A DNA stretch of 64,000 bases from assembly GCA_900317835.1 (NCBI GenBank), contig ONIL01000001.1:141968-205967 (forward strand). Direction: 5' to 3'. Positions 1 to 64,000 of the stretch are shown piece after piece. Source of the stretch: an uncultured Prevotellaceae bacterium. Lineage in GTDB: Bacteria; Bacteroidota; Bacteroidia; Bacteroidales; Muribaculaceae. Within the stretch, counting starts at the first letter, position 1. Each line of letters starts with the position of its first letter. Position numbers and translations under genes: made by a program. Below the pieces are notes generated by a model. It made no database searches. It worked only from the letters and a program-made list of their open reading frames with translations, and was not told where the DNA came from.

Positions 1-33
1 TTTACGCCAAATGGCTTTCATCAAAGACGCTAA
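1..33 (+). CDS. C-terminal end of an upstream gene (partial, possibly umuD)
   Basis: Frame 1 is open from the window edge and stops with TAA at 31-33, giving a ten-residue tail. It ends 12 nt before the umuC start. umuD usually sits directly upstream of umuC, so a UmuD tail is the natural guess. Ten residues are too few to recognise the protein, so this rests on position only. Confidence 0.3.
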   Translation, partial: FTPNGFHQRR

Positions 34-45
34 GAATAGACTGAA

Positions 46-1389
46 ATGTACGGGCTTGTTGACTGCAACAATTTCTTTGTATCCTGTGAGCGGGTGTTTG
101 ACCCGCGGCTCAACGGGAAGAAGGTCGTTGTGCTTTCTAATAACGATGGCTGCGTCATTGCCCGCAGTAATGAAGCAAAAGCGGCTGGCATCCCGATGGG
201 ATGTCCCGCCTTTAAAATCAAGGAGCACACTGACCCAAGACAAGTGATACAGGTGTCGGGACGTCACATCCTGTACCGGGATCTGTCGGACCGAGTGATG
301 CACCTCATGACCCAAGAAGTCGATAACCTGCAGCAGTATTCAGTTGACGAGGCTTTCTTCAAGTTGCCGCACGAGGATGTGGAAACGAGCCATCGCGTGA
401 TGGCCGAACTGGTGAAGAAAATACGCCAATATGTGGGAATCCCGGTCAGCATAGGCTTTGCACCAAGCCGTACGCTGGCCAAAGTTGCCAACCACATAGC
501 TAAGCGTGACCGCCGCATCACCGACGGCGTTTATTGGCTCGTGCGTCCTGAAGCCATTGACATCATCCTACGCCGCACCGCCATCGAGGACGTGTGGGGC
601 ATTGGCCGGCGACTAGCGGCAAAACTCAAGGCGCGCGGAATCATGACGGCTGCTGACTTTGTGAAAATGCCGCCTTCGCTGGTGCGCTCACAATACTCGG
701 TGACACTTGAACGCACCCAGCGTGAACTCATGGGTCACGATTGCCAAATCGCTAATCCTGTGACCATTGCCCACAAGACAATCATGACATCCCGCACGTT
801 TGGCAAGGTGTTGACCAACCGTGACGAGATAGCCGACGCCATCGTCAGTTTTGCTGAGCGCACCGCGCGCCAATTGCGCAACGAGGGCAGCGTGGCGGGA
901 AGCGTGATGACCTACGTGCGTGGCGACCACTTCCGCAAGGACTTGCCCTTTTACTCCAATTCATGCCAGTTACAGCTTGACACGCCGTCAAGCGACACGA
1001 TGACTATCGTCAGAACAGCATTGAATGCTTTTAACAACATTTGGCGCGACGGCTTCGGTTACCGCAAAGCCGGTGTGATGGTACTTGACATCCAGCATGG
1101 CGGTGGTATCCAACTCAACGTATTTGACCCCGATGACCACGGCAAACTGCGGCGACTGATGACCAGCATAGACGGCATCAACAACATGTATGGCAGCCGA
1201 TCGGTCAAACTTGCCCCCGGTCTGCAACGTGGTGAATGGGCTTCCAATCAGAATCATTTCCAGCCTTTGAGCAAGACGCTGCATTTCTATACCGGCATGA
1301 TTGACCCGCACCAGACGTCGGCTTCGCATGATCCAATAGATGTGCTACAAAAACTAGAGGATCTGGAAGATCCAGACCCTCTAGAGTAG
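46..1389 (+). CDS. umuC: UmuC-type Y-family translesion DNA polymerase
   Basis: Catalytic subunit of a Pol V-type error-prone polymerase that copies past DNA lesions during the SOS response. Of 447 residues, the N-terminal palm/fingers carry the Y-family motifs DCNNFF (D6) and YSVDEAF (D101, E102), which supply the metal-binding acidic residues. A helix-hairpin-helix region (GIGRRLAAKLKARG) follows, then the little-finger domain. QLNVFD at about 356-361 matches the beta-clamp-binding motif of UmuC, and the clamp gene dnaN lies in the same window. The protein ends in an acidic tail slightly longer than in E. coli UmuC. The partial frame at 1-33 is probably the partner umuD. It converges on the SIMPL gene, with 15 nt between the stops. 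I see no clear SOS box in the little upstream sequence available. Confidence 0.95.
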   Translation: MYGLVDCNNFFVSCERVFDPRLNGKKVVVLSNNDGCVIARSNEAKAAGIPMGCPAFKIKEHTDPRQVIQVSGRHILYRDLSDRVMHLMTQEVDNLQQYSVDEAFFKLPHEDVETSHRVMAELVKKIRQYVGIPVSIGFAPSRTLAKVANHIAKRDRRITDGVYWLVRPEAIDIILRRTAIEDVWGIGRRLAAKLKARGIMTAADFVKMPPSLVRSQYSVTLERTQRELMGHDCQIANPVTIAHKTIMTSRTFGKVLTNRDEIADAIVSFAERTARQLRNEGSVAGSVMTYVRGDHFRKDLPFYSNSCQLQLDTPSSDTMTIVRTALNAFNNIWRDGFGYRKAGVMVLDIQHGGGIQLNVFDPDDHGKLRRLMTSIDGINNMYGSRSVKLAPGLQRGEWASNQNHFQPLSKTLHFYTGMIDPHQTSASHDPIDVLQKLEDLEDPDPLE

Positions 1390-1404
1390 TTATCGGAAGC
1401 ATTG

Positions 1405-2109
1405 TCAGTTCTTGAGCGAGTAAGTGACGGTGGTGACTACACGCACTTTTTTAATCCATGGGGTGTACTCGTCGCGGTTCTCGATGGAGAATTGACCTTG
1501 GTCGGCGCTCACGATCTTGTTGAGTTTGCTATGTGAGTTCTCAGCAAACTGCTGAGCGGTTACCTGAGCATTCTCGATGGCCTCCTGCATCATCTTGGGT
1601 TTCATCTCCTTGAAGGCGACAAACTCATAATGAATTTGGTTTTCGTAACTGTCGCTGGTGATAGCCACACCTTCTTTCAACAGGTCGCCCTGCTTGGCAA
1701 TCAGTTTGCGCACCTGGTCCACGTTCTTGCTCGTTACAGTAAGCACCGAAGTCACGATGTAACGGTAAGCCTTGTTACCCGGGTCATATTCCCGAGCGGT
1801 CAAGTCAACGACCTGGGGAGCATTGAGGCTGATTTCGTCCTCTTTGACTCCGCCCTTGAGCAGGAATCCTTTGATCTTGGCTTGGGTAGCACCGATGCGG
1901 TCATACAGTCCCGGCAGATCGTTTCCCACCTCTTTAGAGACGATGGGCCACGTCACCTTGTCGGCCTGCACTTCCTGCTCGGCAAGACCCTTGACACTGA
2001 CCTTGCGATCCTTACTGGCAAAATCATCAATACCTGCCTTGATGAACCAGCCCAGACAGAAAACGCTCAGAGCGATGAGGGCTGACGAAATAATCATTTT
2101 CTCTTTCAT
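1405..2109 (-). CDS. SIMPL (DUF541) domain protein, membrane anchored
   Basis: A 234-residue protein with one N-terminal hydrophobic segment (about residues 5-25) that works as an uncleaved anchor or signal, followed by an extracytoplasmic SIMPL domain. Family features include the start of the domain ([16 protein letters not shown]), the regularly spaced strands, and the C-terminal [11 protein letters not shown] strand. SIMPL proteins are found in envelopes of many bacteria and some are linked to oxidative stress; no biochemical role can be read from the sequence. It is monocistronic: it converges with umuC and is separated from the flavoprotein gene upstream by about 200 nt. Confidence 0.85.
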
Positions 2110-2311
2110 AATAGTGTCATTAGTTTAAATAAAAAACCATTGTCGCATCAATAACTGCAAAAAGTGCGCCATATTGTGTATAGTGCGAAAAAAATGTCGG
2201 TTTTGTAATTTTTGCGAATAGATTTATATTCTATCGTCAAATTAATCTCTTTAGCGAAATTTGCATTAAAAACTATACGGGCCAACTGCTATATCTTTCC
2301 CATTCATTATG

Positions 2312-3883
2312 TTAGTTTGGCTGTTTCAACGCTTCAGCTAGGGCTTCGGCACAGCGCTCACCGTCTATTGCGCTGGAAACGATGCCACCTGCATAACCTG
2401 CGCCCTCGCCACAAGGATAGAGGCCTTGAATGGAGATGTGGTGCAGCAAGGCGGCATCACGGGGAATGCGAACAGGTGACGAGGTGCGGGTCTCGACACC
2501 AATGACAACAGCATCGTTGGTGAGGAAACCACGGGCATTCTTGCCAAAAATCTTGAAACCTTTGCGCAATCGGTTAGCGACAAAAGGCGGCATCCACAGG
2601 TCAAGACGTGAGGTCTGGACCCCAGGCAGATAAGATGAAGGCGGAATGTTGCGAGACGGCTTTCCGTCAACAAAGTCCTTCATTCGTTGGGCTCCGGCAA
2701 TCAAGCTATTTCCCGCCTCAACAAAGGCTCGCCGTTCCATCTCCTCTTGAAACTTCATCATCGACAATACTCCATATTTACTGAACTCATTGGGCAAATC
2801 CTCGGGGTGCAACTCGACAACCATTCCCGAGTTGGCCCAATGGGAACCGCGGTTGCTGGGTGACATGCCGTTAACCACCAGTCCGTCAGGCTCGCTCACC
2901 GCAGGCACGACAAAACCGCCAGGGCACATGCAGAAGGAATAAACGCCACGATGGTCAACCTGGGTAACAAAGTTATATTCGGCCGCGGGCAGGTATTCGC
3001 CGCGTCCCAACACGCTGTGATACTGAATCTGGTCGATGATGCGTTGCGGGTGTTCCAAGCGGACTCCAACGGCAATGCCCTTTGCTTCAAGGGTGATGCC
3101 ACTGTCGTTAAGCATCTGATAGACATCGCGCGCAGAGTGACCCGTTGCCAAAATAACTGGGCCATCGAACGATTCTCCAGTTGCAGTCTCCACGCCAGTA
3201 ACCTTGCCGTTGTCGACCATGATGCGGGTGACACGGGTCTGAAAATGCACTTCGCCACCACAACGAATGATGGTCTCGCGCATCGACTTGATGACCGCAG
3301 GCAACTTGTCGCTGCCGATGTGGGGATGGGCATCGATGAGTATATCCTCACGAGCGCCGTGCTGGACAAAGATGCCAAGCACACGGTCAACCGAGCCACG
3401 TTTCTTGCTGCGTGTGTAGAGTTTGCCGTCGCTATAGGCTCCTGCCCCACCCTCACCGTAACAGTAATTGCTCTCAGGATCCACGATGCCCTCACGCTGG
3501 ATGCGTGACGCATCGATGCGGCGCTGCATCACGTCCTTGCCCCGTTCCAGGACAATAGGCTTAATTCCCAGTTCGATGAGGCGCAAGGCTGCAAACAGAC
3601 CACCAGGCCCCATACCCACAACTATTGCCTGGCGCTTGCCGTCAACAGGGCGGTACTCGATAGGCGGTACCAAATAATCCTGTGTCATGGGTTCGTCGAT
3701 ATAGACACGCACCTTGAGGTTGATCACCACGTTGCGTTGGCGCGCGTCGATTGAGCGCTTCAAGACCCTGATACCCTGGATGCTGTTCACGGGTATTTCA
3801 TTATGTTTTGCCAGATGCTGGGCGATGTCACTCATGCTGGCCGCCGTGCGCGGACTGACGCGCAGTTGTAGTTCCTTAATCAT
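2312..3883 (-). CDS. COG2509-type FAD-dependent dehydrogenase, function unknown
   Basis: A 523-residue cytoplasmic flavoprotein. After an N-terminal domain of about 80 residues comes the FAD dinucleotide-binding loop VVGMGPGGL (glycines around 90-95), and a second glycine-rich stretch (ATGHSARD) typical of the family. CYGEGGAGAYSDGKLYTR is a hallmark of COG2509 proteins, which resemble the BaiN/HI0933 flavoproteins. The C-terminus ends in the usual FAD-binding CGEGAGYAGGI segment. The substrate is not known for the family. The start ATG at 3883 is followed at normal spacing by a domain of standard length. It is divergent from the HAD gene and probably transcribed alone. Confidence 0.88.
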   Translation of the reverse strand: MIKELQLRVSPRTAASMSDIAQHLAKHNEIPVNSIQGIRVLKRSIDARQRNVVINLKVRVYIDEPMTQDYLVPPIEYRPVDGKRQAIVVGMGPGGLFAALRLIELGIKPIVLERGKDVMQRRIDASRIQREGIVDPESNYCYGEGGAGAYSDGKLYTRSKKRGSVDRVLGIFVQHGAREDILIDAHPHIGSDKLPAVIKSMRETIIRCGGEVHFQTRVTRIMVDNGKVTGVETATGESFDGPVILATGHSARDVYQMLNDSGITLEAKGIAVGVRLEHPQRIIDQIQYHSVLGRGEYLPAAEYNFVTQVDHRGVYSFCMCPGGFVVPAVSEPDGLVVNGMSPSNRGSHWANSGMVVELHPEDLPNEFSKYGVLSMMKFQEEMERRAFVEAGNSLIAGAQRMKDFVDGKPSRNIPPSSYLPGVQTSRLDLWMPPFVANRLRKGFKIFGKNARGFLTNDAVVIGVETRTSSPVRIPRDAALLHHISIQGLYPCGEGAGYAGGIVSSAIDGERCAEALAEALKQPN

Positions 3884-3986
3884 AAATTTATTAGGTTTCA
3901 GGTTTTAGGTCTCCGGTTTTTGTATAAGAACTAAAACGATAAACATAAATGTGGTGCAAAAATACTGAAATTTGGGCTATTTTGAC

Positions 3987-3994
3987 TACTTTTG
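3987..3994 (+). promoter_or_regulatory. -7 element of the HAD gene promoter
   Basis: TACTTTTG matches the Bacteroidetes -7 consensus TAnnTTTG, 30 nt before the ATG at 4025. I do not see a well-spaced -33 TTG. Confidence 0.5.
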
Positions 3995-4024
3995 TGCCTT
4001 AATTCATCTACTGAACGGCTAAAT

Positions 4025-4672
4025 ATGAGCGAAATGACACATAAACAGCGCGGTGTGCTTTTTGACCTTGACGGCGTACTGCTTGACAGTGAGGGTCTGT
4101 ACAGCATTTTCTGGGCCCAGATGGACAAGGAACATCCCACTGGGATCGAGAACTTTGCGAGTTTCATCAAGGGTTTCCACTTGAACCGCATTTTGGGTTA
4201 CTACGAGAGTGACGCCGTGCGTGAGCAGGTCCTGGATCAGTTGTTGGAATTTGAACGCAATATGCGCTATGAGTTCTTTCCTGGTGCGTTGGAATTTGTC
4301 AAGCAACTGCGAGCATCAGGAGTCCCGATGGCAATTGTCACGTCAAGTGACCGCAAGAAGATGCAATCACTCTATCGCCAACACCCCGAGTTCCCCACCC
4401 TGTTTGACCACATCATTACAGGTGACATGGTGGTTAAGGCCAAGCCAGACCCCTATTGCTTCCTGTTGGGCGCCCAACTGATGGGTATCGACATCAAGGA
4501 TTGCGTTGTGATTGAGGATTCCCGCAACGGCTTGCTTGCCGGACGCGCTTCGGGAGCGAGGGTCATAGGCATCGCCACAACCATGAATGCCGATGAGGTT
4601 GCCCCCTTGAGCGACCTGACCGTCAATACCATTGCTGACCTGACCATCAGCCAATTGTTCGACAGTATTTGA
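4025..4672 (+). CDS. HAD-superfamily phosphatase, beta-phosphoglucomutase-like
   Basis: A soluble hydrolase of 215 residues. Motif I is FDLDGVLLDSEG (nucleophile D14, acid/base D16), motif II is VTSSD, and motifs III/IV are KAKPDP and VIEDSRNG. The helical cap between motifs I and II places it in the subfamily containing beta-phosphoglucomutases and small sugar or nucleotide phosphatases; the substrate cannot be told. A frame extends upstream to a TTG at 3992, but that overlaps a Bacteroidetes -7 element (3987-3994), so I take the ATG at 4025. Fur follows 67 nt downstream from its own promoter. Confidence 0.88.
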   Translation: MSEMTHKQRGVLFDLDGVLLDSEGLYSIFWAQMDKEHPTGIENFASFIKGFHLNRILGYYESDAVREQVLDQLLEFERNMRYEFFPGALEFVKQLRASGVPMAIVTSSDRKKMQSLYRQHPEFPTLFDHIITGDMVVKAKPDPYCFLLGAQLMGIDIKDCVVIEDSRNGLLAGRASGARVIGIATTMNADEVAPLSDLTVNTIADLTISQLFDSI

Positions 4673-4699
4673 TAATAATAGTTTTCTTATTCCAAAATC

Positions 4700-4731
4700 T
4701 TTGCTTGATTCCAAAAATCGTTGTACTTTTG
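4700..4731 (+). promoter_or_regulatory. Promoter of the Fur-family gene
   Basis: TTTG (4700-4703), 20-nt spacer, TACTTTTG (4724-4731): a full Bacteroidetes sigma-ABfr type promoter. It lies only 8 nt before the ATG at 4740, so the transcript would have almost no leader, and any upstream start codon is excluded. Confidence 0.75.
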
Positions 4732-4739
4732 TCACATCG

Positions 4740-5252
4740 ATGAGATCCGATTCACATATCGAAGATTTTGCTGACAGCACTAACCCCGTGGTGCGCAAGT
4801 TTAATGAGTATCTTGATGCTCATGGCATGCGCAAGACCACTGAGCGCTATGCTATCCTGAACCGCATCATGGACATCAACGGGCACTTCACTATCGAGGA
4901 GTTGCAGCAAATGATTGACAGCGACGGTTTCCGTGTGAGCCGGTCAACGGTTTACAACACAGTCGAGCTGCTCATCGAGGCCAAGATGCTGAGGCGGCAC
5001 GTATTTGAAGGTATGCAGGCGCAGTATGAACGCATCACCATGCCCCACACTCATTTGATCTGCACCGTGTGTGGAAAGGTCAAGGAAGTGAAGGACCCGA
5101 ATTTTGCCGCATTCATGAATGCACGCCGCTTCAATGCGTTCAATACAGATCACTACAGCCTGCATGTGTATGGCACTTGCAGCACATGTGCCCGCAAGTC
5201 AAAGCGTTCAGCCCACGCCATCAAGGCTAAGCCGACAAAAAAAAGAACTTAA
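4740..5252 (+). CDS. Fur-family transcriptional regulator (Fur/PerR/Zur class)
   Basis: A metal-responsive repressor of 170 residues. The winged-helix DNA-binding domain (about residues 25-90) contains the recognition region RVSRSTVYNTVELL. The dimerisation domain has H103 and H105 in PHTHLIC, plus two CxxC pairs, C108/C111 and C147/C150, expected to hold a structural zinc. The basic tail (KAKPTKKRT) is longer than usual. I chose the ATG at 4740 because the promoter -7 element ends at 4731; translation from 4701 would begin inside the promoter. Whether it senses iron, zinc or peroxide cannot be decided here. DUF1015 starts 50 nt downstream and may be co-transcribed. Confidence 0.9.
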   Translation: MRSDSHIEDFADSTNPVVRKFNEYLDAHGMRKTTERYAILNRIMDINGHFTIEELQQMIDSDGFRVSRSTVYNTVELLIEAKMLRRHVFEGMQAQYERITMPHTHLICTVCGKVKEVKDPNFAAFMNARRFNAFNTDHYSLHVYGTCSTCARKSKRSAHAIKAKPTKKRT

Positions 5253-5302
5253 CTTTTTACAATATCATCTATTAACACTTTTAAAACCGTTAAAATTTAA
5301 AC

Positions 5303-6547
5303 ATGGCTAAAGTTAAACCGTTCCGTGGCGTAAGACCGCCGAAAGAGTATGTTGAGAAAGTAGCGTCCAAGCCCTACGATGTCCTCTCAAGCGAGGAAGC
5401 ACGTGCTGAGGCTGGTGACAATGAAATGTGCCTGTATCACATCATTAAGCCCGAAATCGATTTCGAGCCCGGTACTGGCGAACACGAGCCCAAGGTCTAT
5501 GACAAGGCCGTTGAGAACTTCAAGAAGTTCCAGGACAAGGGTTGGCTCGTTCAGGATCCCGAGGAGTGCTACTACATCTATGCCCAGACCATGGATGGCC
5601 GCACTCAGTACGGCTTTGTGGTTGGCGCCAGCGTTGAGGATTATCTCACCGGCCGCATCAAGAAACATGAGCTCACCCGCCGTGAGAAAGAGGCTGACCG
5701 TATGCACCACATCGAGATCAACAATGCCAATATCGAACCGGTATTCCTGGCTTTCCCCGACAACAGCATTCTTGAGGAAATCATCGATCGCACTGCACAG
5801 ACAACACCTGAGTATGACTTCGTTAGTGAAGACGGCATTGGCCACACCTTGTGGGTTATCAAGGATAAGGAAACCATCGACACCATCACCCGCGAGTTCG
5901 GTGAGATTCCTTACCTCTATATCGCCGACGGTCACCACCGCACCGCTGCTGCTGCCCACGTGGGCGAGGAGAAAGCAAAAGCTGATCCCAACCACAATGG
6001 CACCGAGGAGTACAACTACCTGCTGGCAGTTTGCTTCCCGCAGTCACACCTCAAGGTCATGGACTACAACCGCGTGGTTGTAGACCTGAACGGCAACACC
6101 GAGGAGGAGTTCCTCGAGAAGTTGCGCGAGAAATTCATCGTCGAGGAGAAGGGCACCGAGATTTACAAGCCCAGCAAGCTGCACAACTTCTCGCTGTACT
6201 TGGGTGGCAAGTGGTACTCACTGACCGCTAAGGAAGGCACCTATGACGACAATGACCCCATCGGCGTGCTTGACGTGACGATCAGCAGTGACTACATCCT
6301 GCGCGACATCCTGGGCATCACCGACCTGCGCACCGACAAGCGCATCGACTTCGTTGGCGGCATCCGCGGCCTGGGCGAGTTGAAGCAGCGTGTTGACAGT
6401 GGTGAGATGAAGATGGCTTTGGCACTCTATCCCGTGACCATGAAGCAGATCATCGACATTGCTGATAGCGGCAAGATCATGCCTCCCAAGGCTACCTGGT
6501 TTGAGCCCAAGCTGCGCTCGGGTCTCATCATCCACAAGCTGGACTGA
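5303..6547 (+). CDS. DUF1015 family protein (COG4198)
   Basis: A soluble 414-residue protein matching DUF1015 over its length. The N-terminus has the family opening (FRGVRPPKEY and SKPYDVLS), and the centre has the conserved YIADGHHRTAAA segment (DGHHR at 209-213), which looks like an active or metal-binding site. The C-terminal part includes KRIDFVGG and ends in the PKATWFEPKLRSG motif. In many Bacteroidales it neighbours serine biosynthesis genes, but none are seen here, so a link to amino-acid metabolism is only a guess. A strong terminator follows directly. Confidence 0.88.
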   Translation: MAKVKPFRGVRPPKEYVEKVASKPYDVLSSEEARAEAGDNEMCLYHIIKPEIDFEPGTGEHEPKVYDKAVENFKKFQDKGWLVQDPEECYYIYAQTMDGRTQYGFVVGASVEDYLTGRIKKHELTRREKEADRMHHIEINNANIEPVFLAFPDNSILEEIIDRTAQTTPEYDFVSEDGIGHTLWVIKDKETIDTITREFGEIPYLYIADGHHRTAAAAHVGEEKAKADPNHNGTEEYNYLLAVCFPQSHLKVMDYNRVVVDLNGNTEEEFLEKLREKFIVEEKGTEIYKPSKLHNFSLYLGGKWYSLTAKEGTYDDNDPIGVLDVTISSDYILRDILGITDLRTDKRIDFVGGIRGLGELKQRVDSGEMKMALALYPVTMKQIIDIADSGKIMPPKATWFEPKLRSGLIIHKLD

Positions 6548-6580
6548 TATCGGGTTAACTGTTAACTGAGAACTCTTAAA

Positions 6581-6616
6581 AAGCGTTATCGAGACAATCG
6601 ATAGCGCTTTTTTTCG
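6581..6616 (+). terminator. Intrinsic terminator after the DUF1015 gene
   Basis: Arms 6582-6591 and 6599-6608 pair over 10 bp (one G-T) around a 7-nt loop, followed by a T-tract from 6608. It separates the fur/DUF1015 unit from dnaN. Confidence 0.85.
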
Positions 6617-6657
6617 TTTTTTTATTAACAAGGTCACATTATTAAAGAAAAAAACAC

Positions 6658-6665
6658 TAAATTTG
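6658..6665 (+). promoter_or_regulatory. Likely -7 element for dnaN
   Basis: TAAATTTG fits TAnnTTTG, lies after the terminator and 53 nt before the dnaN ATG. The -33 element is not obvious, so this is a moderate call. Confidence 0.4.
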
Positions 6666-6718
6666 TAGGTTAAAAGATAAAACAAAAAATTAATCACACT
6701 ATAAAGAGACATAACTGT

Positions 6719-7837
6719 ATGAAATTCAACGTCCAAAGTAAATTACTGCTCACGCGCCTCAACGCAGTGAGCAAAGTGGTGAGCAACAAGAACGCGTATG
6801 CCATTCTCGACAATTTCCTGTTTGAGTTGCAGAGCGACCGCCTGGTTGTCACGGGCAGTGACATGGAGACCCGCCTGACCACCAACATCGAGGTGCAGAA
6901 CGTCGAAGGCACTGGTAAGTTTGCCATTGATGTGAAGCGTACCATCAATTCACTGAAGGAATTACCCGACACCGCACTGACCTTTGAAATCAACGACGAG
7001 ACTCTCGCCGTGAAGGTGACTTACTTGAACGGATACTATGACGCAATGGCACTCAACGGTGACGAGTTCCCTGAGAAGGCTGCCAATGCCAATGAAGTGA
7101 AGCAATTCGCGCTTCCTGCCAAGAATATAGCAGCTGGCATCAGCCATACCCTGTTTGCTGTGGGTAATGACGACATGCATCCCCAGTTCACAGGTATCTA
7201 TTGGGACATCAAACCCGACATGATTGTGTATGTCGCCAGTGATTCCCACAAGCTAGTGCGCTACCGTCAGACCAGTGTTGCGCCCAACTTTGAGCGCTCA
7301 TTCATCCTTCCCGCCAAGCCTGCAGCCATCCTGGCAAGCATCATTGACCGAAACAGCGAGGAAAACATCAGTATCACCGTTGACGAGAACAGCGCCACCT
7401 TTGAGAATGCTGATTATCAGTTGTCCTGCCGCTTCATCAACGGCCGCTATCCCAACTATAATTCCGTCATCCCCGAGGACAATCCCTACACCATGGCCGT
7501 TGACCGCATGACGCTGCTGAACGCCGTTCGCCGCGTCGCTGTGTTTGCTAACGTTGGAGGCCTGGTTCGTCTTGACTTGAGCCCCGACCATGTAGTGCTT
7601 ACCGCCCAGGATGTTGATCACTCGACCGCTGCCGAGGAGACCATTAAGTGTGAGTATAACGGTGAGCCCATGAACATCGGCTTCAAGAGCGCTGACGTCA
7701 TTGATGTTGTGAACAATATCGACAGTGAGGGCGTATTCCTCAAGTTGCTCGATCCCGCACGCGCTGGTGTGTTTGTTCCCAGTGAACAGAAGGCCGGTGA
7801 AGACCTCATAGTGCTGCAGATGCCCATGATGATTTAA
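6719..7837 (+). CDS. dnaN: DNA polymerase III beta subunit (sliding clamp)
   Basis: Ring-forming processivity clamp, 372 residues, the normal length for DnaN, with three similar clamp domains. Landmarks include the N-terminal NAYAILDNFLFEL, the TGSDMETRL strand, FINGRYPNY and the C-terminal VLQMPMMI, a version of the conserved PMRL-type end that lines the partner-binding groove. It is the first gene of a run that continues with the exonuclease, coaBC, DUF4835, recN and rlmB, an arrangement I associate with Bacteroidales; it is not beside dnaA here. The start ATG follows a sensible leader after the upstream terminator. Confidence 0.97.
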   Translation: MKFNVQSKLLLTRLNAVSKVVSNKNAYAILDNFLFELQSDRLVVTGSDMETRLTTNIEVQNVEGTGKFAIDVKRTINSLKELPDTALTFEINDETLAVKVTYLNGYYDAMALNGDEFPEKAANANEVKQFALPAKNIAAGISHTLFAVGNDDMHPQFTGIYWDIKPDMIVYVASDSHKLVRYRQTSVAPNFERSFILPAKPAAILASIIDRNSEENISITVDENSATFENADYQLSCRFINGRYPNYNSVIPEDNPYTMAVDRMTLLNAVRRVAVFANVGGLVRLDLSPDHVVLTAQDVDHSTAAEETIKCEYNGEPMNIGFKSADVIDVVNNIDSEGVFLKLLDPARAGVFVPSEQKAGEDLIVLQMPMMI

Positions 7838-7866
7838 TTCCATATCATTCTCCAACTGCATCTCAC

Positions 7867-8649
7867 ATGGAACTGAACCTGAAACGTCCTCTTGTGGTAT
7901 TTGACTTGGAATCCACTGGTCTCAACATCACCGAGGACCGTATCATCGAGTTGTCTTACGTCAAGGTGTATCCCGACGGCAAGGAAGAGTCCAACACCTA
8001 TCGCTTCAACCCCGGGAAAGTCATACCCCAACAGGCCATCGACGTGCACCACATCACCAACGAGGACCTGGAACATGAGCCCACCTTCAAGGAGCGTGCT
8101 CATGACATTGCGCGTGTGTTTGAGGGTAGCGACATCGCCGGCTTTAACAGCAACCATTTTGATATCCCGTTGCTGGTACAGGAGCTGAACAAGGCAGGTG
8201 TGAACTTTGATCCCGCACAGCACAAGTTCATTGATGTGCAGACGATTTACCACAAGCGCGAGAAACGTGACCTGGAGGCTGCTTGCTTGTTCTATTGCGG
8301 TCATCCGATGGAGAATCATCATGCGGCAGCCGACGACGCCAAGACAACGCTCGAGGTGCTCAAGGCCCAACTCGACCACTATGCCAATTGCGATGAGCCA
8401 CTGATCAACGACGTGGATTTCCTGTCACAGTACTCGACCCATAACCGCAATGTGGATCTGGCTGGGCGCATTATCCTTAATGAGAACAAGCAGCCAGTGT
8501 TTAACTTTGGCAAGCACAAGGGCAAAACGGTTGAGGACGTTTTCACCAAGTTGGATTTTGGCTATTATGACTGGATGATGAAGAGTGACTTTGCCGAGAA
8601 CACCAAGCAAGTCATTACCAAACTATACATCCAGTTCAAGAAACAATAA
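7867..8649 (+). CDS. DEDDh 3'-5' exonuclease (DnaQ/epsilon-like)
   Basis: A protein of 260 residues with an N-terminal DnaQ-type exonuclease domain. The four acidic residues and the histidine are visible: D13 and E15 in FDLEST, D99 in NHFDIPLL, and H151/D156 in HHAAADD. A C-terminal module of about 50 residues (FNFGKHKGKTVEDV ... YYDWM) resembles the ExoX-type C-terminal domain. Its place 29 nt after the clamp gene suggests it acts as a proofreading or repair exonuclease alongside the replisome, but that role is inferred from context. Polymerase III epsilon itself could be encoded elsewhere. Confidence 0.9.
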   Translation: MELNLKRPLVVFDLESTGLNITEDRIIELSYVKVYPDGKEESNTYRFNPGKVIPQQAIDVHHITNEDLEHEPTFKERAHDIARVFEGSDIAGFNSNHFDIPLLVQELNKAGVNFDPAQHKFIDVQTIYHKREKRDLEAACLFYCGHPMENHHAAADDAKTTLEVLKAQLDHYANCDEPLINDVDFLSQYSTHNRNVDLAGRIILNENKQPVFNFGKHKGKTVEDVFTKLDFGYYDWMMKSDFAENTKQVITKLYIQFKKQ

Positions 8650-8671
8650 ACTAACCCTAAGACGACGTGTC

Positions 8672-9886
8672 ATGTTAAAAGGCAAGCACATTATTTTGGG
8701 CATCACAGGCGGTATTGCCGCCTACAAGTGCGCAACGCTCACCCGCCTGCTCATCAAGGCCGGTGCCGAGGTTCAGGTCATCATGACCCCCAATGCCAAA
8801 CAGTTTATCCAGCCCTTGACGCTCTCGACGTTGAGTGGCAAGCCCGTCATCAGTGAATTCTTCACTGCTAACACGGGCCAATGGAATAGCCATGTAGACC
8901 TTGGCTTGTGGGCCGATGCCCTGATCATAGCCCCGGCTACCGCCTCGACTATTGGCAAGATGGCGAATGGCGTTGCCGACAACATGCTGGTAACGACCTA
9001 TCTGTCGGCCAAGGCGCCAGTGTTTGTCGCACCTGCAATGGATTTGGACATGATGCGTCATCCCAGCACCGTGCGCAACCTGGAATTGCTGCGCAGTTAC
9101 GGTAACCATATTATTGAGCCAGCTGAGGGTGAGTTGGCGAGTCACCTCATCGGCAAGGGACGCATGGAAGAGCCCGAGAACATCGTTAAGGCACTCGACG
9201 CATTCTTTGCAGCAAGTGAAGATCTGCAAGGCAAGCGTGTGCTCATCACTGCTGGCCCAACGGTCGAGAAGATTGATCCCGTGCGTTTCATCAGCAACTT
9301 CTCGTCGGGCAAGATGGGATTTGCGCTGGCCGAAGAGTGTGCTAGCCGTGGTGCCCACGTGACGCTTGTTGCCGGCCCTGTCGCACTCAAGACCGATAGT
9401 GCAAATATCGAGCGCGTTGATGTGACCACTGCTGTTGAGATGCACGATGCCGTCATGCAGCGCCTGCCGCAGAGTGATGCCATCATCCTGTGTGCCGCTG
9501 TAGCTGATTATCGTGTGGAAAACGTGGCAAGCAGCAAGATCAAACGCGAGAAAACCGAGAATCCCGTGATTCAACTCACTCCCAACCCCGATATTGCTAA
9601 GGCTGTAGGACAGGCCAAGCGCGATGACCAGGTGACTGTGGGATTTGCGCTGGAGACCGATAACGAGAATGCCAATGCTCAAGGGAAACTGGAACGCAAG
9701 AACCTGAATTTCATTGTTATGAACTCGTTGAGGGACAAGAATGCCGGTTTCCAGGTCGATACCAATAAAATTACCATTTTCACCGATAAGGGTGATGTCA
9801 TCAACGGCGAGTGCAAGAGCAAGCGCGCCGTTGCCCATGATATCGTTGATGTTTTATACCAATATCTGTCGAAGCATGAAAACTAA
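8672..9886 (+). CDS. coaBC: Bifunctional phosphopantothenoylcysteine decarboxylase / phosphopantothenate-cysteine ligase
   Basis: Two successive steps of coenzyme A synthesis: CTP-dependent joining of cysteine to 4'-phosphopantothenate (CoaB half), then FMN-dependent decarboxylation (CoaC half). Of 404 residues, the CoaC part (about 1-185) has the flavin loop ITGGIAAYK, PATASTIGKMANG and a PAMD-type substrate motif. The CoaB part has ITAGPTVEKIDPVRFISN, NFSSGKMG and KIKREK. The frame is open upstream to 8585, but the ATG at 8672 gives the canonical N-terminus 22 nt after the exonuclease stop. With coaE at 15.6 kb, two CoA genes lie within 7 kb. Confidence 0.95.
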   Translation: MLKGKHIILGITGGIAAYKCATLTRLLIKAGAEVQVIMTPNAKQFIQPLTLSTLSGKPVISEFFTANTGQWNSHVDLGLWADALIIAPATASTIGKMANGVADNMLVTTYLSAKAPVFVAPAMDLDMMRHPSTVRNLELLRSYGNHIIEPAEGELASHLIGKGRMEEPENIVKALDAFFAASEDLQGKRVLITAGPTVEKIDPVRFISNFSSGKMGFALAEECASRGAHVTLVAGPVALKTDSANIERVDVTTAVEMHDAVMQRLPQSDAIILCAAVADYRVENVASSKIKREKTENPVIQLTPNPDIAKAVGQAKRDDQVTVGFALETDNENANAQGKLERKNLNFIVMNSLRDKNAGFQVDTNKITIFTDKGDVINGECKSKRAVAHDIVDVLYQYLSKHEN

Positions 9887-10796
9887 GTTATTGACGTTGT
9901 GTGCGGCATTGCTGTGCGCCTTCAGTGCATTTGCCGACGACGAGGCGACCGAACTCAACTGTGAGGTCGAGGTCAACAGTGATAAGATCACCAACGGCAG
10001 CAAAGACATATTTAATGAGCTCAAACAGTCGGTAACCGACTACATGAACACGACCAAGTGGACCAATGCCGTGTTCGGCACCAATGAGAAGATCTACTGT
10101 AAACTCCTGTTTACCCTCAGCTCATGGGACGACGCCACCGGCATGATGAAAGGCGACTTGCAAATCCAGTCGCAAAGGCCAGTCTATAACAGTACCTACA
10201 CGACGGCAATCATCAACTTCAGGGACACAAAGGTAGACTTTACTTTTGAAACAGGTCAGCAGTTGGTATTTTCAGAGATGGATATGGAGGATAACCTGAC
10301 GGCTATTCTCAACTTTTGGGCCTACATGATCATTGCCATGGACTTCGACTCGTTTGAGTTGAACGGTGGCAATCCTTACTACGAACGTGCGGCTCAGGTG
10401 GTGAGGCTGGCACAGAGCAGTGGCGAGAGCGGTTGGAAAGCCTTTGAGGACAACACCAACCGCAGTGCAGTGCTGAGTGCTTTTACCGATAATGCTACTG
10501 CTCCCGTTCATAACATCCTGTACGAGTATCACCGGATGGGACTGGACCAGATGGTCGTCACTGTTGACAAGGGACGTTCGGCTATCACCCATACGCTCGA
10601 GAACCTGGGCAAGATATATGAAGCCGCCCCCATGTCGGTATGCCTGACAATGTTCAAGGACTCCAAACTTGATGAATTGATCAATGTCTATAGCAAGGCA
10701 AATACCAGTGAGAAAGAAGCCGTCTATGAGATGCTCTATCAGATTTATCCCAGCGAGACCAACCGTCTGGACGAGATCAAAAAGACATCAAATTAA
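9876..10796 (+). CDS. DUF4835 family exported protein
   Basis: A 306-residue protein with a signal peptide (MKTKLLTLCAALLCAFSAFA, cleavage after FA), so it acts beyond the inner membrane. It matches the Bacteroidetes DUF4835 family by context and by its tryptophan/tyrosine-rich middle (NFWAYMIIAMD, NPYYERA). The family has no known function, though it sits conservatively between coaBC and recN. The ATG at 9876 overlaps the end of coaBC by 11 nt, which suggests coupled translation. The longer frame from 9741 lies inside coaBC and has no signal peptide, so it is rejected. Confidence 0.85.
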   Translation: MKTKLLTLCAALLCAFSAFADDEATELNCEVEVNSDKITNGSKDIFNELKQSVTDYMNTTKWTNAVFGTNEKIYCKLLFTLSSWDDATGMMKGDLQIQSQRPVYNSTYTTAIINFRDTKVDFTFETGQQLVFSEMDMEDNLTAILNFWAYMIIAMDFDSFELNGGNPYYERAAQVVRLAQSSGESGWKAFEDNTNRSAVLSAFTDNATAPVHNILYEYHRMGLDQMVVTVDKGRSAITHTLENLGKIYEAAPMSVCLTMFKDSKLDELINVYSKANTSEKEAVYEMLYQIYPSETNRLDEIKKTSN

Positions 10797-10810
10797 TCAA
10801 GGCAGGTGTA

Positions 10811-12478
10811 ATGATCAAGCAGCTGCATATTTCTAACTATGCCCTCATCGACAAACTGGATATTACGTTTGACGATGGCTTGACAATTATCACCGGCGAG
10901 ACTGGTGCCGGCAAGTCCATTATTTTGGGTGCCGTGTCGCTGATTATGGGTGAGCGAGCCGACAGTAAGGCAATTCGGGATACTGCCGCTAAGACTATTG
11001 TCGAAGCGACGTTTGACATTGCTGGCTATACACTCGAACCATCCTTTATTGACAATGACATCGACTGGGATGAGCATGAGTGCTTGCTCCGTCGTGAGAT
11101 ATCACCTAACGGTCGTTCGCGGGCATTTGTCAACGACACGCCTGTGCAGTTGACTGTATTGCGTGAATTGAGCACTCGCCTGCTGGATATCCACAGCCAG
11201 CATAACAATATGCTGCTTTCTCAGTCCAGTTTCCAGCTATCAATCCTTGACAGTATTGCAGGTAATAGTGAATTGTTGAACGATTACCGACTTGCCTATC
11301 AAGAATATCGCGATGCAGTGCGTCGCCTTGATGAAACGCAAAGCGAGATCGAACGATTGCGCCGTGACGAGGACTACATCCGTTTCCAACTCACCGAATT
11401 ACAGGGCTTGCAGCTCAAGCCCAATGAAGATCAGGAACTTGAGGCGACACTGGGAAAGTTGAGCAATGTTACTGGCTTGAAGGAGATTTTGTGGAATGTC
11501 TCAAACCAACTCGATAATGAGGAAAACAGTGTCCTGGAACGCCTGACCATGCTGGTGCAGCAACTGCAGGAAGCTGAGAAAAACCTTGACGATGTCAAGG
11601 GGATGCCAGAACGCGTGCAGAATGCCATTATCGACCTCAAGGACATCGCCCGCAGTGCTGGTTTCATCATGGAGACGCTAAATGATGACCCGGCCGAGCT
11701 GGCCCGCATTGAGGAGCGGCTCAACAGCATCCACAGCCTCCAGTACAAACACAATGCGGCTGACGTCAACCGGCTCCTGGAGATTCAGCACAACTATGAA
11801 CAACAACTGAACGAGATTGAGCACAACGACCACATCATCGATGAACTGAGGGCACTGGTCCAGACAAAGCAATCAGCTGCGGCTGGCCTTGCCCGACAAC
11901 TCTCGGTCAGGCGACATGATGCTGCCCAACGATTTGGCAAGGAACTGTTGACCCTGGCCACGCCGCTGGGGATGAAGAACATCTCCTTTGATATCAAGTG
12001 TGACACGACTGACCTCACGTCAAGTGGAATAGACCGTGTGGCATTCATGATGGCCTTCAACAAGAACCAGGCACTCATGCCTGTCAAGGACACGGCCTCA
12101 GGAGGTGAAATCTCACGTGTCATGCTGTGTATCAAGACCATCATTGCCCGCCACATGCAGTTGCCTTGCATCATCTTTGATGAGGTGGATACCGGTGTGA
12201 GCGGTGACATCGCCAACAGGATAGGCGAAATGATGGCCGACATCGCTCACAGCATTCAGGTCATCGCCATTACCCACTTGCCACAGGTGGCTGCAAGCGG
12301 CAATCATCACCTGCGAGTCTATAAGACTGACACCGAGGTCGAGACACTCACGCGTGTCGAGGTGCTTGATGCGCAAGAGCACATCCTGGAGATTGCACGC
12401 ATGTTAAGTGGCAAGGATATCAACCAAGCCGCCATCGAGAACGCTAAATCACTTATCAAACACAAGCATAATGATTGA
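10811..12478 (+). CDS. recN: DNA repair protein RecN
   Basis: SMC-like ATPase of 555 residues that helps double-strand break repair. The N-terminal half carries Walker A GETGAGKS (29-36). Long coiled-coil stretches with many Glu/Gln/Leu repeats fill the centre. The C-terminal half has the ABC signature (TASGGEISRVMLCIK) and Walker B/D-loop IIFDEVDTGVSG. Length and order match the family. It starts 14 nt after DUF4835, and its last 8 nt overlap the rlmB start, so the two are translationally coupled. Confidence 0.96.
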   Translation: MIKQLHISNYALIDKLDITFDDGLTIITGETGAGKSIILGAVSLIMGERADSKAIRDTAAKTIVEATFDIAGYTLEPSFIDNDIDWDEHECLLRREISPNGRSRAFVNDTPVQLTVLRELSTRLLDIHSQHNNMLLSQSSFQLSILDSIAGNSELLNDYRLAYQEYRDAVRRLDETQSEIERLRRDEDYIRFQLTELQGLQLKPNEDQELEATLGKLSNVTGLKEILWNVSNQLDNEENSVLERLTMLVQQLQEAEKNLDDVKGMPERVQNAIIDLKDIARSAGFIMETLNDDPAELARIEERLNSIHSLQYKHNAADVNRLLEIQHNYEQQLNEIEHNDHIIDELRALVQTKQSAAAGLARQLSVRRHDAAQRFGKELLTLATPLGMKNISFDIKCDTTDLTSSGIDRVAFMMAFNKNQALMPVKDTASGGEISRVMLCIKTIIARHMQLPCIIFDEVDTGVSGDIANRIGEMMADIAHSIQVIAITHLPQVAASGNHHLRVYKTDTEVETLTRVEVLDAQEHILEIARMLSGKDINQAAIENAKSLIKHKHND

Positions 12479-13229
12479 CAAGACACAATACATCTATGGT
12501 ATTCACGCCGTGCTCGAAGCTATCGACGCAGGTAAGGATATTGACAAGATTTTCTTGAGTAAGACACTCAACAATGAGACCGCCCAGGAGATTGCCGATC
12601 GTGCCCGGCAACTGCGTGTGCCCGTGCAACGCGTCCCCGTGCAGAAGATCGACCGCATCACACGCCGCAACCATCAGGGCGTTCTTGCCATGATGGCCGC
12701 CGTGACCTATTATCGCGTCGAGGATGTGGTTCCCCAACTGTTTGACGCTGGTGAGAACCCGTTTGTTGTGGTGCTTGACGGTATCACCGACGTACGCAAC
12801 TTTGGTGCGGTAGCACGCACATGCGAGTGTGCAGGCGTCAGTGCTGTTGTCATTCCCGACCGCGAGAGCGTGAGCGTCAATGCCGATGCCGTCAAGACGT
12901 CGGCAGGAGCACTCAACTACCTGCCCGTGTGCCGTGAGCGCAATCTGGTTAATGCCGTCAAGTTATTGCGCGACAGCGGCTTCAAGATTGTTGGAACAAG
13001 TGACAAGAGCCAAATGCCCTACACAACAGCCGATTACACAGGCCCAGTCGCCATCGTTCTAGGATCCGAAGACAAGGGCATCTCACCCGAAATCATGAAG
13101 TTGTGTGACACCCAAGTTCTCATTCCCGAATTTGGTCACATCAACTCGTTGAACGTGTCGGTTGCAGGTGGTATTATGATCTATGAGGTCGTCAGACAAC
13201 GTCTCAATGACAACCAGGTAGTCAATTAA
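12471..13229 (+). CDS. rlmB: 23S rRNA (guanosine-2'-O-) methyltransferase, TrmH/SpoU family
   Basis: SPOUT-class methyltransferase of 252 residues. The N-terminal L30e-like substrate-binding domain starts at YIYGIHAVLEAI. The C-terminal trefoil-knot domain carries the SpoU motifs: LDGITDVRNFGAVARTCE, IVLGSEDKGIS and NSLNVSVAGGI, which bind S-adenosylmethionine. RlmB methylates G2251 in E. coli 23S rRNA; the exact target here is inferred from family. The ATG at 12471 overlaps the recN stop (ATGATTGA), and I prefer it to the open frame from 12408 inside recN. Confidence 0.92.
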   Translation: MIDKTQYIYGIHAVLEAIDAGKDIDKIFLSKTLNNETAQEIADRARQLRVPVQRVPVQKIDRITRRNHQGVLAMMAAVTYYRVEDVVPQLFDAGENPFVVVLDGITDVRNFGAVARTCECAGVSAVVIPDRESVSVNADAVKTSAGALNYLPVCRERNLVNAVKLLRDSGFKIVGTSDKSQMPYTTADYTGPVAIVLGSEDKGISPEIMKLCDTQVLIPEFGHINSLNVSVAGGIMIYEVVRQRLNDNQVVN

Positions 13230-13241
13230 GCAGCCAATGAG

Positions 13242-13272
13242 TTGCCCAGACCGCCATTTTTCGCTAATTTTG
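13242..13272 (+). promoter_or_regulatory. Promoter of the nusB-yajC operon
   Basis: TTG (13242-13244), 20-nt spacer, TAATTTTG (13265-13272), 22 nt before the nusB ATG. It begins a new unit after rlmB. Confidence 0.7.
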
Positions 13273-13294
13273 CAGTTCAATAATTGATATATCT

Positions 13295-14227
13295 ATGTTA
13301 AATCGAGTATTAATCAGAACAAAAGTAGTACAGAACCTGTACTCATATATGCTTACCCGTCCCGAGCGCACCCTAGCCAATGCACTGAAGGACCTGGACA
13401 CTAGCCTGGAAAAGACCTATGAGTTGTACCATTACCTGATGCGTCTGCCCATAGAATTAACCCATATCCAGGAGATGCGTCTTGATGAGGCACGCAATAA
13501 ATACCTGCCGACCGAGGAGGAGCTGAATCCCAACATGAAGTTTGTCAACAACCGTCTTGTGAAAGCCCTTGCCGACAACGAACTGTTGAAACAGTTTGCC
13601 CAAGAGCACACCGTTACTTGGAACGATGATCCAATCTTTGAACGACTGATGCTCGACAAGGTGCTCAAGAGCGACCTCTACAACGACTACATGGCCGATG
13701 ACGAGGATAGCATGGAAGCCGACAGCCTGTTGTGGCAGCAACTCATGAAGCAGGTCATACTGCCTGACGAAAACATGGCCGATGCCATCGAGCAGCGATC
13801 ACTGTTCTGGACCGAGGACGACATGGATTTGATAGGACAATTCGTGTGCAAGACGTTCAGGCGCATTGCCGAAGGTGACGAGCAAGCCGTGTTGCCTAAG
13901 TATAAAGACGAGGAGGACAGTGAGTTCGGCAAGGAATTGTTCTCGACGACAGTGACACAGATGCCCGAGAATAATCAAATCATTGATGACTTGGTGCAAA
14001 GTAGCCGTTGGGACAAGGACCGTATCGTGCTCATGGACCGCATCATCATGTGCGCCGCCCTTGCCGAGTTGCGATCCTTTGACAAAATTCCTGCCGCCGT
14101 GTCGCTCAACGAGTATATCGAGTTGGCCAAGAACTTCAGCACTGCGGCAAGCGGCAAGTTTGTGAACGGTATCCTCAATAATGCAGTGAAGCAACTGCGC
14201 AATGAAGGGAAAATCCTAAAACGATAA
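13295..14227 (+). CDS. nusB: Transcription antitermination factor NusB (long Bacteroidetes form)
   Basis: Of 310 residues, only the C-terminal 130 or so look like canonical NusB (DRIVLMDRIIMCAALAEL, PAAVSLNEYIELAKNFST, KFVNGILN). The N-terminal half opens with the NusB-like RVLIRTKVVQNLYSYM and is extended by a large helical region, as in other Bacteroidetes. NusB with NusE promotes antitermination on rRNA operons. It is the first gene of an operon with yajC, YbbR and coaE. Confidence 0.92.
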   Translation: MLNRVLIRTKVVQNLYSYMLTRPERTLANALKDLDTSLEKTYELYHYLMRLPIELTHIQEMRLDEARNKYLPTEEELNPNMKFVNNRLVKALADNELLKQFAQEHTVTWNDDPIFERLMLDKVLKSDLYNDYMADDEDSMEADSLLWQQLMKQVILPDENMADAIEQRSLFWTEDDMDLIGQFVCKTFRRIAEGDEQAVLPKYKDEEDSEFGKELFSTTVTQMPENNQIIDDLVQSSRWDKDRIVLMDRIIMCAALAELRSFDKIPAAVSLNEYIELAKNFSTAASGKFVNGILNNAVKQLRNEGKILKR

Positions 14228-14277
14228 ACGCAAGATACATTAAATATTATACTAACTTATAAAGAATAGTTTTAATT

Positions 14278-14604
14278 ATGCTTAACATGATTTTACTGCA
14301 AGCTGCCGGTGGAGCAGCTGGCGCTAGTGGATGGAGCTCCTTGATCATGATTGTCGCTCTCCTCGCCATTTTCTACTTCTTCATGATTGCCCCGCAGCAG
14401 AAGAAACAGAAAAAAATCAACGCCTTCCGTAACAGCCTCAAGAAGGGCGACAAGGTGATGACCGCTGGTGGCATCTATGGCCGCATCCGCGAGATCAACG
14501 ACACTTATGCGCTGTTGGAGATTGACAACAATGTGACCATCAAGATTGACAAGAACTCGATCTATCAGTCAATGCAGGACGTGGACGAGAGTGTCAAGAA
14601 TTGA
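14278..14604 (+). CDS. yajC: Preprotein translocase subunit YajC
   Basis: A 108-residue accessory subunit of the SecDF-YajC translocase. One transmembrane helix (about 22-41: LIMIVALLAIFYFFMI) is followed by the diagnostic APQQKKQKK and KKGDKVMTAGGIYGRI segments. It lies 50 nt after nusB and 24 nt before the YbbR gene. The start could also be the in-frame ATG three codons later. Confidence 0.96.
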   Translation: MLNMILLQAAGGAAGASGWSSLIMIVALLAIFYFFMIAPQQKKQKKINAFRNSLKKGDKVMTAGGIYGRIREINDTYALLEIDNNVTIKIDKNSIYQSMQDVDESVKN

Positions 14605-14628
14605 TTACTGTAAACGATTGACAATGAC

Positions 14629-15591
14629 ATGAAACTCTGGGATAAGATACAGGATCGATTGAAGGAGTCGCCCCGCACGCGGTCGATTCTCCTTTACCTC
14701 GGTTTTGTCGTCATCTCGGCGGTGTTCTGGAGTTTCTTGACTTTTAACCGTGACGTCAAGCTCGATATCGAGGTGCCCGTCAAGGTGAGCATGCCTGACA
14801 ATGTGCACTTGCTCTCCAGAGTCCCCGACACGCTGACCGTTACCGTTAATGACCGCGGTTACAGGTTCTTCTCCTACTTGTTCAACAAGACACCATCGTT
14901 GACACTGCGTTTTGACGACTACAATGACGGTGTCGGCAATTTCAAGGTTGACCAGAGCCACTTGAAGAAGGCTCTTGCCGCTGTGCTTAACAAGCATGCT
15001 ACCATCATCAGCGTCTTGCCTGAGAATATCAATATCAGGTTTACCGACTTGCCTGGCAAGAAGGTGCCCGTCAAGACCGATATCATCGTCGAGCCCCGTG
15101 AAGACTATGCTCAGTATGGCGCTTTGATCCAAAGCCAAGACTCGGTGCTTGTCTTCAGTGACGCGCAGACGCTGAACGAGATCAATGAGGTTTATACCTA
15201 TCATGTTGAGGAAACTGACTTGACCGATACCCTGCGCCGCAAGGTGTCAATCGCTCCCATCAAGGGGGCTGTCGTTGAGCCGCGAACCATCGAGATCACT
15301 GTGCCCATTGAAAAGATGAGGTATCAGACCCGCCATGTCAAGATTGTTGTGCGCAATGCTCCCCCCTCGGTCAAGATGCTGCTCTTCCCTAGTGATGTGG
15401 AAGTGTCATATCGCAGCCCGGTGAGCCGCATCAAGGATGATGCAGGCATTACAGCCGTTGTGGATTACAACTCGTTGGACACCTACTCCTCGAACAACAA
15501 GGTGAAAGTCCTTATCGGCGAGATACCCGCTGCCTATCAGGACGTGAAACTCACGCCCGACAGTGTGGAATATATCATCGAGAAGCATTAG
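14629..15591 (+). CDS. YbbR-like (CdaR-like) membrane protein
   Basis: A 320-residue protein with one N-terminal transmembrane helix (about 20-39: SILLYLGFVVISAVFWSFL) and an outward-facing part built of YbbR-type beta repeats (VPVKVSMPDNVHL, LPGKKVPVKTDI). In Firmicutes a YbbR protein regulates the diadenylate cyclase CdaA. No cyclase is next to it here, so that role is only a possibility. It sits between yajC and coaE, an order common in Bacteroidales. Confidence 0.85.
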   Translation: MKLWDKIQDRLKESPRTRSILLYLGFVVISAVFWSFLTFNRDVKLDIEVPVKVSMPDNVHLLSRVPDTLTVTVNDRGYRFFSYLFNKTPSLTLRFDDYNDGVGNFKVDQSHLKKALAAVLNKHATIISVLPENINIRFTDLPGKKVPVKTDIIVEPREDYAQYGALIQSQDSVLVFSDAQTLNEINEVYTYHVEETDLTDTLRRKVSIAPIKGAVVEPRTIEITVPIEKMRYQTRHVKIVVRNAPPSVKMLLFPSDVEVSYRSPVSRIKDDAGITAVVDYNSLDTYSSNNKVKVLIGEIPAAYQDVKLTPDSVEYIIEKH

Positions 15592-15592
15592 G

Positions 15593-16171
15593 GTGAAACT
15601 GATTGCGATAACCGGCGGAATCGGAAGCGGCAAGAGCGTTGTCGCCCGCATTGTCAGTGAGATGGGGTACAATGTCTATGACTGTGACAGTCGTGCCAAG
15701 GCCTTGATGACTGAGGATGCACAAGTGCGTGAGCAACTCATTGACTCGTTTGGTATCGAGACATATCTTGAGGACGGGTCACTCAACCGGCAGCACCTGA
15801 GTCAGGTGGCGTTCAACGACAAGAGCGCTCTTGACCGACTGAATAGCATAGTGCATCCAGCCACAGCCCGTGACATGCAATGCTGGGCTGAGGGACAAGC
15901 AAGCCTTGGCGCCACATTAGCCTTTGTCGAGACGGCATTATTGAGAACGGCAAGTCTTGACCGGGTGGTGGACGAGGTGTGGCATGTGACTGCCCCTGCT
16001 CCAGTGCGCGTCGAGCGCGTCATGGCCCGTAATGGCCTCTCGGAGCAGCAAGTGCGCTCCAGAATCAGTGCCCAAGCCGCTGAGGATGCAATTGCTGAGG
16101 GCGAGCATGTGATTGTCAATGACGGCGTCAAGGCCGTTTTGCCACAGGTAATGCATCTCATCAACCAATAA
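15593..16171 (+). CDS. coaE: Dephospho-CoA kinase
   Basis: Final step of CoA synthesis, ATP-dependent phosphorylation of dephospho-CoA. 192 residues if started at the GTG at 15593, one nucleotide after the YbbR stop. That places the P-loop (ITGGIGSGKS) at residues 4-13, the normal position. Other marks are YDCDSRAK, the LNRQHLSQVAF lid region and HPATARD. The frame is open to 15563, which would add ten residues and overlap YbbR by 29 nt; I think this less likely. The non-ATG start may keep expression low. Confidence 0.92.
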   Translation: MKLIAITGGIGSGKSVVARIVSEMGYNVYDCDSRAKALMTEDAQVREQLIDSFGIETYLEDGSLNRQHLSQVAFNDKSALDRLNSIVHPATARDMQCWAEGQASLGATLAFVETALLRTASLDRVVDEVWHVTAPAPVRVERVMARNGLSEQQVRSRISAQAAEDAIAEGEHVIVNDGVKAVLPQVMHLINQ

Positions 16172-16232
16172 ACAAGAACAATTATCAACAAAGAATAACA
16201 TTAACTAATTATCAACATTATCATTAAGTATT

Positions 16233-16673
16233 ATGCTGAAGAAAATTTTATCTATCTCGGGACGCCCCGGACTTTACAAACTTGTGTCTTATGGTAAGAA
16301 TATGCTGCTGGTCGAGGGATTGACCGATGGTCACCGCTTTCCCGTTCATTCACGCGAGCGCGTGATGTCGCTTGGCGATATCTCCATGTTCACCACCACC
16401 GAGGACACACCGTTGTCACAGGTGTTAGAGAATATTGGCAAGAAATATGACAACAAACCCCTTGACGCCAAGGCATATACCACTCCCGACGAGTTGCACG
16501 AGTTCTTTGGTGGCGTACTCGAGAACTGGGATGCTGACCGCGTGCACAACAGTGACATCAAGAAGGTCATCTCTTGGTATAATATCCTCATCGGCGCTGG
16601 CATCACCGACTTCTCAATCGAAGAGGAAGAGAAAGAGAAAGAGGAAGAAGCCAAACCCGAGAATGAAGCATAA
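16233..16673 (+). CDS. DUF5606 family protein
   Basis: A soluble 146-residue protein beginning MLKKILSISGRPGLYKL, the characteristic opening of DUF5606, a family known to me only from Bacteroidetes. The core covers about 125 residues, and the C-terminus is a run of Glu and Lys, probably disordered. No function is known. It keeps its family's usual position after coaE and is followed 11 nt later by an NlpC/P60 lipoprotein gene. Confidence 0.85.
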   Translation: MLKKILSISGRPGLYKLVSYGKNMLLVEGLTDGHRFPVHSRERVMSLGDISMFTTTEDTPLSQVLENIGKKYDNKPLDAKAYTTPDELHEFFGGVLENWDADRVHNSDIKKVISWYNILIGAGITDFSIEEEEKEKEEEAKPENEA

Positions 16674-16684
16674 GATATCATAGT

Positions 16685-17332
16685 ATGCTTTTGAAAGGCA
16701 AATCGATACTTTATCTGGCAGCGGCGATCTTCTTGTCGCTGCCAGTGGTATCGTGCCGCACCACCTCTAACCACACACACACTTACCGCCCCTATCATGA
16801 ACGCCGAAACCGTGGCACAGCACCTAACGATGAAGGGGGGGCACCATCGTCTTCAACCGATAAGCAAAAACCCATTCCCCAATCGGGACACGGGTTGGTG
16901 AGCGACGAATGGGCACGGCTCGACATCAAGCTCGATCGTCACGACAACAAGAAACTATACAAGGAATTGAAGCGCTGGCTGGGAACTCCCTACGTCTATG
17001 CTGAACACACCTGTGGCGAGGGAACCGACTGTTCGGGCATGGTCATGGAGGTGTACCTCAAGGTCTATGGTATCAAGGTCCACCGCAATTCGGCCAAAAT
17101 GCTCGAGGAGAATTGCCGCATCATCGACTTGGATGACCTGCGCGAGGGAGATCTCGTGTTCTTTTGCACCAACGGAGATGAACGTGTCTCGCACGTTGGC
17201 ATCTATCTCAAGGACAACAAATTCGTTCATGCCTCGTCATCGCGTGGCGTTGCCGTCGATGATTTGCGTCAGAACTACTATGCCACCCACTTTCATGCAG
17301 CGGCCCGAGTCACTACCGATTCCTCGCGCTGA
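16685..17332 (+). CDS. NlpC/P60 (C40) peptidoglycan hydrolase lipoprotein
   Basis: Predicted lipoprotein endopeptidase acting on peptide stems of peptidoglycan. Of 215 residues, the signal peptide ends in the lipobox LPVVSC (C24). A linker rich in His, Ser and Pro (25-70) precedes the C40 domain. The catalytic cysteine lies in GTDCSGMV, the histidine in VSHVGIYL, and a third polar residue in FVHASSS. The GTPYVYAEHTCGEG stretch resembles the usual GTPYVWGG motif but with a small insertion. It is the last gene of the nusB run and ends at a terminator. Confidence 0.9.
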   Translation: MLLKGKSILYLAAAIFLSLPVVSCRTTSNHTHTYRPYHERRNRGTAPNDEGGAPSSSTDKQKPIPQSGHGLVSDEWARLDIKLDRHDNKKLYKELKRWLGTPYVYAEHTCGEGTDCSGMVMEVYLKVYGIKVHRNSAKMLEENCRIIDLDDLREGDLVFFCTNGDERVSHVGIYLKDNKFVHASSSRGVAVDDLRQNYYATHFHAAARVTTDSSR

Positions 17333-17363
17333 ATTCCACGACGACTGAAATAAACTGTTTTTT

Positions 17364-17401
17364 CTGAATAGTCTGATAATCAGATTGTTCAGTTCTTTGT
17401 T
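17364..17401 (+). terminator. Terminator hairpin between convergent genes
   Basis: Arms 17364-17376 and 17380-17392 pair over 13 bp with two G-T pairs around a TAA loop, followed by a T-rich stretch. It ends the NlpC/P60 transcript and may also serve the converging SDR gene. Confidence 0.75.
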
Positions 17402-17414
17402 TTACAAATGCTCG

Positions 17415-18137
17415 TTAAAGACGGAGGTGACGCCAAAGAGGACGAGGGAGGCGGCGCCATAAGGCGGTAATGATCGCGTATTTCCAATCAATGACAGCGA
17501 CATGGCGATTGGCATTGATAGCGCTGACGATTTTGCGGGCAACCTTCTTGGGATCAAGCATTATGGGATAATGAAAGTCGCCTGCCAGCAGGTCAGTATT
17601 GACGAATCCAGGACGGATGTCGGTGAAGCGGATATTCAACTTGCGTGCATTGGCTTGCTGCTCAAGAGCCTGGAGATAGACGTTCTGCATGGCCTTGGTG
17701 GCGGAATAGGACGGAGCGGGTCCTAGACCCTTGGTTCCTGCGATTGAGGTGAGAGCGGCGATGTGGCCACTACCCTGCTCGGCGAAATAGCGATAGGCCT
17801 CGCCGATCATACGGGTAAAGCCCATTCCGTTGGTGTTTACCGTGTTGAGTTCGATGTCGGGCGTGAGGCTGCGATTCTGCTTTCCGATACCAGACACATA
17901 GAAAAACAGATCCATACCACCCAACTCATCAATGAGTGAGCGCAAGCGAGTGGCGGCATCATCGGCAGTGACATCGATGGTAGCTGTCACTACCCTATCG
18001 GGAGCCTCTTGCTTGAGAGCCTGGAGACGGTCTTCGCGGCGTGCGGCGACACCCAAGCGGTGCCCTTGGGCAATAAACAGCCGGGCCACTTCCATACCCA
18101 TTCCCGATGATGCACCAATAATAACGATTTTTTTCAT
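17415..18137 (-). CDS. Short-chain dehydrogenase/reductase
   Basis: NAD(P)-dependent oxidoreductase of 240 residues. The cofactor loop is GASSGMG (8-14), followed by AARRED, which favours NADP. The catalytic serine is in LTSIAGT, and the YxxxK pair in YSATK. A hydrophobic and basic C-terminus (WKYAIITALWRRLPRPLW) may touch the membrane. Substrate unknown. It is the last gene of a minus-strand run after nadC and the DAHP synthase, 38 nt downstream of the latter. Confidence 0.88.
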   Translation of the reverse strand: MKKIVIIGASSGMGMEVARLFIAQGHRLGVAARREDRLQALKQEAPDRVVTATIDVTADDAATRLRSLIDELGGMDLFFYVSGIGKQNRSLTPDIELNTVNTNGMGFTRMIGEAYRYFAEQGSGHIAALTSIAGTKGLGPAPSYSATKAMQNVYLQALEQQANARKLNIRFTDIRPGFVNTDLLAGDFHYPIMLDPKKVARKIVSAINANRHVAVIDWKYAIITALWRRLPRPLWRHLRL

Positions 18138-18175
18138 GAGAACTTAAAGCCTAAGCGTTAAAAAAAAAGGGTCTT

Positions 18176-19258
18176 TTATTCAGGGAGGTTGAGCTGTTGG
18201 CGGACACTTTCCTCGTGGATGGCCTGCATGACGCGTTGGGTGAAGTCGCCGTCCAGCCCCAGATGGTCGGCCTCGTCAAGACGAGCCTTAATTACATCCT
18301 GATAACGAGACGGTTGAACGACACGCAGGTTGTTTGCCTTCTTGAAACGGCCAATCTCACGTGAGACACTCATGCGACGCGACAACACTGCCAGCAACTC
18401 GTGGTCACAGTCGTCAATCTGCTGACGCAGCAATGCCAGTTCATCGTCGACTGGTGTTCCTGAACGGATGACAAGATGCTCCAAAATCTCTTTTAATTGC
18501 GATGGGGTGACCTGTTGACCACTGTCGCTCAAAGCGTTATCAGGGTCACAATGGCACTCTATCATCAAGCCGTCAAAGCCCATGTCCAGCGCCAGTTGTG
18601 ACAAGGGCTCGATATATTGCCTCTTGCCACCAATGTGTGACGGGTCGCACATGATGGTCATGCCAGGCACAAGGCGGCGCAATTCAAAGGGGATGTGCCA
18701 TTGAGGGTCGTTACGGTAGATGTGTGCACCCGCTGAACTGAAACCACGGTGCACAGCACCCAGACGAGTGATTCCAGCCGCATGGATGCGCTGCAACGCT
18801 CCCAGCCACAAATCAAGATCAGGATTCATCGGGTTCTTGACCAAGACCGTCAACTCGTCATGGCCATGTAGCACTTCGGAGATTTCCTGCATGGAAAACG
18901 GGTTGGCACTCGTGCGGGCGCCAATCCACAAGATGTCGATTCCCGTATCAAGGGCGGCATGGACATGCTCGACGGTCGCCACCTCGGTCGCCACGAGCAT
19001 TCCTGTCTCGTGCTTCACACGTTGGAGCCACTTGAGGGCTTTATCTCCAACGCCCTCAAAGCCGCCAGGCATCGTGCGTGGTTTCCACACACCTGCCCTG
19101 AAAATGCCTATGCCCTGGGCTTTCAAGGCAGAAGCCGTATCGAGCGTTTGCTGCTCGGTCTCGGCACTGCACGGGCCGGCAATGACAATAGGCGAGCCGC
19201 TTTCCACGCCAGGGAAAGAAAGCGGTGCGATGTCCTGTAATGTCATAGAGGCGCTCAT
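18176..19258 (-). CDS. aroF: Bifunctional DAHP synthase / chorismate mutase
   Basis: Joins the first step of the shikimate pathway (phosphoenolpyruvate plus erythrose 4-phosphate) to the chorismate-to-prephenate step. Of 360 residues, the first 260 are a type I-beta DAHP synthase (IAGPCSAE, AGVWKPRT, VLVKNPMNPD, MCDPSHIGGKR, MIECHCDP). The last 85 are an AroQ-type chorismate mutase helix bundle (LLRQQIDDCDHELLAVLSRR, ...SVSREIGRFKK). The order, synthase then mutase, is the reverse of the Bacillus arrangement and typical for Bacteroidetes. The ATG at 19258 shares one base with the nadC stop (TGATG), so translation is probably coupled. An upstream GTG or a later ATG (19246) is possible. Confidence 0.93.
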   Translation of the reverse strand: MSASMTLQDIAPLSFPGVESGSPIVIAGPCSAETEQQTLDTASALKAQGIGIFRAGVWKPRTMPGGFEGVGDKALKWLQRVKHETGMLVATEVATVEHVHAALDTGIDILWIGARTSANPFSMQEISEVLHGHDELTVLVKNPMNPDLDLWLGALQRIHAAGITRLGAVHRGFSSAGAHIYRNDPQWHIPFELRRLVPGMTIMCDPSHIGGKRQYIEPLSQLALDMGFDGLMIECHCDPDNALSDSGQQVTPSQLKEILEHLVIRSGTPVDDELALLRQQIDDCDHELLAVLSRRMSVSREIGRFKKANNLRVVQPSRYQDVIKARLDEADHLGLDGDFTQRVMQAIHEESVRQQLNLPE

Positions 19259-20106
19259 CAGCACGCCTTGAAGCTCATATCCAAGGATTTGATGGAATGA
19301 GTGAGGGCTCCCACCGAGATGTAGTCAACGCCACACTCGCCATAGGCACGGAGCGTGTCGATAGTGATACCGCCACTGGACTCGGTCTCTACCCTACCGT
19401 TGATGATTTCCACGGCCTTGCGGGTGTTCTCAACGGAGAAATTATCGAGCATCACGCGGTCAACGCCACCATGGTCGAGCACTTGTTGCAACTCGTCAAA
19501 GTTGCGTACCTCAATCTCAATCTTCAGGTCTTTGCCGTTTTCCTTGCACCACTGGTGTGCCTTCTCGATGGCAGGCACGATGCCGCCAGCAAAGTCCACA
19601 TGGTTATCCTTGAGCAGAATCATGTCGAACAGACCGATGCGGTGGTTGCAACCGCCACCAATCTTGACCGCATCTTTCTCGAGTATGCGCATTCCAGGGG
19701 TGGTCTTGCGGGTATCGAGCACACGCGTCTTGAGACCCTCTAGACACTTGGCATAACGGGCCGTTGTGGTAGCCACACCGCTCATGCGCTGCATGATGTT
19801 GAGCATCAGGCGCTCGGTCTGCAACAGCGAGCGTACCTTACCCGTCACAACAAAGGCGATGTCGCCAGGCTTGACATGGGCACCGTCACCAATCATGACT
19901 TCCATCTGCAACTCGGGGTCAAACTTCTCAAACACACGGCGGGCGATTTCCACACCTGCCAGAATGCCTTCCTCCTTAACAATCAGGCGTTGGCGGCCCA
20001 TCTCGTCGGCTGGAATGCAGCACAGGGTTGTTGCGTCACCGTCACCGATGTCCTCGGCAAACGCCAAGTCGATCAATTCATCTATCAGTTCGTCTCTTGT
20101 TTTCAT
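19258..20106 (-). CDS. nadC: Nicotinate-nucleotide pyrophosphorylase (carboxylating)
   Basis: Quinolinate phosphoribosyltransferase of NAD synthesis, 282 residues. The N-terminal open-faced domain starts FAEDIGDGDATT. The barrel shows the substrate-binding TRKTTPGMR, HRIGLFDMILLKDNH, IEIEVRNFDEL and VMLDNFS segments, and the C-terminal SSGGITIDTLRAY and DYISVGALTHS phosphate-binding loops. Complete and of normal length. It is first in a minus-strand operon with aroF and an SDR; nadA and nadB are not seen here. Confidence 0.96.
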   Translation of the reverse strand: MKTRDELIDELIDLAFAEDIGDGDATTLCCIPADEMGRQRLIVKEEGILAGVEIARRVFEKFDPELQMEVMIGDGAHVKPGDIAFVVTGKVRSLLQTERLMLNIMQRMSGVATTTARYAKCLEGLKTRVLDTRKTTPGMRILEKDAVKIGGGCNHRIGLFDMILLKDNHVDFAGGIVPAIEKAHQWCKENGKDLKIEIEVRNFDELQQVLDHGGVDRVMLDNFSVENTRKAVEIINGRVETESSGGITIDTLRAYGECGVDYISVGALTHSIKSLDMSFKAC

Positions 20107-20167
20107 ACTTTTTCGGGAATTTAGTCATTTCTTGAGCACAAAATTACGGATAATTCAGCGGATTTGC

Positions 20168-20175
20168 TAATTTTG
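20168..20175 (+). promoter_or_regulatory. -7 element of the rlmH promoter
   Basis: TAATTTTG, 30 nt before the rlmH ATG. It lies in the 99-nt divergent region between nadC and rlmH and excludes the TTG at 20164 as a start. Confidence 0.6.
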
Positions 20176-20205
20176 TGGATAATTTTAGTCAAAACAAGTT
20201 ATTAT

Positions 20206-20679
20206 ATGAAGATTACACTCGCCGTAATCGGCAAAACCGAAGTCGGTTTTGTCCGTCAAGGCATCGAGGAGTATATCAAGCGGTTGCAGCACTATGTGCA
20301 GTTCAACATCCATTACATCGGTGATGTGAAGGGCACTCGCAACATGAGCGAAGCACAGCAGAAGACTGCAGAGGGTCGCTCACTGCTTGCGGCTCTCGAC
20401 TCAAGTGACCATGTTGTCCTGCTTGACGAACATGGCACCGAGCGCACGTCGGTAGACTTCAGCCAGTGGTTGCAACGTCGCATGGCGAGTGGCTGCAAGC
20501 GCCTAGTCTTTGTCGTTGGGGGGCCTTACGGATTCTCACAGGAAGTGTATGACCGAGCTAACGAGAAAATTTCGTTGAGCAAGATGACATTCCCGCACGA
20601 GCTGGTGCGTCTTGTGTTTGTCGAGCAATTGTATAGGGCTTTTACTATCTTGAAGCATGAGCCGTATCATCATGAGTAG
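20206..20679 (+). CDS. rlmH: 23S rRNA pseudouridine-1915 N3-methyltransferase
   Basis: SPOUT methyltransferase of 157 residues, the family length, that modifies pseudouridine 1915 in the decoding region of the ribosome. Seen are the N-terminal MKITLAVIGKT, the central VLLDEHGTERTS and the knot motif FVVGGPYGFS, then the C-terminal LVRLVFVEQLYRAF and the HEPYHHE end, which is diagnostic. The ATG at 20206 gives the canonical N-terminus; the longer frame from 20164 starts in the promoter. Confidence 0.97.
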   Translation: MKITLAVIGKTEVGFVRQGIEEYIKRLQHYVQFNIHYIGDVKGTRNMSEAQQKTAEGRSLLAALDSSDHVVLLDEHGTERTSVDFSQWLQRRMASGCKRLVFVVGGPYGFSQEVYDRANEKISLSKMTFPHELVRLVFVEQLYRAFTILKHEPYHHE

Positions 20680-20701
20680 ATAATAGATATTAGATGCGTT
20701 T

Positions 20702-21832
20702 ATGAAACGGGTATTTATATATGTAATAATGGCTTTGATGGTAGGGACTGTGTTTGAGGGCAACGGCAAGTCCTACTATAACTCGGTGAGCAACAACTTT
20801 GGAGGCCTGTTCCCTCATCCAGGCATGAGAATGCAGGGCCGATATAAAGATATTGAGGGTGAATTGCTCATCGAGGAGAACGCCACAATGGCGACGGCCA
20901 TGACCATCGATACCATCAGCATTCACAGCATGGCCTATCGTTATCAACTGCGTTTTGCCAACTTAAATAATAAACAAGGTAAAACGATGTCCATCAAGAA
21001 TCCAATGACAGGCGGCAAAACCGAAATCCACAGTCCGCAGTGGGGATTGATGTTCAACCGTAATGACCAAGGAGACTATTGCGCCGTTGTCCTGAGTTGT
21101 GACAATAGTGCCCCATATGACGATATAACCGACCAGCGCTCAATGAACATCGCAATCATCCAGCGTGAAGACGGCATAACCAATGATCTGGCCCAAACGA
21201 CGTTGACCAAAGGCGTATCGCTTGAAGATGAGATGAACACCCTGTGCGTCGATGTCGATGAACGGAGCGTAAAAGTGTCAATCGGCAGGAATGAGATGCA
21301 GCAGATACTCGAAGCCGATGTCAAGAGACCTGTTGGTCCGGTTCAAGTGGGCTATCTAGTGGGAGCAGGAGCACGAGTCGCCATTGAGCGTGCCGTTCTC
21401 ACGATTGACAATGAGCAGCAAGTGGCACCCACGACATCGTGGACGCGAGAGGCACTCGATGAGTATTTCGCCACGAGTGATGACCCCAATGAGGGCTACT
21501 GGAAGTATCTGGACCGTGATATGCAGGATGACTGGCTAAGGCTGGGAGGACGTTACACTATCGCCCTGGTGAAGGCCGGTGACGGCTATGATATCATCTA
21601 TGTTGACGGGGCTCAAGTTAAGAAATCCCTGTGGCAAACAGGCATGAAGAAAGGCCACATCACCAAGACGGTCTTCAGTGGCAACTATGACCTCGTCTGG
21701 ATAGACGCCACAATGGAGCCGATAGACAGGGATGCTTATGCCACCATCGAGAACGGCGTTATCCTGTGCTTGAATTTTCCAGTGTTCAAGAGCCAAATGC
21801 GTCTGGCCAAGGCTATAGATATTGAAAAATAG
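20702..21832 (+). CDS. Secreted protein of unknown function
   Basis: A 376-residue protein not recognised. The N-terminus (MKRVFIYVIMALMVGTVFEG) is a plausible signal peptide. The middle is rich in strand-like stretches (LRFANLNNKQGKTMSI, YCAVVLSCDNSAP, VQVGYLVGAGARVAIERAVLTI) reminiscent of concanavalin-like jelly rolls. A C-terminal part (IALVKAGDGYDIIYVDG, YDLVWIDATMEPIDRD) could be a second small domain. It begins 22 nt after rlmH and may be read through from it, though their roles have nothing obvious in common. Confidence 0.7.
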   Translation: MKRVFIYVIMALMVGTVFEGNGKSYYNSVSNNFGGLFPHPGMRMQGRYKDIEGELLIEENATMATAMTIDTISIHSMAYRYQLRFANLNNKQGKTMSIKNPMTGGKTEIHSPQWGLMFNRNDQGDYCAVVLSCDNSAPYDDITDQRSMNIAIIQREDGITNDLAQTTLTKGVSLEDEMNTLCVDVDERSVKVSIGRNEMQQILEADVKRPVGPVQVGYLVGAGARVAIERAVLTIDNEQQVAPTTSWTREALDEYFATSDDPNEGYWKYLDRDMQDDWLRLGGRYTIALVKAGDGYDIIYVDGAQVKKSLWQTGMKKGHITKTVFSGNYDLVWIDATMEPIDRDAYATIENGVILCLNFPVFKSQMRLAKAIDIEK

Positions 21833-21839
21833 TTGGAAT

Positions 21840-21871
21840 TTTGCGTAACTTGAAATATTAATGTAATTTTG
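21840..21871 (+). promoter_or_regulatory. Promoter of the first beta-barrel gene of the sigma locus
   Basis: TTTG (21840-21843), 20-nt spacer, TAATTTTG (21864-21871), 45 nt before the ATG at 21917. Confidence 0.7.
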
Positions 21872-21916
21872 CGCCCAAATTTAAATAACAACAACTAGTT
21901 TTTAATAATTTTAAAG

Positions 21917-22654
21917 ATGAAAAAGATTGCATTGATGATTGCAGCCATGCTGGTCATGACATCGTTTAACATGTCGGCCAATGACGCTGTTGCTGCTGGC
22001 GATAACGAGGATTCTGATTTTGAAGTATCACACCCCTTCAAGAAAGATAGTGAAAATCCCAAGCACTGGAGCTTGGACTTCGGCGGTTTTTATCTGGGTA
22101 TGGGAGTGAAGCACAATTGGGACGCCATCAACAATAGTTTTGAGGTGGGTATGCTTGATGTCATTTCGCTGAACTATAATAGCCTTCATGGCCAGCAAAT
22201 CTCATTGGGCGCCGGTATTCATCACAGGTCTTATAGCATGAAGCGTCCGGGCATGCTGATGCGCGATGATCATGGTGTTGTTAGCCTTGACGCCTATCCA
22301 TCGGTTAATGTAGATGAGATAAAGGACCGCTCATCCAACCTGAACATGTGGTCGGTACAGTTCCCGTTGAGGTTCCGCCAGACCATCTACAAGAAGCTTG
22401 ATGTCGATGTTGCCGGTATCCTGATGTGGAATACTTATGCCCGCGTTGACAATCACTACGAATTGAACAAGACTGATCATGACATTCATTTCAAGGGCCT
22501 GAAGCAGAACAATGTCAGCTTTGACTTCACAGCCAGCCTTACTTGGGACGGTACGGGTATCTACTGCCGTTACAGCCCTGGTAAGTTCTTCAAGGAAGGC
22601 TTTGGTCCTATGATCAAGGAGACTTGGACCCTGGGATTGGCAATCGTTTATTAA
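21917..22654 (+). CDS. Predicted outer-membrane beta-barrel protein (copy 1 of the sigma locus pair)
   Basis: A 245-residue protein with a clear signal peptide (MKKIALMIAAMLVMTSFNMSA). The mature part alternates aromatic and polar residues in strand-like runs and ends in an aromatic residue (LGLAIVY), as barrel proteins do. It is clearly paralogous to the product of 24299-25162: both share a W-x(3)-GFYxGxGxxHxWDxINNSFExG opening, LNYNS-HGQ-ISLG-GIHH, a K-RSSNLN/K-RTSNLN turn, and TGIYCRYSP near the end. An ECF sigma/anti-sigma pair lies between the copies. Function unknown; a sensed or regulated surface protein fits the context. Confidence 0.75.
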   Translation: MKKIALMIAAMLVMTSFNMSANDAVAAGDNEDSDFEVSHPFKKDSENPKHWSLDFGGFYLGMGVKHNWDAINNSFEVGMLDVISLNYNSLHGQQISLGAGIHHRSYSMKRPGMLMRDDHGVVSLDAYPSVNVDEIKDRSSNLNMWSVQFPLRFRQTIYKKLDVDVAGILMWNTYARVDNHYELNKTDHDIHFKGLKQNNVSFDFTASLTWDGTGIYCRYSPGKFFKEGFGPMIKETWTLGLAIVY

Positions 22655-22790
22655 TGGATTGACAAGACAGACTGTAAAGTCTGGAGTGACTGTAATAACT
22701 GGAGGTTCTGGATTATTCTAGGGCCTTCAGTAATTATTTAGGTGATGATTTTGTTACAAATTGAGTAATCGATCGTTTATTGGATAGAAA

Positions 22791-22808
22791 GGCATCACAA
22801 TTGATGCC
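22791..22808 (+). promoter_or_regulatory. Short hairpin in the leader of the sigma gene
   Basis: GGCATCA (22791-22797) pairs perfectly with TGATGCC (22802-22808) around a 4-nt loop, 11 nt before the ATG at 22820. It covers the place where a ribosome would load, so it could damp translation. No T-tract follows, so it is not a terminator. Confidence 0.4.
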
Positions 22809-22819
22809 ACCGTTGAATA

Positions 22820-23326
22820 ATGAAACAACCTGACCGCATAACATCCGCTTTCACTACCCTGCGAGTACAAATGCTCTCGCTGGCTGAGCGAATCACAGGC
22901 AACCGTGATGACGCTGCCGATGCGGTACAGGATGCATTCGTAAAATTGTGGCAGCAACGGGGACGATATGATAGTGTCAGTCATGCCCAGGGTGCAGGAA
23001 TGATAACAGTGCGCACCACAAGCATCGATATAGCCCGTCGCAATCAACGGGAGACGGATGTCCCTGTTGAGCAAGCGGCCGACGTCATTGCCGAAGCAGA
23101 TGATCAGCGCACTGAAGTCTATCAGCAAGTGCGCCAAATCATCGATAATGACCTGACACAACAACAGCGAACCATTATCGACCTGCGTGAGATGCAGGGG
23201 ATGGAATTTGACGCTATCGCAGCCCGATTGGGCATGCAACCAGCAACAGTGAGAGTGGAGTTGAGCCGTGCCCGCAAGCGCGTGCGAGAAATTTACCGTA
23301 ACAGAGAAAGGAGAGTTGAATTATGA
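22820..23326 (+). CDS. ECF-type RNA polymerase sigma factor
   Basis: A 168-residue sigma-70 family protein with only regions 2 and 4. Region 2 has the typical DAADAVQDAFVKLWQ. Region 4 (about 110-160) shows the helix-turn-helix QQRTIIDLREMQGMEFDAIA and PATVRVELSRARKRVRE. It overlaps the next gene by 4 nt (ATGA), the usual sign of a co-translated anti-sigma partner. Target promoters are unknown; the two flanking barrel genes are candidates. Confidence 0.93.
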   Translation: MKQPDRITSAFTTLRVQMLSLAERITGNRDDAADAVQDAFVKLWQQRGRYDSVSHAQGAGMITVRTTSIDIARRNQRETDVPVEQAADVIAEADDQRTEVYQQVRQIIDNDLTQQQRTIIDLREMQGMEFDAIAARLGMQPATVRVELSRARKRVREIYRNRERRVEL

Positions 23327-23787
23327 AGAATTCAATGCACATCAATAGCCAGGACGAACTGGAAAAGCTCATTGAGCGCTACTTCGATGGCGAGACAACC
23401 GTTCAAGAGGAACGGACTTTGCGACAGGCTCTTGCCGACTGTCCATGGCGCAGCGAGTCAATTGACGAGGCTCGTTTTACACTGGGTTACTTTGCTGAAT
23501 ACAAGCAACGCAATCGCCGCGTGATGTCATTTAACACGCGCCACCGTCTTACCAGCATTGCAGCGTCAATCGCTATCTGTCTGGCAGTGGGAGGCTATGC
23601 CTTGTGGCACCAGTACCAATCCTCGGCCAATGAGTGCATCGCCTATGTCAACGGCAAAGCCATTACCAGTGACGATGCTGTGATGGCTCTCATTGAGAAA
23701 GACCTGAACACTATGGATAATGCTTCAAACAGCATGGCGGCTCAACTGTCAAGCATAGGAGAAGCACTTGAACTCGATAACAACTAA
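23323..23787 (+). CDS. Putative anti-sigma factor, single-pass membrane protein
   Basis: A 154-residue protein. The N-terminal part (to about residue 75) is soluble and charged, with an LIERYFDGETTVQEERTL segment resembling the N-terminal helices of Bacteroidetes anti-sigma proteins. One transmembrane helix follows (about 78-93: SIAASIAICLAVGGYAL), then an exported C-terminal region of about 60 residues. Its start overlaps the sigma stop. The role is inferred from position and topology; there is no FecR domain. Confidence 0.75.
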   Translation: MKNSMHINSQDELEKLIERYFDGETTVQEERTLRQALADCPWRSESIDEARFTLGYFAEYKQRNRRVMSFNTRHRLTSIAASIAICLAVGGYALWHQYQSSANECIAYVNGKAITSDDAVMALIEKDLNTMDNASNSMAAQLSSIGEALELDNN

Positions 23788-23799
23788 AACGATACTAAT

Positions 23800-24270
23800 A
23801 TGAAACGGATTATCATCATTTGCATCGGTCTATTGGCCACTATATCGGCTGTGGCTCAACAGGGATTGAACATCAACAGTCTGTTTAACGAGAAGTTGAT
23901 TACTGATGAATGGGTGACCCAAGAGCTGAATGGCAAGACTGAAATCATCGTTACTGGTAATAAGGCTAAGGAACTTGGACTTACCACTTACCACAGCATC
24001 AGTGTGACCGGCAAGGCAAAATCAGACCGCACGGCCATCGAGAAACTAGTCATCAAAGACGGCGCACAAGCCCTTGACAAGGATGTCGAGTACCGTAACG
24101 GCCAACTCTATTACGGCTTCTACACGTTGAAACCCAACAAAAAGAACAAGAGATATATTTTCTATCTGAACCAGAACTTGGCCAACAAGCAACCCAAGAA
24201 CGTTGTGACGGTTATCTACATGGAAGGCAAGAAAAGTCCAGAGGAAGTCAAGAAACTGATCCGCAAATAA
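23800..24270 (+). CDS. Small secreted protein of the sigma locus, function unknown
   Basis: A 156-residue protein with a signal peptide (MKRIIIICIGLLATISAVAQ). The mature part is Lys-rich and carries LNINSLFNEKLITDEWVTQ, an ITVGKAK-like middle and YYGFYTLKPNKKNKRYIFYLNQN. It lies 12 nt after the anti-sigma gene and 28 nt before the second barrel gene, so all four are probably one operon. Small exported proteins of this sort commonly accompany ECF sigma genes in Bacteroidales. I do not assign a family. Confidence 0.7.
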   Translation: MKRIIIICIGLLATISAVAQQGLNINSLFNEKLITDEWVTQELNGKTEIIVTGNKAKELGLTTYHSISVTGKAKSDRTAIEKLVIKDGAQALDKDVEYRNGQLYYGFYTLKPNKKNKRYIFYLNQNLANKQPKNVVTVIYMEGKKSPEEVKKLIRK

Positions 24271-24298
24271 TTAATAACAAACTAAATATACAACGATT

Positions 24299-25162
24299 AT
24301 GAAAAAGTGTGTTTTCTTATTGACGGTATTACTGGCTGCAGTGCAAATGACAGCACAGAACAACGACACGGTTAGGGTCATTGACCAACCTAGGCAAGTA
24401 ATCATCACCGAAACCCCAACGGGCGTACAGATGAAAGTGCTAGGTAACAAAACGGACGATACATACACCTACACAGTCCAACACTCAACCAACGACACTG
24501 TCCACACTACTCAAGGCAGTGATTGGGAACTCAACTTCCCTTACAATCTTTCATTCACAAATGATAAAGACTATCACTGGTCAATCATAATGAATGGCTT
24601 CTACATGGGTGGTGGCATTCATCACTCATGGGACATGATCAACAACAGTTTTGAGATCGGTCTGCTCAACATCGCTGCACTCAATTATAATAGCCATCAT
24701 GGACAAGACATCTCGCTGGGTGTGGGTATTCACCACAAATCCTTCTCATTGAAGCGCCCCAACATGCTCATGATTGACGATAACACCAATGTCGTGTCTA
24801 CTACGTTATATCCTGAAATTGCGGAGATCAAAGAACGTACATCAAATCTGAATCTATGGGCATTGCAATTCCCGTTGTTGTTCCGCCAGAGGATTTACAA
24901 GTCCTTTGCAATCAGGTTGGGTGGTATCATGAACTGGAACTACAAAGCCCATGTGAATAATCACTACATCATCGGCAATACCGAATACAGCATCACCCAG
25001 CGCGGCTTGAAGCAGAAAAAAATCACGTTTGACTTTATCGCTGGATTGACATTAGGTCACACTGGCATCTATTGCCGATATAGCCCCAATGAGGTATTCA
25101 AGCAAGGATACGGTCCCGAAATCAAGAACACCTGGACGCTGGGCGGCGTCATCGCATTCTGA
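24299..25162 (+). CDS. Predicted outer-membrane beta-barrel protein (copy 2 of the sigma locus pair)
   Basis: A 287-residue paralogue of the 21917-22654 product, with about 40 extra residues between the signal peptide (MKKCVFLLTVLLAAVQMTAQ) and the shared barrel. The extra part is Thr-rich (VIITETPTGVQMKV, YTYTVQHSTNDTVHTT). The shared part includes NGFYMGGGIHHSWD, LNYNSHHGQDISLG, ERTSNLNLWALQFP and TGIYCRYSPNEV, and it ends GGVIAF. Last gene of the sigma operon, ended by a hairpin at 25190-25219. Function unknown. Confidence 0.75.
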   Translation: MKKCVFLLTVLLAAVQMTAQNNDTVRVIDQPRQVIITETPTGVQMKVLGNKTDDTYTYTVQHSTNDTVHTTQGSDWELNFPYNLSFTNDKDYHWSIIMNGFYMGGGIHHSWDMINNSFEIGLLNIAALNYNSHHGQDISLGVGIHHKSFSLKRPNMLMIDDNTNVVSTTLYPEIAEIKERTSNLNLWALQFPLLFRQRIYKSFAIRLGGIMNWNYKAHVNNHYIIGNTEYSITQRGLKQKKITFDFIAGLTLGHTGIYCRYSPNEVFKQGYGPEIKNTWTLGGVIAF

Positions 25163-25189
25163 TACTTCTTCCTGAATACTCCATACTTA

Positions 25190-25219
25190 AATCCCCGTGA
25201 GCTTTTGTTCACGGGGATT
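25190..25219. terminator. Bidirectional terminator-type hairpin
   Basis: Arms 25190-25200 and 25209-25219 pair perfectly over 11 bp around an 8-nt loop, between the convergent barrel and MBL genes. The T-tract is weak on both sides. Confidence 0.6.
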
Positions 25220-25224
25220 GACTA

Positions 25225-25866
25225 TTACAGGAAGGGGTTGCAGCGTTTTTCGTCGGCGATGGTCGTTGTGGGACCGTGGCCCGAGGCGATGACCGTCTCG
25301 TCGGGGAGCGGTAGGATTTTCTCGCGGATGCTGTTGATGAGCTGGGCCATGTCTCCACCCCACAAGTCGGTGCGTCCCACACTGCCGTTGAAGATGGTGT
25401 CACCGCTAATGAGCAATCCGCTCTGCGGCAGGTAAAATGCCAGTCCACCAGGGCTGTGGCCGGGGACGTGCAACACCTGGATCGACTCATCGCCCAGGGA
25501 CAGCACGTCACCGTCCGAGAGTATGCGGTCGATAATCAGCGGCTCTGCTTCAATCTTGAGGTGGAATTGCGCAATTTGGTCGGGCAATTCCCGTCCCAAC
25601 TGAGCATCTAGGGCACATGCGCAAACGTCGCTACCCGTCTTATCGGCCAGCCAGCGGGCGCTGGTGATGTGGTCGATATGCATGTGGGTGAGCAAGATGT
25701 GAATCACGTTCAGTTTTTGGCCCTCAATGAACTTGGTCACCATCTCGCGCTCGGCATCGCGCATCATTCCCGGGTCAACAACCACGGCTTCGCGCGAAGT
25801 CTCGTCCCACAGGATATACATATTCTCGCCAAACGGGTTGACGGTCATCATTGACGCATTGATCAT
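25225..25866 (-). CDS. Metallo-beta-lactamase fold hydrolase (glyoxalase II-like)
   Basis: A 213-residue cytoplasmic hydrolase with a two-metal site: THMHIDH (HxHxDH), VPGHSPGG, SGDTIF and the final ASGHGP histidine. The short C-terminus lacks the glutathione-binding domain of true glyoxalase II, so the substrate is probably another thioester or ester. It overlaps the rsmG stop by 4 nt and is co-translated with it. Confidence 0.88.
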   Translation of the reverse strand: MINASMMTVNPFGENMYILWDETSREAVVVDPGMMRDAEREMVTKFIEGQKLNVIHILLTHMHIDHITSARWLADKTGSDVCACALDAQLGRELPDQIAQFHLKIEAEPLIIDRILSDGDVLSLGDESIQVLHVPGHSPGGLAFYLPQSGLLISGDTIFNGSVGRTDLWGGDMAQLINSIREKILPLPDETVIASGHGPTTTIADEKRCNPFL

Positions 25867-26483
25867 AACGGCAGATATAATATTTTTTTTGTTTTGAAAA
25901 ATTCTTCCTTGAAATAGCTGGAGAGTTCGTCGATGAGCACTTTGTTGCGGTATTGGGAGATCTCACCGCTCAGGTCTCCACCCTTGAGGCACAGCAGGCC
26001 ATTAGGCACGGCATTGCGGTCCTCGTTGTCGATGAAACGGCGCACAAGCGGCACCATATCGGCCAAGTCCATCACGGCACGGCTCACGACAAAGTCAAAC
26101 TTTCCTTTTACTTCTTTCACATCACCATGCTGGAAGGAGACATTGGATAGCCCGATGCGCTCGGCAATATCTTGAGCCACCTTAAGCTTTTTGCCGATGC
26201 GGTCCACGAGATGGAACGACACATCAGGATAATAAATAGCCAAAGGAATGCCTGGTAGTCCCCCACCCGTCCCCAGATCCATTACCCGTGTACCGGAGGT
26301 GAATTTCACGAACTTGACCAGTCCCAACGAGTGCAGCAGGTGGTTGACCTCCAAGTTGTCAATGTCCTTGCGAGAGATGACGTTGATCTTGGCATTCCAC
26401 TCGGGATACAGCGTCTCGAGTTGTCTCATTTGGCTGCGTTGTGCCTCAGTCAGCTCAGGGAAGTATTTCAGGATAAGCTCCAT
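25863..26483 (-). CDS. rsmG: 16S rRNA (guanine-527-N7) methyltransferase
   Basis: S-adenosylmethionine-dependent methyltransferase of 206 residues that modifies G527 of 16S rRNA. The family opening (YPELTEAQRSQ, LYPEWNAKINVISRKD) is followed by HLLHSL and the AdoMet loop LGTGGGLPGIPLAI, then LVDRIGKKLKV and FDFVVSRAV. Length is normal. The lipoprotein gene upstream ends 24 nt away, and MBL follows with a 4-nt overlap. Confidence 0.95.
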   Translation of the reverse strand: MELILKYFPELTEAQRSQMRQLETLYPEWNAKINVISRKDIDNLEVNHLLHSLGLVKFVKFTSGTRVMDLGTGGGLPGIPLAIYYPDVSFHLVDRIGKKLKVAQDIAERIGLSNVSFQHGDVKEVKGKFDFVVSRAVMDLADMVPLVRRFIDNEDRNAVPNGLLCLKGGDLSGEISQYRNKVLIDELSSYFKEEFFKTKKILYLPL

Positions 26484-26506
26484 TAATTGTAGTTGTGATT
26501 TAATGA

Positions 26507-27361
26507 TTAGTACAGACGTTCGATGATGCTATTGTCGCACAGGCTGGACTCCAGGTCGGCATAAGGGATGGTGATTTTGGGCTCTCCAACAGCCTCAACA
26601 GCCAGTTCGTTGGGCAAGTAACTCCATGTCACGCCGTTATCATCAAAGTAGAAATTGGGTGTCACGGTGATGTTTTCAACATTAAAGTAGCCCAAATCGT
26701 TCAACTGTTCATTGCCCGTAGCGTTATTTTGCTTGAGCAACTGCTGCTTGAGCAACTGGCAGACGTCGGCAACGGCATCGTCCCTGAAAAGTCTATTCAC
26801 GTCAATATAAGTCTGTGTCTCGACGTCAAAGCTGTAATAGCGGTGAGTGACAGCTGTGACCTTGTCATTCTTTTTCACCACATCAACACGCTCAAACGTT
26901 ACCACACCGTTCTTGTTGTAGATTGGGGTAACACGGGTGCTGGTGACATACTTGAGGGTCGTCAATTCATCGGCTTCGGCGACCTCGGCGGCCACATCGT
27001 CGTTAATCGGTTCCTCCATAAAGTCATACTGATGCATGCTGTTGACCACAACTTGACGCATCGCGTCTTGCAGCGAGAGCGTGTCACCCGATTCCAGCAC
27101 ATAGGCCGCAAAAAGGCGCTGCAGGCTATCGAGTCGTGCCCCATCACCTGCTGACACCGGGTAGTCGATAGATGCCTCGGCCACAATGGTGCAACGCTCG
27201 CCATTGCTCATCATGAAGGCCGACGTGTCATTCAGCCGTTGGGTTTTCACCGAAACTGCCGGCACATTATCACTGCCACCGCCCGATTTCATTTTCTTGC
27301 ATGAGGGCGTCAACGTAGTGATTGACAGTAGTATGAGTAGAGAAAGAATCTGATATTTCAT
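26507..27361 (-). CDS. DUF3298/RsiV-like lipoprotein
   Basis: A 284-residue envelope protein. From the ATG at 27361 the N-terminus is MKYQILSLLILLSITTLTPSC, a signal peptide with an approximate lipobox at the cysteine; the open frame extends to 27409 but adds residues unlike a signal. The C-terminal half (VTHRYYSFDVETQTYIDVNRLF ... FYFDDNGVTWSYLPNE ... ITIPYADL) fits DUF3298, the domain that binds lysozyme in RsiV. No anti-sigma segment is present here, so the role is open. It is divergent from cvfB. Confidence 0.8.
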   Translation of the reverse strand: MKYQILSLLILLSITTLTPSCKKMKSGGGSDNVPAVSVKTQRLNDTSAFMMSNGERCTIVAEASIDYPVSAGDGARLDSLQRLFAAYVLESGDTLSLQDAMRQVVVNSMHQYDFMEEPINDDVAAEVAEADELTTLKYVTSTRVTPIYNKNGVVTFERVDVVKKNDKVTAVTHRYYSFDVETQTYIDVNRLFRDDAVADVCQLLKQQLLKQNNATGNEQLNDLGYFNVENITVTPNFYFDDNGVTWSYLPNELAVEAVGEPKITIPYADLESSLCDNSIIERLY

Positions 27362-27476
27362 AATCGTTAATCCTTGTTTGTCATGAATCATTTTGCTAAA
27401 GTACAACAAATTAATCTAACTCAGACCTGAGAAATGGATTTTTTTACCGAACTTTGCAGAAAAATATCTTCATGAC

Positions 27477-28304
27477 ATGAAAATCGGAGAATACAACACA
27501 TTGCGCATTAACCGCATGGTGGACTTTGGCGCCTATCTCATCGACGACGATACCCATGAGGTGCTGATGCCCAAACGATATCTCACGCCCGAGATGAAAG
27601 TGGGTGACATGGTTAAAGTCTTTGTATATAACGACAGCGAGAACCGCCCCGTTGCAACTACCGAGGTGCCCCATGCCGTTGTGGGCGACTTCGCCCTGAT
27701 GCGCGTCAAGGCAGTTAACAAGGTGGGAGCCTTCCTTGACTGGGGACTCACCGCCAAGGATCTGCTGGTGCCCTTCAGCGAGCAGCGTGTGGACATGCAG
27801 GCGGGACGCAGCTACATCGTGCGGGTCTATCTTGACGAAGCTAGCCAGCGCATCGTCGCCAGTGCCAAGCTCGCCAAGTTCCTCAACCACTCTGAGCCTG
27901 ATTATTATCACCGCGAGAAGGTGGAGGTTCTTGTGGTTCAGCGCAGCGACCTGGGCTACCGTGTTATCATCAACAACGCCCATTGGGGACAAATTTACCA
28001 GAATGAGATCTATCAGGACGTGAACATTGGCGACCGGTTGACAGCCTTCGTCAAGCAGGTGCGTCCTGACGGCAAGGTGGATGTCACTCTCGCTAAAATC
28101 GAAAAAATGCGAGTTGATGACCTCGCTGTGCGCATTGAGCAGTACCTGCGCGACCACGGTGGCGAGATGGCATTGACCGACAAGAGTAACCCTGAAGCCA
28201 TCAACAAAGCCTTCGGGTGCAGCAAGAAGGATTTCAAGAAAGCCATCGGCCTCCTCTACAAACAACAAAAAGTCACCCTGGGCGACACCACCAAATTGAC
28301 ATGA
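27477..28304 (+). CDS. CvfB/YitL family S1-like RNA-binding protein
   Basis: A 275-residue cytoplasmic protein with tandem S1-type modules: NRMVDFGAYLIDDD (first), VNKVGAFLDWGLTAKDLLVPFSEQ (second) and a third around DRLTAFVKQVRPDGKVDVTL, followed by a winged-helix C-terminus (KKDFKKAIGLLYKQQKV). The family affects virulence factor expression in Staphylococcus; the RNA target is unknown. Its stop overlaps the fucosidase ATG (ATGA), an odd pairing of a translation-related gene with a secreted glycosidase. Confidence 0.88.
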   Translation: MKIGEYNTLRINRMVDFGAYLIDDDTHEVLMPKRYLTPEMKVGDMVKVFVYNDSENRPVATTEVPHAVVGDFALMRVKAVNKVGAFLDWGLTAKDLLVPFSEQRVDMQAGRSYIVRVYLDEASQRIVASAKLAKFLNHSEPDYYHREKVEVLVVQRSDLGYRVIINNAHWGQIYQNEIYQDVNIGDRLTAFVKQVRPDGKVDVTLAKIEKMRVDDLAVRIEQYLRDHGGEMALTDKSNPEAINKAFGCSKKDFKKAIGLLYKQQKVTLGDTTKLT

Positions 28305-29791
28305 TTGCAATGAGACGGCAAATTTCCTTTTTCATCTTGTGGCTCATCGCATTGACCGTGATGGCCGACAATAACATGGCGCCAGAGCCCTGTGGGCCAC
28401 TGCCGACGCCACAGCAGGTTGAGTGGCAGAAGATGGAGACTTATGCCTTTATCCACTTCGGTCCCAATACATTTAATGATAAGGAATGGGGATATGGTGA
28501 CGCGCCAGTCTCATCGTTCAACCCTACCCGACTCGACTGCGAACAGTGGGTGCGCACGCTCGTTGGGGGCGGTATGAAAGGCGTCATACTCACCTGCAAG
28601 CACCATGACGGCTTCTGCCTGTGGCACACGAAGTATACTGATTACAATGTTGCGAATTCGCCTTTCAAGCGTGATGTGGTGAAAGAGTTGTCAGAAGCCT
28701 GCAAGAAGTATGGCATCAAGTTCGGTGTTTACCTCTCGCCGTGGGACAGGCACCAATCCACATACGGCACACCCGAATATGTCACCTATTACTATCATCA
28801 GCTGGAGGAGCTGATGACACAGTATGGCGACATTTTTGAGGTGTGGTTTGACGGTGCTAATGGAGGTGACGGTTGGTATGGCGGAGCAAGCGAGAAACGT
28901 GAGATTGACCGCAGCACCTACTATAACTATCCTCATGCTTGGAGTATCGTCAACCGCCTGCAACCTGATGCGATTATCTTCTCGGACGGTGGACCCGGTT
29001 GCCGCTGGGTGGGCAACGAGAAAGGCCATGCTAATGCAACGAATTGGGCCTTTGTACGCAGCAAGGACGTTTATCCTGGATACCCCGCCTATGAGGAACT
29101 GCAATCGGGACATGCCGATGGCGACGCATGGTGTGCCAGCGAGTGCGACACCAGCATCCGCCCCGGATGGTTCTATCACGAGAACGAAGACGACAAGGTG
29201 AAAAGCGTCGAGCAACTGACCGACCTGTACTACCGCAGCGTGGGCCATAACGGTACCATGTTACTCAACATTCCAGTTAACCGCGAGGGTCTGATTCATC
29301 CGACCGACTCGGCAACGCTGATCGCCTGGCGCGAACGCATTGCTGACGAATTAGGCAACAATCTGCTGTCAGGTGCCAAGTTCAGCGCTAGCGACACAAG
29401 GAATAAGCGTTATGATGCGGCCAAGATTGGCGACGGCGATTGGGACTCCTACTGGGCTGCCAGCGATGGTGTGACCGCAGCCGATATCATCATCAAGACC
29501 AAAAAGGATGTGACGCTCAATTGCATCGTGCTGCAGGAGTATATTCCCTTGGGACAGCGTGTTAAGGAGTTTGTTATCGAGTATAAGACCTGCTGCGGCC
29601 ATTGGGTGCCGGTGATTGTAGATGAGGAGACAACGACCATCGGCTATAAACGCATCGTGCGGTTTGCCGAGAAGACTGCCGACGAGTGGCGCATACGCAT
29701 CCACGATTCACGTGCATGCCCATGTATTAATAATGTTGAAGGATATTATCGGGTTAATAGTAACGGTTCTAGCTATGGGTACAGTAAGTGA
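28301..29791 (+). CDS. GH29 alpha-L-fucosidase, exported
   Basis: A glycoside hydrolase of 496 residues that removes L-fucose from glycans. The signal peptide (RRQISFFILWLIALTVMA) starts a few residues in. The GH29 barrel shows YAFIHFGPNTFNDKEWGYG, TCKHHDGFCLWHT and the nucleophile D184 in EVWFDGANG. The C-terminal part (about 370-490) looks like a discoidin-type carbohydrate-binding domain (DGDWDSYWAASD, VLQEYIPLGQRVKEFVIEY). The ATG at 28301 overlaps the cvfB stop; the next ATG (28310) is an alternative. The open frame from 28217 runs inside cvfB. Likely acts on host mucin or plant glycans in the periplasm or at the surface. Confidence 0.93.
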   Translation: MIAMRRQISFFILWLIALTVMADNNMAPEPCGPLPTPQQVEWQKMETYAFIHFGPNTFNDKEWGYGDAPVSSFNPTRLDCEQWVRTLVGGGMKGVILTCKHHDGFCLWHTKYTDYNVANSPFKRDVVKELSEACKKYGIKFGVYLSPWDRHQSTYGTPEYVTYYYHQLEELMTQYGDIFEVWFDGANGGDGWYGGASEKREIDRSTYYNYPHAWSIVNRLQPDAIIFSDGGPGCRWVGNEKGHANATNWAFVRSKDVYPGYPAYEELQSGHADGDAWCASECDTSIRPGWFYHENEDDKVKSVEQLTDLYYRSVGHNGTMLLNIPVNREGLIHPTDSATLIAWRERIADELGNNLLSGAKFSASDTRNKRYDAAKIGDGDWDSYWAASDGVTAADIIIKTKKDVTLNCIVLQEYIPLGQRVKEFVIEYKTCCGHWVPVIVDEETTTIGYKRIVRFAEKTADEWRIRIHDSRACPCINNVEGYYRVNSNGSSYGYSK

Positions 29792-30611
29792 AAGAGCGAA
29801 ACGAATTGCAGAGGAGATTGAGAAGCGCACGGCTTGTGAACATTACAGGCTGGTTCTCAACGAGGCGTGTGAGCCCAAGATTACAGGCAGTAAAATCGGT
29901 GGCCGACCCTATTGGCCTGCCGATAAGGATTACCCCATTGACGCTAGAGGCAAAAAGATGCTGATGTTGATGCAAGTGAATTGTGCAGAGGCTGGTCTGA
30001 AGGCTCCGCTGCCCGAGGAGGGCATCTTGCAGTGGTTCGTTAGCGTTGATCCCGAACTGATGTATGGTTGCCGTGGCAATTTTGACGACAATGGTAACGG
30101 CATCGCCATCGTTTATCATGAAACCATTGTTGATTCAGTTCCACTCCTTGATATTCCTACCCATGATCGCGTTGACGAGATGTTCACACCCGTCAAGCGA
30201 GAGGTCGCAATTGATGTTTTGGCCGAGCAGACAGCTATGGGTGTAAGCGACGGGCGCTTCAACGGTTTGTTCTTTGACATCGTCAAGGAGATTACCGGCG
30301 TTGAACACACCGACAAGATGTGGTACCAGTATCTAGATAATGATGATTGCCTGTATTTTGAACAAAACCTGGGCATGAAGCGTCCTCGTCACCAGATGCT
30401 GGGCTATCCCTTTTATTCCCAAGACGAGGCACGTCGTGATATGGAGCACTACGACACATTGCTGTTCCAGCTTGATTCGCAGTATTCAGCTATTGACCGT
30501 AAAGACTTGGTCATGTGGGGTGACATGGGCAGCGGTTACATCTTTATCAACCATGATGATTTGGCCGCCCGCAACTTCAGCCACCCTTACTACTGCTGGG
30601 ATTGCGGATAA
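29775..30611 (+). CDS. DUF1963 (YwqG-like) protein
   Basis: A soluble 278-residue protein. SKIGGRPYWPADKDYPID, MLMLMQVNC and QWFVSVDPELMYGC fit the start of the DUF1963 fold, and the C-terminus has GYPFYSQDEAR, LLFQLDSQ and MWGDMGSGYIFINHDDLAARNFS, the family's diagnostic end. Function is unknown, though some members belong to toxin-immunity loci. The ATG at 29775 overlaps the fucosidase end by 17 nt; an earlier ATG at 29733 is possible. A hairpin follows. Confidence 0.85.
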   Translation: MGTVSERAKRIAEEIEKRTACEHYRLVLNEACEPKITGSKIGGRPYWPADKDYPIDARGKKMLMLMQVNCAEAGLKAPLPEEGILQWFVSVDPELMYGCRGNFDDNGNGIAIVYHETIVDSVPLLDIPTHDRVDEMFTPVKREVAIDVLAEQTAMGVSDGRFNGLFFDIVKEITGVEHTDKMWYQYLDNDDCLYFEQNLGMKRPRHQMLGYPFYSQDEARRDMEHYDTLLFQLDSQYSAIDRKDLVMWGDMGSGYIFINHDDLAARNFSHPYYCWDCG

Positions 30612-30635
30612 GAATCAGTCACATATAAAAATCGC

Positions 30636-30664
30636 GAGCGCTGGGACCCAAAGTCTCAGCGCTC
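30636..30664. terminator. Bidirectional terminator between DUF1963 and mutB
   Basis: Arms 30636-30646 and 30654-30664 pair over 11 bp with one G-T around a 7-nt loop. On the minus strand a T-run follows within a few bases, so it most clearly ends the mutase operon. Confidence 0.7.
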
Positions 30665-30706
30665 AACAATTATTTAGATCAAGTGTTGTTCTCAAACAAG
30701 CGGGGA

Positions 30707-32845
<2,139 letters not shown>

Positions 32846-32884
32846 AGTCGTCTCGTCATTTTAAAAGTTTAGCGTTGAAGGCTT

Positions 32885-34675
32885 TTAATTGATGAAATTG
32901 GTAATGCCCATAGCCTTGAATTCGTCGGTCTCGGGACCTGCGAGCACGAGCTCGGCACGGCCGTCGAGTTCCTTCACAGCCTCGGGGATGAGAGCAGCAT
33001 ACTCGTCATCACTGGAGCAGAGCACGACAACGTCGGCTTTCTTCTCCATAGCGGCATCCATACCCTCCTTGACGGTCTTGAAACCGTTGTTGTCGATCAG
33101 CTCATAGCCAGCGCAAGCGAAGAAGTTGTCGCTGAACTGAGCACGTGCCAGGCGCATAGCCAGGTTGCCAATAGTGAGCATAAACACCTTGGGAGTGTTG
33201 GCAGCGTGTTCGGTCTGGAGACGAACCTCCTCGAACTGCTCGGCCAGACGCTTGGTGTTGAGCGTAACAGCACCCTCTTTCTCCTCATGGTTGCAGCCAC
33301 AGTGGCAGCAGCAAGCCTCACGAGCGTCGGCCTTATCAGCAGCCTTCTCGGTGAAGTTGGGGAACTGGTTGGTACCCAGCAGTTGCTCACGGCGCTTAGC
33401 CACCTTGTCGAAGCGCTCCTTGGCGCTAGCGTTGACGGCGTTGATGATGTCACCGCTCTCGAGTGCGGCCTTGAAACCACCCTTGTCCTCCACGTCGAGG
33501 AAGAGCTTCCAGCCCTGCTCGGCGAGGTTCTTGGTCAGCATTTCTACATAGTAGGAACCGCCAGCGGGGTCAACGACCTTGTCGAGGTGGCTCTCTTCCT
33601 TGAGCAGGATCTGCTGGTTGCGGGCGATGCGCTCACTGAAGTCGTCGCTCTTCTTGTAGGGAGCGTCAAACGGAGTCACAACGATGGAGTCAACACATGC
33701 GAGTGCAGCACTCATGGCCTCGGTCTGGCTGCGCAGCAGGTTCACATAGCTGTCATAGATTGTCATGTTGAAGCAGCTGGTCTCGGCATTGACATTCATC
33801 ATGCATGAGTAGTCGTTAGCGGGATTGAACTGCTTAACGATGAGGGCCCACAGCTCGCGTGCAGCACGGAACTTGGCAATCTCCATGAAGTAAACGGTCG
33901 AAACGCCCATGTTGAACTTGATGCGGTTAGCCACCTCATCGGCGCTGAAACCGGCTTCGGTCATCATGGTCATCCACTCGGCACCCCATGCCAGGGCATA
34001 ACCCAGCTCCTGGTAGATATAGGCGCCAGCGTTGTTCAGTGCCAGCGAGTCCACGCTGAAGATGCGCAGGTGAGCAACAGGCTTCACGGCATTCATCAGC
34101 TCGGTGGCCATGGCAACGATGTCGCCAGGGAACGGCTCACCATGCTTGAATGTGCGCTTGAACGGATTGAAAGAGATGCTGCCGACGAAGGTATCCTCGC
34201 AGCCTGTCTCCTTACAGAGGTCAACAAGCTCCTTAGCATACTTGAGCGCGCACTTGGGGCAGCACATGATGTTGATTTCACAGGCGGGAAGGGAGATGCC
34301 CTTTAAGAGTGCCCTCAGGTCAACATCGCCATTGTGCATGTGGAAGCCAATCGAATTGATGCCCTTGTCAAGCACCTCAAGCGCTTTGGCATTGGCGGCC
34401 TGAACATCGTCAACATTGATGTTCTGGCGAACCTTCCAGTCGTTGTTGTAGCGGGTTCCACGGACATAGGGGAACTCACCGGGGAGTGATTTGGTCTGCT
34501 TCAGGTCAGCAATGTCCACGCTGCGATAGAGCGGCTGGGCATTGAAACCCTCGTTTGTCCGCCAAACCATTTTCTTCTCAAAGTCGGCCCCTTTGAGGTC
34601 AACCTCGGCCTTGGCACGCCACTCCTCAGGAGTGACAGGCGCGAATTGGTCGAACAATTTCTTTGTTTCTGCCAT
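32885..34675 (-). CDS. mutA: Methylmalonyl-CoA mutase, small subunit, with Cys/His insert
   Basis: Non-catalytic partner of MutB, 596 residues, with the same two-domain plan (FPYVRGTRYNND, FNMGVSTVYFMEIAKFRAARELW, ... VDPAGGSYYVEML). As expected, the B12-like C-terminal domain lacks the DxHxxG motif. Unusual is the linker before that domain, which carries a dense cluster C455, C456, C457, H458, C459, C461 and H463 flanked by charged residues, suggesting metal binding. I do not recall this in characterised MutA proteins. First gene of the mutA-mutB operon, with its own promoter at 34750-34757. Confidence 0.95.
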   Translation of the reverse strand: MAETKKLFDQFAPVTPEEWRAKAEVDLKGADFEKKMVWRTNEGFNAQPLYRSVDIADLKQTKSLPGEFPYVRGTRYNNDWKVRQNINVDDVQAANAKALEVLDKGINSIGFHMHNGDVDLRALLKGISLPACEINIMCCPKCALKYAKELVDLCKETGCEDTFVGSISFNPFKRTFKHGEPFPGDIVAMATELMNAVKPVAHLRIFSVDSLALNNAGAYIYQELGYALAWGAEWMTMMTEAGFSADEVANRIKFNMGVSTVYFMEIAKFRAARELWALIVKQFNPANDYSCMMNVNAETSCFNMTIYDSYVNLLRSQTEAMSAALACVDSIVVTPFDAPYKKSDDFSERIARNQQILLKEESHLDKVVDPAGGSYYVEMLTKNLAEQGWKLFLDVEDKGGFKAALESGDIINAVNASAKERFDKVAKRREQLLGTNQFPNFTEKAADKADAREACCCHCGCNHEEKEGAVTLNTKRLAEQFEEVRLQTEHAANTPKVFMLTIGNLAMRLARAQFSDNFFACAGYELIDNNGFKTVKEGMDAAMEKKADVVVLCSSDDEYAALIPEAVKELDGRAELVLAGPETDEFKAMGITNFIN

Positions 34676-34749
34676 AAAAATGAAAATTATATAGTAACCT
34701 TAAAATTTATATAGTCACTGTTGATTAATGGAATCTTAATTCCAATCGG

Positions 34750-34757
34750 CAAAGGTA
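34750..34757 (-). promoter_or_regulatory. -7 element of the mutA-mutB promoter
   Basis: On the minus strand the sequence reads TACCTTTG, about 75 nt before the mutA ATG. The leader this implies is too short for a cobalamin riboswitch. Confidence 0.65.
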
Positions 34758-34903
34758 CTACTATTTCCCGAAATAATACCGAAAAAAACACATTATTAAT
34801 TTTTAAAGCGATTTTTGAAGCCAAAATAGTCCCGATTTAGCGAGAAAAGGCAAATTCCATGAGAAGAAAATTCAAAACAACTCGAGAGTCAGGAAAAAAG
34901 ATG

Positions 34904-34911
34904 TACCTTTG
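34904..34911 (+). promoter_or_regulatory. -7 element of the GH18 gene promoter
   Basis: TACCTTTG, 27 nt before the ATG at 34939. It overlaps the first codon of a longer open frame, which excludes that start. The stretch 34676-34903 holds only this and the divergent mutA promoter. Confidence 0.65.
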
Positions 34912-34938
34912 AAGGATAGAATCAAAACTGTTGGAAAA

Positions 34939-35952
34939 ATGACAATAAAACGGATAGCTATCATGGCTTGCATGATGATGCTGATGTTGCCCATGCAGGC
35001 GGGAAAGCATAAGGATGACGGGCCTGTTGTAGCCGCATATGTAACCGGGTGGAACGCTGATATGCCATTGCCTGACTGCTCAGTGTTGACGCACATCAAC
35101 TATGCCTTCGGGAAAGTGAGCAAGACCTATGATGGGGTGACAATCCAACGCCCGGACCGCCTGCGTCAATTGGTTGAATTGAAGAAAGAGCACGAAGTTT
35201 ATATCGTGCTGAGTATCGGAGGTTGGACCGCTGGCGGATTCAGTGAAATGGCGTCAACCGAGAGGCGTCGCAAGGCGTTTGCAAAAGATTGCAAGCGAAT
35301 AGTAAAAGATTTCGGGCTGGACGGCATTGACATCGACTGGGAATACCCCAGCTGCAGCGAAGCCGGTATCATTTCATCACCAGCCGACATTGACAATTTC
35401 ACGTTGCTGATGAAGGAGCTGCGCAAGGCATTGGGCAAGGATTACCTGCTGTCATGCGCCACAGTCGCCGACGCTAAATTCGTGGACTTCAAGGCGATTG
35501 AGCCCTATGTGGACCTGGTGAACATCATGATGTATGACGTGGGCAACCCACCCTATCATCACGCGGCGCTCTACCGCAGCGAGATGTCGGGCCGCGTGAC
35601 GGCCGAGGAAGCGCTGCAAGCGCATCTTGACGCTGAAATGCCTGTGAACAAACTGGTCCTGGGCGTGCCTTTCTACGGCCGCTCAGTTAAGGGTTTTGGC
35701 GACACGGCATACGGGGCCCTCGTTAAGCGCAACGATGTCACACGCATGTGGGACGATATCGCCAAGGTGCCCTATCTGGTCAAGGACGGTGAGTTTGTCT
35801 GCACCTATGAGGATGCTGAGTCGCTATCCTGGAAGTGCAAGTTCATCAAGGAAAAGGGGATGCGAGGAGCCATGTATTGGGAATACCGCTGCGACGACGA
35901 GGCGGGCACGCTGCGCAACGCCGTGTGGAATGGCATCATGGGTCAGCCTTAA
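34939..35952 (+). CDS. GH18 chitinase-like glycoside hydrolase, exported
   Basis: A 337-residue secreted enzyme with signal peptide (KRIAIMACMMMLMLPMQAG) and a GH18 barrel. LTHINYAFGKV and VLSIGGWTAGG precede the catalytic DGIDIDWEYP, whose last acid is E135, the proton donor. MMYDVGNP and GVPFYGRSVKG follow, and MRGAMYWEYRCDD closes the barrel. All catalytic residues are present. The product could be a chitinase or an endo-beta-N-acetylglucosaminidase acting on host N-glycans; the sequence does not decide. Start chosen by the promoter position. Confidence 0.92.
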   Translation: MTIKRIAIMACMMMLMLPMQAGKHKDDGPVVAAYVTGWNADMPLPDCSVLTHINYAFGKVSKTYDGVTIQRPDRLRQLVELKKEHEVYIVLSIGGWTAGGFSEMASTERRRKAFAKDCKRIVKDFGLDGIDIDWEYPSCSEAGIISSPADIDNFTLLMKELRKALGKDYLLSCATVADAKFVDFKAIEPYVDLVNIMMYDVGNPPYHHAALYRSEMSGRVTAEEALQAHLDAEMPVNKLVLGVPFYGRSVKGFGDTAYGALVKRNDVTRMWDDIAKVPYLVKDGEFVCTYEDAESLSWKCKFIKEKGMRGAMYWEYRCDDEAGTLRNAVWNGIMGQP

Positions 35953-36055
35953 TGCAGTCAATTTAATTGCCGTGCAAAAGTAGATGATTTTGACGAATGC
36001 CGAGGAGAAATTGATTTTTTTTAAGCGTCTAGTTGTGAAAATGCGCATTTTAGCC

Positions 36056-36063
36056 TAATTTTG
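36056..36063 (+). promoter_or_regulatory. -7 element of the 36091 gene promoter
   Basis: TAATTTTG, 27 nt before the ATG at 36091. Confidence 0.55.
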
Positions 36064-36090
36064 CAGACAAACTACTAAAAAATCATCAAA

Positions 36091-36609
36091 ATGGAAAATA
36101 ATACTACCGCAGTTAGACTGTATTCATTGGGCTGGAGCGAGATGCGCACCTATCTGTTCGCTTTGTTGTTTATTGTCGGCAACATCGTTCTGCCGCAGCT
36201 TTGTCACCTGATTCCTCAGGGTGGCTTGATGCTGTTGCCCATTTATTTTTTCACGCTGATTGCTGCTTACAAATACGGTCTTCGTGTTGGCCTGATGACC
36301 GCCATTCTGTCACCGCTGATTAATACGGCGCTGTTCGGGATGCCTCCTGTTGTGGCATTGCCCATCATCATTACCAAGGGCGTGTTGCTGGCTCTTGCTG
36401 CAGCCTGGATGGCCAATCGCAGTAAGGGCGCCTCATTGCTAGCGATCATAGGCGTTGTTTTGGCCTATCAACTGGTTGGCGGCCTTATCGAGTGGTCAAT
36501 CACCGGCAGTCTTGCCAGTGCGTTGCAGGACTGGAAACTGGGCTGGCCTGGCATGGCACTTCAAGCCATCGGTGGCTGGGCAGTTATCAACTACCTGCTG
36601 CGCAAATGA
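36091..36609 (+). CDS. Membrane protein resembling an ECF transporter substrate-binding (S) component
   Basis: A 172-residue membrane protein with about five helices (near 18-37, 43-62, 68-82, 88-107, 112-130) and a short C-terminal hydrophobic stretch. Small size, GLRVGLMTAILSPLINTALFGMPP and the SLGWSEMRTY amphipathic start are like S components that bind vitamins or related molecules. No energising ATPases are nearby. The substrate is not known. Monocistronic, with its own promoter and a strong terminator. Confidence 0.7.
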   Translation: MENNTTAVRLYSLGWSEMRTYLFALLFIVGNIVLPQLCHLIPQGGLMLLPIYFFTLIAAYKYGLRVGLMTAILSPLINTALFGMPPVVALPIIITKGVLLALAAAWMANRSKGASLLAIIGVVLAYQLVGGLIEWSITGSLASALQDWKLGWPGMALQAIGGWAVINYLLRK

Positions 36610-36660
36610 CGTTTTTTACAATCTGATCTTATCATTAGAGAATTCATCGTCTCATGATTT

Positions 36661-36686
36661 AACCGCTCACTAGAGCGGTTTTTTTA
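36661..36686 (+). terminator. Intrinsic terminator
   Basis: AACCGCTC (36661-36668) pairs perfectly with GAGCGGTT (36673-36680) around a 4-nt loop, followed by a run of T. Ends the 36091-36609 transcript. Confidence 0.9.
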
Positions 36687-36720
36687 TGAGCAAGACAATG
36701 ATGACACAGTCCCATTGAGA

Positions 36721-38082
36721 TTACCAAATAATTAGGTAAAGGAAACATAAAATGAGTACAATAAGAGATGGTGAATAAGCAATCAAGTCGCGGTGATATT
36801 TCTTATAAAGCCATATAGGCAGAAAACTAAAGCCCATAACCAGAGCCGTATAGGCTATAAACAACATGATGGACAATGCCGCTGGGACTTGTTGTTGATA
36901 TAGGGTAAAGCCGATGAACGGCAGAAAGAGCAAGAACAGCATTTTGATTTTGCCGAGAGTGATGAACTTGGGTGGCACTAGTGTTTCGTTACGATTAAAG
37001 TATTTTCTTGCTATAACGAATGCGGCAGGAATAAGTACAAGCAAGAGTACCGCATAAATAAAGGCCACTGAATCCAAATCACCATGCAGATACCCCACGG
37101 TATACCCCAATACCACAACAACCCATAAAGCAACAATAAACGCCAGGAACAACCACATGATGGTGGATTTCCATGATAACTCATAGAACTGCTTAAAACT
37201 CAGCACAAGCAACCAAACACTGAAAACAGCAATAGCCACCTGAAGAACGCTTAATACTGTCATCAAGCCCATTGTGGGTGCTACCAACGATGCCGTCGAC
37301 ATGAGGTGAGTTTCACAGGCATGATCAACACCTTTAATCAGCATATCTGGAACATCTAAAAGCAGAGATTGAGACACGATAAAAATCATGAAGATATAGG
37401 TCTCGACCAAATTGTAACGACTCTTTGGCTTAAACGCTATCCAGACACATATGACAAACACCACACTAATAAAGAGATACTCATATAGCATGTTCCTCGA
37501 CAAGAACTCTCCGAAACTGAGAGCCCAGTTGGCCAGCATCAGCCACACGCCCGAAAGCATGCCTTCAGGTATGGTGGTATCTTTACACCAATAGAAGTTA
37601 GATTCCATTTGAACGCCAGGTATCAAGCTGATCAAGAGAAGGAGCATGATGACGAGAGCCAGCAGTTTGAAAGGCGGGAAATAGAACTGACGACGACCCT
37701 CCAGATAGTCCCGCACCATGTAACCGGGACGCCAGAAGAGTTCCTTCAATGTGCGAAACATCGGTCGGTTGCCCAGTCCCCAGATGTCGAGGAAATTGAG
37801 AATCGCCTGCTTGAAGGTGTAGCGTTGCCACGTACCAGCCTGGCCGCATTGTGGACAATGGCGTCCCACGTATTTGTTGCCGCAATTGGAGCAGATGCGC
37901 ATTGTCTCATCAATGGTTTTAGGTTTCGCGCTGGGCTCACGCTGACGCCTATCCATCTTCAGGTCAAAGGCACGCAGTTTGCGTTTTAAGGTGTTTTTTT
38001 TCACCACTTTAGGCTTTTTGTGCCATTTGATCTTTTTGATCTTCTTCAGCTTCTCGAGTATGGTCTTCTTAGTCAGTTTCAT
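36721..38082 (-). CDS. DUF3667 membrane protein with zinc ribbon (copy 1)
   Basis: A 453-residue protein. A very basic N-terminus (about 60 residues, many Lys) is followed by a zinc ribbon CSNCGNKYVGRHCPQC and the conserved FLDIWGLGNRPMFRTLKELFWRPGYMVRDYL segment broken here by short spans, then about seven hydrophobic helices. DUF3667 function is unknown. The product of 38107-39036 is a paralogue sharing the ribbon and the RPMFR ... WRPGYM motif. The only reasonable ATG is at 38082, just 4 nt after a -7 element, so the mRNA is probably leaderless. Confidence 0.85.
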   Translation of the reverse strand: MKLTKKTILEKLKKIKKIKWHKKPKVVKKNTLKRKLRAFDLKMDRRQREPSAKPKTIDETMRICSNCGNKYVGRHCPQCGQAGTWQRYTFKQAILNFLDIWGLGNRPMFRTLKELFWRPGYMVRDYLEGRRQFYFPPFKLLALVIMLLLLISLIPGVQMESNFYWCKDTTIPEGMLSGVWLMLANWALSFGEFLSRNMLYEYLFISVVFVICVWIAFKPKSRYNLVETYIFMIFIVSQSLLLDVPDMLIKGVDHACETHLMSTASLVAPTMGLMTVLSVLQVAIAVFSVWLLVLSFKQFYELSWKSTIMWLFLAFIVALWVVVVLGYTVGYLHGDLDSVAFIYAVLLLVLIPAAFVIARKYFNRNETLVPPKFITLGKIKMLFLLFLPFIGFTLYQQQVPAALSIMLFIAYTALVMGFSFLPIWLYKKYHRDLIAYSPSLIVLILCFLYLIIW

Positions 38083-38086
38083 GTCG

Positions 38087-38094
38087 CAAAGGTA
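38087..38094 (-). promoter_or_regulatory. -7 element abutting DUF3667 copy 1
   Basis: TACCTTTG on the minus strand, only 4 nt before the ATG at 38082. Transcription would start at about the ATG. Confidence 0.6.
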
Positions 38095-38106
38095 TAGAAT
38101 ATCAGC

Positions 38107-39036
38107 TTATAATCCATCAACGAGAAGCACAAATCCCAAACTGATAAAAAGAATGGAACCTAGCATCAATGACATCAACAATCCAACAAAGGCGGTACGG
38201 ACAATGGCAGACCACCAAGGAATCTCATACAGCTGCTTGAAATCATAAACCAACAGAGGAAAAATTATTGATCCGTCAACCGCATAGGGAAAATACTCAG
38301 AATGATAGATCACACCCGTGAACAGCAGGATGATGATTGCAATGATCTGGAACTGGCAGTTGATATAAATCTGAGTAAAGAATGTTTCAATAATATTGAG
38401 CCTGGATGCCCCGTAAAACGCTACTTTGACAGCGAAAACGAGCAAAACGTTCATGAGGATGACGCGATAGAGCACATTATCTTGCAAGAAACCCTCTAGC
38501 CTGTCGATCAGTTCGATTAATGCTGCGCCACGGGCTGAAGGATTAGGGACTTTGTCATTGAGGAACTCGCCAAGGGCGTAATGCTCCTCTAATTGTGCAT
38601 TCATCAGCATAGCGACAAAAAGCAGGATAATAGTGAGCACAGCCAGCATCTTGAATGGCGGGAAAAAAGAGAGATGGTGCCCCTTGATGTAGTCGCGCAT
38701 CATGTATCCTGGCCGCCAAAATAGGTCACGCAACGAGCGGAACATCGGGCGGTTGCCAAATCCCCAGATGTCAAGGAAATTCAAGGAGAGCAGTTTCCAG
38801 TCGAATTGTTGCCACCGAGCGGGCATACTGCACTGAGGGCAATAACGTCCCTGGTATGCGGCACCACAATGACGACAGGTGTGTTGTGTCTCATCGACTT
38901 GTGGAATCAACCTGTCATACTGTTGACAGCGGTCGAAGCGCAAGAGCCACGCCTTGGCCTTGCGCCACCACGTGTTCTTCTTTTTCCACAGGGGTGTGGT
39001 AATTGGTTTGCTGTCCTCTTCATCGTTTGCTACCAT
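38107..39036 (-). CDS. DUF3667 membrane protein with zinc ribbon (copy 2)
   Basis: A 309-residue paralogue of copy 1. The ribbon CRHCGAAYQGRYCPQC is followed by LLSLNFLDIWGFGNRPMFRSL, FWRPGYMMRDYIKG and four or five hydrophobic helices. It is shorter than copy 1 by about 140 residues, mainly in the basic N-terminus and the C-terminal membrane part. The frame is open to 39108, but the ATG at 39036 begins right after a -7 element (39041-39048), so I use it. The gap to copy 1 is only 24 nt. Confidence 0.83.
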   Translation of the reverse strand: MVANDEEDSKPITTPLWKKKNTWWRKAKAWLLRFDRCQQYDRLIPQVDETQHTCRHCGAAYQGRYCPQCSMPARWQQFDWKLLSLNFLDIWGFGNRPMFRSLRDLFWRPGYMMRDYIKGHHLSFFPPFKMLAVLTIILLFVAMLMNAQLEEHYALGEFLNDKVPNPSARGAALIELIDRLEGFLQDNVLYRVILMNVLLVFAVKVAFYGASRLNIIETFFTQIYINCQFQIIAIIILLFTGVIYHSEYFPYAVDGSIIFPLLVYDFKQLYEIPWWSAIVRTAFVGLLMSLMLGSILFISLGFVLLVDGL

Positions 39037-39040
39037 AATG

Positions 39041-39048
39041 CAAAGGTA
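39041..39048 (-). promoter_or_regulatory. -7 element abutting DUF3667 copy 2
   Basis: TACCTTTG on the minus strand, 4 nt before the ATG at 39036. The region upstream of it, where the -33 element would lie, is occupied by the terminator hairpin 39050-39090. Confidence 0.6.
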
Positions 39049-39049
39049 C

Positions 39050-39090
39050 AAAAAATCCCGATTGTGGCTATTGCCATTATCGGGATTTTT
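39050..39090 (-). terminator. Terminator of the gal cluster, overlapping the next promoter
   Basis: Arms 39051-39062 and 39079-39090 pair perfectly over 12 bp, with a second 4-bp stem (39065-39068 with 39073-39076) inside. A T-tract on the minus strand runs straight into the TACCTTTG of the DUF3667 promoter. Confidence 0.8.
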
Positions 39091-39138
39091 AATGATTAGC
39101 GACGGCAATCATGCCGAAGCGCTCAATAACACGGCATC

Positions 39139-40044
39139 TCAGAACATCTTGTCGGGGTAGATGCCGGTTGCATGCAGTTCAGCAAACTTGTCGACGACAC
39201 CTTGACGATCGGCGGCATAGGTCACGCCAAACCACTTGCTCTCGGTGGAAAGGACCTTGACTTGGGCAATGCCGTCGTTCACGAGATTATTAACCAGCGT
39301 GGGAATGAAAAACTCGGCCTTGGGCTTGTCGATATTCTCCTTGAGGAACTCAACAAAGCATTTCTCGCTGTGCTCAAAATAGTCGGGGGTGAAACCCCAG
39401 AAATTCATCGACACAGGGGTATCGAATGCCAGATGCTGCACCGTACCATTCTCGTCGGTGAAGGTGATATTGTGGTCTGCGTCATAACCGATGTCAGTGC
39501 GCTCGACGACGCCAGTGAGCAAGCCGTCACAAGTCTCACACACGCCACGTGCCACCGTGCCACTCTCGCTCATGGTGTTGCCTACCTTGAAGCCCACCAT
39601 GCTGTAATGGCTCTTGCTGCCCTCGGGAAGAGAGGACAACTCGGCAGCCATGACTTCAAAACTGTTGCGGCCATAGTAGTCATCGGCATTGATGATAGCA
39701 AAGGGCTCATGGATGGTGTCCTTGCCCATCAACAGGGCGTGGTTGGTGCCCCACGGTTTAACGCGCTCGGGTGGACAGGTAAATCCCTCAGGCAAGTCGT
39801 TCAGGCCCTGGAAGACCACCTCGACGGGAATGTGACCCTCATATTTGGATAGAATCTTCTCGCGGAAATCGGCCTCAAAGTCCTTGCGAATCACAAAGAC
39901 GACTTTGCCAAACCCGCTGTGAATTGCGTCATAAATAGAATAATCCATGATGGTCTCGCCATGAGGTCCCAGACCATCGAGCTGCTTGAGGCCACCATAA
40001 CGGCTACCCATGCCAGCAGCAAGTACAAATAATGTCGGTTTCAT
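39139..40044 (-). CDS. Sugar-phosphate nucleotidyltransferase family protein
   Basis: A 301-residue enzyme with the NTP-transferase start LAAGMGSRYGGLKQLDGLGPHGE, in which the GxGxR-K signature binds the nucleotide. FAIINADDYYG supplies the metal-binding aspartates, and a substrate lid follows (GVVERTDIGYD). It lies 32 nt after galM, so it probably makes an NDP-sugar from galactose-derived phosphate, but whether UTP or another nucleotide is used cannot be read. It is shorter than E. coli GalU-type enzymes in the C-terminal part. Ends at the 39050-39090 terminator. Confidence 0.82.
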   Translation of the reverse strand: MKPTLFVLAAGMGSRYGGLKQLDGLGPHGETIMDYSIYDAIHSGFGKVVFVIRKDFEADFREKILSKYEGHIPVEVVFQGLNDLPEGFTCPPERVKPWGTNHALLMGKDTIHEPFAIINADDYYGRNSFEVMAAELSSLPEGSKSHYSMVGFKVGNTMSESGTVARGVCETCDGLLTGVVERTDIGYDADHNITFTDENGTVQHLAFDTPVSMNFWGFTPDYFEHSEKCFVEFLKENIDKPKAEFFIPTLVNNLVNDGIAQVKVLSTESKWFGVTYAADRQGVVDKFAELHATGIYPDKMF

Positions 40045-40076
40045 ATTCTTAGTTCTTAGTCTTTAGTCCTTAGATG

Positions 40077-41126
40077 TTAGTTTACCTTGAAATCGAAAAG
40101 GATGATGCGGCGGTATTCCTCATCAGGCAGCAGCAATTGTGACGGGAAATTGGGGTGGTTAGGAGCGTCGGGCATGCCCTGGCACTCAATGGCCACACCG
40201 TCATAGTCATGATACTGTTTTCTGCTCTTGCTCACGGGGCAACCCCCAAGCCAGTTGCCGGTATAGACCTGTACCGCGGGCTGATCGGTGCTTACTTCGA
40301 CCACCCTACCCGATTTCTCGTCGCACAGCACAGCAGCTAGATGAACGTCACCGTCCTCATAGCCGTCAATGACCCAGCAGTTGTCATATCCCTTGCCGTA
40401 TTTGAGTGCAGGGAAATCCTGCTCGATGTCCTTGCCTACTACCTTGGGCTGAGTGAAGTCCATTGGAGTTCCCTCAACGGGTGCCATCTCACCACTGGGA
40501 ATGAGTGAGTCATCAGTGGGCAGATAGTGCGAGCAGTTGAGTAGCAGCACCTGGTTGAGTGCGGTGCCTTCCTTGTCCTCACCAGCCATATTAAAATAGG
40601 TGTGATTCGTCAGGTTGATAACAGTCGGGGCATCGGTCACGGCGCCAAGGACAATCTTGAGCACGTTGTCGTCGCTCCATGTGTAGGCAATGCGTGCCGT
40701 GAGGTTCCCAGGGTACTTCTCGTCGCCATCGGGGCTCTCGAGCGAGAAAACGACAGTATCACCGTCCATCTCGCAATCCCAGATCTTATTAGAGAAATTC
40801 TCAGGGCCGCCATGCAGGTGGTTTGGGCCATTGTTGATGTTCAACTGATAGACCTTGCCATCGATGTCGAGGTGTCCCTTGCAGATGCGGTTGGCATAGC
40901 GGCCTGGCACCTTGCCGGCGCAAGGACCGTCATAGAAGTAGTCGGCCACGTCCTTATAGCCCAGCACCACGTCGGCCAGGTTGCCGTCGCGGTCAGGCAC
41001 CTTGATTTCCAGGATGCCAGCGCCCAGCGAAGAGAGCTTAACGCTTGCTCCGCTGGCATTGATGAGTTCATAGGTGGTGATTTCACCACGCTCGGTCTCA
41101 TGGGTGTCGATACGGATGCTTTTCAT
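40077..41126 (-). CDS. galM: Aldose 1-epimerase (mutarotase)
   Basis: Interconverts alpha and beta anomers of galactose so that GalK can use it. 349 residues with the beta-sandwich markers LSSLGAGILEIKVPDRDG, PGRYANRICKG, NNGPNHLHGGPENFSNKIW (catalytic His in this stretch), LTNHTYFNMAG, and the catalytic Glu near GVAIECQGMPDAPNHP. The ATG at 41126 lies one base after the galK stop, so the two are coupled. The open frame from 41135 overlaps galK. Confidence 0.94.
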   Translation of the reverse strand: MKSIRIDTHETERGEITTYELINASGASVKLSSLGAGILEIKVPDRDGNLADVVLGYKDVADYFYDGPCAGKVPGRYANRICKGHLDIDGKVYQLNINNGPNHLHGGPENFSNKIWDCEMDGDTVVFSLESPDGDEKYPGNLTARIAYTWSDDNVLKIVLGAVTDAPTVINLTNHTYFNMAGEDKEGTALNQVLLLNCSHYLPTDDSLIPSGEMAPVEGTPMDFTQPKVVGKDIEQDFPALKYGKGYDNCWVIDGYEDGDVHLAAVLCDEKSGRVVEVSTDQPAVQVYTGNWLGGCPVSKSRKQYHDYDGVAIECQGMPDAPNHPNFPSQLLLPDEEYRRIILFDFKVN

Positions 41127-41127
41127 T

Positions 41128-42264
41128 TCAATCAACTACCTTGTGAGCGCCGTCGCTGATGATGACGTTGATCACCTCGGGCTCGTGTCCATATTTAGCG
41201 TTGAATTTCTTCTTGGCTGTATCAATAAAGTTGTCGTATCGGTCATCCTTGACCAGGTTGATGGTGCATCCGCCAAAACCACCGCCCATGATGCGCGAAC
41301 CAGTCACACCACACTCGCGGGCCACGTCGTTAAGGTAATCAAGTTCCTCGCAGCTCACCTCGTAGTCGCGTGAGAGGCCATCGTGAGTCTCGAACATGCA
41401 ACGGCCAACAGTCTCGTAGTCACCGCGTTCCAGGGCGTCGCAGACGTCCAGTACACGCTGCTTCTCGCCGATGACGAAGCGGGCACGGCGATAGTCCTCG
41501 TCGCTCACCTTGTCACGCACGTCGGCTAGCATGGTATAGGTAGCGTCGCGCAAAGTGTCGATGCCCAGGATGGCAGCAACGCGCTCGCAGGACTCGCGAC
41601 GCTTGTTATAGGGCGAATCCACCAGTTCATGCTTTACCTTGCTGTTGAGCAGCACCAGTTTGTACCCATCGGGATGGAACGGGAAATACTCATGTTCCAG
41701 CGAACGGCAATCGAGGCGCATGAGGCAGTCCTTCTTGCCAAAGACGCTAGCAAACTGGTCCATGATGCCGCAATTCACACCACAGTAGTTGTGCTCGGTG
41801 CTCTGGCCAATCTTGGCCAACTCGAATTTGTCGATCTTGTTGTCGTTGAACATGTCGTTCATCGCAAAGGCGAAGCAGGACTCGAGGGCTGCCGATGATG
41901 AAAGGCCGGCACCCAGGGGAACATTGCCGGCAAAGACCGTGTCAAAGCCCTTGACTGTGCCACCACGCTTGATGGTCTCGCGGCAAACGCCAAAGATATA
42001 TCGTGCCCACTGGTCGGCAGGAGCATCCTCCTCTTTAAGGCCGAACTCACAGTAAGCATCCATGTCAATACTGTAAACGCGCACCTTGTCGGTGCCATTG
42101 ATGTTAATGGCAGCCATGATGTACTTGTCGATTGCACCAGGGAACACAAAACCACCGTTATAGTCGGTGTGCTCTCCAATCAGGTTAATGCGGCCAGCCG
42201 AGGCATAAACCACGCTGTCGGTGCCAAAACGTTTCTTGAATTGTTCTTGAATAATCTCTTTCAT
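41128..42264 (-). CDS. galK: Galactokinase
   Basis: GHMP kinase of 378 residues that phosphorylates galactose at C1 (Leloir pathway). The family signature GRINLIGEHTDYNGG lies near the start, the ATP loop is VPLGAGLSSSAALE, and the third motif is GSRIMGGGFGGCTINLV. Complete, normal length. First gene of galK-galM-nucleotidyltransferase. No transporter lies inside the cluster; galT and galE are not seen in this window. Confidence 0.96.
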   Translation of the reverse strand: MKEIIQEQFKKRFGTDSVVYASAGRINLIGEHTDYNGGFVFPGAIDKYIMAAININGTDKVRVYSIDMDAYCEFGLKEEDAPADQWARYIFGVCRETIKRGGTVKGFDTVFAGNVPLGAGLSSSAALESCFAFAMNDMFNDNKIDKFELAKIGQSTEHNYCGVNCGIMDQFASVFGKKDCLMRLDCRSLEHEYFPFHPDGYKLVLLNSKVKHELVDSPYNKRRESCERVAAILGIDTLRDATYTMLADVRDKVSDEDYRRARFVIGEKQRVLDVCDALERGDYETVGRCMFETHDGLSRDYEVSCEELDYLNDVARECGVTGSRIMGGGFGGCTINLVKDDRYDNFIDTAKKKFNAKYGHEPEVINVIISDGAHKVVD

Positions 42265-42394
42265 GATAATTAAATGATGATGTTAAAAATGATTTCTAAA
42301 TAAATGGTTTTGTGGGAAAAGAATAACCGCAACAACATTAGGAATCTACCTGAATGGGTAATTCCTGACATCATTACACTCCCCCAATTATAAT

Positions 42395-42886
42395 CTACCT
42401 CTTGAAGATGTTGGGATCATTGATGATTCTCTCCAAGTTCTCGATATTGATATGACCATTGATGACAAGCATCGCATCGGTCATATTACTGGCATTGGCA
42501 ATGACGAGTTCGTTGACATACTGGCCATCACGGCGAACGAGCACCGTCTGCTGCTCACCATAGCCCTGCTGGGTTGTCACGATTTCCTCATAGTTACGCT
42601 GCTTGCAAAGGTTCATAAGACGCTTGCGGAATTTCTCGCGAACGTTGGGACTACACTTACTCAAATCAAGCAGTTGTACTGAAGTAATGCCGAGACCGGC
42701 TTCGGCCAAAGTGGGCGAAATCAGGCGGCCAAGTCCCAGAAGGCCACTGCCCACATTAACATACTGTGCATGCCTGGCGTCTCGCAAATCGTCGATGATA
42801 TCATCGGCATTGCGCGTCAGCATGCTGCAGGACATCACTATCAGTGACAGTAGCAGCATGGCCACTGTTCTCATTGTTTTGTTCAT
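42395..42886 (-). CDS. Small lipoprotein, probable DUF4252-type
   Basis: A 163-residue protein. From the ATG at 42886 it has a signal peptide and lipobox (LLLSLIVMSC), so it is probably attached to a membrane. The mature part has ITSVQLLDLSKCSPNVREKF, EEIVTTQQGYGEQQTVLVRR and a C-terminal MLVINGHINIENLERI, fitting my recollection of DUF4252. DUF4252 genes often accompany ECF sigma factors, but none is adjacent here. The frame is open upstream to 42958, lacking a signal. Moderate confidence. Confidence 0.65.
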   Translation of the reverse strand: MNKTMRTVAMLLLSLIVMSCSMLTRNADDIIDDLRDARHAQYVNVGSGLLGLGRLISPTLAEAGLGITSVQLLDLSKCSPNVREKFRKRLMNLCKQRNYEEIVTTQQGYGEQQTVLVRRDGQYVNELVIANASNMTDAMLVINGHINIENLERIINDPNIFKR

Positions 42887-43193
42887 AGAGGTTTCGTTTA
42901 TAACATTAAACTTATAATCTGATGACAAAAGTAAGAAAAAATGTGAGATGTTGCACATTATCTTTTCTTAAAATTCCAAAAAAGATAGTTTTATAGGTAT
43001 AATTCTAACAAAAAGTCATGAAAAGAGAGGTTATTAACGCTGATTCCCTATGAGGAAGAAGTGCTTTGACCGTGACGTTGTTAAACGATAGTCTTTTTTC
43101 GCAGCAAATCATCGTTTTGTTTTAAATATTTTATTATCTTTGCCGCCTACTTAGAATGGAATAACCATAATCAACAATAATTCTTAATTAGAA
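42887..43193. other. Divergent intergenic region between the lipoprotein gene and pgk
   Basis: 307 nt without a gene on either strand. Contains AT-rich runs and the pgk -7 element at 43135-43142. I see no hairpin with a T-tract and no repeat. Confidence 0.6.
43135..43142 (+). promoter_or_regulatory. -7 element of the pgk promoter
   Basis: TATCTTTG fits TAnnTTTG, 51 nt before the pgk ATG. Confidence 0.6.
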
Positions 43194-44447
43194 ATGGCTA
43201 AAATCAATGACTTTAATTTTGCCGGACATAAGGCAATTGTGCGCGTTGACTTCAACGTGCCCCTGAACGAAAAAGGAGAAATCACCGACGATACACGCAT
43301 CCGCGGAGCGGTACCTACCTTGAAGAAGATCCTCGCCGACGGCGGTGCCTTGATCATCATGTCACACATGGGCAAGCCTAAGGGCAAGATCAACCACAAG
43401 CTGTCACTGAGTCAGATCACCAGCGCTGTTGCCGCTGCATTGGGCAGGCCCGTTAACTTTGCCCAGGACAGCGCCGAGGCCAAGAAACAGGCCGACGAGC
43501 TCAAGCCTGGCGAGGTGCTGCTGCTTGAGAACCTGCGCTTCCACCCCGAGGAGGAAGGCAAACCCGTAGGCATCGAGAAGGATGATCCCAACTACGATGC
43601 TGCCAAGAAAGACATGAAGGCCCGTCAGACCGAATTTGCCAAGACTCTGGCCAGTTATGCCGACGTGTATGTGAACGACGCATTCGGCACCGCTCACCGC
43701 CGTCATGCCTCAACCGCTGTGATTGCCGACTTCTTTGATGACGACCACAAGATGCTGGGCTACCTCATGGAGAAAGAAGTTACTGCTATTGATAACGTGA
43801 TGAAGAACGCTCAGCATCCCTTCACCGCCATCATCGGCGGCAGCAAGGTATCGTCCAAACTGTCGGTTATCAAGAACCTGCTCGACAAGGTGGATAACCT
43901 CATCATCGGCGGCGGCATGGGCTTCACCTTCGTTAAGGCACAGGGTGGCCACATCGGTGACTCATTGCACGAGGATGACCTCATGCCCGAGGCCCTGAAC
44001 GTTATTGCCGCTGCCAAGGAGAAAGGCGTGAACCTGAGCCTCTCGGTGGCTACCGTTGCTGGCGACAGTTTCTCCAACGACGCCAACCGCCAGACGGTTG
44101 ACATCTTCAACATCCCCGATGGTTGGGAGGGCATGGATGCCAGCGAGGCATCGCTTGAGAACTGGAAGAAGATCATCCTCGACAGCAAGACCATCCTGTG
44201 GAACGGTCCCGTGGGCGTATTTGAGTTTGAGAACTTTGCTCACGGCACTGGCGAAATCGCCAAGTATGTTGCTGAAGCAACCCAGAATGGTGCCTACTCT
44301 CTTGTGGGCGGTGGCGACTCGGTAGCAGCCGTCAATAAGTTCGGCCTTGCCGACCAGGTATCCTATGTCTCGACTGGCGGTGGTGCTATGCTCGAGGCCA
44401 TCGAGGGTAAGACCCTGCCCGGCGTAGCAGCCATCCTGGGCGAGTAA
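43194..44447 (+). CDS. pgk: Phosphoglycerate kinase
   Basis: Glycolytic enzyme that transfers phosphate from 1,3-bisphosphoglycerate to ADP. 417 residues. The N-terminal substrate domain opens with [10 protein letters not shown], followed by [20 protein letters not shown] and [15 protein letters not shown]. The C-terminal nucleotide domain contains [43 protein letters not shown] and [18 protein letters not shown]. All are canonical. Terminated at 44509-44550. Confidence 0.98.
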
Positions 44448-44508
44448 CACGGCCCGACAATGTGCCTCACGCTAAGCCGATAAGGCGCTAAGATATCTAT
44501 TTAACAGG

Positions 44509-44550
44509 CAACTTGGACAATGCACTTGAGCTGTCCAAGTTGTTTGTTTA
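44509..44550 (+). terminator. Terminator after pgk
   Basis: Arms 44509-44519 and 44532-44542 pair perfectly over 11 bp around a 12-nt loop, followed by a T-rich stretch. It separates pgk from pta. Confidence 0.8.
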
Positions 44551-44604
44551 TATTTTGAACCGAGGATTTTGTTGACAGTTGCATGATAATTGCAAAAAAA
44601 GCAG

Positions 44605-44612
44605 TACCTTTG
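44605..44612 (+). promoter_or_regulatory. -7 element of the pta-ackA promoter
   Basis: TACCTTTG, 57 nt before the pta ATG; a TTG at 44579-44581 is a possible -33 element (23-nt spacer). Confidence 0.65.
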
Positions 44613-44669
44613 GGGCAATGAAACCAAAAACAAATCAGTTTTCCTAAAATACTATCTAACAAGAGAACA

Positions 44670-45680
44670 ATGGAACCATTATTTGAGAAACTCAAAAGCA
44701 ACGCGATTGCCAAGAGGCAGCGCATCGTCCTTCCTGAGAGTACTGAACCCCGCACACTGACGGCAGCTGAGCGCATCATCGCTGACGGCATCGCTGACAT
44801 CGTGCTCATTGGCGACAAGGCCGAAATCCTTGCCAAAGCCGCTGAATTGGCGCTTAACAACATCGACAAGGCTGCGGTCATCAATCCCAACGATGCTGAG
44901 GCTGTCGAGAAATATGCGCAACTGTATTTTGAACTGCGCAAGGCTAAGGGTGTGACCATCGAGGACGCCCGCAAGAAGGTGCTTGACCCGCTCTATCTGG
45001 GTTGCCTGCTCATCAAGGCCGGTGATGCCGACGGACAGGTTGCCGGTGCGATGAACACCACGGGTAACGTGCTGCGTGCCGCCTTCCAGGTATTGAAGAC
45101 CGCTCCCGGCATCAGCACCGTTAGTGGCGCTTTCCTGATGCTGTTGCCCGAGGGTTCGCCTTACGGCCACAACGGCGTGATGGTGTTTGCCGACTGCGCC
45201 GTGGTTCCTGATCCTGATGCCCAGCAATTGGCCCAGATTGCTGTGAGCGCTGACCGGACTGCCCGTGCACTTGCCGAAATTGACGATCCCAAGATTGCTA
45301 TGCTGAGCTTCTCGACCAAGGGCAGCGCCAAGCATGAGCGTGTCGATAAGGTGATACAGGCAACCCGCCTGGCAAAAGAAATGAATCCCAACCTGAAGAT
45401 TGATGGTGAATTGCAGGCCGACGCAGCTATCGTGCCCAGCGTGGGCGCCAGCAAAGCCCCCGGCAGCGACATCGCTGGTCACGCCAACGTACTCGTGTTC
45501 CCCGACCTGGGCGTGGGCAACATCGCTTACAAACTGGTTCAGCGCATCGCTGGCGCTAAGGCTGTAGGCCCTGTTCTGCAAGGTCTTGCCGCCCCCGTCA
45601 ATGACTTGTCGCGCGGCTGCAACGAGGACGACATCTACCGCACGGTCATCCTGACGTGCAACCAGGCTATCAACAAATAA
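44670..45680 (+). CDS. pta: Phosphate acetyltransferase
   Basis: Converts acetyl-CoA and phosphate to acetyl phosphate. 336 residues, the short single-domain Pta without the N-terminal regulatory part of the E. coli enzyme. Markers are RQRIVLPESTEPRTL, DGQVAGAMNTTGNVLRAAFQ, SGAFLMLLP, MLSFSTKGSAKH, DGELQADAAIVP, and the C-terminal VGPVLQGLAAPVNDLSRGC. It is followed 64 nt later by ackA and together they yield ATP and acetate. The gap holds a 6-bp hairpin. Confidence 0.97.
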   Translation: MEPLFEKLKSNAIAKRQRIVLPESTEPRTLTAAERIIADGIADIVLIGDKAEILAKAAELALNNIDKAAVINPNDAEAVEKYAQLYFELRKAKGVTIEDARKKVLDPLYLGCLLIKAGDADGQVAGAMNTTGNVLRAAFQVLKTAPGISTVSGAFLMLLPEGSPYGHNGVMVFADCAVVPDPDAQQLAQIAVSADRTARALAEIDDPKIAMLSFSTKGSAKHERVDKVIQATRLAKEMNPNLKIDGELQADAAIVPSVGASKAPGSDIAGHANVLVFPDLGVGNIAYKLVQRIAGAKAVGPVLQGLAAPVNDLSRGCNEDDIYRTVILTCNQAINK

Positions 45681-45691
45681 ATTATCAAATA

Positions 45692-45706
45692 CGAGCCAAA
45701 GGCTCG
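45692..45706 (+). promoter_or_regulatory. Short hairpin between pta and ackA
   Basis: CGAGCC and GGCTCG pair over 6 bp around AAA. No T-tract; probably an mRNA stability or processing element between co-transcribed genes. Confidence 0.4.
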
Positions 45707-45744
45707 CAATACAACGACAACAACTAAAAATAACCTATAGAATA

Positions 45745-46959
45745 ATGAATATCTTAGTGCTCAATTGCGGCAGCAGCTCTGCCAAGTACAAACTTATCGA
45801 GATTAAGGAGAACAAGACCCTCGCCGAGGGTGGTGTGGAAAAAATCGGTTTGCCCGACGGTTTCATCAAACTGAAATTTGACGACGGCAGCAAGAAGAAC
45901 ATCGACCTGGGTCTTATCGACCACAAGGGTGCCATCAAGGCTATCCTCGATGCTCTGATCAATCCTGAGTACGGTTGCATTAAGGACCTGAAGGAAATCG
46001 ACGCCGTGGGTCACCGCGTGGTGCATGGTGGCGAGAAATTCTCACGCAGCGTCCTCATCACCGACGAAGTAAAGGACATGATCCGCGAGTGCTACGGCAT
46101 TGCCCCGCTACACAATCCCGTGAACATGGCCGGTATTGAGGCCATCGAGGCTGTGTTGCCCGATGTTCCTCAGGTAGCCGTGTTCGACACCGCATTCCAC
46201 CAGACGATGCCCAAGTCAGCGTTCATGTATCCGCTGCCCATGGAGTATTACATCAATGACCACGTGCGTCGCTACGGCTTCCACGGCACGAGCCATCGCT
46301 TTATCGCCCAGCGCGTGTGTGAAATGCTCGGCACTACCCCTGAGGGCAAGCGCATCATTTGCTGCCACATCGGTAACGGCGCCAGCATCAGCGCAATCAA
46401 GGACGGCAAGAGCATCGACACCACGATGGGCCTGACGCCCACCGAGGGCCTGATGATGGGAACCCGTTCGGGTGACGTCGATCCCGGTGCGTTATTGTTC
46501 CTCATGGAGAAATACAACCTCAGTCCCAAGGAGATGCTCAACATCATCAACAAGAAGAGCGGTGTGCTGGGTATTACCGGCGTGAGCAGCGACATGCGTG
46601 ACGTGGTTGACGCTGCCGAGAAGGAGGGCAACGAGCGTGCACAGTTGGCACTCGACATGTATGAGTTGCGCATTCTCAAGACCATTGGCGCTTATGCCGC
46701 TGAGTTGAATGGTGTGGATATCATCGCCTTTACGGGTGGCGTTGGCGAGAACCAGTACCAGACCCGTAAACGTGTCTGCCGCAACCTGTCTTATCTGGGC
46801 GTCAAGATTGACGAGGAACTGAATGACACATTGTGGCGCGGCAAGGAAGGCGAAATCAGCACTCCCGACAGCAAGGTCAAGGTTGTAGTCGTTCTCACCG
46901 ATGAGGAGTACATGATTGCCCATGACACCGAGGCTATTGTCGAGGGCCGTGAGCCGTAA
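45745..46959 (+). CDS. ackA: Acetate kinase
   Basis: Makes ATP and acetate from acetyl phosphate. 404 residues. The opening VLNCGSSSAKYKL is the ASKHA phosphate-1 motif, VGHRVVHGGEKFS binds acetate, FDTAFHQTMP and RYGFHGTSHRF are family signatures, HIGNGASISAI is the phosphate-2 loop, and FTGGVGENQYQTR the adenosine loop. Ends at a perfect 16-bp inverted repeat. Confidence 0.98.
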   Translation: MNILVLNCGSSSAKYKLIEIKENKTLAEGGVEKIGLPDGFIKLKFDDGSKKNIDLGLIDHKGAIKAILDALINPEYGCIKDLKEIDAVGHRVVHGGEKFSRSVLITDEVKDMIRECYGIAPLHNPVNMAGIEAIEAVLPDVPQVAVFDTAFHQTMPKSAFMYPLPMEYYINDHVRRYGFHGTSHRFIAQRVCEMLGTTPEGKRIICCHIGNGASISAIKDGKSIDTTMGLTPTEGLMMGTRSGDVDPGALLFLMEKYNLSPKEMLNIINKKSGVLGITGVSSDMRDVVDAAEKEGNERAQLALDMYELRILKTIGAYAAELNGVDIIAFTGGVGENQYQTRKRVCRNLSYLGVKIDEELNDTLWRGKEGEISTPDSKVKVVVVLTDEEYMIAHDTEAIVEGREP

Positions 46960-46999
46960 ACACGTTCTGCAGCGAAACTCACGCTGAGCAATAACCATT

Positions 47000-47043
47000 A
47001 CAAACCCTGTACTTGCACTGTCATGGTCAAGTACAGGGTTTGT
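47000..47043. terminator. Long perfect inverted repeat after ackA
   Basis: Arms 47000-47015 and 47028-47043 pair perfectly over 16 bp around a 12-nt loop. It lies between convergent genes and probably ends both, though a classic T-tract is missing. Confidence 0.65.
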
Positions 47044-47070
47044 TAATTGGGTGTTATCAGTAGTAGCGTT

Positions 47071-47643
47071 CTATTTACCTAGACCAACGGCACGCGAAAT
47101 CGACTTGATTGCTGAGGCTTTGTCGCTGTGGTGGGAATCCTTCCCGACCCCGAGAGGATGGTCATGGTCGACTGGGCAGTAGGCCGTGTATTGGGTTAAC
47201 TGTGCATTTTGCGATAACAGCAAATAGCCGTCCTCGTTAATTTTATAGTACAATTCTTCATGTTCACCATCATCGAACCAGAGATACAAACGGTTTAATT
47301 GCTGCTCCCATTTCAAGTCAATGTAATCTATTATTATGTTTTGATTGTAATAGGTAGAATAACCCCATAGACCAGTTTGGTCCTCATAGAAGTCAAAACT
47401 AACCTTTATTTGCTCAGGAATATCAAATCTCTCGCCATTTTCATCCAGGGCATACTCTGATAACCAGCTTCCAACAATGCTTTTATAAGACTGGTTTCCC
47501 AAAATGACACCAATAACGGCATTGACATCGGAGATGGTGACCTCGTTGTCACCATTCACGTCGCCATAAATAAAGTTCTGTGCAAATGAGCTACAAGGCA
47601 TGATAAACATCAGTCCAATGAGGAGAAGTTGAATCTTTTTCAT
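47071..47643 (-). CDS. Secreted protein with one dockerin-like calcium repeat
   Basis: A 190-residue exported protein: signal peptide (MKKIQLLLIGLMFIMPCSSFA), then immediately one repeat GDVNGDNEVTISDVN (about 27-41) with the D-x-N-x-D spacing of an EF-hand calcium loop, as in type I dockerins. The remaining 140 residues are aromatic and acidic and resemble a lipocalin-like sheet, which I do not recognise. A cellulosome is not suggested by one repeat; in Bacteroidetes such repeats appear on various exported proteins. The frame is open to 47670; the ATG at 47643 gives the signal peptide. Confidence 0.7.
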   Translation of the reverse strand: MKKIQLLLIGLMFIMPCSSFAQNFIYGDVNGDNEVTISDVNAVIGVILGNQSYKSIVGSWLSEYALDENGERFDIPEQIKVSFDFYEDQTGLWGYSTYYNQNIIIDYIDLKWEQQLNRLYLWFDDGEHEELYYKINEDGYLLLSQNAQLTQYTAYCPVDHDHPLGVGKDSHHSDKASAIKSISRAVGLGK

Positions 47644-47890
47644 CATAAACATTTCAGTAAATTTTCCCATTAATGGGGTTAAAAGTAATTAAACAAGGAT
47701 TAAAAGCACACGTTGTTGATTCTCAGTAATTTATCAGAGGATGTTAAAGACTGGATATCACCGCATGCGCTATTGATATGCAAATTACGTTATAATTCTT
47801 GATGTACGCAAAATAATATCAAAAATCTTCTCAATTTAGAATGTGGATAAAAAACTATTCTCCATTAAGTGTTAACTGAAAACTATTTAC

Positions 47891-47898
47891 TACCTTTG
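47891..47898 (+). promoter_or_regulatory. -7 element of the pheS promoter
   Basis: TACCTTTG, 24 nt before the pheS ATG. The preceding gap (47644-47890) is AT-rich and shows nothing else. Confidence 0.65.
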
Positions 47899-47922
47899 CA
47901 CGTTAATTCAACGACACAGATT

Positions 47923-48960
47923 ATGTTAAAAGACAAGATAGAAGCGCTGAAGGCGCAAATAGCAGAACTCAAGGCCGATAACGAAGAGGCACTTGAGGCT
48001 TTGCGTATTAAGTACCTGAGCAAGAAAGGTGAAGTAACCGCTTTGTTCAACGAGTTCCGCGAGGTTGCCCCTGAGGAGAAACGCGAACTGGGGCAAAGAC
48101 TCAATGAACTTAAAAACCTGGCTACGGAGAAAATCAATGCCTTGCGCGAGGCTACCAAACAGCAGGCCAAGGAGCAGAATAAAATCGACATTACCCGACC
48201 CGCCTTCCCGGCCGAATTGGGTACCCGTCATCCCATCTCGGTGGTGCGCAAGCAGATCATCGATATCTTCTCACGCCTGGGCTTTACCATCGCCGATGGA
48301 CCTGAGGTTGAGGACGATTGGCACGTGTTCAGTGCACTGAACTTCGCTGCTGACCATCCCGCACGCGACATGCAGGATACCTTCTTTATTGAGAAGAACG
48401 AGCAGGACGTGACCCGCAATATCGTGTTGAGGAGCCACACTAGCTCGGTGCAGGTGCGCACCATGGAACGCCAGCAGCCGCCCATCCGCATCATCTGCCC
48501 CGGCCGCGTATATCGTAACGAGGCCATCACCGCTCGCGCTCACTGCTTCTTCCACCAGATTGAGGGTCTTTACATCGATAAGAACGTTACCTTTGCCGAC
48601 CTGAAGCAAGTGCTGCTGCACTTCGCTAAGGAGTTGTTCGGCACCGAGACCGAAATCCGTCTGCGCCCCAGTTATTTCCCGTTCACCGAGCCCAGTGCCG
48701 AGATGGACGTGACCTGTATGCTGTGCGGCGGCAAGGGTTGCGGTTTCTGCAAGCACACGGGCTGGGTCGAGATCTTGGGCTGTGGCATGGTGGATCCTGC
48801 TGTGCTCGAGGCCAGCGGCATCGACAGCACCGTCTATAGTGGCTATGCTTTCGGCCTTGGCGTGGAGCGCATCACCAATCTGAAGTATATGGTGAAGGAC
48901 CTGCGCATGTTCAGTGAGAACGACGTACGCTTCCTTGACGAGTTCAAGAGTGCACATTGA
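47923..48960 (+). CDS. pheS: Phenylalanyl-tRNA synthetase alpha chain
   Basis: Class II aminoacyl-tRNA synthetase subunit, 345 residues. The N-terminal coiled coil binds tRNA. The catalytic core shows motif 1 around HPISVVRKQIIDIF, VEDDWHVFSALNF, motif 2 around GRVYRNEAITARAHCFFHQIEGL, and motif 3 GYAFGLGVERITNLKY. A CxxC/CxxC zinc-like cluster (CMLCGGKGCGFCKHTG) lies in the C-terminal half, as in many Bacteroidetes PheS. pheT is not adjacent. Start chosen from the promoter; the open frame from 47869 would begin before it. Confidence 0.96.
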   Translation: MLKDKIEALKAQIAELKADNEEALEALRIKYLSKKGEVTALFNEFREVAPEEKRELGQRLNELKNLATEKINALREATKQQAKEQNKIDITRPAFPAELGTRHPISVVRKQIIDIFSRLGFTIADGPEVEDDWHVFSALNFAADHPARDMQDTFFIEKNEQDVTRNIVLRSHTSSVQVRTMERQQPPIRIICPGRVYRNEAITARAHCFFHQIEGLYIDKNVTFADLKQVLLHFAKELFGTETEIRLRPSYFPFTEPSAEMDVTCMLCGGKGCGFCKHTGWVEILGCGMVDPAVLEASGIDSTVYSGYAFGLGVERITNLKYMVKDLRMFSENDVRFLDEFKSAH

Positions 48961-48995
48961 TTTTTGCTGCTTGAGCGGCAACAAGTATAGAGAAA

Positions 48996-49021
48996 TAGAG
49001 ACGCAATTTTTTGCGTCTCTA
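48996..49021. repeat. Short perfect palindrome, REP-like
   Basis: Arms 48996-49006 and 49011-49021 pair perfectly over 11 bp around TTTT. The TAGAGACGC core resembles a palindromic sequence I recall from many Bacteroidetes genomes. It could also end the pheS mRNA, though no T-tract follows. Confidence 0.55.
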
Positions 49022-49035
49022 CATTTATAAGGAAT

Positions 49036-49665
49036 ATGACAATCAAAGAAAGATACGAGGGAATCCTTGAGTATTTCAAGGAGGTACAGCCTAATCCCGA
49101 GACCGAATTGCAGCACCGCGACCCGTTTGAGTTACTGGTGGCTGTAATGCTGAGCGCCCAGTGCACCGACAAGCGGGTGAACATGGTCACACCAGCCCTG
49201 TTTGCCGCCTACCCTACTGCTCAAGCCATGGCCCAGGCCAGTGTTGATGATATCCTGCAATATGTCAAGAGCGTATCCTATCCCAACAGCAAGGCGGCTC
49301 ACCTGCAAGCAATGGCCAAGCAACTCGTCGATGAGTTTAATGGCCAAGTGCCCGACAGCATGAAGGAATTGACGTCGCTGCCTGGAGTGGGCCGCAAGAC
49401 CGCCAACGTTGTGCTTGGAGCCGCTTTTGGGCAAGCGACTATCCCCGTTGACACCCATGTTTATCGTGTATCGCATCGCCTAGGGCTCTCCCAAGGCAAG
49501 ACGCCCGACGATGTGGAACGAGACCTCATGCGACATATTCCTGCTGAACAGCGTTTCAAGGCTCATCACTGGATCTTGCTGCATGGGCGATATGTGTGCA
49601 AGGCTCAGCGCCCTGATTGCTTGAACTGCGGCATACAGCAGTACTGCAAGCAATATAACAGATAA
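49036..49665 (+). CDS. nth: Endonuclease III (DNA glycosylase/AP lyase)
   Basis: Base-excision enzyme for oxidised pyrimidines. 209 residues. The helix-hairpin-helix LPGVGRKTANVV carries the catalytic lysine, VDTHVYRVSHRLGL the catalytic aspartate. The C-terminus has the four cysteines of the 4Fe-4S cluster with normal spacing (CKAQRPDCLNCGIQQYC). Complete. Confidence 0.96.
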   Translation: MTIKERYEGILEYFKEVQPNPETELQHRDPFELLVAVMLSAQCTDKRVNMVTPALFAAYPTAQAMAQASVDDILQYVKSVSYPNSKAAHLQAMAKQLVDEFNGQVPDSMKELTSLPGVGRKTANVVLGAAFGQATIPVDTHVYRVSHRLGLSQGKTPDDVERDLMRHIPAEQRFKAHHWILLHGRYVCKAQRPDCLNCGIQQYCKQYNR

Positions 49666-49762
49666 TTGTGGCCTATAGGCTGATTAGTGTCTTAAATTTC
49701 ACTAAAACTATCCAATATCGCCCTGCTCATTAAACCAAGTGGTAATATTTTTATCTTAAGTT

Positions 49763-49814
49763 CGTTTTGACAAAAAACGAAATTCATTAGAGTACAATTA
49801 AACGTTTTATTAAA
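49763..49814 (+). repeat. Duplicated promoter/leader block, copy 1
   Basis: About 50 nt, beginning CGTTTTGACAAAAAAC, nearly identical to 50492-50543 and placed at almost the same distance from the following PorT-type gene. Likely carries the promoter and start of the leader; only a few differences are seen. Confidence 0.75.
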
Positions 49815-49825
49815 GAAAAGAAATT

Positions 49826-50440
49826 ATGAAGAAATTTTTTGTGTTGATTGCTGCTGCAATCGTTAGCATGAGTGCAATGGCTCAAGTTCAATTTGGTGGA
49901 AAGGTCGGTTTTGACATGACTCATTTTTGGGGTGAAGATGCTCCCAGTGGCTTGCAGCCTAACTACCAAGTAGGCTTGATGATGGAATACAAGTTCAATC
50001 CCAAGTTTGCTATCGCTCCTGAAGTCGTTTTTGCTGCTCAGGGTGGCAAAGCAACTGAAAATGTTGATTATGAAGATGTCCCTGGCATTATTGAGGCCAA
50101 AGGAACTTTCCACACTAACTACATCAATGTCCCCTTGATGTTAAAGTTCTATGCAACTCCCAATTTCAGCATCGACTTTGGCCCGCAGGTGGGTTTCAAC
50201 GTGTATAGCAAAATGACAGTTTCGGGCAAAGTCGGAAGCGTAGAGGCAAAAGAGACCATGGATCTCAAGGACAACACCAAAACCGTTGACTTTGGAGTAG
50301 GACTGGGTGCTACCTATAACTTGACCGACAACGCCTTCGTACAGGCTCGTTACACCTTGGGCCTGACCAACGTGTTCGACGTACCTGAAAGCCACGAGAA
50401 GAACGGCAACGCCCAGATCGCCTTCGGTATGAAATTCTGA
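49826..50440 (+). CDS. PorT-family outer-membrane beta-barrel protein (tandem copy 1)
   Basis: A 204-residue protein: signal peptide (MKKFFVLIAAAIVSMSAMA), then an eight-strand-type barrel with GGKVGFDMTHFWG, MMEYKFNPKFAIAPEVVFAAQG, YINVPLMLKFY, DFGPQVGFNVYSK and the aromatic end QIAFGMKF. The neighbour at 50553 is a tandem duplicate with an almost identical signal sequence. Function unknown; small barrels of this family are abundant in Bacteroidetes outer membranes. Confidence 0.85.
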   Translation: MKKFFVLIAAAIVSMSAMAQVQFGGKVGFDMTHFWGEDAPSGLQPNYQVGLMMEYKFNPKFAIAPEVVFAAQGGKATENVDYEDVPGIIEAKGTFHTNYINVPLMLKFYATPNFSIDFGPQVGFNVYSKMTVSGKVGSVEAKETMDLKDNTKTVDFGVGLGATYNLTDNAFVQARYTLGLTNVFDVPESHEKNGNAQIAFGMKF

Positions 50441-50491
50441 TTGTTTGGATCAAGAAAAGGCAACCTGGAGGTTTTATTTGTGCCAAATGTG

Positions 50492-50543
50492 CGTTTTGAC
50501 AAAAAACAAAATTCATTAGAGTACAACTAAACGTTTTATTAAA
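50492..50543 (+). repeat. Duplicated promoter/leader block, copy 2
   Basis: Near-identical copy of 49763-49814, upstream of the second PorT-type gene. It shows that the duplication included the regulatory region. Confidence 0.75.
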
Positions 50544-50552
50544 CAGTATTTT

Positions 50553-51146
50553 ATGAAGAAATTTTTTGTGTTGATTGCTGCTGCAATCGTTAGCATGAGC
50601 GCAATGGCTCAAATTCAATTTGGAGCTAAGGTGGGTTTTGACATGACCAATTTCTGGGGTGAAGATGTCGAGCATGGCTTGAAGCCGAGCTATCAGGCCG
50701 GTCTGATGATGGAGTACAAGTTTACTGACAAGTTCGGTATCGCTCCTGAAGTCGTGTTTGCTTCTCAAGGTGGTAAGTTCAAGGCAATCGAAATGAACTT
50801 GTTAGGTTATGACGTTTCTAAGACTGCCACCTTTAACACCAACTACATCAACGTGCCCGTGATGTTCAAGTTCTACGCTACACCCGATTTCAGCATCGAT
50901 TTCGGTCCTCAAGTGGGTTTCAACGTGTATAGCAAAGTATCAGTCAAGGACGAGGACACTTCTTGGGACCTCAAGGATAGCACTAACGCTGTAGATTTCG
51001 CTCTGGGTCTGGGCGGCACTTACAACCTGACCGAGAACGCCTTTGTTCAGGCTCGCTACACTCTGGGCATGACCAAAGTATTTGACGTACCTGAAAGCAA
51101 TGAGAAGAACGGCAACATCCAGATTGCCTTCGGCATGAAATTCTAA
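50553..51146 (+). CDS. PorT-family outer-membrane beta-barrel protein (tandem copy 2)
   Basis: A 197-residue tandem paralogue of the preceding gene. The first 20 codons are almost identical at DNA level, as are the barrel landmarks (GAKVGFDMTNFWG, NYINVPVMFKFY, DFGPQVGFNVYSK, VQARYTLGM, QIAFGMKF). The loops between strands (for example around 70-85 and 125-135) differ clearly, as expected if surface-exposed parts diverge. It has its own copy of the leader and a terminator. Confidence 0.85.
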   Translation: MKKFFVLIAAAIVSMSAMAQIQFGAKVGFDMTNFWGEDVEHGLKPSYQAGLMMEYKFTDKFGIAPEVVFASQGGKFKAIEMNLLGYDVSKTATFNTNYINVPVMFKFYATPDFSIDFGPQVGFNVYSKVSVKDEDTSWDLKDSTNAVDFALGLGGTYNLTENAFVQARYTLGMTKVFDVPESNEKNGNIQIAFGMKF

Positions 51147-51188
51147 CAATCGGAATAAACAAGAGAGAGTAAACAATTTCAATCTGAG

Positions 51189-51230
51189 AAAGGTGGCTGT
51201 CCCACAGTATTGAGGGTCAGCCACCTTTTA
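51189..51230 (+). terminator. Terminator after the PorT pair
   Basis: Arms 51189-51199 and 51218-51228 pair perfectly over 11 bp, with a smaller CCC/GGG stem inside, then a T-run. Confidence 0.85.
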
Positions 51231-51397
51231 TAATTATCGAAACGGAAGGATCCCCTCCTCTATCATCATTTTTCATGAGCCAAATCACAGGCCATTTTCA
51301 TGACTTGCGATCTAACTCAGTTATGATATGGGATTCTTTTGAATTTTTCACCAGAAATCTAAATTTTTATATAAAAATATAAAAATTTCTTAAAAAA

Positions 51398-51430
51398 TTT
51401 GTACAATTCAAAAAAAGGGTTGTACTTTTG
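51398..51430 (+). promoter_or_regulatory. Orphan promoter upstream of a candidate small RNA
   Basis: TTTG (51398-51401), 21-nt spacer, TACTTTTG (51423-51430). A full consensus promoter on the plus strand where no plus-strand gene follows; the next gene (def) is on the minus strand. Confidence 0.65.
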
Positions 51431-51436
51431 CATGTG

Positions 51437-51499
51437 TGTTTTTCATGGTATTAGATTTAAGGTTTGTGGAGGCTGTCGTGAGACATCTTCCACTTTTTT
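51437..51499 (+). ncRNA. Candidate small RNA ending in an intrinsic terminator
   Basis: About 63 nt between the promoter at 51398-51430 and the terminator at 51466-51499. No coding potential worth noting. It is antisense to the last few bases of def, whose stop codon lies at 51498-51500. Start is estimated from the promoter. Not recognised as a known family. The rest of 51231-51397 is AT-rich with no other feature. Confidence 0.5.
51466..51499 (+). terminator. Intrinsic terminator of the candidate small RNA
   Basis: Arms 51466-51477 and 51482-51493 form a 12-position stem with one G-T and one mismatch, a GTGA tetraloop, and six T at 51494-51499. The T-tract is on the plus strand, so it does not serve def. 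Confidence 0.75.
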
Positions 51500-52070
51500 A
51501 TCTCTTACGGTTGTGTGGAGCCACCTTACAACGGTAATCACACGAAACTTTTCCCTTCACCATATTGTTCAACTTACTGCGAATGAGCTGCTTGCGAATA
51601 GGAGAAATGCGGTCGATAAACAGCGTCTTATCCAGGTGGTCGCACTCATGCTGCACCACGCGGGCCAGATAACCCTCGATGTCGCGCTCATGTTCCTGAA
51701 ATTGCTCGTCTTGCCAGCGCAAGTGAATCTTCTCGTGGCGCTGTACATTCTCATGAATGCCGGGCACGCTCAAGCAGCCTTCTTCTCTCGTATTGGCGGG
51801 ATAATTCTCATCAACAGTGATCACAGGATTGATAAGCACCATGTTCACGCCCTTGAGCTCGGGGAAATCTTCAGCAAGGACATTCACATCAATATAAACG
51901 ATGCGGGCATTAACGCCCACCTGTGGCGCGGCGATGCCGATGCCTTGAGAGTGATACATCGTTTCCTTCATATTCTCGATTAACTCCTTAAGGTTCGGGT
52001 AATCGGGAGTTACAGTAGCATTCTCGGCACGCAGCACGGGATGGCCGTAAATGTAAATCGGTAAAATCAT
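51498..52070 (-). CDS. def: Peptide deformylase
   Basis: Removes the N-formyl group from new proteins. 190 residues with the three family motifs: GIGIAAPQVG, EEGCLSVP (metal-binding cysteine) and HECDHLDKT (metal-binding histidines and catalytic glutamate). The C-terminus is a basic extension (KVAPHNRKR). The start overlaps the ruvX stop by 4 nt. Confidence 0.97.
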   Translation of the reverse strand: MILPIYIYGHPVLRAENATVTPDYPNLKELIENMKETMYHSQGIGIAAPQVGVNARIVYIDVNVLAEDFPELKGVNMVLINPVITVDENYPANTREEGCLSVPGIHENVQRHEKIHLRWQDEQFQEHERDIEGYLARVVQHECDHLDKTLFIDRISPIRKQLIRSKLNNMVKGKVSCDYRCKVAPHNRKR

Positions 52071-52504
52071 GATTCAGTATTATCAGGTTGATTGTATTTA
52101 CTTTGCAGGTAATCGTTGAGGATGATGGTGGCGGCTATGGCATCGACACGTGACTTGTCGCGTCGGTCGCTCTTCTTCATGCCCCCGTCGATCATCGCCT
52201 GGTGGGCGATGGCGCTTGTGAAACGCTCGTCATACAGCACAATGGGCATGCCGGGCAGTTCCTTACTCAAGCGTTGGACAAAGGGCATGATATAGCGCAT
52301 GCTCTCGCTTGGCTGACCATTGAGCTGTGAGGGTTGACCAATGACGATGCGCTCAACCTGTTCGCGAGCAATGTAATCCTTGATGAACTGCATCAGCGTG
52401 TGGGTCGGGACCGTTGCCAGGTTTCCGGCAACAATCTGCAACGGGTCGGTAACCGCAATCCCGGTTCGCTTGCGTCCGTAGTCAATGCCCATGATGCGTC
52501 CCAT
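52067..52504 (-). CDS. ruvX: Holliday junction resolvase-like protein RuvX (YqgF)
   Basis: An RNase H-fold nuclease of 145 residues, also implicated in 16S rRNA 5'-end processing. The opening IMGIDYGRKRTGIAVTDP has the first catalytic aspartate, VIGQPSQLNGQPS is the second motif, and DKSRVDAIAATIIL the last acidic site. The ATG at 52504 is preferred to an upstream TTG at 52513. It lies 20 nt after rho and overlaps def. Confidence 0.93.
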   Translation of the reverse strand: MGRIMGIDYGRKRTGIAVTDPLQIVAGNLATVPTHTLMQFIKDYIAREQVERIVIGQPSQLNGQPSESMRYIMPFVQRLSKELPGMPIVLYDERFTSAIAHQAMIDGGMKKSDRRDKSRVDAIAATIILNDYLQSKYNQPDNTES

Positions 52505-52524
52505 CGTCCTCAACCGATATTGAA

Positions 52525-54609
52525 TTAGCCTTGTTGCATGGTTAACAAGAACTCCTCGTTATCGCGGGTTCGCTCCATACGCTCCTTAACGAACTCCATG
52601 GCCTCGACCGAAGTGCGGTCGCTCAGGAAGCGGCGGATAATCCACATCTTGTTAAGTGTATCCTGCGGCAAGAGCAAGTCGTCGCGACGTGTGCTCGAAG
52701 CCATCACATCCACAGCGGGGAAGATGCGTTTGTTGGACAGCTTGCGGTCGAGCTGCAACTCCATGTTACCCGTGCCCTTGAATTCCTCAAAGATGACTTC
52801 GTCCATCTTGGAACCGGTCTCGGTCAAGGCAGTGGCTATGATGGTCAAGCTTCCTCCGCCCTCGATGTTGCGCGCTGCACCAAAGAAGCGCTTGGGACGC
52901 TGCAACGCATTAGCATCCACACCACCAGTCAGGATCTTGCCCGATGCAGGGGCAATCGTGTTGTAGGCGCGCGCCAGTCTGGTAATTGAGTCAAGCAGGA
53001 TGACCACGTCATGACCACACTCGACAAGCCTCTTGGCCTTGCTCAGCACCAGGTCAGCAATCTTGACATGGCGGTCAGCGGGCTCGTCAAAGGTGGATGC
53101 AATGACCTCGGCATTGACACTGCGGGCCATATCAGTCACCTCCTCAGGACGCTCGTCGATGAGCAGGATGATCATGTAGGTCTCGGGGTGATTCTCCGAG
53201 ATGGCATTAGCAATCTCCTTAAGCAACATGGTTTTACCCGTCTTGGGCTGCGCCACAATAAGGCCACGCTGGCCCTTGCCGATGGGCGAAAACATGTCCA
53301 CAACACGTTGCGAGACGGTGGGATGACGCTTGCTCACCAGATCAAATTTCTCATCGGGGAACAAGGGTACCAGATGCTCAAAGGGCACACGGTCACGCAC
53401 GTAGGCGGGTGTGCGGCCATTGATGAGATGTATATCGCTCAGGGGAAAGTACTTTTCCCCTTCCATGGGCGGACGTATGGTTCCCTCGATAACGTCGCCG
53501 GTCTTGAGACCGTAGGCCTTGATCTGTGATTGCTGCACGTAGATGTCGTCGGGCGATGTCAGGTAGTTATAATCGCTAGAACGCAGGAAACCATATCCCT
53601 CAGGAGCGATGTCAAGCACGCCTTGTGCCTCGAGAATGCCATCAAAATTATAGGGTTGATCCAGATAAGGATTACTCTCGGCAATCTGCTGCTGTTGCTG
53701 CTGTTTCATTTTGCGCTTGTTCTTCTTGCTCTCCTTTACCACCTTGGGTTCTTGGATAACAATCGGGGCAGCAGCGGCCTCCTCGGCTTGGCGGCGACGT
53801 TCTTCTTCGGCACGTCGTTGAGCCTCTTCACGTTCCTGCTGTGTGCGTGGTTTAAAGGTAATGGCACCACCTGTGTTGAAGAATGAGTTGAGTGACATTC
53901 CCTCGCGTTCACGCATCTCGGAGAAAGTAGCAGGCGCGGCTTCTTCGGCTGGCTCAACAGCATCCATGTCCATCTCAGGAGCAGGATCGACCATTTCGGG
54001 AGATGCCTCGTTTACAGGCTGAGCCTCATCAGCATCATCGATATTGTCGAAGGGCAATACAGGTTCCTGTATCGCCTGTTTTGGCTTGCGGCCACGACGC
54101 CGGGCTGGCTGCTCGGTTGCAGGTGTGGCTTCATCCTCAACCGGTTTATCCTCGGGAGCCTGTGCAGTGACTGGCTGTTCATTATTGGCAGCTTCCTCTT
54201 TCATGGCCTTCTCGGCAGCCGATGGACGGCCACGCTTGCGCTTAGGTGGCTCGGCGACTGGCTCTTGCTCAATTACCGTCTGTTCGGTAGCCTCAACAGG
54301 CACGGGTTCAGCATTCGGTTTTTCCTCAGCTTTATCTTGTTCTTTATTTTTCTTAGTTTTCTTGGTAGCGACAGCATCATCCTTCGTCACCTCGTTACCG
54401 TTAGCCTTGGCAGCAGGCTGGCGTATGCGCTCACGACGGCGCTTCGCCGGCTCAGGAGCATTGGCAGCTTCGGCCTCGGCCTGATGATCCAATACTTGAT
54501 AGACAAGGTCATCGTGACCAGCAGAATCCACATGCTTAATGCCCATCGATTTGGCTAATTCGCGGAGTTGCTCATCGCTCATTTCATTCAGTTGATTGAT
54601 GTTATACAT
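52525..54609 (-). CDS. rho: Transcription termination factor Rho with long disordered insert
   Basis: Hexameric RNA helicase that ends transcription. 694 residues against about 420 in E. coli. The N-terminal SAP-like module ([17 protein letters not shown]) is followed by about 270 residues of low complexity that mix acidic Glu/Ala/Pro stretches with AT-hook-like GRP/GRK motifs ([21 protein letters not shown]). Then come the cold-shock RNA-binding domain ([20 protein letters not shown]) and the ATPase core with [10 protein letters not shown] (P-loop), [13 protein letters not shown] and the Q/R-loop region. Similar inserts occur in other Bacteroidetes. A leader of about 275 nt suggests autoregulation. 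Confidence 0.97.
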
Positions 54610-54890
54610 AAGAAATCAATATTTATTTCATACCGGATGCGTCAGACGCTAATCGTCTTATCGTTATCCGCATCATGGACGCGCACCATGTGGCGCGCTC
54701 ATTCATTGTTAATCATTTTATAAAGAATTCTCATTAAATCTAGTTGTATCTTTAATCTTTTATCCATGTAGCATCATGCAGTACTCAAATGACATGATGA
54801 AATCAACAAAGAATATAGGAGATGTGGAAGAAATAGAATTTAATGATTTAGCAAATGCAAAATATGCCTTTTGGGTCCTCATTTGCGCTG

Positions 54891-54922
54891 CAAAGTTATT
54901 AATTAATTTCCACTTGACCAAA
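54891..54922 (-). promoter_or_regulatory. rho promoter
   Basis: On the minus strand TTTG (54922-54919), 20-nt spacer, TAACTTTG (54898-54891). Full consensus. Confidence 0.7.
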
Positions 54923-54930
54923 AAAAGCCG

Positions 54931-54938
54931 TAATTTTG
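54931..54938 (+). promoter_or_regulatory. -7 element of the CCA-enzyme gene promoter
   Basis: TAATTTTG, 19 nt before the ATG. It lies back to back with the rho promoter. Confidence 0.6.
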
Positions 54939-54957
54939 CAGCCTAAAAAAACCAAAA

Positions 54958-56895
54958 ATGAATATTGACCGTCAAAAAATAGCCGAACATGTTAATTTGC
55001 CCGTCATGAAGCTGGTGGGCGAGGTAGCTGATGGCTTGGGTCGCGAGTGCTATGTCGTGGGGGGATATGTGAGGGATATTTTTCTTGAGCGCCCCAGCAA
55101 CGACATTGACTTTGTGACTGTCGGCAGCGGCATAGAGGTGGCTAGGGCGGTAGCCCAACGCCTCGGTAAGCGTGCCCACTTGGCGGTATTCCGCACCTAC
55201 GGGACAGCCCAGGTCAAGACGCGCCAATGGGAACTGGAATTTGTCGGGGCTCGTCGCGAGTCCTACCATCGTGAGAGCCGCAATCCCATTGTGGAAGACG
55301 GTACACTAGATGATGACCAGCGCCGCCGCGATTTCACCATCAACGCAATGGCGATTTGCCTAAACAAGGGACGTTATGGCGAACTGCTTGACCCGTTTGA
55401 CGGCATCGGAGACATGGAGCGCAGGATTATCCGCACCCCTTTGGACCCTGACATCACCTTCAGCGATGACCCGTTGAGGATGATGCGGGCAGTGAGGTTT
55501 GCCACACAACTGGAATTTGACATCTATCCCGATACTTTCAATGCCATCACCCGCAATGCAAAGCGCATTAACATCATCACCCGTGAGCGCATCGCTGACG
55601 AATTGATGAAAATCATGCGCAGTCCCCACCCGTCACGTGGATGGCTGATGCTTGACCAGTGCGGACTGCTCCCGCTCATCTTCCCTGAGTTAGCGGCATT
55701 AAAGGGCGTGGTGACGGTCAATGGCCGCGGACACAAGGACAACTTCATGCACACCTTGCAGGTGCTCGACAATGTGGCACAGGCCAGTGACAACGTGTGG
55801 CTGCGCTGGTCGGCGCTGCTTCACGACGTGGGCAAAGCACGCACCAAGCGCTGGGATCCACAGTTGGGCTGGACATTCCACAACCACAACTTCATCGGCG
55901 AGAAAATGGTGCCCAAAATTTTTGCCAAGATGCGTCTGCCGCTCAACGAGCACATGAAGTATGTGAAGAAACTCGTCGGGCTGCACATGCGCCCCATCGC
56001 CCTGGTTGAGGATGAGGTGACCGACAGCGCTGTGCGCCGACTGTTGTTTGACGCGGGTGACGACATCGATGACTTGATGACATTGTGCAAGGCGGACATC
56101 ACCAGCAAAAACCAGAACAAGGTGCAACGGTTCCGAGAGAACTTTGACCTGGTGAAGCAGAAACTGGTGGACATTGAGGAAAAAGACCGCGTGCGCAATT
56201 TCCAGCCACCCGTCGATGGCGAGGAAATCATGACGACGTTTGGCTTGGCACCTTCACGGCCTGTGGGCTATATCAAGGATGCCATCAAGGATGCTATTCT
56301 CGACGGCATGATCACCAACGACTATGCCTCAGCCTATCAACTCATGCTCAATAAAGCCGCCGAGCTAGGTGTCGAACCCGTGCACAAGGAAGAACTGTGT
56401 TACACTTCAATGGACACGCCTGTCGGGACATTGTTCCTTGCCTGCACTTGTCGGGGTATTGCCTTTATCGGCTGGAACAAGGATGAAATTGAAATTTTCG
56501 CCAAGAAACTGAAATTGAAACCTGTTGAGGCGAGCACTCCCCTGCTCGCGCAATGCATCAAGCAATTAGGCGAATACTTCGACGGAACGCGCCATGAATT
56601 CTCATTGCCCCTGCATCTTTCAGGCACCGACTACCAGATTAAGGCATGGGAGGAACTGAAGAAGATTCCTTACGGCGAGACCATCAGCTACGGCCAGCAG
56701 GCTGGCCGCATGGGCAACGCCAAGGCATCGCGCGCTGTTGCTGGGGCTAACCACAACAATCCCGTCTCGATTGTCGTGCCTTGCCACCGCGTGATCAATG
56801 CCGATGGCACGCTGGGCGGTTACGCATCAGGTACCCACATCAAGCAATACCTCCTCGACCTCGAGAAAGGGAACAATCAGAGTCCATTATTTTAG
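54958..56895 (+). CDS. tRNA nucleotidyltransferase (CCA-adding) fused to O6-alkylguanine-DNA alkyltransferase
   Basis: A 645-residue two-enzyme protein. Residues 1 to about 475 are a class II tRNA nucleotidyltransferase: GGYVRD (35-40), NDIDFVT with the catalytic aspartates (49, 51), DPLRMMRAVRFA, then an HD phosphohydrolase domain (HDVGK, H289/D290). This part adds or repairs CCA ends; the tRNA-Ala in the window lacks an encoded CCA. From about residue 481 (CYTSMDTPVGTLFLACT) follows a complete Ada/Ogt-type methyltransferase with AWEELKKIPYGETISYGQ and the acceptor C609 in IVVPCHRVI, which takes alkyl groups off DNA. The frame is unbroken, so no sequencing frameshift is needed. I regard the fusion as real and unusual. 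Confidence 0.93.
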   Translation: MNIDRQKIAEHVNLPVMKLVGEVADGLGRECYVVGGYVRDIFLERPSNDIDFVTVGSGIEVARAVAQRLGKRAHLAVFRTYGTAQVKTRQWELEFVGARRESYHRESRNPIVEDGTLDDDQRRRDFTINAMAICLNKGRYGELLDPFDGIGDMERRIIRTPLDPDITFSDDPLRMMRAVRFATQLEFDIYPDTFNAITRNAKRINIITRERIADELMKIMRSPHPSRGWLMLDQCGLLPLIFPELAALKGVVTVNGRGHKDNFMHTLQVLDNVAQASDNVWLRWSALLHDVGKARTKRWDPQLGWTFHNHNFIGEKMVPKIFAKMRLPLNEHMKYVKKLVGLHMRPIALVEDEVTDSAVRRLLFDAGDDIDDLMTLCKADITSKNQNKVQRFRENFDLVKQKLVDIEEKDRVRNFQPPVDGEEIMTTFGLAPSRPVGYIKDAIKDAILDGMITNDYASAYQLMLNKAAELGVEPVHKEELCYTSMDTPVGTLFLACTCRGIAFIGWNKDEIEIFAKKLKLKPVEASTPLLAQCIKQLGEYFDGTRHEFSLPLHLSGTDYQIKAWEELKKIPYGETISYGQQAGRMGNAKASRAVAGANHNNPVSIVVPCHRVINADGTLGGYASGTHIKQYLLDLEKGNNQSPLF

Positions 56896-56937
56896 TGCTT
56901 AATTACTTGTTGCGCACGCTTTCAAGCCAAGAGCCTA

Positions 56938-57405
56938 TCATTGTTGCTTTGCGGGATGGACGCGGAAAGTGACGCAGCGATTGTAGATGTAGTTGGCCAA
57001 AGTGTAAGCGACCATGGCAACAACCATAACGATATTCTGGCCAGCCTTCTGCATCGGGAAGAAGGGGATAATGTCGTCAGGGAGGTTCTTCCAGCCAAAG
57101 CCCTCAAGGAGAATCCAGCTGACGCAGAGTTGCAGGGCGAGGCAAATAAGGAAACCGCAGACGAAGAGCAATAACTCGCGACGGAAATTGTTCTTGGTCT
57201 TGAATACCCAATTGCGGTTCCACAAAAAACTGTTAATCACACCAAAGATGTAACCCACGACATTGGATATACCGTAGGAAAGCCCCATCCGGGTATTCAT
57301 CACATAGAAGACCACAAGAGTGATGAGCGTGTTCAACACGCCTATCACGCCATATTTGAGCAGTTGTATGCCCGTCTGACGGGCTTCGGCTTTATCGATC
57401 TTCAT
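56938..57405 (-). CDS. GtrA family membrane protein
   Basis: A 155-residue protein with four membrane helices (about 15-35, 43-63, 78-98, 122-145). LLKYGVIGVLNTLITLVVFYV, NVVGYIFGVINSFLWNRNWVF and YTLANYIYNRCVTFR are typical of GtrA, a family that helps move lipid-linked sugars across the inner membrane. The motif NYIYNRCVTFRV ends the family domain. It has its own promoter and stands about 65 nt after gldH. Confidence 0.9.
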   Translation of the reverse strand: MKIDKAEARQTGIQLLKYGVIGVLNTLITLVVFYVMNTRMGLSYGISNVVGYIFGVINSFLWNRNWVFKTKNNFRRELLLFVCGFLICLALQLCVSWILLEGFGWKNLPDDIIPFFPMQKAGQNIVMVVAMVAYTLANYIYNRCVTFRVHPAKQQ

Positions 57406-57424
57406 GTTAATGGTTTTTACTGTG

Positions 57425-57432
57425 CAAAATTA
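57425..57432 (-). promoter_or_regulatory. -7 element of the GtrA gene promoter
   Basis: TAATTTTG on the minus strand, 19 nt before the ATG at 57405. Confidence 0.55.
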
Positions 57433-57469
57433 GGTAATTTTAACCAATTAGCAAAATTAGTGGTCAATT

Positions 57470-58003
57470 TTAGTCATCAGGAGATGTTATAATGCCAACA
57501 TTGACCAATCCGTGCAGCGTGTCACAGCCCTGTGCCGATTGCCAGATCACAACCGAGTGCACATCGTCAGGACGGATGCCGTGGGCAATGGTTACGGCCT
57601 TCTGATACAAAGTGCCGAATCCCCCACCCGTCCAATTACCATACTCATCTGCAAGTGTCATGTCCACCGTTTGGCGGTTCACTGTCGAGTCGGCAGCAAT
57701 TGCATCAACGACGAGTGAAAGATTCCGGTAGGGATAGGAGTTATCGTGCCGCACGGCTAACGTGAGCCGATAGACCCTCGACGAGTCATCATACTCGGGG
57801 GCAAACGTCAATGGCATTGCCTGTTGCCAGCCAGTGGCTGGCATGCTTACGAACGAGGCATGTGACATCACAGGCTTGCGCTGACACCCAGGCATGATGA
57901 GCATTGCGGCGGCAATGACCCATGTCAATGCCACCGCTATGCGCTTATCATTTCCAACTCGCGGACTACTCTTTAGCGCCGTTATTTTGCTGGTTTTGAG
58001 CAT
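57470..58003 (-). CDS. gldH: Gliding-motility-type lipoprotein GldH
   Basis: A 177-residue lipoprotein with a late signal peptide (ALTWVIAAAMLIMPGC). The mature part fits GldH: MPLTFAPEYDDSSRVYRLTLAVRHDNSYPYRNLSLVVD broken here by short spans, MTLADEYGNWTGGGFGTLYQ and the VIWQSAQGCDTLHGL end. GldH is needed for gliding in Flavobacterium, but Bacteroidales keep it without gliding. Its start overlaps the PSP1 gene by about 38 nt, so the first 20 residues, upstream of the signal helix, are encoded in shared DNA. The alternative start is a GTG-type codon at 58009. Confidence 0.8.
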   Translation of the reverse strand: MLKTSKITALKSSPRVGNDKRIAVALTWVIAAAMLIMPGCQRKPVMSHASFVSMPATGWQQAMPLTFAPEYDDSSRVYRLTLAVRHDNSYPYRNLSLVVDAIAADSTVNRQTVDMTLADEYGNWTGGGFGTLYQKAVTIAHGIRPDDVHSVVIWQSAQGCDTLHGLVNVGIITSPDD

Positions 58004-59354
58004 TACCATTCTGCGGTGCGTTATCGTCCTTGTTTTGACGCGGGCGGAATGTCTTCACAGGCCTGGGCTGGCGGTCCTGACGTTGAGGTTTGTCGGGATT
58101 GGGCTGACCATTGTCCTGTTGGGATTTCTTGGGCTTGCCTTGGCGCTGCTTGCGTTCGGGTTTACTTGTATTCTGCTCTCCAGCCGATTCAGGGTGACGT
58201 TTCTCACCCTTAGCGACTGACTTGTCACCACCGGATTTTTTCTTCTTTTTCTTCTTCTTTTTATCGAAGCGACTGATGCTGTCCTGAGTCAGCAGATCGC
58301 CGAATGGAGAACCCTGCTTGCCGTCTTCGTCGGGCTTGAGACTGTCGGGCTTGACGCCATTCTTGTTCAAAGCGATGATTTCAAAAGCCTGTGCAGCAGT
58401 CAGCGTCACAGTATTAACCGGAGAATTGCGCTCGGTCGAATAGGTGATTTCGCGCTTCAGGGCATCGGCTTTGAAGTAGTAATAGGTGGCATCCTTTGTT
58501 TCGAGGTGCACATCCTTGGCAGGCAACTGGCGTATTGCTTCAACATAGGCATTCACCTCAAAGTTGATACAGCACTTGAGTTTGGCACATTGTCCGGCAA
58601 GATTCTGCGGATTGAGTGAGATGTCCTGAAAACGGGCTGCGCTGGTTGCGACCGAAACAAATCCCGACATCCACGTTGCGCAACACAACGGGCGGCCACA
58701 AGGACCGATGCCGCCGATGCGCCCTGCTTCCTGACGGGCACCAATCTGCTTCATCTCGACACGGATCTTGAAGACGTCGGCCAGCACCTTGATGAGTTGA
58801 CGGAAGTCAACTCGTTCATCAGCAATATAATAGAAAATCGCTTTATTGCCGTCGCCTTGATACTCAACATCGCCAATCTTCATCTTCAAGCCAAGATCCA
58901 CAGCAATTTTGCGGGAACGGATCATCGTGTCTTCCTCGCGTGCCTTAGCCAGCTCATAGCGTTCCAAATCAGCCGGTTTTGCCTTGCGGAAAATTCTCAG
59001 GAACTCAGTGTCCTTGCGCAGGTTCACACGCTTTATCTGGTTCTTGACCAGACGCCCCATGAGCCCTACCCTGCCGATATCATGCCCCGGGTTTGCCTCA
59101 ACGGCCACCCAGTCGCCCCGCTTGAGGGGGATGTGGGTGCTGTTGCGGTAGAAGCCTCGACGGGTGTTCTTGAAGAGAACCTCAACAATTTCGTAATCGT
59201 TGTCCGGCACATCTTCAAGCCAGTTGGTGCTGGTGAGGTTGCACCTTCCCACGTCGGCACTGCAACAGCCACCACTGCAGGCCCCCGCATCGCACTTGAC
59301 GCAGGAGTCTTCAGCTTCGGGCAGATTCACTTGAATGGTCTTATTCTCGTCCAT
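57966..59354 (-). CDS. PSP1 domain protein (RicT/YaaT-like)
   Basis: A 462-residue cytoplasmic protein. A Cys-rich N-terminus (C18, C21, C26, C30, C31, C38) is followed by the PSP1 domain, with IGARQEAGRIGGIGPCGRPLCC broken by short spans and AGQCAKLKCCINFE, the cysteines that hold iron-sulfur clusters in Bacillus RicT. The C-terminal 130 residues are low complexity: a run of eight or nine lysines, then Gln/Pro/Asn-rich sequence. RicT with RicA/RicF controls RNase Y activity, and here the gene directly follows rny (14-nt gap), which supports a link to RNA decay. The ATG at 59354 is chosen three codons inside the open frame. Confidence 0.88.
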   Translation of the reverse strand: MDENKTIQVNLPEAEDSCVKCDAGACSGGCCSADVGRCNLTSTNWLEDVPDNDYEIVEVLFKNTRRGFYRNSTHIPLKRGDWVAVEANPGHDIGRVGLMGRLVKNQIKRVNLRKDTEFLRIFRKAKPADLERYELAKAREEDTMIRSRKIAVDLGLKMKIGDVEYQGDGNKAIFYYIADERVDFRQLIKVLADVFKIRVEMKQIGARQEAGRIGGIGPCGRPLCCATWMSGFVSVATSAARFQDISLNPQNLAGQCAKLKCCINFEVNAYVEAIRQLPAKDVHLETKDATYYYFKADALKREITYSTERNSPVNTVTLTAAQAFEIIALNKNGVKPDSLKPDEDGKQGSPFGDLLTQDSISRFDKKKKKKKKKSGGDKSVAKGEKRHPESAGEQNTSKPERKQRQGKPKKSQQDNGQPNPDKPQRQDRQPRPVKTFRPRQNKDDNAPQNGNAQNQQNNGAKE

Positions 59355-59368
59355 CGTGAACACTCACA

Positions 59369-60910
59369 TTATTTAGCGTAGCTCACGGCACGGGTCTCGC
59401 GGATAACAGTGATGCGCACCTGTCCAGGATAGGTCATCTCGTCCTGAATCTTCTGAGCGATCTCGTTGGAGAGTTTCTCGGTTTCTTCATCCGAAATCTT
59501 ATCGGCACCGACAATCACGCGCAGTTCACGACCTGCCTGGATGGCATAGGTCTTGATTACACCAGGATAGGACAGAGCAAGTCGCTCAAGGTCGTTCAGT
59601 CGCTTGATATAGGCTTCAACGATCTCACGGCGGGCACCAGGACGGGCACCGCTAATGGCGTCGCACACCTGCACAATGGGAGCATACAGGCTCGTGGCTT
59701 CCTCCTCGTCGTGGTGGGCACCAATGGCATTGCAGATGTCGGCTTTCTCCTTATACTTCTCGGCCAACTTCATACCGAGCTGTGCATGCGGCAGTTCGGG
59801 CTCGTCATCGGGCACCTTGCCAATATCATGCAACAGACCAGCGCGGCGGGCCTTCTTGGGATTCAGTCCCAACTCGCTTGCCATGATAGCGCACAAGTTA
59901 GCCGTCTCACGTGAGTGCTGAAGCAGGTTTTGACCATAGCTGGAACGATATTTCATCTTACCGATCAGGCGGATGAGTTCAGGATGCAGGCCATGGATAC
60001 CCATATCGATAGCTGTGCGCTTACCGGTCTCGATAACTTCCTCCTCGACTTGGCGGCGAACCTTGGCCACAACCTCCTCGATGCGGGCCGGGTGGATGCG
60101 GCCATCACTCACCAGTTGGTGGAGAGCAAGACGGGCAATCTCGCGACGCACAGGATCAAAGCCCGAGAGCACTATGGCCTCGGGGGTATCGTCAACAACA
60201 ATCTCAACGCCTGTAGCGGCCTCGAGGGCACGAATGTTGCGGCCCTCACGACCGATGATGCGACCCTTGATTTCATCGTTATCGATATGGAAAACTGTCA
60301 CAGCGTTCTCGACAGCCGTCTCGGTTGCTACACGCTGGATGGTCTCGATGATGATGCGTTTGGCCTCCTTGTTGGCGGTCATCTTGGCATCATCCATGAT
60401 GTCATTGATATAGCTTGCGGCATTGGTCTTGGCCTCATCTTTGAGTGACTCGATGAGTTTTTCCTTGGCTTCCTCAGCCGACAGGCCACTGACGTGCTCA
60501 AGAGTGTCGCGAACGCTCTTCTCGAGCTTGTCAACCTCGTTCTTGCGCTGATCCAGGAGAGCCATCTGGTTGTCCACGTTCACCTTGAGGGTGTCAAGTT
60601 CGTTGCTGCGGCGCTTGAGTTCGCCCTGCTGCTGATTGAGTGTCATCTCACGCTGCTTGAGCTTAGCCTCATTAGTCTGGACTTTAGTCAGACGAGCGTT
60701 AGCCTCCTTTTCAGCATCACTCTTGATAGACATACCGATTTCCTTGCCTTTCAATACCTCATTGTTCTTGAGCACTTCGGCCTCAAGACGGGCTTTCTCG
60801 ATAATCTCGTTGGCTTGTGACTTGGCATTCTTTTTAGACAAGTAAAATGCCAATCCACATCCAATTGCCATCGCCAGGATGGCTACAATCACAGTAACTA
60901 TTATGTTCAT
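59369..60910 (-). CDS. rny: Ribonuclease Y
   Basis: Membrane-anchored endoribonuclease that starts mRNA decay. 513 residues: N-terminal transmembrane helix (about 3-22: [20 protein letters not shown]), long coiled coil (to about 180) rich in Lys/Glu/Gln, KH domain ([33 protein letters not shown] in pieces) and HD domain ([18 protein letters not shown]) with the metal site. The end [13 protein letters not shown] is typical. First of rny-PSP1-gldH. A candidate small RNA or leader lies upstream. Confidence 0.97.
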
Positions 60911-60934
60911 TACAATATTATAAAATTATTAAAT

Positions 60935-61020
60935 AAAAACGCGCCACTTGTGACAATGCTCATTGCGCTGGTATCGGGCACAAATCGCAATTGCCTAAAG
61001 TGGTGCAGGAACCTAATTCT
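60935..61020 (-). ncRNA. Candidate small RNA between zapA and rny
   Basis: A promoter (61025-61055) is followed on the minus strand by about 85 nt ending in a stem and a T-run (60939-60935). The closing stem pairs CCACTT (61003-60998) with AAGTGG (60949-60944). An inner stem pairs ATTGCG (60991-60986) with CGCAAT (60967-60962), leaving an asymmetric bubble between them. The plan of closing stem, bubble and apical stem is like a small 6S RNA, and 6S genes lie beside zapA in Gammaproteobacteria. It is shorter than known 6S RNAs (about 180 nt), so an rny leader attenuator is an equal possibility. Confidence 0.45.
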
Positions 61021-61024
61021 TCAA

Positions 61025-61055
61025 CAAAAGTACCATCTCCCTTGCAGGGAGACAA
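61025..61055 (-). promoter_or_regulatory. Promoter between zapA and rny
   Basis: On the minus strand TTG (61055-61053), 20-nt spacer, TACTTTTG (61032-61025). Full consensus, just after the zapA stop. A 6-bp hairpin lies inside the spacer. Confidence 0.65.
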
Positions 61056-61058
61056 TTA

Positions 61059-61352
61059 TCAGTCCTCGTTACCCAAAAAGGTTTCGAGACGTTTCTCCAA
61101 ATCAGTCAGGAAGTCATTGACCTTGCGGTTCTCGCCGTATGCCTCCAGATAGAGACGGGCAAACTGGAAAGCGACTCGCGCCAGCACATCGTCTGAAGTG
61201 CTGTTAAAGCGGTTCATCCACTTGCGCCACAGGGTGTTGACAAGTTCTTCCGCTTTGCGATAATTCTCCTCTTCGCCAGGGCTGATGCTCAAAGCGATAG
61301 GGTTAGTATCGGCAAGTTCAATCCATATTTTTTCTTTATTATTGTCGGCCAT
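61059..61352 (-). CDS. zapA: Cell division protein ZapA
   Basis: A 97-residue FtsZ-ring stabiliser. The N-terminal domain has IWIELADTNPIALSISPGEEENYRKA, with the C-terminal helix DDVLARVAFQFARLYLEAY and EKRLETFL for the coiled coil. Length is normal. It follows the small coiled-coil gene (16-nt gap), and a promoter for the region toward rny begins after its stop. Confidence 0.88.
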   Translation of the reverse strand: MADNNKEKIWIELADTNPIALSISPGEEENYRKAEELVNTLWRKWMNRFNSTSDDVLARVAFQFARLYLEAYGENRKVNDFLTDLEKRLETFLGNED

Positions 61353-61368
61353 AACGTCAATTGTCGTG

Positions 61369-61665
61369 TCAAGCGTTCAATTGTTTGATGCACCGGTCAA
61401 TGTCCCGCACCATTTTGGCTACCTGCTTCTTGTATTGGGCAACCGACTCAGGGTTGCTTGGAACCGAATGAGCGACCCGCAAGAACTCATTGTCGATGCG
61501 CAGCTGGCTCAATTCCTTTTCCAACTTCGCAATTTCCAGTTCCTGGCGTTCGATAGTTCGGGCCATCTCTTTATTTTTGTCCTGTAGAACAAGATATCGC
61601 TTGCCCAAGGTCTCAACCTTGAGCATCAAGTGTTGCAGTCTATCTTTCAACTCCATTGAAGGCAT
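61369..61665 (-). CDS. Small coiled-coil protein, ZapB-like by position
   Basis: A 98-residue protein that is almost all heptad coil (LKDRLQHLMLKVETL, LVLQDKNKEMARTIERQELEIAKLEKEL). The tail has conserved-looking YKKQVAKMVRDIDRCIKQL. Its size, coil and place directly before zapA suggest a ZapB-type division protein, but this is inferred from context. The ATG at 61665 is used; the open frame starts at a TTG. Confidence 0.7.
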   Translation of the reverse strand: MPSMELKDRLQHLMLKVETLGKRYLVLQDKNKEMARTIERQELEIAKLEKELSQLRIDNEFLRVAHSVPSNPESVAQYKKQVAKMVRDIDRCIKQLNA

Positions 61666-61681
61666 GGTAACCAATTTTGCG

Positions 61682-61689
61682 CAAAATTA
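61682..61689 (-). promoter_or_regulatory. -7 element of the zapB-like/zapA promoter
   Basis: TAATTTTG on the minus strand, 16 nt before the ATG at 61665. Confidence 0.6.
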
Positions 61690-61840
61690 GTATAATTTTT
61701 CTAAAACCGACCTTTTCGGACCGAATAATTTTGAAATTCACCTAAAAAACTGGCAAATGTCCACAAGAAACAGGCAAATCTCGTGGATTAACGCATGATA
61801 GAAAGAAAAAAGTCAAAATGTCAAAAATTCCTTCCAAAAA

Positions 61841-61871
61841 TTTGCCATTTCAAAAAATGGTATTACCTTTG
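61841..61871 (+). promoter_or_regulatory. Promoter of tRNA-Ala
   Basis: TTTG (61841-61844), 19-nt spacer, TACCTTTG (61864-61871), 11 nt before the tRNA. Near-perfect consensus. Confidence 0.8.
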
Positions 61872-61882
61872 CACCGCTATTC

Positions 61883-61955
61883 GGGGCATTAGCTCATCTG
61901 GTAGAGCGCAACACTGGCAGTGTTGAGGTAAGCGGTTCGAGTCCGCTATGCTCCA
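61883..61955 (+). tRNA. tRNA-Ala (anticodon GGC)
   Basis: 73 nt with a complete cloverleaf: acceptor stem GGGGCAT with ATGCTCC (one G-T), D-arm GCTC/GAGC, anticodon stem CAACA/TGTTG with loop CTGGCAG giving anticodon GGC, a 5-nt variable loop, and a T-arm AGCGG/CCGCT with TTCGAGT loop. Discriminator A; the CCA end is not encoded, so the nucleotidyltransferase at 54958 must add it. Confidence 0.97.
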
Positions 61956-61966
61956 CAACCTACAAC

Positions 61967-62006
61967 TGCTTAATTAGCTATAAAACAGCGAATTAAGCAT
62001 TTTTTA
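61967..62006 (+). terminator. Terminator after tRNA-Ala
   Basis: Arms 61967-61975 and 61991-61999 pair perfectly over 9 bp, followed by six T. Confidence 0.85.
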
Positions 62007-62296
62007 TTTTTGTCAAAATCCAATCCGTTGTCATACTGTTGTCATAAAAACATAATGATGAAAAGCAATGACAACAATGTCATGATAATGGAATGACAAA
62101 GTCTTCAGAGAGCTGCTCCCCGACAGATGCCACCGAGATACTAGAAAGGCATAACACGCTCTGACGGACAAGAATTCAACCCTCCCCTTCTCTCTCTTTA
62201 CCGTATAATTAAGGTGTAATTCTCGGGCCGTTCAAACGAAAACATTTACAAAATTACGCGAAATTACGATTTGTAAAGGATTGAAAAAATCAAATG

Positions 62297-62484
62297 CTTG
62301 ATTATCAAGTATTAAAGGGTTGAAAAGGGATTTTTTCCCTTTGTTTCCCTCTCAGGATCCCCCTACCGCCCTGCGGAGCGCTTCTGAAAATCGCTTGATG
62401 ATAAAACGCTATATGCAGGGCGAATGTACGGTAATTAAGCTCACATGCGTGGACGAATCCGAACGACTGTCTGGTTTCGTCCAC
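62297..62484 (+). repeat. Composite repeat, unit A
   Basis: Order of blocks: a CTTGA/TCAAG palindrome; AAAGGGTTGAAAAGGGA with a TCCCT return arm; GGATCCCCCTACCGCCCTGC ending in GGAGCG at 62380; CGCTATATGCAGGGCGA (62407-62423); and a hairpin (62449-62484) with 9 perfect pairs, GTGGACGAA with TTCGTCCAC. The leading block seen in B-D is missing or unrecognisable here. Confidence 0.75.
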
Positions 62485-62689
62485 ACCATCCCTGGAATTA
62501 TGATATGTGTTAAAGTAGTACAAACGAACGATGTTATCAATGCGACCACTGCCGCTTCGTTGTGGCGGCGGTTGTAGCGTTATATTTTGTAGGCGGTTGA
62601 TTCAACATCATAAATGCAAACTCTTTGGAATGTCAGAGAGACCCAACAAAGGCCGAAAAGTGCCAAAAAACGCCATTTTCATGTGTGAC

Positions 62690-62967
62690 GTAAAAACATA
62701 TATATCAACGAGTTATCTTGTGCGATTTCAGACGATTTTTACGATATTTTTCGAGTTGTCAAGCATTCAAAGAAAATTTTGACTGATAATCAGCTATTTA
62801 CAGGGTTACGGGACGGTAGTCCCGGTCTCTCTCTTGGTACCCCCCATCCGCCCTACGGAGCGCTTCCGAAATCGTGTCTTCATCAAAGCACTATATGCGT
62901 GGCGATGGGCGGTACATAGGCTGTCGTGCGTGAGCGAATTCGACACGAAGTATCGGTTTCGACTCAT
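62690..62967 (+). repeat. Composite repeat, unit B
   Basis: The most diverged in its middle: it begins with GTAAAAACATATATATCAAC, reaches CTGATAATCAG, has a GGGAC/GTCCC hairpin in place of the A-rich one, then CCGCCCTACGGAGCGC to 62863, CACTATATGCGTGGCGAT and the terminal hairpin 62930-62967 with loop CACGAAGTA. Confidence 0.75.
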
Positions 62968-63048
62968 CCATAGAGGCTCCGCTATGACTCTGAGATGCCT
63001 TTATTTGTTGGGCAAGATGTTGTAGAAAGGTGCAGAAATTTGGAGCCC

Positions 63049-63344
63049 TCAAAAACTCCTATATCAGCAAGTTAGCAGATGGAATTATAGGCGATTTTTT
63101 AGAAAAATCACCAAAATTCCTATTTTGAAATCTGCTAATAGCTGATATCCAGTCATCTAAAAGGTTTTAAAGGGAAATTTTCCCTTTATTTCCCTCTCGG
63201 GATCCCCCTACCGCCCTGCGGAGCGTGCCCAAAATCCATCAGCCACAAAAGCGCTATATGCAGAGCGATGTTCCAGCCATTGAGCGGTAAAATCGCTCAT
63301 GTGTGACGATGAACCGACACGAAGTATCGGTTTCGATGGCACAT
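63049..63344 (+). repeat. Composite repeat, unit C
   Basis: Opens with a long inverted repeat (63061-63080 against 63130-63148, most positions paired), then AAAGGGAAATTTTCCCTTT, GGATCCCCCTACCGCCCTGC with GGAGCG ending at 63225, GCGCTATATGCAGAGCGAT and the hairpin 63299-63344 with CCGACACGAAGTATCGG. An extra hairpin TGAGCG/CGCTCA lies at 63281-63299. Confidence 0.75.
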
Positions 63345-63540
63345 ATGCCCCTGCTGCTATGGAAAACCGCCATTTTGATATGCTGTGAGATTGAACTAAC
63401 GATTGGTGATATCAAATGGTGGTCTGTTCTTCTGGCTGGTTTCTGATGCAAAGGCAAAACAGGTGACCTTTCGTGCTTCTCTGATAGCGTGTGAGAAAAA
63501 TGAGCCGAAATTTTAACATTTGACTCATGATTTTTTGAGT

Positions 63541-63840
63541 GTCGTAAAAACACCTATATCAGTAAGTTAGTATATAGAATTTCGGACGAGCATTTCTTAA
63601 AAGTGAAAATTTTCCGCACCTCGAGAGGTGACTTTGGCTGATAATCAGCCAATTAAAGGGTTGAAAAAGGGAAAATTTTCCATTCTTTCCCTCTTGGGAG
63701 CCCCCGACTGCCCTGCGAAACGTGTTGGAAACTCACTTTCAAAAAAGCGCTATATGCAGGGCGATTTTGGCATTGTGCGGTGATGATGATGACGTGCGTG
63801 AGCGCATCCGACACGCAGTATCGGTTGCGCTTATGCTCGT
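63541..63840 (+). repeat. Composite repeat, unit D
   Basis: Opens GTCGTAAAAACACCTATATC, has GGCTGATAATCAGCC, AAAGGGAAAATTTTCC, a changed GC-rich block (CCCCCGACTGCCCTGCGAAA to 63720), GCGCTATATGCAGGGCGAT and the longest terminal hairpin (63792-63840), in which 18 of about 20 positions pair. Confidence 0.75.
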
Positions 63841-64000
63841 CAATACCGATGCTTTCTGTGCGACAACATCGTGCCTTGAACTTGTTCCAGGCTTGATGTT
63901 GTGCTCTGGCGATGGCGACGGGCGGTGAAGCGCAGGCAAGGGAGCGCAGAATGGCGACAGAGGCTGGAGTGTGCCCAAGGCTCACAGCACCGATACCCCT

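Follow-up and report, generated by a model that had tools for sequence, protein, structure and literature searches.

The repeat array at the end of the analysed DNA (the window, a stretch of 64,000 nt) probably forms the 5' portion of a large non-coding RNA element in which repeated 5' domains, here termed UNITs, are followed by one GC-rich 3' domain, the TAIL, and which would act in phages and tRNA-linked islands as proposed below. Judged from its sequence, the element is most likely a non-coding RNA, presumably transcribed from the + strand. The best reading is that it belongs to a new family of large phage and island RNAs, similar in kind to GOLLD and ROOL and not a member of either by the Rfam test; its new traits are the multiplied 5' domain and the distribution over both phages and islands.

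Architecture of the array

A repeat search of the window finds a 47-nt GC-rich block in four copies with start-to-start spacings of 482, 363 and 497 nt, which reproduces exactly the distances given in an earlier sequence-only reading of this DNA, and the four ordered, diverged copies of the blocks named there are present at the place it gave. When UNIT 1 is used as a DNA query against the whole of its own genome, UNITs 3, 4 and 2 are matched at E values of 1.3e-22, 2.5e-18 and 3.4e-10, and the similarity among the four copies is far above chance. Profile matches, from which the extents were taken (window coordinate = position in locus L009 + 59032), resolve four UNITs of about 300 nt spanning 62210-63848 (Table 1). 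UNIT 1 consists of an AT-rich leader, a palindromic hairpin (H2), a second hairpin (H3), a CCCCC motif, a GC-rich stem (H5) and a terminal hairpin (H7); the block anatomy of the earlier reading stands, but the UNITs are longer than the blocks it named. That reading ended the feature at 63840, but a conserved GC-rich region follows up to the end of the contig (C24:141968-205967), which coincides with the end of the window, and the element is cut there at position 64000. The statement of that reading that no ORF, integrase or transposase is present holds inside the array, where only overlapping short ORFs of at most 115 aa occur. A second array with two UNITs lies on contig C13 of the same genome, and UNIT matches in this genome are confined to C13 and C24.

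Table 1. Features of the window at and around the array
Feature	Position	Strand	Basis
tRNA-Ala (GGC), upstream of array	61883..61956	+	ARAGORN, Rfam tRNA
Inverted repeat 3' of tRNA-Ala, putative terminator	61964..62002	+	repeat search, cross-locus comparison
UNIT 1, first-unit type	62210..62489	+	profile extent, repeat and DNA search, tree
UNIT 1 parts, in order: AT-rich leader, H2 (62294-62312), H3 (62324-62342), CCCCC, H5, H7			
UNIT 2, middle type	62691..62974	+	profile extent, repeat and DNA search, tree
UNIT 3, middle type	63051..63347	+	profile extent, repeat and DNA search, tree
UNIT 4, last-unit type, adjoins TAIL	63545..63848	+	profile extent, repeat and DNA search, tree
TAIL start, profile positions 1-143 of 559	63857..64000	+	profile; complete TAILs in relatives

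In a tree of 63 units, first units cluster together, as do most last units, and units 2 and 3 of the four-unit arrays form orthologous sets; the exceptions are the last units of L045 and L052, L054 and some truncated units. Four-unit arrays are accordingly orthologous across species, with their units grouping by position. Seven of the eight loci with four UNITs follow a tRNA-Ala gene; the eighth, L046 (G023:C1), differs from its orthologs in that no tRNA gene was found in the 3.5 kb upstream. At L150 a tRNA-Ala is followed by one UNIT, and the single units of L048 and L072 resemble, by eye, a first-unit leader fused to the 3' half of a last unit. The genomes are drafts in many contigs, with the exception of G084 (one contig), and unit counts may be low at some loci because arrays often reach contig ends.

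Several smaller features were noted in and upstream of the array. The inverted repeat 3' of the tRNA is apparently present, by eye, in each of 19 compared tRNA loci. Short direct repeats also follow tRNA-Ala (TTGTCAT twice, window 62028-62045), with other sequences after other tRNAs, and are perhaps integrase sites. Duplication of the tRNA 3' end as an attachment site was considered and set aside: an 11-mer search of 19 tRNA loci proved no att pair, with matches only in L044, within its tRNA cluster, and none at the other 18. First-unit leaders (e.g. window 62270-62289) and the copy in L176, from family f22, share a TTGTAAAGG-TTGAAAA box that could be a promoter or a protein site; no promoter for the element was identified. 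A short peptide with the conserved ATG in CTATATGC as its start codon was likewise rejected, the spacing behind the ATG varying between unit types by a number that is not a multiple of three.

The TAIL, of which the window holds the start, is complete in L044, L047, L050, L095 and other loci, where it measures about 560 nt (559 profile positions). The GC-rich region after the last UNIT is about 78-99% identical between loci; other lineages carry different, longer GC-rich stretches behind the UNIT. Degenerate TAIL pieces recur downstream of the core TAIL domain. Near the TAIL 3' end several copies contain a GCCCAC...GTGGGC inverted repeat that would compete with the closing helix described below. 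A run of at least five T follows the TAIL in four of the 13 copies from phages, and none of the island copies listed has one.

Covariation and strand preference

Three alignments were used: that of the UNIT comprised 25 of the 29 units remaining after reduction at 95% identity, omitting four partial units; that of the TAIL kept 10 tails from 42 matches; and that of the core comprised 23 of 27 retained cores, without L097, L111, L112 and L113, a set that includes three of the most diverged. In the UNIT, 20 of 45 predicted pairs show changes on both sides, against 14.7 in shuffled alignments (3 of 500 shuffles), and 86 cells carry such changes against 33.5 (0 of 500). The UNIT covariation score is 0.275 against 0.172 in shuffles (0 of 500) and 0.06-0.09 in slid controls, the latter comparison favouring the structure because that alignment was also its source. 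Pair types are no more numerous than in shuffles (50 against 48.6, 180 of 500). Column-shuffled UNIT alignments fold to -16 +/- 4 (60 shuffles), compared with -91 for the real one. The signal in the TAIL comprises 106 pairs, 56 of them with changes on both sides (0 of 500 shuffles on all five measures), a covariation score of 0.364 against 0.158 (0 of 500), and 93.8% of cells paired against 33-44% in slid controls; all these covariation tests correct for relatedness only in part. A closing helix joins the two ends of the TAIL, which change together (columns 56-65 with 606-615), and the TAIL is predicted to be one folded domain. The stretches behind other UNITs contain 42 covarying pairs of 466 (seven sequences), 39 of 297 (five) and 1 of 505 (two nearly identical sequences), counts that carry no shuffle control. 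In a few diverged units the hairpin before CCCCC has a GNRA tetraloop (GAAA in L055 and, read by eye, GAGA in L053 and GCAA in L176), and most units lack one there.

These compensatory changes bear directly on two readings in terms of DNA or protein. That the array is a decayed gene or a plain protein-binding array is scarcely credible: short ORFs do overlap the region and H2 is palindromic, but changes are compensated across many pairs. The protein-binding array offered by the sequence-only reading is unsupported because fixed binding sites do not show compensatory pair changes. As to a gene, the antisense ORF found in another TAIL type extends over 175 aa in L138 and over no more than 90 aa in L142, and is therefore not kept open. 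The sequence-only reading had named membership of a known Rfam family, or descent from a decayed gene, as what would speak against it; no Rfam family matched the element at the gathering score and no coding relative was seen.

Whether the folded strand would be RNA was approached through strand preference. The + strand folds to the lower energy in 10 of 10 TAILs (mean difference 27.9 kcal/mol, Wilcoxon 0.002) and in 14 of 14 further loci, in which up to 1000 nt after the UNIT, with variant or other TAILs, were folded; many of these 24 tail sequences are close relatives. The preference is not significant for the UNIT (+ lower in 17 of 25, p 0.08) or the core (10 of 23, p 0.74). Alignment energies on the + and - strands are -91.0 and -79.6 for the UNIT, -259.4 and -227.6 for the TAIL and -49.7 and -44.7 for the core, the last order reversing without RIBOSUM (-2.7 and -4.9), and the intergenic region of L176 folds alike on both strands (-224.6 and -228.2). 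Among pairs predicted on both strands, whose cells are not independent, G.U and A.C number 52 and 64 in the UNIT (6 and 11 without RIBOSUM) and 53 and 32 in the TAIL (17 and 10); in the core they number 47 and 33. A strand call from wobble pairs was not decisive, G.U not exceeding A.C in UNITs and exceeding it modestly in TAILs. The predicted TAIL fold points to a + strand RNA, and the UNIT alone would be compatible with RNA or single-stranded DNA. An array of related non-coding RNAs, another option of the earlier reading, thus fits best, as UNIT and TAIL covary and the + strand gives the TAIL its better fold; its transcription is presumed.

Distribution

A DNA search found matches in 14 of 61 genomes (its own included), all of the window's genus, and none in 24 genomes of other families. 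The UNIT core, searched as a covariance model (R1), matched 57 of 101 genomes of the genus, and 33 of the 48 genus genomes with at least 90% completeness and at most 5% contamination; the element is dispensable, because 44 of the 101 gave no match. Two of 393 genomes sampled across the order match, the window's own and G195 of family f22 (E 0.0075), and five genomes from other genera of the window's own family gave no R1 match; the filters of this search lose weak matches. The G195 match looks real: it sits in the same prophage slot with synteny kept, and by eye it retains H2, H3, a GTCT-GCAA-AGAC hairpin, CCCCC and the GTGCGGTAAAATCGC motif. A pattern scan of named genomes returned 19 contigs, all recorded as uncultured members of the Bacteroidales or of its families, several with isolate names that are RUG numbers or ruminant gut sites (goat, roe deer). 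Among viral contigs the exact TAIL pattern was matched once, in L095 (30,857 nt), which carries the element, and two exact UNIT patterns gave no match, exact patterns being able to miss relatives. At the DNA level the L095 copy matched none of 50,697 phage and 72,556 plasmid records. The tape-measure protein encoded beside the phage copies is at best 24% identical to those of Flavobacterium phages; a wider search with it matched 9 of 295 genomes, and, G195 apart, the eight tape-measure loci found (L178-L185) were without UNIT or TAIL matches in the roughly 0.7-1.5 kb or less of DNA available upstream of the gene.

Prophages and tRNA-linked islands

The 73 classified loci comprise 21 in prophages, 24 with a tRNA and replication genes, 17 with a tRNA only, six with replication genes only and five others (L106 and L121 at contig edges, L117, L046, and L171 with nothing recognised). 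Every prophage locus has one UNIT (21 of 21), and the 47 island-type loci, which follow a tRNA gene, replication genes or both, have one, two or four. In prophages a tape-measure gene was found at 18 of 21 loci, on the opposite strand in all 18, and lysis genes (amidase or the next gene) at 14 of 21, again on the opposite strand in all 14. No tape-measure gene was found in the 4.6 and 6.7 kb of upstream DNA of L111 and L157, and the sequence of L113 begins at the edge of its contig. The gene after the amidase, which we take to be spanin-like, has no match in PHROGs; weak matches to it lie downstream at two tRNA loci (L092, L104). Prophage loci showed no tRNA link.

An upstream tRNA gene on the same strand is present at 41 of 73 loci, of the types Ala, Leu, Lys, Pro and Arg. 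Islands encode HTH_17, BT4734-like_N/PriCT_2 and DUF3987 families and replication-initiation and DnaC-like loader PHROGs; other families at the loci are Phage_int_SAM_5/Arm-DNA-bind_5, PhageMin_Tail, Amidase_2 and Zn_ribbon_IS1595. At least one replication or regulator gene of the search set occurs at 30 of 73 loci, and a search-set integrase is absent at 67 of 73; upstream integrases lie at L045, L103, L140 and L170 (tRNA-Pro) and at L117, and none of the search set at other non-phage loci. Just upstream of the L117 UNIT, three consecutive ORFs (L117:155-3324) are putatively tyrosine-recombinase-like. At L049 an IS1595-type zinc ribbon gene (5846-6676) lies on the opposite strand between tRNA-Leu and the island genes, with similar ORFs in L050, L052, L054 and L092, and at L052 (2717-6572) cargo genes resembling defence genes (DUF262-like, AAA ATPase) lie between primase and UNITs.

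The island setting would also suit a rather unlikely alternative, that the element serves phages and islands in cis as an origin of DNA replication or transfer that folds as a single strand (a single-strand initiation site, oriT or RNA-primed origin). In islands the element stands directly after HTH and primase/DUF3987 genes or Rep and DnaC-like genes, each UNIT has a conserved AT-rich leader, and UNIT wobble counts do not favour RNA. However, the phage copies lie between lysis and tape-measure genes with no search-set replication gene in the DNA covered, up to 7.5 kb on one side and 5 kb on the other, and the tRNA-Ala arrays persist with none found alongside. A domain of about 560 nt in which 56 pairs covary, whose two ends are joined by a helix and whose folding energy shows a consistent strand bias, exceeds what known origins require.

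A non-autonomous mobile or REP/MITE-like repeat inserting between genes is very unlikely, and the non-autonomous elements considered in the sequence-only reading are only half right as a description. The element does travel in prophages and tRNA-linked islands, occurs in several settings and leaves TAIL pieces scattered between genes beyond several arrays, but the scattered copies expected of such a family are missing from its own genome, with UNITs at two places only; at the 18 of 21 prophage loci where the tape measure is in view, the phage copies fill a single intergenic slot, and the positional orthology of the four-unit arrays argues against it as well. Hypervariable gene regions (L087-L090, L060-L062), some beside tRNA-Leu, have TAIL pieces between genes, and the same genes (putative GNAT, esterase, MFS, Nrf operon) are reordered between species. 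Integron-like gene cassettes (attC-type arrays) were considered here and rejected, the TAIL being predicted as one folded domain and no recombination site having been shown; the pieces between reshuffled genes read better as remnants of older copies.

Relation to known large RNAs and a proposed mode of action

The Rfam library includes models of GOLLD and ROOL. At the gathering score, the window and L044, L047, L008, L095, L102, L112, L176 and L055 gave no match to the element, and the only matches (cmscan) in element-bearing loci were to tRNAs and to a single cobalamin riboswitch lying outside it; relaxed scans gave only sub-threshold hits, all with E values of at least 0.33, among them mir-996 at the terminal hairpin. 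A literature search found no description of the element. Phage satellites (PICI, P4-like elements, PLE) are characterised by a tRNA-linked position and by regulator and replication genes, and the islands are like them in these respects; they may differ in that 67 of the 73 loci showed no search-set integrase.

According to PMC12286853, GOLLD is a very large RNA (many examples exceed 800 nt) that phages and prophages carry, frequently close to tRNA islands, with a conserved 3' and a less conserved 5' region, and ROOL is a large structured RNA with the same carriage and neighbourhood; structures of such large ornate phage RNAs have been solved, with function given as unknown. The present element, if an RNA, resembles GOLLD in its size, covarying structure, conserved 3' and less conserved 5' region, carriage by phages and prophages and proximity to tRNAs, but it gave no Rfam match to GOLLD, and here the 5' domain is repeated, tRNA-linked islands are also carriers and the hosts are Bacteroidales. 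It resembles ROOL in being large, structured, found in phages and prophages and often near tRNAs, although the ROOL covariance model does not match it. Further traits of GOLLD and ROOL are abundant expression, which for GOLLD rises during lysis, and assembly into a homo-oligomeric RNA cage. A further comparison is offered by the Vibrio phage ICP1, which makes a non-coding RNA of about 800 nt beside its lysis cluster, and by its PLE satellites, which also make an abundant non-coding RNA, the PLE IIR transcript (PMC7567579). Both systems would have a non-coding RNA in phage and satellite, the ICP1 one likewise by lysis genes; the sections of PMC7567579 drawn on do not state that one RNA is common to ICP1 and PLE, whereas here phage and islands have the element in common.

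By analogy, the element plausibly works like the GOLLD/ROOL and ICP1/PLE RNAs. Tailed temperate phages of these Bacteroidales would make the RNA from their own promoter, opposite to the late genes and by the lysis genes, and, like GOLLD and ROOL RNAs, it may build up as a folded, stable particle while the phage grows. Replicating islands linked to tRNAs, plausibly satellites of phages, would have acquired this RNA for a role in the same phase, and extra UNITs there could vary the dose or valency of the 5' domain. The tRNA-Ala copy of the window, without element genes alongside, would then be a relic or domesticated. A more specific version, which we regard as speculative and rather improbable, holds that phage and satellites share one giant RNA and that the island form with its multiplied 5' domain is a higher-valency or decoy version, interfering with or co-opting the helper's particle near lysis. 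The position of the element by phage lysis genes and island replication genes, together with the copy series 1, 2 and 4, would provide handles on the function of large phage RNAs: when the RNA is made, by whom, and what multiplying the 5' domain does. In addition, it would point to a class of tRNA-linked and possibly satellite elements that is little explored in these Bacteroidales.

Sequence shared between phages and islands

A comparison of 22 phage loci (L095 and L151 taken as the same contig) with 33 island loci gave 573 DNA matches inside UNIT/TAIL profile matches and 215 outside. The best 25 of these 215 lie at or downstream of the UNIT, up to about 2.4 kb away, and are 77-97% identical over 0.44-1.57 kb; this sharing counts in favour of the proposed phage and island RNA. 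Near-identical copies in phages and tRNA-linked islands are what would be expected of a satellite hijacking its helper, and a packaging (pac/cos) or other helper-recognition site, copied by islands from the phage for packaging, would account for them. This is nevertheless unlikely: pac and cos sites are much smaller and less structured than the element, the phage copy adjoins lysis and tape-measure genes, and the two to four copies in islands would have no clear use.

At the protein level, 19 island ORFs match phage loci, including several antisense ORFs of shared stretches, four integrases and a few small shared genes. The integrases at L045, L103, L140 and L170 (tRNA-Pro) are 58-61% identical to an integrase fragment of the f22 prophage L176, which adjoins the tail genes of that prophage.
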